From NCBI GenBank assembly GCA_029237515.1, contig JARBAV010000360.1, positions 1 to 10,026 of the forward strand: a stretch of DNA of 10,026 nt, read 5' to 3'. The translations under genes and the position numbers were made by a program. This document shows, in pieces, positions 1 to 10,026 of this stretch. Below the pieces are notes generated by a model. The model made no database searches and was not told the origin of the DNA. It saw only the letters and a list, made by a program, of their open reading frames with translations. Each line of letters opens with the position of its first letter. Positions within the stretch are counted from its first letter, which is position 1. The stretch comes from Nitrososphaerales archaeon (lineage in GTDB: Archaea > Thermoproteota > Nitrososphaeria > Nitrososphaerales > Nitrososphaeraceae).

Positions 1-197
1 GTAGAGTTGGGCTACTACTGGATCTATTATTATGTATACTATGTTATTATGACATTTCGTAATTCAGATTCACAATTATCGATATTTGGATTGAAGTAAG
101 GAAAAGCTTCATTAATTTGATTCATAATACGTAAAAAATGCTGAAATCTATTTTTTCTTGCTCACGAAATACAAAGTATCTGCCAGTTCAATTATCA

Positions 198-205
198 TTA
201 TATAT
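198..205 (+). promoter_or_regulatory. Possible TATA box upstream of the histidine kinase
   Basis: TTATATAT lies here in the spacer before the kinase. An archaeal TATA box of this kind would place the transcript start roughly 25 bases downstream, near 225-232. That is just inside the point where the kinase reading frame opens (221) and well upstream of the first ATG. The placement favours transcription of the conserved N-terminal extension. The call rests on sequence resemblance and spacing only. Confidence 0.35.
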
Positions 206-220
206 GCTGAAGTGAGTTAG

Positions 221-322
221 GGATCCATCGAACTGACAATTCAGGCATACCCCCCAGTCAAAGACAAGAAATCAGAAGTTCTTTACGGCGTTGAAAAAGC
301 CGTAGGAAGAGGAATCTATTTC
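221..322 (+). other. In-frame, start-less N-terminal extension of the histidine kinase
   Basis: The kinase frame stays open for 34 codons upstream of the ATG at 323, back to an in-frame TAG at 218-220. The translation includes YPPVKDKKSEVLYGVEKAVG, which looks like real protein. It resembles the xEVLYGxEN-type N-terminus I recall from Nitrososphaerales histidine kinases. No ATG, GTG or TTG occurs in this stretch. A GTG at 212-214 is in frame but is followed two codons later by the TAG. Either a non-standard start is used (CTG at 233, ATT at 239 or ATC at 227), or the original start was lost by mutation, or a sequence error is present. If translation begins at 323, the protein is shortened relative to its family. 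Confidence 0.55.
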
Positions 323-2077
323 ATGGATAATGTGAAAGAAAGAATGGATATCTTCTTCGACAGAAACGCACCGTCGATAGTGGTAGATGTTAAAGAGTAT
401 AGAAATGGTTACATGAAAATACGGAAAAGGGGAGGAAGGATACGTGCATTCACTGAAATAACGAGAGAGAATCTCCCCTATTGTAAGAAGCTAATGAGTC
501 TCGTAGACGAACTAAGACATCTAGATGGGGTGAGGGGAGGGATTGCAATAAGTGAGACAGAATATATGGCGACCACTGTCTTGCAGGAAAGTGTTCCACT
601 CACTGAAGTAATATATAGCAGCATAAGGGAGGTTGTTGAACAGGGGCAGTACATATTTGATACTCTTTGGAGCACAGCTACGCCTGCTGAACAAAAAATT
701 AAAGAACTAGAAGAAGGCGTCGAGCACCCTGTAATACAAGTTATATCTGACACTCGTAATTCAATATCTCTTGCTTACGATATTATCAGTTCAGCAAGAC
801 ACGAAATCCTGATAATGTTTGCCTCGGCAAAGACATTTTTATTAGCTGCAGACGCATACACACTAAATCATTACCAAAAGGCTCTCCAGAAGGGAATCAA
901 TCTAACTATCTTGGTTCCCATTTACGACGATTCAATAAAAGATATCAATTGGTTTGGTCGTGACGGTTATGCTCATAATGTTGATACTTATATCGAAGAC
1001 AAGTACAATGATGGGTTTATGGATGTGAATGAAGAGGTGAATAAAATCAGAAAAAAGATCCCTAATGCCAACTTAATTGTAACAGACAAATCAATTAACA
1101 CGAAAATTACAATAATGGTAGTAGATAAATCGAAATCTATGATATGGGAGCTCAAAGATGATACTCTAAAAGATCCATACGAGGCAGGAGGAATTGCGAC
1201 ATATTCGAATATCCCTTCTGTAGCATCGTCCTACGCATCTATAATCAATCTCATCCGTAAACAATCGGACTTGTATGAGCAATTAAAGGATTCTAAGGAG
1301 AGATTAGAATTGCTCAACAAACAATTGGAATCTCATAATATTATTCAGCAAGAATTTATAAACATAGCAGCTCATGAGCTACGGACACCTATACAACCAA
1401 TACTGGGACTATCTGAAATTGCATTGGCTAGAAATGAAAAAATACTTAATAGAGATGACCCTCAGTTGAGAGAAACTCTGGAAGTAATTACTAGAAATGC
1501 AAAGAGACTTCGTAGGTTAACAGATGATATCCTAGATGTAACAAGGATTGATAGTAAGATACTGAAATTGAGCAAGGAATCAGTAGATATTGATGAGGTA
1601 ATCGACGACGTCATCAATGATTTTAGAAACAAAGTAGAACATTATAGCGATAAGCAAGTTAAGCTTGCTAAGGTGATCAAAAACCACTCAAATAAATCAA
1701 AATATGATACCGGATCACCAAATGCTACTAAACTGATTTGTGATAAGAATAGGGTAATGCAAATAATATCGAATCTTATTAGTAACGCAATAAAATTCTC
1801 ATCCAAAAATGGAAACATTACCATATCGAAGGAGGTAAGCAAGGATCATAAAACCATTATAATAAGTGTAATAGACAGGGGAAGTGGGATAGATCCAGAT
1901 ATATTTCCGAGATTATTTTCAAAATTCGCTACAAGATCAAATAACGGCACTGGTCTAGGCCTATACATTTGTAAAAACCTCGTTGAAGCCCAAGGGGGCA
2001 GAATTTGGGCTCATGACAACAATGAAGGTCCTGGAGCAACATTCTCATTTAGTTTGCCCATAACCAATCCTATTTAA
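323..2077 (+). CDS. Soluble sensor histidine kinase, orphan, N-terminus uncertain
   Basis: Two-component sensor kinase that would autophosphorylate on a histidine using ATP and pass the phosphate to a response regulator. No regulator gene is in the window. Residues 1-130 form an N-terminal sensory region (SIVVDVKEYR ... YSSIREVVEQGQYIFDTLW). Residues 135-310 form a second alpha/beta region (ILIMFAS, LTILVPI, IMVVDKSKSMIW). Both resemble the TrmB/phospholipase-D-like sensory modules seen in Nitrososphaerales kinases; that match is from memory. A short coiled coil (about 313-345) leads to the H-box FINIAAHELRTP with His351. The ATPase domain shows the N-box (NRVMQIISNLISNAIKF, 476-492), G1 DRGSG (518-522) and G2 GTGLGL (542-547). 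There are no membrane helices or signal peptide, so it should be cytosolic. The ATG at 323 has AGAGGA 9 bases upstream, but the conserved frame continues upstream of it (see 221-322). Confidence 0.9.
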   Translation: MDNVKERMDIFFDRNAPSIVVDVKEYRNGYMKIRKRGGRIRAFTEITRENLPYCKKLMSLVDELRHLDGVRGGIAISETEYMATTVLQESVPLTEVIYSSIREVVEQGQYIFDTLWSTATPAEQKIKELEEGVEHPVIQVISDTRNSISLAYDIISSARHEILIMFASAKTFLLAADAYTLNHYQKALQKGINLTILVPIYDDSIKDINWFGRDGYAHNVDTYIEDKYNDGFMDVNEEVNKIRKKIPNANLIVTDKSINTKITIMVVDKSKSMIWELKDDTLKDPYEAGGIATYSNIPSVASSYASIINLIRKQSDLYEQLKDSKERLELLNKQLESHNIIQQEFINIAAHELRTPIQPILGLSEIALARNEKILNRDDPQLRETLEVITRNAKRLRRLTDDILDVTRIDSKILKLSKESVDIDEVIDDVINDFRNKVEHYSDKQVKLAKVIKNHSNKSKYDTGSPNATKLICDKNRVMQIISNLISNAIKFSSKNGNITISKEVSKDHKTIIISVIDRGSGIDPDIFPRLFSKFATRSNNGTGLGLYICKNLVEAQGGRIWAHDNNEGPGATFSFSLPITNPI

Positions 2078-2200
2078 CCTCTTGAGAGAGAACTGGTGTA
2101 TTAGATATTTGTAAAAACTCAAATGCATAAGAGCAATGGATAGTTTGCTAGGCATTTCACATATCAACTTAAGAAATAGATCTTGCTTACATGAATAGGC

Positions 2201-2207
2201 AGGAGGG
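2201..2207 (+). promoter_or_regulatory. Strong Shine-Dalgarno site of the ABC permease
   Basis: AGGAGGG lies 11 bases before the ATG at 2219. Two overlapping ATGs (2208 and 2211) sit closer but are in another frame that stops after a few codons, so 2219 is the start of the permease. The unusually perfect site and the decoy ATGs could affect how often ribosomes choose the correct start. Confidence 0.6.
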
Positions 2208-2218
2208 ATGATGTCTAG

Positions 2219-3016
2219 ATGGAATTAACACACCGAGGATTTAATGTAGTAATTATAGTCCTTTCAGCAATAGCGCTGGCCTATATCGTGCTTCCGCTTA
2301 CCACGATATTGACTTTTTTGGATCCGTTAAATGCTTTCGAATCATTGACACAACGACAGGTTTGGGACGCTTTCATCCTAAGCCTATTTACTGCAACGGT
2401 CTCAACATCAATTCTATGCATAATTGGAATTCCATTTGCCTATTTCCTGGCAAGGTATTCTAACTTCCGAGGGAAATTCATTTTAAGAGTTATTGTCATC
2501 ATTCCACTAGTACTTCCACCGCTGGCGAGTGGGGCCCTTCTATTAGGTATGTTTGGTCCAACTTCAATAGTTGTACAAACCTTCCCAGGGATAGAATTTA
2601 CTCAATCCGTGTTTGGAATCATAATTGCTCAAACATATGTTGCCTCACCATTTATGATCCTTGCAAGTCAAGCAGCATTTGAATCAGTTGATCGGTCATA
2701 TGAGAATGTTGCAAGGGTACTAGGTAAGAACAACGTACAGACCTTCTTCAGGGTATCACTTCCACTAGCCAAGACCGGTATAATTATAGGTATAATTATG
2801 TCATGGGTAAGGGCAGTTGGAGAGCTTGGGGCGACTATGATGATGACCTACAATCCTCACACCATCTCTATTCAGATTTTTGAAGATAATGCTATTGGTG
2901 GTCTAACCCCAGCTGCTCCAGGTATAATCTTAGTAGTAACATTACCAGTGTTAGTAATGGTTATATTTTATATTTCAAAGAAGAACAAGAATCAGGGACT
3001 ATTGAAGTTTAGTTAA
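2219..3016 (+). CDS. ABC transporter permease, molybdate/tungstate/sulfate type
   Basis: Integral membrane subunit of an ABC importer, 265 residues, the usual length for the CysT/ModB/WtpB permease group. Hydrophobic segments appear at about 10-33, 53-78, 88-111, 131-153, 185-200 and 233-252, consistent with six membrane helices. The cytoplasmic coupling loop follows the EAA-motif pattern: QAAFESVDRSYENVARVLGK (151-170), then LPLA near 181, with the conserved Gly169 and Leu-Pro. The following RAVGELGATMM (198-208) is the RAxGExGAT signature characteristic of molybdate/tungstate and sulfate permeases. No substrate-binding protein or ATPase gene lies in this window, so the permease looks isolated. 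The oxyanion substrate is inferred from the family and cannot be resolved further. Tungstate or molybdate is the likelier guess for an archaeon. Confidence 0.85.
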   Translation: MELTHRGFNVVIIVLSAIALAYIVLPLTTILTFLDPLNAFESLTQRQVWDAFILSLFTATVSTSILCIIGIPFAYFLARYSNFRGKFILRVIVIIPLVLPPLASGALLLGMFGPTSIVVQTFPGIEFTQSVFGIIIAQTYVASPFMILASQAAFESVDRSYENVARVLGKNNVQTFFRVSLPLAKTGIIIGIIMSWVRAVGELGATMMMTYNPHTISIQIFEDNAIGGLTPAAPGIILVVTLPVLVMVIFYISKKNKNQGLLKFS

Positions 3017-3149
3017 TGAAATATTCAGAACAATGGGACATATTATGGAGAAATTTCTATTTTGTACTGAATTCAAGACCACCAAACATTATCCAATATC
3101 TCCAACGGATATGAAGACTCAAATTGAACAATCCAATTCATGTAATAGC

Positions 3150-3153
3150 GGAG
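3150..3153 (+). promoter_or_regulatory. Shine-Dalgarno site that fixes a TTG start
   Basis: GGAG lies 7 bases upstream of the TTG at 3161. The protein start MKIGYPCIN is the typical beginning of UV damage endonucleases, and no in-frame ATG lies nearby. The site and the family N-terminus together support TTG as the real start codon. Confidence 0.6.
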
Positions 3154-3160
3154 CATTTTT

Positions 3161-4060
3161 TTGAAAATAGGATATCCTTGCATAAATAATAGAATCCTTA
3201 GGACTGACCCATCTACTTTTAGATTGACATCCTATTCTGAAAACAGGTTAATTCAAACCATTAGAGGCAATTTGACTCATCTAAACCAAATCCTAGAATA
3301 TAATATCAACCACGGCCTATTATTTTTTAGAATTAGCTCAGATCTCATCCCCTTTGCATCTCATCCGATTTGTAAATTGAATTGGTTTGAGCTCTTTCAT
3401 TCAGAATTTGAACAAATTGGCATCTTTATCAGAAAGCATGGTATACGAATTTCAATGCACCCCGATCAATTTGTAATTCTTAACTCTCCAAATTACACGA
3501 TAATAGAAAATAGTATTAGCGAATTAAAATATCATTGCAAAGTTTTGGATGCGATGCAACTTGATGAAACAGCCAAAGTACAGATACACATTGGGGGAGT
3601 TTATGGAAATAAGATTGAGGCATTAACAAGGTTTGCTGCTACTTACACTACGCTTGATAATGCAATCAGACGAAGACTTGTAATAGAGAATGATGACCAT
3701 CTTTATAATTTAGATGATTGTCTTGAATTAAATCGACGAATAAATATTCCGATCGTTTTCGATAGTTTTCATCATGAGTTGTTATCAAATGGTGAGTCAC
3801 TCAGGTTCGCACTTAGGAACGCAATGTCGACATGGAATAAGAATAAGGATGGATTGCCAATTGTCGATTATAGTAGTCCTCATTTAGAAACTGATAAAAA
3901 AGGTATCAAGGGAAGAAGGGGCAAACATGCTGAAAGAATTGATGCACTATCGTTTAAGAAATTCTTGAAGGAAACAGAAAGTCTAGATTTCGATATCATG
4001 CTCGAGATAAAAGACAAGGAAAAGAGCGCTATGAAGGCTCTCAGAATTCTAAATTCCTAA
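3161..4060 (+). CDS. uvsE: UV damage endonuclease (UVDE/UvsE family)
   Basis: DNA repair enzyme that nicks immediately 5' of UV photoproducts and some other lesions, starting an alternative excision repair route. It has 299 residues, the usual UvsE size, and a TIM-barrel fold with a metal cluster is expected. The family start MKIGYPCINN is followed by LFFRISSDLIPFASHPI (54-70, His68), SMHPDQFVI (99-107, His100), QIHIGGVYGNK (141-151, His143), LVIENDDH (173-180, Glu176), VFDSFHH (199-205, Asp201 and His204), KHAERID (His256) and MLEIKDKE (Glu282). These match the metal-binding His/Glu/Asp set known for the family. The region where Thermus UVDE has a modified lysine and a metal-binding histidine reads LPIVDYSSPH here, so those two positions may be Ile and Asp (see findings). 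The gene starts with TTG and stands alone. Confidence 0.92.
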   Translation: MKIGYPCINNRILRTDPSTFRLTSYSENRLIQTIRGNLTHLNQILEYNINHGLLFFRISSDLIPFASHPICKLNWFELFHSEFEQIGIFIRKHGIRISMHPDQFVILNSPNYTIIENSISELKYHCKVLDAMQLDETAKVQIHIGGVYGNKIEALTRFAATYTTLDNAIRRRLVIENDDHLYNLDDCLELNRRINIPIVFDSFHHELLSNGESLRFALRNAMSTWNKNKDGLPIVDYSSPHLETDKKGIKGRRGKHAERIDALSFKKFLKETESLDFDIMLEIKDKEKSAMKALRILNS

Positions 4061-4249
4061 CTCAAATTTATCAATTGTATTATGAAAACATTTTCAAGTG
4101 ATATGCGGCAGCGGCGGTCAAGAAAAACTAGACCTTGTTACTTAACAATGAGTAGTAGTATATCAAGGATAATTTAGATGTGAGAGAACAGCTAAAATAA
4201 GATGAAAAGCATTGCTAAATTGTATGTGAAGTCATAGTGCAGAAATGAG

Positions 4250-4504
4250 CTATTCAGTTGTAACTAAAGCCTTTTGTTCAGAATTCGCCATTAACTTTCT
4301 TTTTGCAAGCAGCTGTTTGTGCCTGAATTTTATATTTCGTGGATTCGACCTTAATTTGTGACTGCAACACGGACACCAGATACCTTCATCCCATTTTATG
4401 AAGAGGGGGCAAACCTGGCATCTCTTCTGCCCACTTTCATATCTTCCTAACTTGAATTTGGCCCTTCCAGCTTTGTGTCTAACACATATTCCCTTGCAGT
4501 ACAT
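4250..4504 (-). CDS. Small Cys-rich zinc-ribbon protein, conserved hypothetical
   Basis: An 84-residue basic protein of unknown function. Cysteines fall at C3 and C7 (CKGIC), C29 and C32 (CQVC), and C44, C46 and C47 (WCPCC), followed by LRSNPRN. This arrangement suggests one or two zinc-binding sites. The pattern CKGIC ... RYxxGQKRCQxC ... WCPCCxxxLRxxPRN is familiar to me from small hypothetical proteins of Nitrososphaera- and Nitrosopumilus-type archaea, from memory and unchecked. The lysine/arginine-rich body (GRAKFKLGR, KFRHKQLLAKRK) would suit nucleic-acid binding, which is inference. The gene is oriented against its upstream neighbour uvsE and stands alone. Possible operator-like palindromes lie upstream at 4547-4560 and 4576-4596. 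Confidence 0.75.
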   Translation of the reverse strand: MYCKGICVRHKAGRAKFKLGRYESGQKRCQVCPLFIKWDEGIWCPCCSHKLRSNPRNIKFRHKQLLAKRKLMANSEQKALVTTE

Positions 4505-4546
4505 CTAATAGAAGTGTTGATACGATATGGGACCAGCCCTTATTAG

Positions 4547-4560
4547 AGTAGGTAACTACT
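4547..4560. repeat. Palindrome AGTAG-GTAA-CTACT upstream of the zinc-ribbon gene
   Basis: A perfect 5-bp inverted repeat with a 4-base centre, 42 bases upstream of the minus-strand start codon at 4504. The position suits an operator for that gene. In AT-rich DNA a repeat this short can arise by chance. Confidence 0.3.
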
Positions 4561-4575
4561 AAGTGATACAATCAT

Positions 4576-4596
4576 ATGATATGATGATTATATCAT
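4576..4596. repeat. Inverted repeat ATGATAT-N7-ATATCAT
   Basis: A perfect 7-bp inverted repeat with a 7-base spacer. It sits inside a longer, looser symmetry that begins with CAAT near 4569 and ends with ATTG near 4602. It lies about 72 bases upstream of the minus-strand zinc-ribbon gene. It may be a binding site or a small hairpin; no function can be assigned. Confidence 0.35.
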
Positions 4597-4654
4597 GCAT
4601 TGTGTATAAAATACATTGAGAATCATATCTTGTTTAAACATTTTCAAGGACAAC

Positions 4655-4942
4655 TTAGGATTTATGATTTGTTAACACATTGAATAATGCTTTTGGCAGC
4701 GGATCCATTGATCCTCGGTATACCGTATCTTTTATTTTCTCAATATTGAATGCTTCCTCTTGGAAAATCCTACTAATTGGTATCCTGGGAATTCGATACG
4801 GACCATCATCTCTTCTCTTCTGTACTGAGGCATTTCAGAAATAACATCCCATATCTTTAAGGATTATTTCTATCGACTTGAAGTATCTTGTTATGTCAAT
4901 TGGTCGCAAAACAGGGAACCATAAGCGGTCAAAGACATAATC
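4655..4942 (-). pseudogene. Possible decayed coding region, function unknown
   Basis: Reading the minus strand from 4942, one frame is open for 35 codons (DYVFDRLWFPVLRPIDITRY ... KDMGCYF), meets a TGA at 4835-4837, and continues in the same frame for 59 codons to TAA at 4655-4657. The second part includes DDGPYRIPRIPISRIFQEEA and ends MDPLPKALFNVLTNHKS. The residue make-up looks like real protein, unlike the Ile/Leu/Asn/Tyr-rich noise of the surrounding spacer. There is no start codon at the upstream edge, where a TAA lies at 4943-4945. I read it as the remnant of a gene broken by at least one nonsense mutation. A chance open frame cannot be excluded, and I recognise no family. Confidence 0.3.
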
Positions 4943-5240
4943 TTATTTATCATAATCATTTAACCTAGAATCCATACTATTCATATTCATGTATTTAGTG
5001 ATGTTGACATAAGGCTACATCTGTGATTTTAGGACGAATTAATTTAGATAGAAGTTCAATTTTTAAAATGAGTGAATGCACATAGAATGCATCATAGATG
5101 CAACAAATTCAATGTTTTACGATGCGTGACTGGATAAGCCATTGTCTATGTCAATAAAATAAGATTGTTTCCTTTCAGGCGACCGTTGAATTAAGAGAGG
5201 TATTAATTGATGCGCTAATTTCTAATTATATCTAGTAGAA

Positions 5241-5314
5241 TAATTATCAGATTAAATAGATGGTCTGAATTTGCTTAATGTAAATAAACAGAATGTCCTC
5301 TCCAGTTACCAGAA
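5241..5314 (+). promoter_or_regulatory. Conserved promoter and leader, copy 1
   Basis: The 70-odd bases before the first secreted-protein gene match those before the second copy (5860-5937). Shared blocks are AGAATA(A/T)TTATCAGATTAA, TTGCTTAATG(T/C)AAATAA and GTCCT. The first block is the likely TATA region, and the second lies about where the transcript should begin. In this copy the ATG inside the second block is followed at once by TAA, which shows the block is conserved as a DNA or RNA signal and not as coding sequence. Confidence 0.55.
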
Positions 5315-5554
5315 ATGAACTTCAAATATATGGCAATTGTAGCAGTCATAGCTGCAACATTAGTAGCAGCAACAGCGATAACTACTGATAGCGCTTTCGC
5401 AACCAAATACAAGGGTAAGAACCAAGCAGCGGCACAAGTAAATGAGTGTGGAAATGGAATCTTGTCTGAGGATGTTGGATGCCAGAACACTGCATCACAA
5501 GTCCAAGGTGACGAAAACATCGTAGACTTGGCTTCTGCACAGTCATTCTCATAA
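5315..5554 (+). CDS. Small secreted protein, paralogue 1
   Basis: A 79-residue protein of unknown function, predicted to be exported. Residues 1-30 form a signal peptide: MNFKYM, a hydrophobic stretch IVAVIAATLVAATAI, then TTDSAFA with likely cleavage after Ala29. The mature part of about 50 residues is polar. It contains KNQAAAQVNECGNG, two cysteines (in ECGNG and GCQNTASQ), VQGDENIVDLASAQ and a Ser-rich end. The two cysteines could form a disulfide bond outside the cell. The Q/N/G/S pattern SQxQGDxNxVxxASAQ loosely recalls curlin-type repeats, a weak resemblance with no direct support. A paralogue with the same layout follows at 5938. A T-tract terminator lies 48 bases after the stop, so the gene is probably its own transcription unit. 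Confidence 0.75.
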   Translation: MNFKYMAIVAVIAATLVAATAITTDSAFATKYKGKNQAAAQVNECGNGILSEDVGCQNTASQVQGDENIVDLASAQSFS

Positions 5555-5601
5555 AGTAGCATCAACGGACCACCATAATCCAGTTCAATTCAATCTTTAC
5601 C

Positions 5602-5609
5602 TTTTTTTT
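5602..5609 (+). terminator. T8 tract terminator of secreted-protein gene 1
   Basis: Eight T residues 48 bases after the stop codon. Archaeal polymerase terminates at T-rich tracts without needing a hairpin, and no stem is seen directly upstream. Confidence 0.55.
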
Positions 5610-5756
5610 GTTGTCGTTGATTAGAGGAATGGCTATCAGTTTATCTTCATATTCATCCAAATAACCGAAAATAACTCTATAACAAGATATTATAACATAA
5701 CAAAATAAAGCTTGGTGCGAGACAAATTGTATTCTCTTCCTCCAATGTCAACTTTT

Positions 5757-5801
5757 CGTAGTATTTCATTTGTTATCACGTAGGTATTTCATTTGTTATC
5801 A
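5757..5801. repeat. Tandem duplication of a 22/23-bp unit, two copies
   Basis: CGTAGTATTTCATTTGTTAT plus CA (5757-5778) is repeated head to tail as CGTAGGTATTTCATTTGTTA plus TCA (5779-5801). The two copies differ by one inserted G. They lie between the two secreted-protein genes, 60-105 bases upstream of the promoter of the second. They may be a duplicated activator site or a simple slippage product. Confidence 0.8.
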
Positions 5802-5859
5802 TTATCTTGTAAGAAGCCGTTACTTTATATGACATATATCCCACAGCTATTTTCAATAG

Positions 5860-5937
5860 AATATTTATCAGATTAATGAGAGCGCACGAACTTGCTTAAT
5901 GCAAATAACCAAGAAGATCGTCCTGGTTATTGGAAAT
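5860..5937 (+). promoter_or_regulatory. Conserved promoter and leader, copy 2
   Basis: Counterpart of 5241-5314, with AATATTTATCAGATTAATGA, CTTGCTTAATGCAAATAACC and GTCCTGGTTATTGG. The TATTTATC region is the likely TATA element. The ATG within CTTAATGC opens a frame that runs into the coding sequence, but the equivalent ATG in copy 1 is followed by a stop, so it is unlikely to be the true start. Confidence 0.55.
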
Positions 5938-6186
5938 ATGAACACCAAGTATTTTGTAATGGTAGCAGCAATGGCAGTAATGCTCATCGGAGCAACAGCT
6001 TTTGCAACAGACAGTGCGTTTGCAGATGGAAAAAAGAAATATGAAAAGAATCAGGCACTTTCACAAGCAAATGCTTGTGGTAATGGAAAGTTGCCAATGT
6101 ATGTATTCTGTGATAATCAGGCATCTCAGATTCAAGGCGACGATAACGCAGTAAGCACTGCATCAGCCCAACAGGCCGAAGACTAA
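5938..6186 (+). CDS. Small secreted protein, paralogue 2
   Basis: An 82-residue paralogue of the protein at 5315, of unknown function. I chose the ATG at 5938 because MNTKYFVMVAAMAVML aligns with MNFKYMAIVAVIAATL of paralogue 1. An upstream in-frame ATG at 5899 would add 13 residues ahead of the signal peptide and lies inside the conserved leader. The signal peptide ends FATDSAFA (cleavage after about residue 29). The mature part has KKKYEKNQALSQANACGNG, VFCDNQASQIQGDDNAVSTA and an acidic end QQAED. Both cysteines and the CGNG and ASQxQGDxN motifs match paralogue 1, while the residues between are less conserved. The pair looks like a gene duplication including promoter and leader, with a T-rich terminator following. 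Confidence 0.77.
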   Translation: MNTKYFVMVAAMAVMLIGATAFATDSAFADGKKKYEKNQALSQANACGNGKLPMYVFCDNQASQIQGDDNAVSTASAQQAED

Positions 6187-6211
6187 CATACGAGGTAGTA
6201 CGCAGGTCCTC

Positions 6212-6223
6212 TTTTTTATTTTT
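6212..6223 (+). terminator. T-rich terminator of secreted-protein gene 2
   Basis: T6-A-T5 tract 26 bases after the stop codon, a typical archaeal intrinsic termination signal. No clear stem precedes it. Confidence 0.5.
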
Positions 6224-6349
6224 GTATTAGTTAGTTTAGAGCTTTCTGTTGGCATTTTTGTTATTAACACAAAAGACTACATTATAAGGTGCTTTAAAAT
6301 AAAGGTGTTCTACTTTACAAGATCATATGCTTTGTCCGTCCTTACGTAG

Positions 6350-6383
6350 TCGTGTACTAACACGAGTTCACTTCAAATGAACT
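6350..6383. repeat. Two adjacent perfect hairpins
   Basis: TCGTGT-ACTA-ACACGA (6350-6365; its outermost A is also the first base of the next stem) is followed directly by AGTTCA-CTTCAAA-TGAACT (6365-6383). Each has a 6-bp perfect stem, although one base cannot serve both at once. Back-to-back stems could be part of a structured RNA or a site limiting transcription from either side of this convergent region. Confidence 0.4.
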
Positions 6384-6582
6384 AAAGCGAGGAAAGAACA
6401 GCTTCAGTCTTAGCAGAAATGGCAAGACGACAGAGATCCGAAACTAGAAAGTGTAAGATAGGGTTTGGAGACAACAAAACAAGTGAAAAATATACTACTT
6501 CCATCCCGTTTCCCTCTTTGACTCTTCTCCTTGCCAGGAACTCCCAAATGACATCTGAAGGATCCCCCTTAAAGAGGACACG
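6382..6582 (-). pseudogene. Start-less open frame just downstream of the flavoprotein gene, possible remnant
   Basis: On the minus strand, 22 bases after the flavoprotein stop, a frame of 66 codons is open from the TAG at 6583-6585 to TAG at 6382-6384. It begins RVLFKGDPSDVIWEFLARRR and then VKEGNGMEVVYF, which reads like a real protein with an amphipathic helix. There is no ATG until Met27 and no standard start at the left edge, so the piece is a 5'-truncated gene, a non-canonical start, or chance. The opposite strand also has an open frame (ATG 6419 to TGA 6592, MARRQRSETRKCKIG...). Local GC is higher than in neighbouring spacers, which makes chance open frames easier. I favour the minus-strand reading but cannot assign a family. 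Confidence 0.28.
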
Positions 6583-6604
6583 CTATTGAAATTAGAAAAA
6601 TAAG

Positions 6605-7315
6605 TTAGTTATAATATTCCCGATAACGAGAAGCATAGGTATCTGAAACCTCTTTATTCATAACATCTTGCAAGAATTGCCTTCTAATTAAAGTTCCATA
6701 TGTCACCAAGTCACGTGCAAGCATCTTTATCCTATTGGCTAATGCAGAATTAATTGGATTTCCTGTGGAATTAAAGTCATTTCCCCCATTGATGGAAATA
6801 TTATAAGGCATACTCCACCCATAACATTGACGAACTGATGTACGCATTTGATCTGCGACGGTTAATCCTTTTTCATGAGATGCGATAATATACCCAAAGG
6901 TTTTCCCTGCAAATTCTTCCCAGAAGTAATCGAGAAAGTTTTTCATTGCACCAGACATGGATCCATGATAGTCTGGAGTAGCCAAGACAAAAGCATCAGC
7001 CCAGTTGATATCTTTTGTAACAGTATCTAGGACATTTTCGCGATTACCATTGACTTCTCGATACAATTCTTCTGACACTGATCCGCTTGGATCATAAATT
7101 GGCAGCCTTACTTCACGCAAATCGAGCACTCGGGAATCAGAACCATATCTTTTTGCCTCCTCTAGCACCAATTTTAGAGCATGTGTACTGAAAGAGCCTT
7201 TTCGCATACTGCCGGCTATGCCTAAGACATTTACTCGAGTGCTTTGCATATTAGCAGAATTGTCGCTCTGCCCTAGTTTTAAAGTTTGAATTTGAGGTTT
7301 AGTTATACCGATCAT
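6605..7315 (-). CDS. NADPH-dependent FMN reductase family flavoprotein
   Basis: Flavodoxin-fold protein of 236 residues, expected to bind FMN and reduce flavin, quinones, metals or azo compounds with NAD(P)H. The FMN phosphate loop is GIAGSMRKGSFSTHAL (32-47), matching the GSxRxxSxxxxL signature. The second flavin-contact motif is ATPDYHGSMSGAMKNFLDYF (112-131), the family's TPEYxxSxPGxLKNxLDW pattern. The loop YIIASHEKG (142-150) is also typical. Residues 1-25 are a non-conserved extension, and translation from Met23 cannot be excluded. The gene lies 119 bases downstream of the SufR-like regulator on the same strand. It has its own promoter carrying the same inverted repeat as the regulator's promoter, so it is probably the regulator's target. 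The actual substrate cannot be told from sequence. Confidence 0.88.
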   Translation of the reverse strand: MIGITKPQIQTLKLGQSDNSANMQSTRVNVLGIAGSMRKGSFSTHALKLVLEEAKRYGSDSRVLDLREVRLPIYDPSGSVSEELYREVNGNRENVLDTVTKDINWADAFVLATPDYHGSMSGAMKNFLDYFWEEFAGKTFGYIIASHEKGLTVADQMRTSVRQCYGWSMPYNISINGGNDFNSTGNPINSALANRIKMLARDLVTYGTLIRRQFLQDVMNKEVSDTYASRYREYYN

Positions 7316-7337
7316 AGCATATATAATCAGAATGCCT

Positions 7338-7349
7338 ATTTATAAATAA
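7338..7349 (-). promoter_or_regulatory. TATA element of the flavoprotein gene
   Basis: Minus-strand TTATTTATAAAT lies about 25-30 bases before the ATG at 7315. An archaeal transcript would then start at or within a few bases of the start codon, suggesting a leaderless or very short-leader mRNA. The element overlaps the inverted repeat at 7343-7358, so a bound repressor would block TBP. Confidence 0.55.
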
Positions 7350-7358
7350 CCTGGTTTA
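7343..7358. promoter_or_regulatory. Putative operator TAAAT-N6-GTTTA, flavoprotein promoter
   Basis: Plus-strand TAAAT-AACCTG-GTTTA is an inverted repeat with one mismatch and a 6-base centre. Together with the adjacent CAA it contains TGGTTTACAA (7352-7361), identical over ten bases to the site in front of the regulator gene (8155-8164). The TAAA...TTTA half-sites and six-base centre also match there. Sharing of both core and symmetry between two neighbouring promoters suggests one regulator binds both. From memory, cyanobacterial SufR binds CAAC-N6-GTTG, which has the same layout. Confidence 0.6.
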
Positions 7359-7434
7359 CAAATTATACAAAGTAAGACGATGATATGTTCGTAGTCATAG
7401 AAGATTCATAATACTAGTTTACTCCAGAGCAATT

Positions 7435-8124
7435 CTATAGATAGCCCTCTTTCCTTTCTTTTATCATAAACTTGCATATTGCATCACCCTTGGCGGCTCT
7501 ATGTGTAGTCTGGATATCTGCATCAAGAAGCTTTTCAAACAATTCAGTTTCGATTGAACATGCCTCCCAGTGCCTTTCAGCGATGTGAATAATCGGACAG
7601 TTATACTCTAACAAGACATGCTTTCTGCCTCCTTTCGACTCCTTCTTCGATTCGGCCATATACCCTTCCTCATCTCGAATCCTTGCTAACTCCTTAACCT
7701 GTTTGTCAAAATCCATACCTTTAAGGCGCTTATAGTATAGATCGAAGAGTTCACTCTGACGTTCTCGCAGAACCTTTTCAACGCCTTCCTTACCCATATT
7801 TCTCTCAATAAAATCAAGTGCTTGTGTCGCTATTGCGCTATATGATTTTGGAAAAACTGTCTTACTTTGACTAGTCAGCTGGTAAATCATTTTTGGTCGA
7901 CCCACCTGTCCTCTACTTTCAATTGCTTCTACTAGACCTCTTTGTTGTAATGATGAAAGATGCTTGTGAACTGCCATTCTAGATATTTTCATAACTGCAG
8001 CCAGATCCTCCAGCCCTGCTTGATGCATGACTTTAAGATAATACAATAATTTTTTCTTTGGTTCACTAAATCCATCTGCGATACTTCCTAAATTGCGTGT
8101 GATGGACATTACTTGTATACGCAT
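7435..8124 (-). CDS. SufR-like winged-helix regulator with C-terminal cysteine cluster
   Basis: DNA-binding transcription regulator of 229 residues. Residues 22-84 form a winged helix: AGLEDLAAVMKISRMAVHKH contains the helix-turn-helix, LSSLQQRGLVEAIES follows, and the wing is RGQVGRPKMIYQLT. The C-terminal half has three cysteines in LLEYNCPIIHIA (C176), HWEACSIETELF (C189) and GDAICKFMI (C217). Their spacing, C-x12-C-x27-C, matches the SufR group, in which such cysteines hold an iron-sulfur cluster that controls repression of suf genes. A fourth cysteine midway, present in some SufR proteins, is Asp203 or nearby here. No suf genes lie in the window; the neighbour downstream is a flavoprotein. 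The inverted repeat 21 bases upstream of its own start implies autoregulation. Met6 is an alternative start. Confidence 0.85.
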   Translation of the reverse strand: MRIQVMSITRNLGSIADGFSEPKKKLLYYLKVMHQAGLEDLAAVMKISRMAVHKHLSSLQQRGLVEAIESRGQVGRPKMIYQLTSQSKTVFPKSYSAIATQALDFIERNMGKEGVEKVLRERQSELFDLYYKRLKGMDFDKQVKELARIRDEEGYMAESKKESKGGRKHVLLEYNCPIIHIAERHWEACSIETELFEKLLDADIQTTHRAAKGDAICKFMIKERKEGYL

Positions 8125-8145
8125 AAAGATAGCAACACTAATTCA

Positions 8146-8161
8146 TAAACTATTTGGTTTA
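8146..8161. promoter_or_regulatory. Putative operator TAAAC-N6-GTTTA, regulator promoter
   Basis: Plus-strand TAAAC-TATTTG-GTTTA is a perfect 5-bp inverted repeat with a 6-base centre, 21 bases upstream of the regulator start codon. It contains most of the TGGTTTACAA core (8155-8164) shared with the flavoprotein promoter. The minus-strand TATA-like sequences AATATATTG (8163-8171) and GTTTATGAA (8142-8150) flank or overlap it, so binding would interfere with TBP/TFB. This fits negative autoregulation. Confidence 0.6.
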
Positions 8162-8244
8162 CAATATATTAAAATGCGATAATGTGATTGTTACTTGCTG
8201 CTAGAGTTTGTCCTCATGTTAAAGGCTTTCAAAGAGTCGTCAGA

Positions 8245-8430
8245 TCAATATAAACAAAAAATTGGATTGAACGAATAGCTATAGGGCAGTTCTTGTGAGA
8301 TCTTTGCCAATTGAATAAGCACATTGCACAAATCAATATTTGACATCCCCCAGAGAACGTGTGTCTGTTCATCTCCGGATCCTACCTGTCCTCCTCCTCT
8401 AAGATCTTTGAAATCATGTGTACCGAGCAA
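8245..8430 (-). CDS. Small hypothetical ORF, possible gene or fragment
   Basis: A 61-codon minus-strand frame with a TTG start at 8430, preceded by AGAGGG about 6 bases upstream. It reads LGTHDFKDLRGGGQVGSGDE, then QTHVLWGMSNIDLCNVLIQL, and ends YSYSFNPIFCLY. The composition looks like real protein. The frame remains open about 20 codons further upstream (including LFVYLSNLQSRGLSL) to a TAA, without an ATG, so a longer ancestral protein is possible. The only ATG in frame is Met29. I recognise no domain. It lies 120 bases upstream of the regulator on the same strand, but the putative operator and promoter between them argue against co-transcription being essential. It may be a truncated gene. 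Confidence 0.35.
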   Translation of the reverse strand: MLGTHDFKDLRGGGQVGSGDEQTHVLWGMSNIDLCNVLIQLAKISQELPYSYSFNPIFCLY

Positions 8431-8845
8431 TGATAACCCTCTGCTTTGGAGGTTTGACAGATAAACAAATAATGGTAAAATAATACTATCTTAACAATCT
8501 ATTAACGCTCAAACCTAGTCAATAAATCTTGACTTTTTTATAATATCGGCTACTAAATGTGGTCGGTGTACGCATTATTTATTCTCCTAGACAGTTACTT
8601 CACATATAATATGATCAGGTATAATCTACAACAGATCGGATTTTAGATTTCCAGAACCTGGATATTATTTTGTTCCCAAAAAAAAGGTAAATCCATCAGC
8701 TAATAGATAAGTTGAGCAAATAGAAGGTGGTGGAACTACTAAGAATAAAAAATAATGGCCTTAATATTTATTAAATGCCATTAACTTTGAAATATTTTAT
8801 ATTAGCTAAGCCTATTTTATGTTTACCAATTAGTTTACAAGTCCC
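8431..8845. other. AT-rich spacer with nothing assigned
   Basis: Stop-dense sequence with several T- and A-tracts. Only very short open frames occur, such as a 29-codon plus-strand frame from ATG 8557 and an interrupted minus-strand frame reading VVPPPSICSTYLLADGFTFF at about 8670-8740. None has adequate length, start signal or family resemblance. No RNA gene is recognised. Confidence 0.4.
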
Positions 8846-9040
8846 ATGAAGTGGCGATAAATTGATGTTGTTTCTGATGATCGAAAACTAAAGCTACGTT
8901 TATTAGTTAACGCTAAACTATCCATAGATTTATTTGACTTTATTAATAATGTGGATATAGAACTTCTAACCTATCATTTTATTTCTGAGATTTCTGGACT
9001 ACAATCTTTCACTATTCTATATACAAGATTATCGTATTAG
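8846..9040 (+). pseudogene. Short gene interrupted by TAA at codon 5
   Basis: ATG at 8846 begins MKWR, then TAA at 8858-8860, after which the same frame continues for 59 codons without a stop to TAG at 9038-9040. The continuation starts IDVVSDDRKLKLRLLVNAKL and goes on SIDLFDFINNVDIELLTYHF, ending LYTRLSY. In this stop-rich spacer a 59-codon frame with a charged, helix-like composition is unlikely to be noise. The stop could arise from AAA (Lys) by one base change. A TATA-like TTTTATATTAG lies near 8794-8804. After the stop there is no good start until GTG at 8951, which would leave about 29 codons. I call it a recently broken small gene of unknown function; a sequencing error is the main alternative. 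Confidence 0.42.
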
Positions 9041-9045
9041 CATTG

Positions 9046-9063
9046 ATTCTCTAATTCGAGAAT
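9046..9063. repeat. Inverted repeat ATTCTC-N6-GAGAAT
   Basis: A perfect 6-bp inverted repeat with a 6-base centre, ending 14 bases upstream of the TATA box at 9078. The position suits an activator or repressor site for the LpxD-like gene. It could also be the terminator-proximal stem of the upstream broken gene, though no T-tract follows. Confidence 0.4.
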
Positions 9064-9077
9064 AGTAAAACTAAGCT

Positions 9078-9087
9078 CTTATATAAG
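9078..9087 (+). promoter_or_regulatory. TATA box of the LpxD-like gene
   Basis: CTTATATAAG, a clear TATA element, lies 33 bases before the ATG at 9121. The expected transcript start is near 9108-9112, giving a leader of roughly ten bases. TAGGAA just before the ATG is at most a weak ribosome site, consistent with a near-leaderless mRNA. Confidence 0.6.
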
Positions 9088-9120
9088 ACAAGTTATACAT
9101 GTACATCGAAATTTTAGGAA

Positions 9121-10026
9121 ATGCCACGCCGTCACTCTCAATGTGCACATTCGAGTAATTTCAGTGACAATAGTGGCATACCTCAATTGTCATTTGATGT
9201 CGTATCTATTCTTTCAGGTCTAGGGATTAAATATTCTATTTATAGTTCAAAAGAAGATTTTGATTCGACAAGCATTTATGGCGTAAAAGATATCAAAAAT
9301 GCTTTAAGTGAAGATTTATCCTTTTGTTCCTTAGATGATGCAGAAAAGGCAATAATGGCCATTTCCAAATCAAATGCTAAGGTCATTATTTGTCACCAAT
9401 CGCTGGAGAATCTGGTGTATCCTAGATCCGGAAAGCAACAATCTTTGATATTTGTAAAGAATCCTAGAATGGTTGTAATGAAAATTATAAATGAAATCTA
9501 TTATTCGCCATCTGTAAATAAAAAGAAGAGAATCCGGCAGAATGATAAAATTGTGACGGCTCCTCAGATGTCAGCCATATCTAGATCTGCCAGAATAGGA
9601 AAGAACTGTTCAATTGGTAACTTTACCAAAATAGGGGATAAATGTACAATAGGGGATAATACAGTTGTTGGCGATTGTGTAATTATAGAACATAATACCA
9701 GAATTGGCAAGAATTGCATTATACAGCCTGGAACAGTAATTGGAGCTGATGGTTTTGCTTATGAGAGGTTAGAGGATACTTTAGAACTACAAAGATTCCC
9801 ACATATCGGAGGAGTAATTCTAGGCAATAATGTAGAGATTTGTTCTAATTGTTCTATAGCAAGGGGTTCACTTTCTGATACAATAATTGGAGAAGGAACT
9901 AAACTTGATGCTCTAGTACATATCGCCCACAATGTAGAAATAGGAAGACATTGTGCCTTGACAGCGGGCACTATTATAGGCGGAAGTACTAGAATTGGAG
10001 ATATGTGCTGGACTGGTTTGAATTCA
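9121..10026 (+). CDS. LpxD-like UDP-sugar acyltransferase, 3' end outside window
   Basis: 302 codons are visible and the frame is still open at the window edge. ATG 9121 is the first start after an in-frame TAG at 9115. Residues 1-20 are variable. Residues 22-128 resemble the LpxD N-terminal uridine-binding domain (VKDIKNALSEDLSFCSLDDA, then SLIFVKNPRMVVMKII). From about 150 the protein is a left-handed beta-helix of hexapeptide repeats (ARIGKNCSIGNFTKIGDKCT, IGDNTVVGD). The LpxD signature region follows: GADGFAYE (208-215), IGGVILGNNVEICSNCSIAR (229-248) and VHIAHNVEIG (266-275), where His270 matches the catalytic histidine. Bacterial LpxD N-acylates a UDP-glucosamine derivative in lipid A synthesis. 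Archaea make no lipid A, so a role in acylating a surface-glycan or other nucleotide sugar is inferred. About 40 residues should remain beyond the window. Confidence 0.87.
   Translation, partial: MPRRHSQCAHSSNFSDNSGIPQLSFDVVSILSGLGIKYSIYSSKEDFDSTSIYGVKDIKNALSEDLSFCSLDDAEKAIMAISKSNAKVIICHQSLENLVYPRSGKQQSLIFVKNPRMVVMKIINEIYYSPSVNKKKRIRQNDKIVTAPQMSAISRSARIGKNCSIGNFTKIGDKCTIGDNTVVGDCVIIEHNTRIGKNCIIQPGTVIGADGFAYERLEDTLELQRFPHIGGVILGNNVEICSNCSIARGSLSDTIIGEGTKLDALVHIAHNVEIGRHCALTAGTIIGGSTRIGDMCWTGLNS

What the first reader, a model, noticed from the sequence alone, without database searches (positions are those of the whole stretch)
7343..8161. Shared inverted-repeat operator links a SufR-like regulator to a flavoprotein
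The promoters of the regulator (8146-8161) and of the flavoprotein (7343-7358) carry the same element: TAAA(C/T)-N6-GTTTA with an identical TGGTTTACAA core, at similar distance from the start codon (21 and 27 bases) and over or next to the TATA element. This predicts negative autoregulation plus control of the flavin reductase. From memory, cyanobacterial SufR binds CAAC-N6-GTTG, the same geometry. An archaeal SufR-type regulator controlling a flavin reductase and no suf operon would be a new regulon arrangement.
Basis: partly seen in the sequence, partly recalled or inferred. Interest (0 to 1): 0.72.

Follow-up and report, generated by a model that had tools for sequence, protein, structure and literature searches.

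The report
SufR-like archaeal detoxification regulon operator
A family of soil archaea carries a regulator related to bacterial iron-sulfur sensors, and its likely DNA-binding site sits over the promoters of its own gene and of a changing set of reductase and other detoxification genes, which looks like a stress-response network.

Summary
The two sites lie at 7343-7358 and 8146-8161. Inside this one window they are weak evidence. Across relatives they are decisive: the site extends to TAATTTGTAAAC-N6-RTTTATAAATTA, its right arm covering the TATA box. It stands before the regulator in 25 of 26 upstream regions scored and before the adjacent flavoprotein in 16 of 16. A 70-genome scan gave 59 matches against 1 for the reversed pattern; 27 of 28 genomes with the regulator have it, 4 of 42 others.

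Pattern and matrix scans point to further targets: luciferase-domain (PF17648), SDR, aldo/keto reductase, metallo-beta-lactamase-fold, NmrA and MFS genes; in the window's own genome, a PF17648 gene and an alpha/beta hydrolase. suf genes exist elsewhere in the genome; none of the 30 suf loci scanned carries the site.

Best reading: an autorepressing winged-helix protein of SufR/ArnR type with a conserved three-cysteine, probably Fe-S, sensor that blocks TBP at detoxification promoters. Binding, repression, cluster and signal are inferred. New variant of a known kind.

The parts
7435..8124 (-). SufR/ArnR-like winged-helix regulator, 229 aa (in-frame ATG at 8109 is an alternative start)
   Evidence: ORF; TIGR02702 106.1 bits; 20-member ortholog alignment; predicted wHTH, long helix, alpha/beta C-terminal domain
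6605..7315 (-). flavoprotein, NADPH-dependent FMN reductase family, 236 aa; adjacent target gene
   Evidence: PF03358 94.1 bits against cut-off 24
8139..8168 (-). operator of the regulator gene, 30 bases: TATATTGTAAAC-CAAATA-GTTTATGAATTA (core 8146-8161)
   Evidence: conserved before 25 of 26 regulator genes scored
7336..7365 (-). operator of the flavoprotein gene, 30 bases: TAATTTGTAAAC-CAGGTT-ATTTATAAATAG (core 7343-7358)
   Evidence: conserved before 16 of 16 adjacent flavoprotein genes scored
7338..7346 (-). probable TATA box TTTATAAAT inside the right arm of the flavoprotein operator, centre 27 bases before the start codon (leaderless or nearly so)
   Evidence: sequence, conserved; promoter role inferred from archaeal promoter rules (recalled)
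8141..8149 (-). probable TATA element TTTATGAAT inside the right arm of the regulator operator
   Evidence: sequence; TTTATAAAT or TATATAAAT in several orthologs
7597..7599 (-). codon of invariant Cys 1 of the probable Fe-S site (residue 175 of the alignment, 176 counting the first Met)
   Evidence: invariant in 38 of 38
7558..7560 (-). codon of invariant Cys 2 (residue 188 of the alignment)
   Evidence: invariant in 38 of 38
7474..7476 (-). codon of invariant Cys 3 (residue 216 of the alignment)
   Evidence: invariant in 38 of 38

Best explanation
A dimeric winged-helix regulator of the SufR/ArnR type binds a 12-N6-12 inverted repeat whose right arm contains the TATA box. By covering TATA and the BRE position it keeps TBP/TFB off the promoter, and so represses its own gene, the neighbouring FMN reductase and several unlinked redox and detoxification genes. 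Its C-terminal domain holds three invariant cysteines with the spacing of the mycobacterial SufR Fe-S ligands, possibly with His207 or another residue as fourth ligand. Damage, nitrosylation or oxidation of the cluster would release the DNA and switch on reductases, dehydrogenases, hydrolases or efflux. Shown here by computation: conserved operator, its position, its wide regulon, its co-occurrence with the regulator, the cysteine triad. Inferred: that this protein is the binder (about 0.9), that it represses (about 0.75), that it carries an Fe-S cluster (about 0.65), and the signal (redox, electrophile or NO; open).
For: Footprint at both promoters across genera g1 and g5, with flavoprotein identity down to about 50%. 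59 matches against 1 for the reversed pattern in 70 genomes; present in 27 of 28 regulator-bearing and 4 of 42 other genomes; an earlier, shorter pattern gave 50 against 11. A matrix trained on regulator and flavoprotein sites scores sites before other genes, linked and unlinked: PF17648 genes 11 of 29 scored, all at -48 to -53 from the homology-defined start, at 12.7-31.1 against at most 1.6 for the other 18; SDR 2 of 2; AKR 5 of 16 at 14.8 or more. Two unlinked exact pattern matches in the window's own genome, before a PF17648 gene and an alpha/beta hydrolase. A 55-56%-identical regulator in L124 keeps the operator and has a PF17648 gene directly downstream. Cys175-x12-Cys188-x27-Cys216 invariant in 38 of 38, the same spacing as C203/C216/C244 of Rv1460 (PMC6034842 passages). 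All 38 members match SufR_cyano at E up to 1e-5.
Against: No binding, expression or cluster data. Genomes are related, so the Fisher values (4e-14 overall, 2.5e-4 for PF17648 genes) overstate independence; the scanning pattern was chosen after seeing sites, and many matches lie next to the regulator. PF17648 genes in two regulator-bearing genomes (G053, G043) lack the site, as do 11 of 16 AKR genes at the 14.8 level and 19 of 29 scored flavoprotein paralogs (tallied). Four genomes have sites but no regulator found (G069, G020, G058, G061); for G069 and G058 the contig ends where the regulator should be. One regulator promoter (L024) has no convincing site. In G014 and G018 the regulator frame holds stops, and in G017 and G062 it is in pieces. 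The own-genome hydrolase start lies 67 bases after the site, off the usual position. The right arm overlaps the TATA box, so part of the symmetry could be promoter and not operator. Own-genome matches at three mismatches are at background (17 against 14 for the control).
Confidence: 0.7

Rival explanations
1. The same protein is an activator or dual regulator: the left arm, just upstream of the BRE position, recruits TBP/TFB when the sensor is modified, and the right arm is simply the TATA box.
For: The left arm TTGTAAAC is the most constant part (48 distinct sites) and the right arm coincides with TATA. The archaeal redox regulator OxsR activates from a motif upstream of BRE/TATA (abstract of PMC9426492).
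Against: Positions mirrored between the arms stay symmetrical in 90-100% of 48 sites for TAAA and 75% for the C/G pair. The G of the right arm lies outside TTTATAAAT yet is G in 37 of 48. A TATA-covering site at its own promoter suggests autorepression (inference), and SufR and ArnR are repressors.
Confidence: 0.2
2. The regulator senses thiols or metals directly (a three-cysteine As(III)- or electrophile-binding site) and not through Fe-S; the flavoprotein would be an ArsH-like arsenical or quinone enzyme.
For: Three invariant cysteines suit As(III) (recalled). In G067 and G066 an island with aquaporin, LMW-phosphatase (ArsC-like), methyltransferase and HxlR genes lies just beyond the flavoprotein. 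Weak ArsH match of the flavoprotein (33.7 bits). Targets look like quinone and aldehyde detoxification.
Against: The ArsH cut-off is 292.25 bits. The island is absent from the window and was found in 2 of the 22 named regulator loci searched for it, some of them short. Cysteine spacing equals that of an Fe-S-binding SufR.
Confidence: 0.2
3. The shared sequence is just a strong core promoter (TATA with an AT-rich upstream element) or a chance match, not an operator.
For: Two-site evidence inside the window is weak; the right arm contains the TATA box.
Against: 59 to 1 against the reversed control, and no match in 38 genomes of the same family, 29 of which have a flavoprotein homolog; fixed position before PF17648 and SDR genes.
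Confidence: 0.04
4. A true SufR that controls Fe-S biogenesis as well as the flavoprotein.
For: Family match and cysteine spacing.
Against: No operator-like site in 30 suf loci from 12 genomes (best score 7.5; regulator and flavoprotein sites 12.6 or more), though a locus holds 1500 bases each side at most and may miss a distant operon start; none of the 59 matches lies at a suf place listed. sufB and sufD lie near the regulator in 1 of 80 related loci, a Chloroflexota contig.
Confidence: 0.04

Closest known systems
SufR of cyanobacteria and actinobacteria (sll0088; Rv1460; S. avermitilis SufR)
   Same: N-terminal DNA-binding domain, C-terminal Cys cluster with C-x12-C; Rv1460 ligands C203/C216/C244 have exactly this spacing; inverted repeat AAC-N6-GTT; autoregulation.
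   Different: Below the SufR equivalog cut-off; one Cys of C-X12-C-X13-C-X14-C is missing; the operator half-site is TTGTAAAC and not CAAC; no sign of suf control; archaeal promoter with the operator on TATA.
ArnR of Corynebacterium glutamicum ([4Fe-4S], NO-responsive; hmp and narK)
   Different: Spacing C179/C193/C223 differs; homologues almost only in actinobacteria; different targets.
OxsR of Haloferax volcanii (TrmB family thiol regulator)
   Same: Archaeal redox regulator acting next to BRE/TATA (abstract).
   Different: Single winged-helix domain with one key Cys; CG-rich motif; activator and repressor.
MarR/ArsR-type quinone and electrophile repressors (YodB; function recalled)
   Same: Repress azoreductase-type genes (recalled); winged-helix fold, YodB 5hs7 among the fold matches.
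   Different: Thiol switch in a one-domain protein (recalled); no three-Cys C-terminal domain.

Membership tests
SufR equivalog (TIGR02702) | score above the curated cut-off | tested here: not met
   106.1 bits, cut-off 178.8
SufR equivalog (TIGR02702) | full-length family match | tested here: met
   profile 3-208 of 208; 38 of 38 relatives match at E up to 1e-5
SufR (cyanobacterial) | C-X12-C-X13-C-X14-C cluster site | tested here: not met
   C-x12-C-x27-C: third Cys absent, last one position off
SufR (mycobacterial type) | three ligands spaced as C203/C216/C244 | tested here: met
   C175/C188/C216 invariant in 38 of 38
SufR | inverted repeat with 6-base spacer | tested here: met
   AAC-N6-GTT core; 48 distinct sites
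SufR | operator at suf genes | tested here: not met
   no operator in 30 suf loci; none of 59 pattern matches at the suf places
SufR | binds [4Fe-4S] or [2Fe-2S] cluster | not testable with these tools
   needs spectroscopy
ArnR | C-x13-C-x29-C triad | tested here: not met
   spacing here is x12 and x27
ArnR | TRAPP-like C-terminal sensor domain | tested here: inconclusive
ArnR | NO releases DNA | not testable with these tools
   needs EMSA or SPR
OxsR/TrmB single-domain | single winged-helix domain | tested here: not met
   228-residue model with separate C-terminal domain
FMN_red flavoproteins (PF03358), for 6605-7315 | score above gathering cut-off | tested here: met
   94.1 against 24
ArsH (TIGR02690), for 6605-7315 | score above cut-off | tested here: not met
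   33.7 against 292.25

The most novel reading that the evidence does not exclude
Terrestrial Nitrososphaeraceae, a family of ammonia-oxidizing archaea, run a whole stress regulon through an Fe-S sensor of the SufR/ArnR type. The operator has stayed fixed while the genes under it were exchanged between genera (FMN reductase, AKR, SDR, MBL-fold plus SDR, luciferase-domain plus flavin reductase, NmrA, hydrolase, MFS), and the signal is nitric oxide or another reactive product of their own ammonia oxidation.
Probability: 0.25. Interest if true: 0.8.

Novelty: new variant of a known kind. Interest (0 to 1): 0.58.

Why it matters
Few regulons of ammonia-oxidizing archaea are defined, and genetics in them is hard (both recalled). 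Here is a regulon predicted to base resolution with targets, a positional habit (in many targets the site starts about 50 bases before the start codon, with TATA inside) and a candidate sensor, all testable in vitro with one protein and short DNA. It also suggests that the SufR-type sensor is a broader stress sensor of which suf control is one use: relatives occur in Thermoplasmata, Poribacteria, Paenibacillus and others, and sufB was found near the regulator in 1 of 80 loci. And it shows target swapping under a conserved operator.

Tried and rejected
Chance or core-promoter explanation: rejected. Motif statistics within the window alone: too weak to decide. The loose core TAAACNNNNNNGTTTA with up to 2 mismatches in the own genome gave 1142 matches per strand, fewer than its reversed control (2604), and is useless by itself. 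Three-mismatch scan of the own genome with the extended pattern is at background (17 against 14). Sites of the form TGTGAACTAAAATATTTATAAAT in G009 and G017: one was looked at (L196) and no gene of 60 residues or more starts within 130 bases; set aside. Some matches precede no recognisable target (for example G013:C201, G023:C691, G024:C460). suf promoters: no sites. The MFS target in g7 rests on G043; in G040 the contig ends soon after the site. Fold search with the whole regulator tells only winged helix; the C-terminal domain alone gives weak TRAPP and H-NOX-type matches. In one search the upstream region of flavoprotein L095 was cut wrongly by my script and PF17648 locus L238 had too little upstream DNA; both left out of counts. 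In one search the query I called sufB was in fact the second SufB/D-family gene; one search repeated it with both, same result (L141 only). Upstream regions of the Thermoplasmata and bacterial relatives show related half-sites by eye, not followed. Literature: searches listed no title that reports this regulon (open-licence PMC only; one search was too broad to be informative). The Synechocystis ligand set in PMC13421787 (C164/C171/C206) disagrees with C-X12-C in PMC8593673; not resolved.

Full report
What is in the window. The regulator (7435-8124, minus) and the flavoprotein (6605-7315, minus) lie in the same direction, 119 bases apart. The regulator matches SufR_cyano TIGR02702 over the full profile, but at 106.1 bits against a cut-off of 178.8; the flavoprotein is a PF03358 FMN reductase.

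Strength inside the window. By itself the pattern is not remarkable: 5 matches with one mismatch where 3.19 are expected, reached in 52 of 200 shuffles, and a shared stretch of 10 or more bases in two 100-base upstream regions is seen in 2.95% of 2000 shuffled pairs. The case had to be made with relatives.

Relatives. Of 70 genomes of the same family, 30 match the regulator at E up to 1e-10. I count 28 as orthologs (62% identity or more) and leave out G016 (26% identity) and G035 (73 residues only). In four of the 28 the gene is interrupted or in pieces (G014, G018, G017, G062). In 16 loci of genera g1 and g5 the flavoprotein stands directly downstream, down to about 50% identity. The upstream regions share TAATTTGTAAAC-N6-RTTTATAAATTA. 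The best consensus match beats all, or all but one, of 200 dinucleotide shuffles in 41 of 42 regions: 16 of 16 flavoprotein, 25 of 26 regulator, with L024 the exception. The consensus came from these promoters, and close relatives are among them. Operator columns average 1.66 bits, ungapped flanks 0.60 and 0.61. The right arm contains TTTATAAAT, whose centre is 27 bases before the flavoprotein start codon, as for a leaderless archaeal transcript (rule recalled). The regulator start is probably either 8124 or 8109.

Specificity. A first pattern, TGTAAACN6RTTTATAAAT with one mismatch, gave 50 matches against 11 for its reversed control in 70 genomes. The left-arm pattern chosen afterwards, TAATTTGTAAACN7TTTATA with one mismatch, gives 59 listed matches in 31 of 70 genomes against 1; one palindrome is listed on both strands, so 58 places. 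27 of the 28 regulator-bearing genomes have it, and 4 of the other 42 (Fisher 4e-14, not corrected for relatedness). The four are G069 and G058, where the contig ends beside the operator where the regulator should be, G061 (77% complete) and G020 (83% complete), which keeps a 46-residue remnant of the regulator just before operator and flavoprotein. Of the 38 genomes with neither, 29 have a flavoprotein homolog and no site.

The regulon. A matrix built from 31 distinct regulator and flavoprotein sites was tested on other genes. Genes with the Pfam Luciferase domain PF17648 (a family I recall as DUF5519): loci were held for 30 of the 36 places, 29 had enough upstream DNA, and 11 carry the site at -48 to -53 from the homology-defined start, with scores of 12.7 to 31.1; the other 18 score 1.6 or less. 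Nine of the 11 are in regulator-bearing genomes; two of the 18 (G053, G043) are as well. SDR: 2 of 2 (one search found two). AKR: 5 of 16 at 14.8 or more, plus one at 10.3 in G016, which lacks the ortholog. Flavoproteins: 10 of 29 scored, out of 80 places (loci were held for 30 of them). Gene neighbourhoods show the regulator's neighbour changing: flavoprotein (g1, g5), AKR then flavoprotein (G053), AKR (G025, G021), MFS (G043), SDR (G044), divergent luciferase-domain plus flavin-reductase operon (G060, G062), each under the operator; G058 has that operon and operator but a contig end in place of the regulator. Unlinked sites precede MBL-fold plus SDR genes (G044, G025), NmrA genes (G009, G010, G017), further SDR genes (G044, G058) and, in the window's own genome, a PF17648 gene (C195) and an alpha/beta hydrolase (C20), both exact pattern matches. 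The hydrolase's first start codon lies 67 bases past the site, so its spacing is unusual. A regulator of 55-56% identity in L124 keeps the operator and has a PF17648 gene directly downstream.

The suf question. suf genes are found in 12 of 14 genomes searched, the window's own included (G000:C452); G053 and G060 gave none. No operator-like site is present in 30 suf loci with at most 1500 bases on each side (best matrix score 7.5; regulator and flavoprotein sites 12.6 or more), none of the 59 matches lies at a suf place, and sufB and sufD are near the regulator in 1 of 80 related loci, 56 of which are longer than 9 kb. So it is not an Fe-S biogenesis regulator here on present evidence.

Mechanism. 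The operator covers TATA and the BRE position, so binding should exclude TBP/TFB: repression, with autorepression. Cluster loss or modification should derepress. The targets read as reductive and hydrolytic detoxification. Which signal acts (redox, electrophile, NO, metalloid) is open; NO deserves a test because ArnR is NO-responsive and these are ammonia oxidizers (recalled). Each of these steps is inference.

Verdict. A real, conserved operator and a multi-gene regulon, by a SufR/ArnR-like protein that fails strict SufR membership; a new variant of a known kind. Papers seen: passages of PMC7058544, PMC6034842, PMC13421787, PMC8593673, PMC12343034 (and its section 14), outline and abstract of PMC9426492; the rest only as search listings.

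Noticed in passing
window 6419|6420; L106 6660-9222; L108 7046-9560: Two same-genus relatives carry an island (aquaporin, ArsC-like phosphatase, methyltransferase, HxlR regulator) between the flavoprotein and a small secreted-protein gene; the window lacks it and the alignment with L106 breaks at 6419|6420.
   Followed up: partly
L188 1849-1986 (G020:C352): A 46-residue remnant of the regulator's C-terminus sits just upstream of an operator plus flavoprotein, pointing to loss of the regulator there.
   Followed up: no
window 5315-5554 and 5899-6186: Two similar small, probably secreted proteins in tandem with no Pfam match (similarity by eye).
   Followed up: no
window 8245-8430: Apparent remnant, on the minus strand, of a 132-residue ORF that is open upstream of the regulator in L108 (by eye).
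   Followed up: no
window 8820-8842: Further TTGTAAAC-like half-sites arranged as a direct repeat upstream of the regulator, far from any clear start codon (by eye).
   Followed up: no
window 3161-4060 and 9121-10026: UvdE-type UV endonuclease gene, and a hexapeptide-repeat acyltransferase with a weak LpxD match, cut by the contig end.
   Followed up: no
L336 633-1355 (G044:C207): A distant paralog of the regulator (26% identity) on the same contig as two SDR genes with a weak operator-like site, score 11.0.
   Followed up: no
L141 (Chloroflexota): A relative of the regulator lies next to sufB and sufD (and, by eye, sufC) and has GTCAAC-N6-GTTAAT upstream, a SufR-like arrangement.
   Followed up: no
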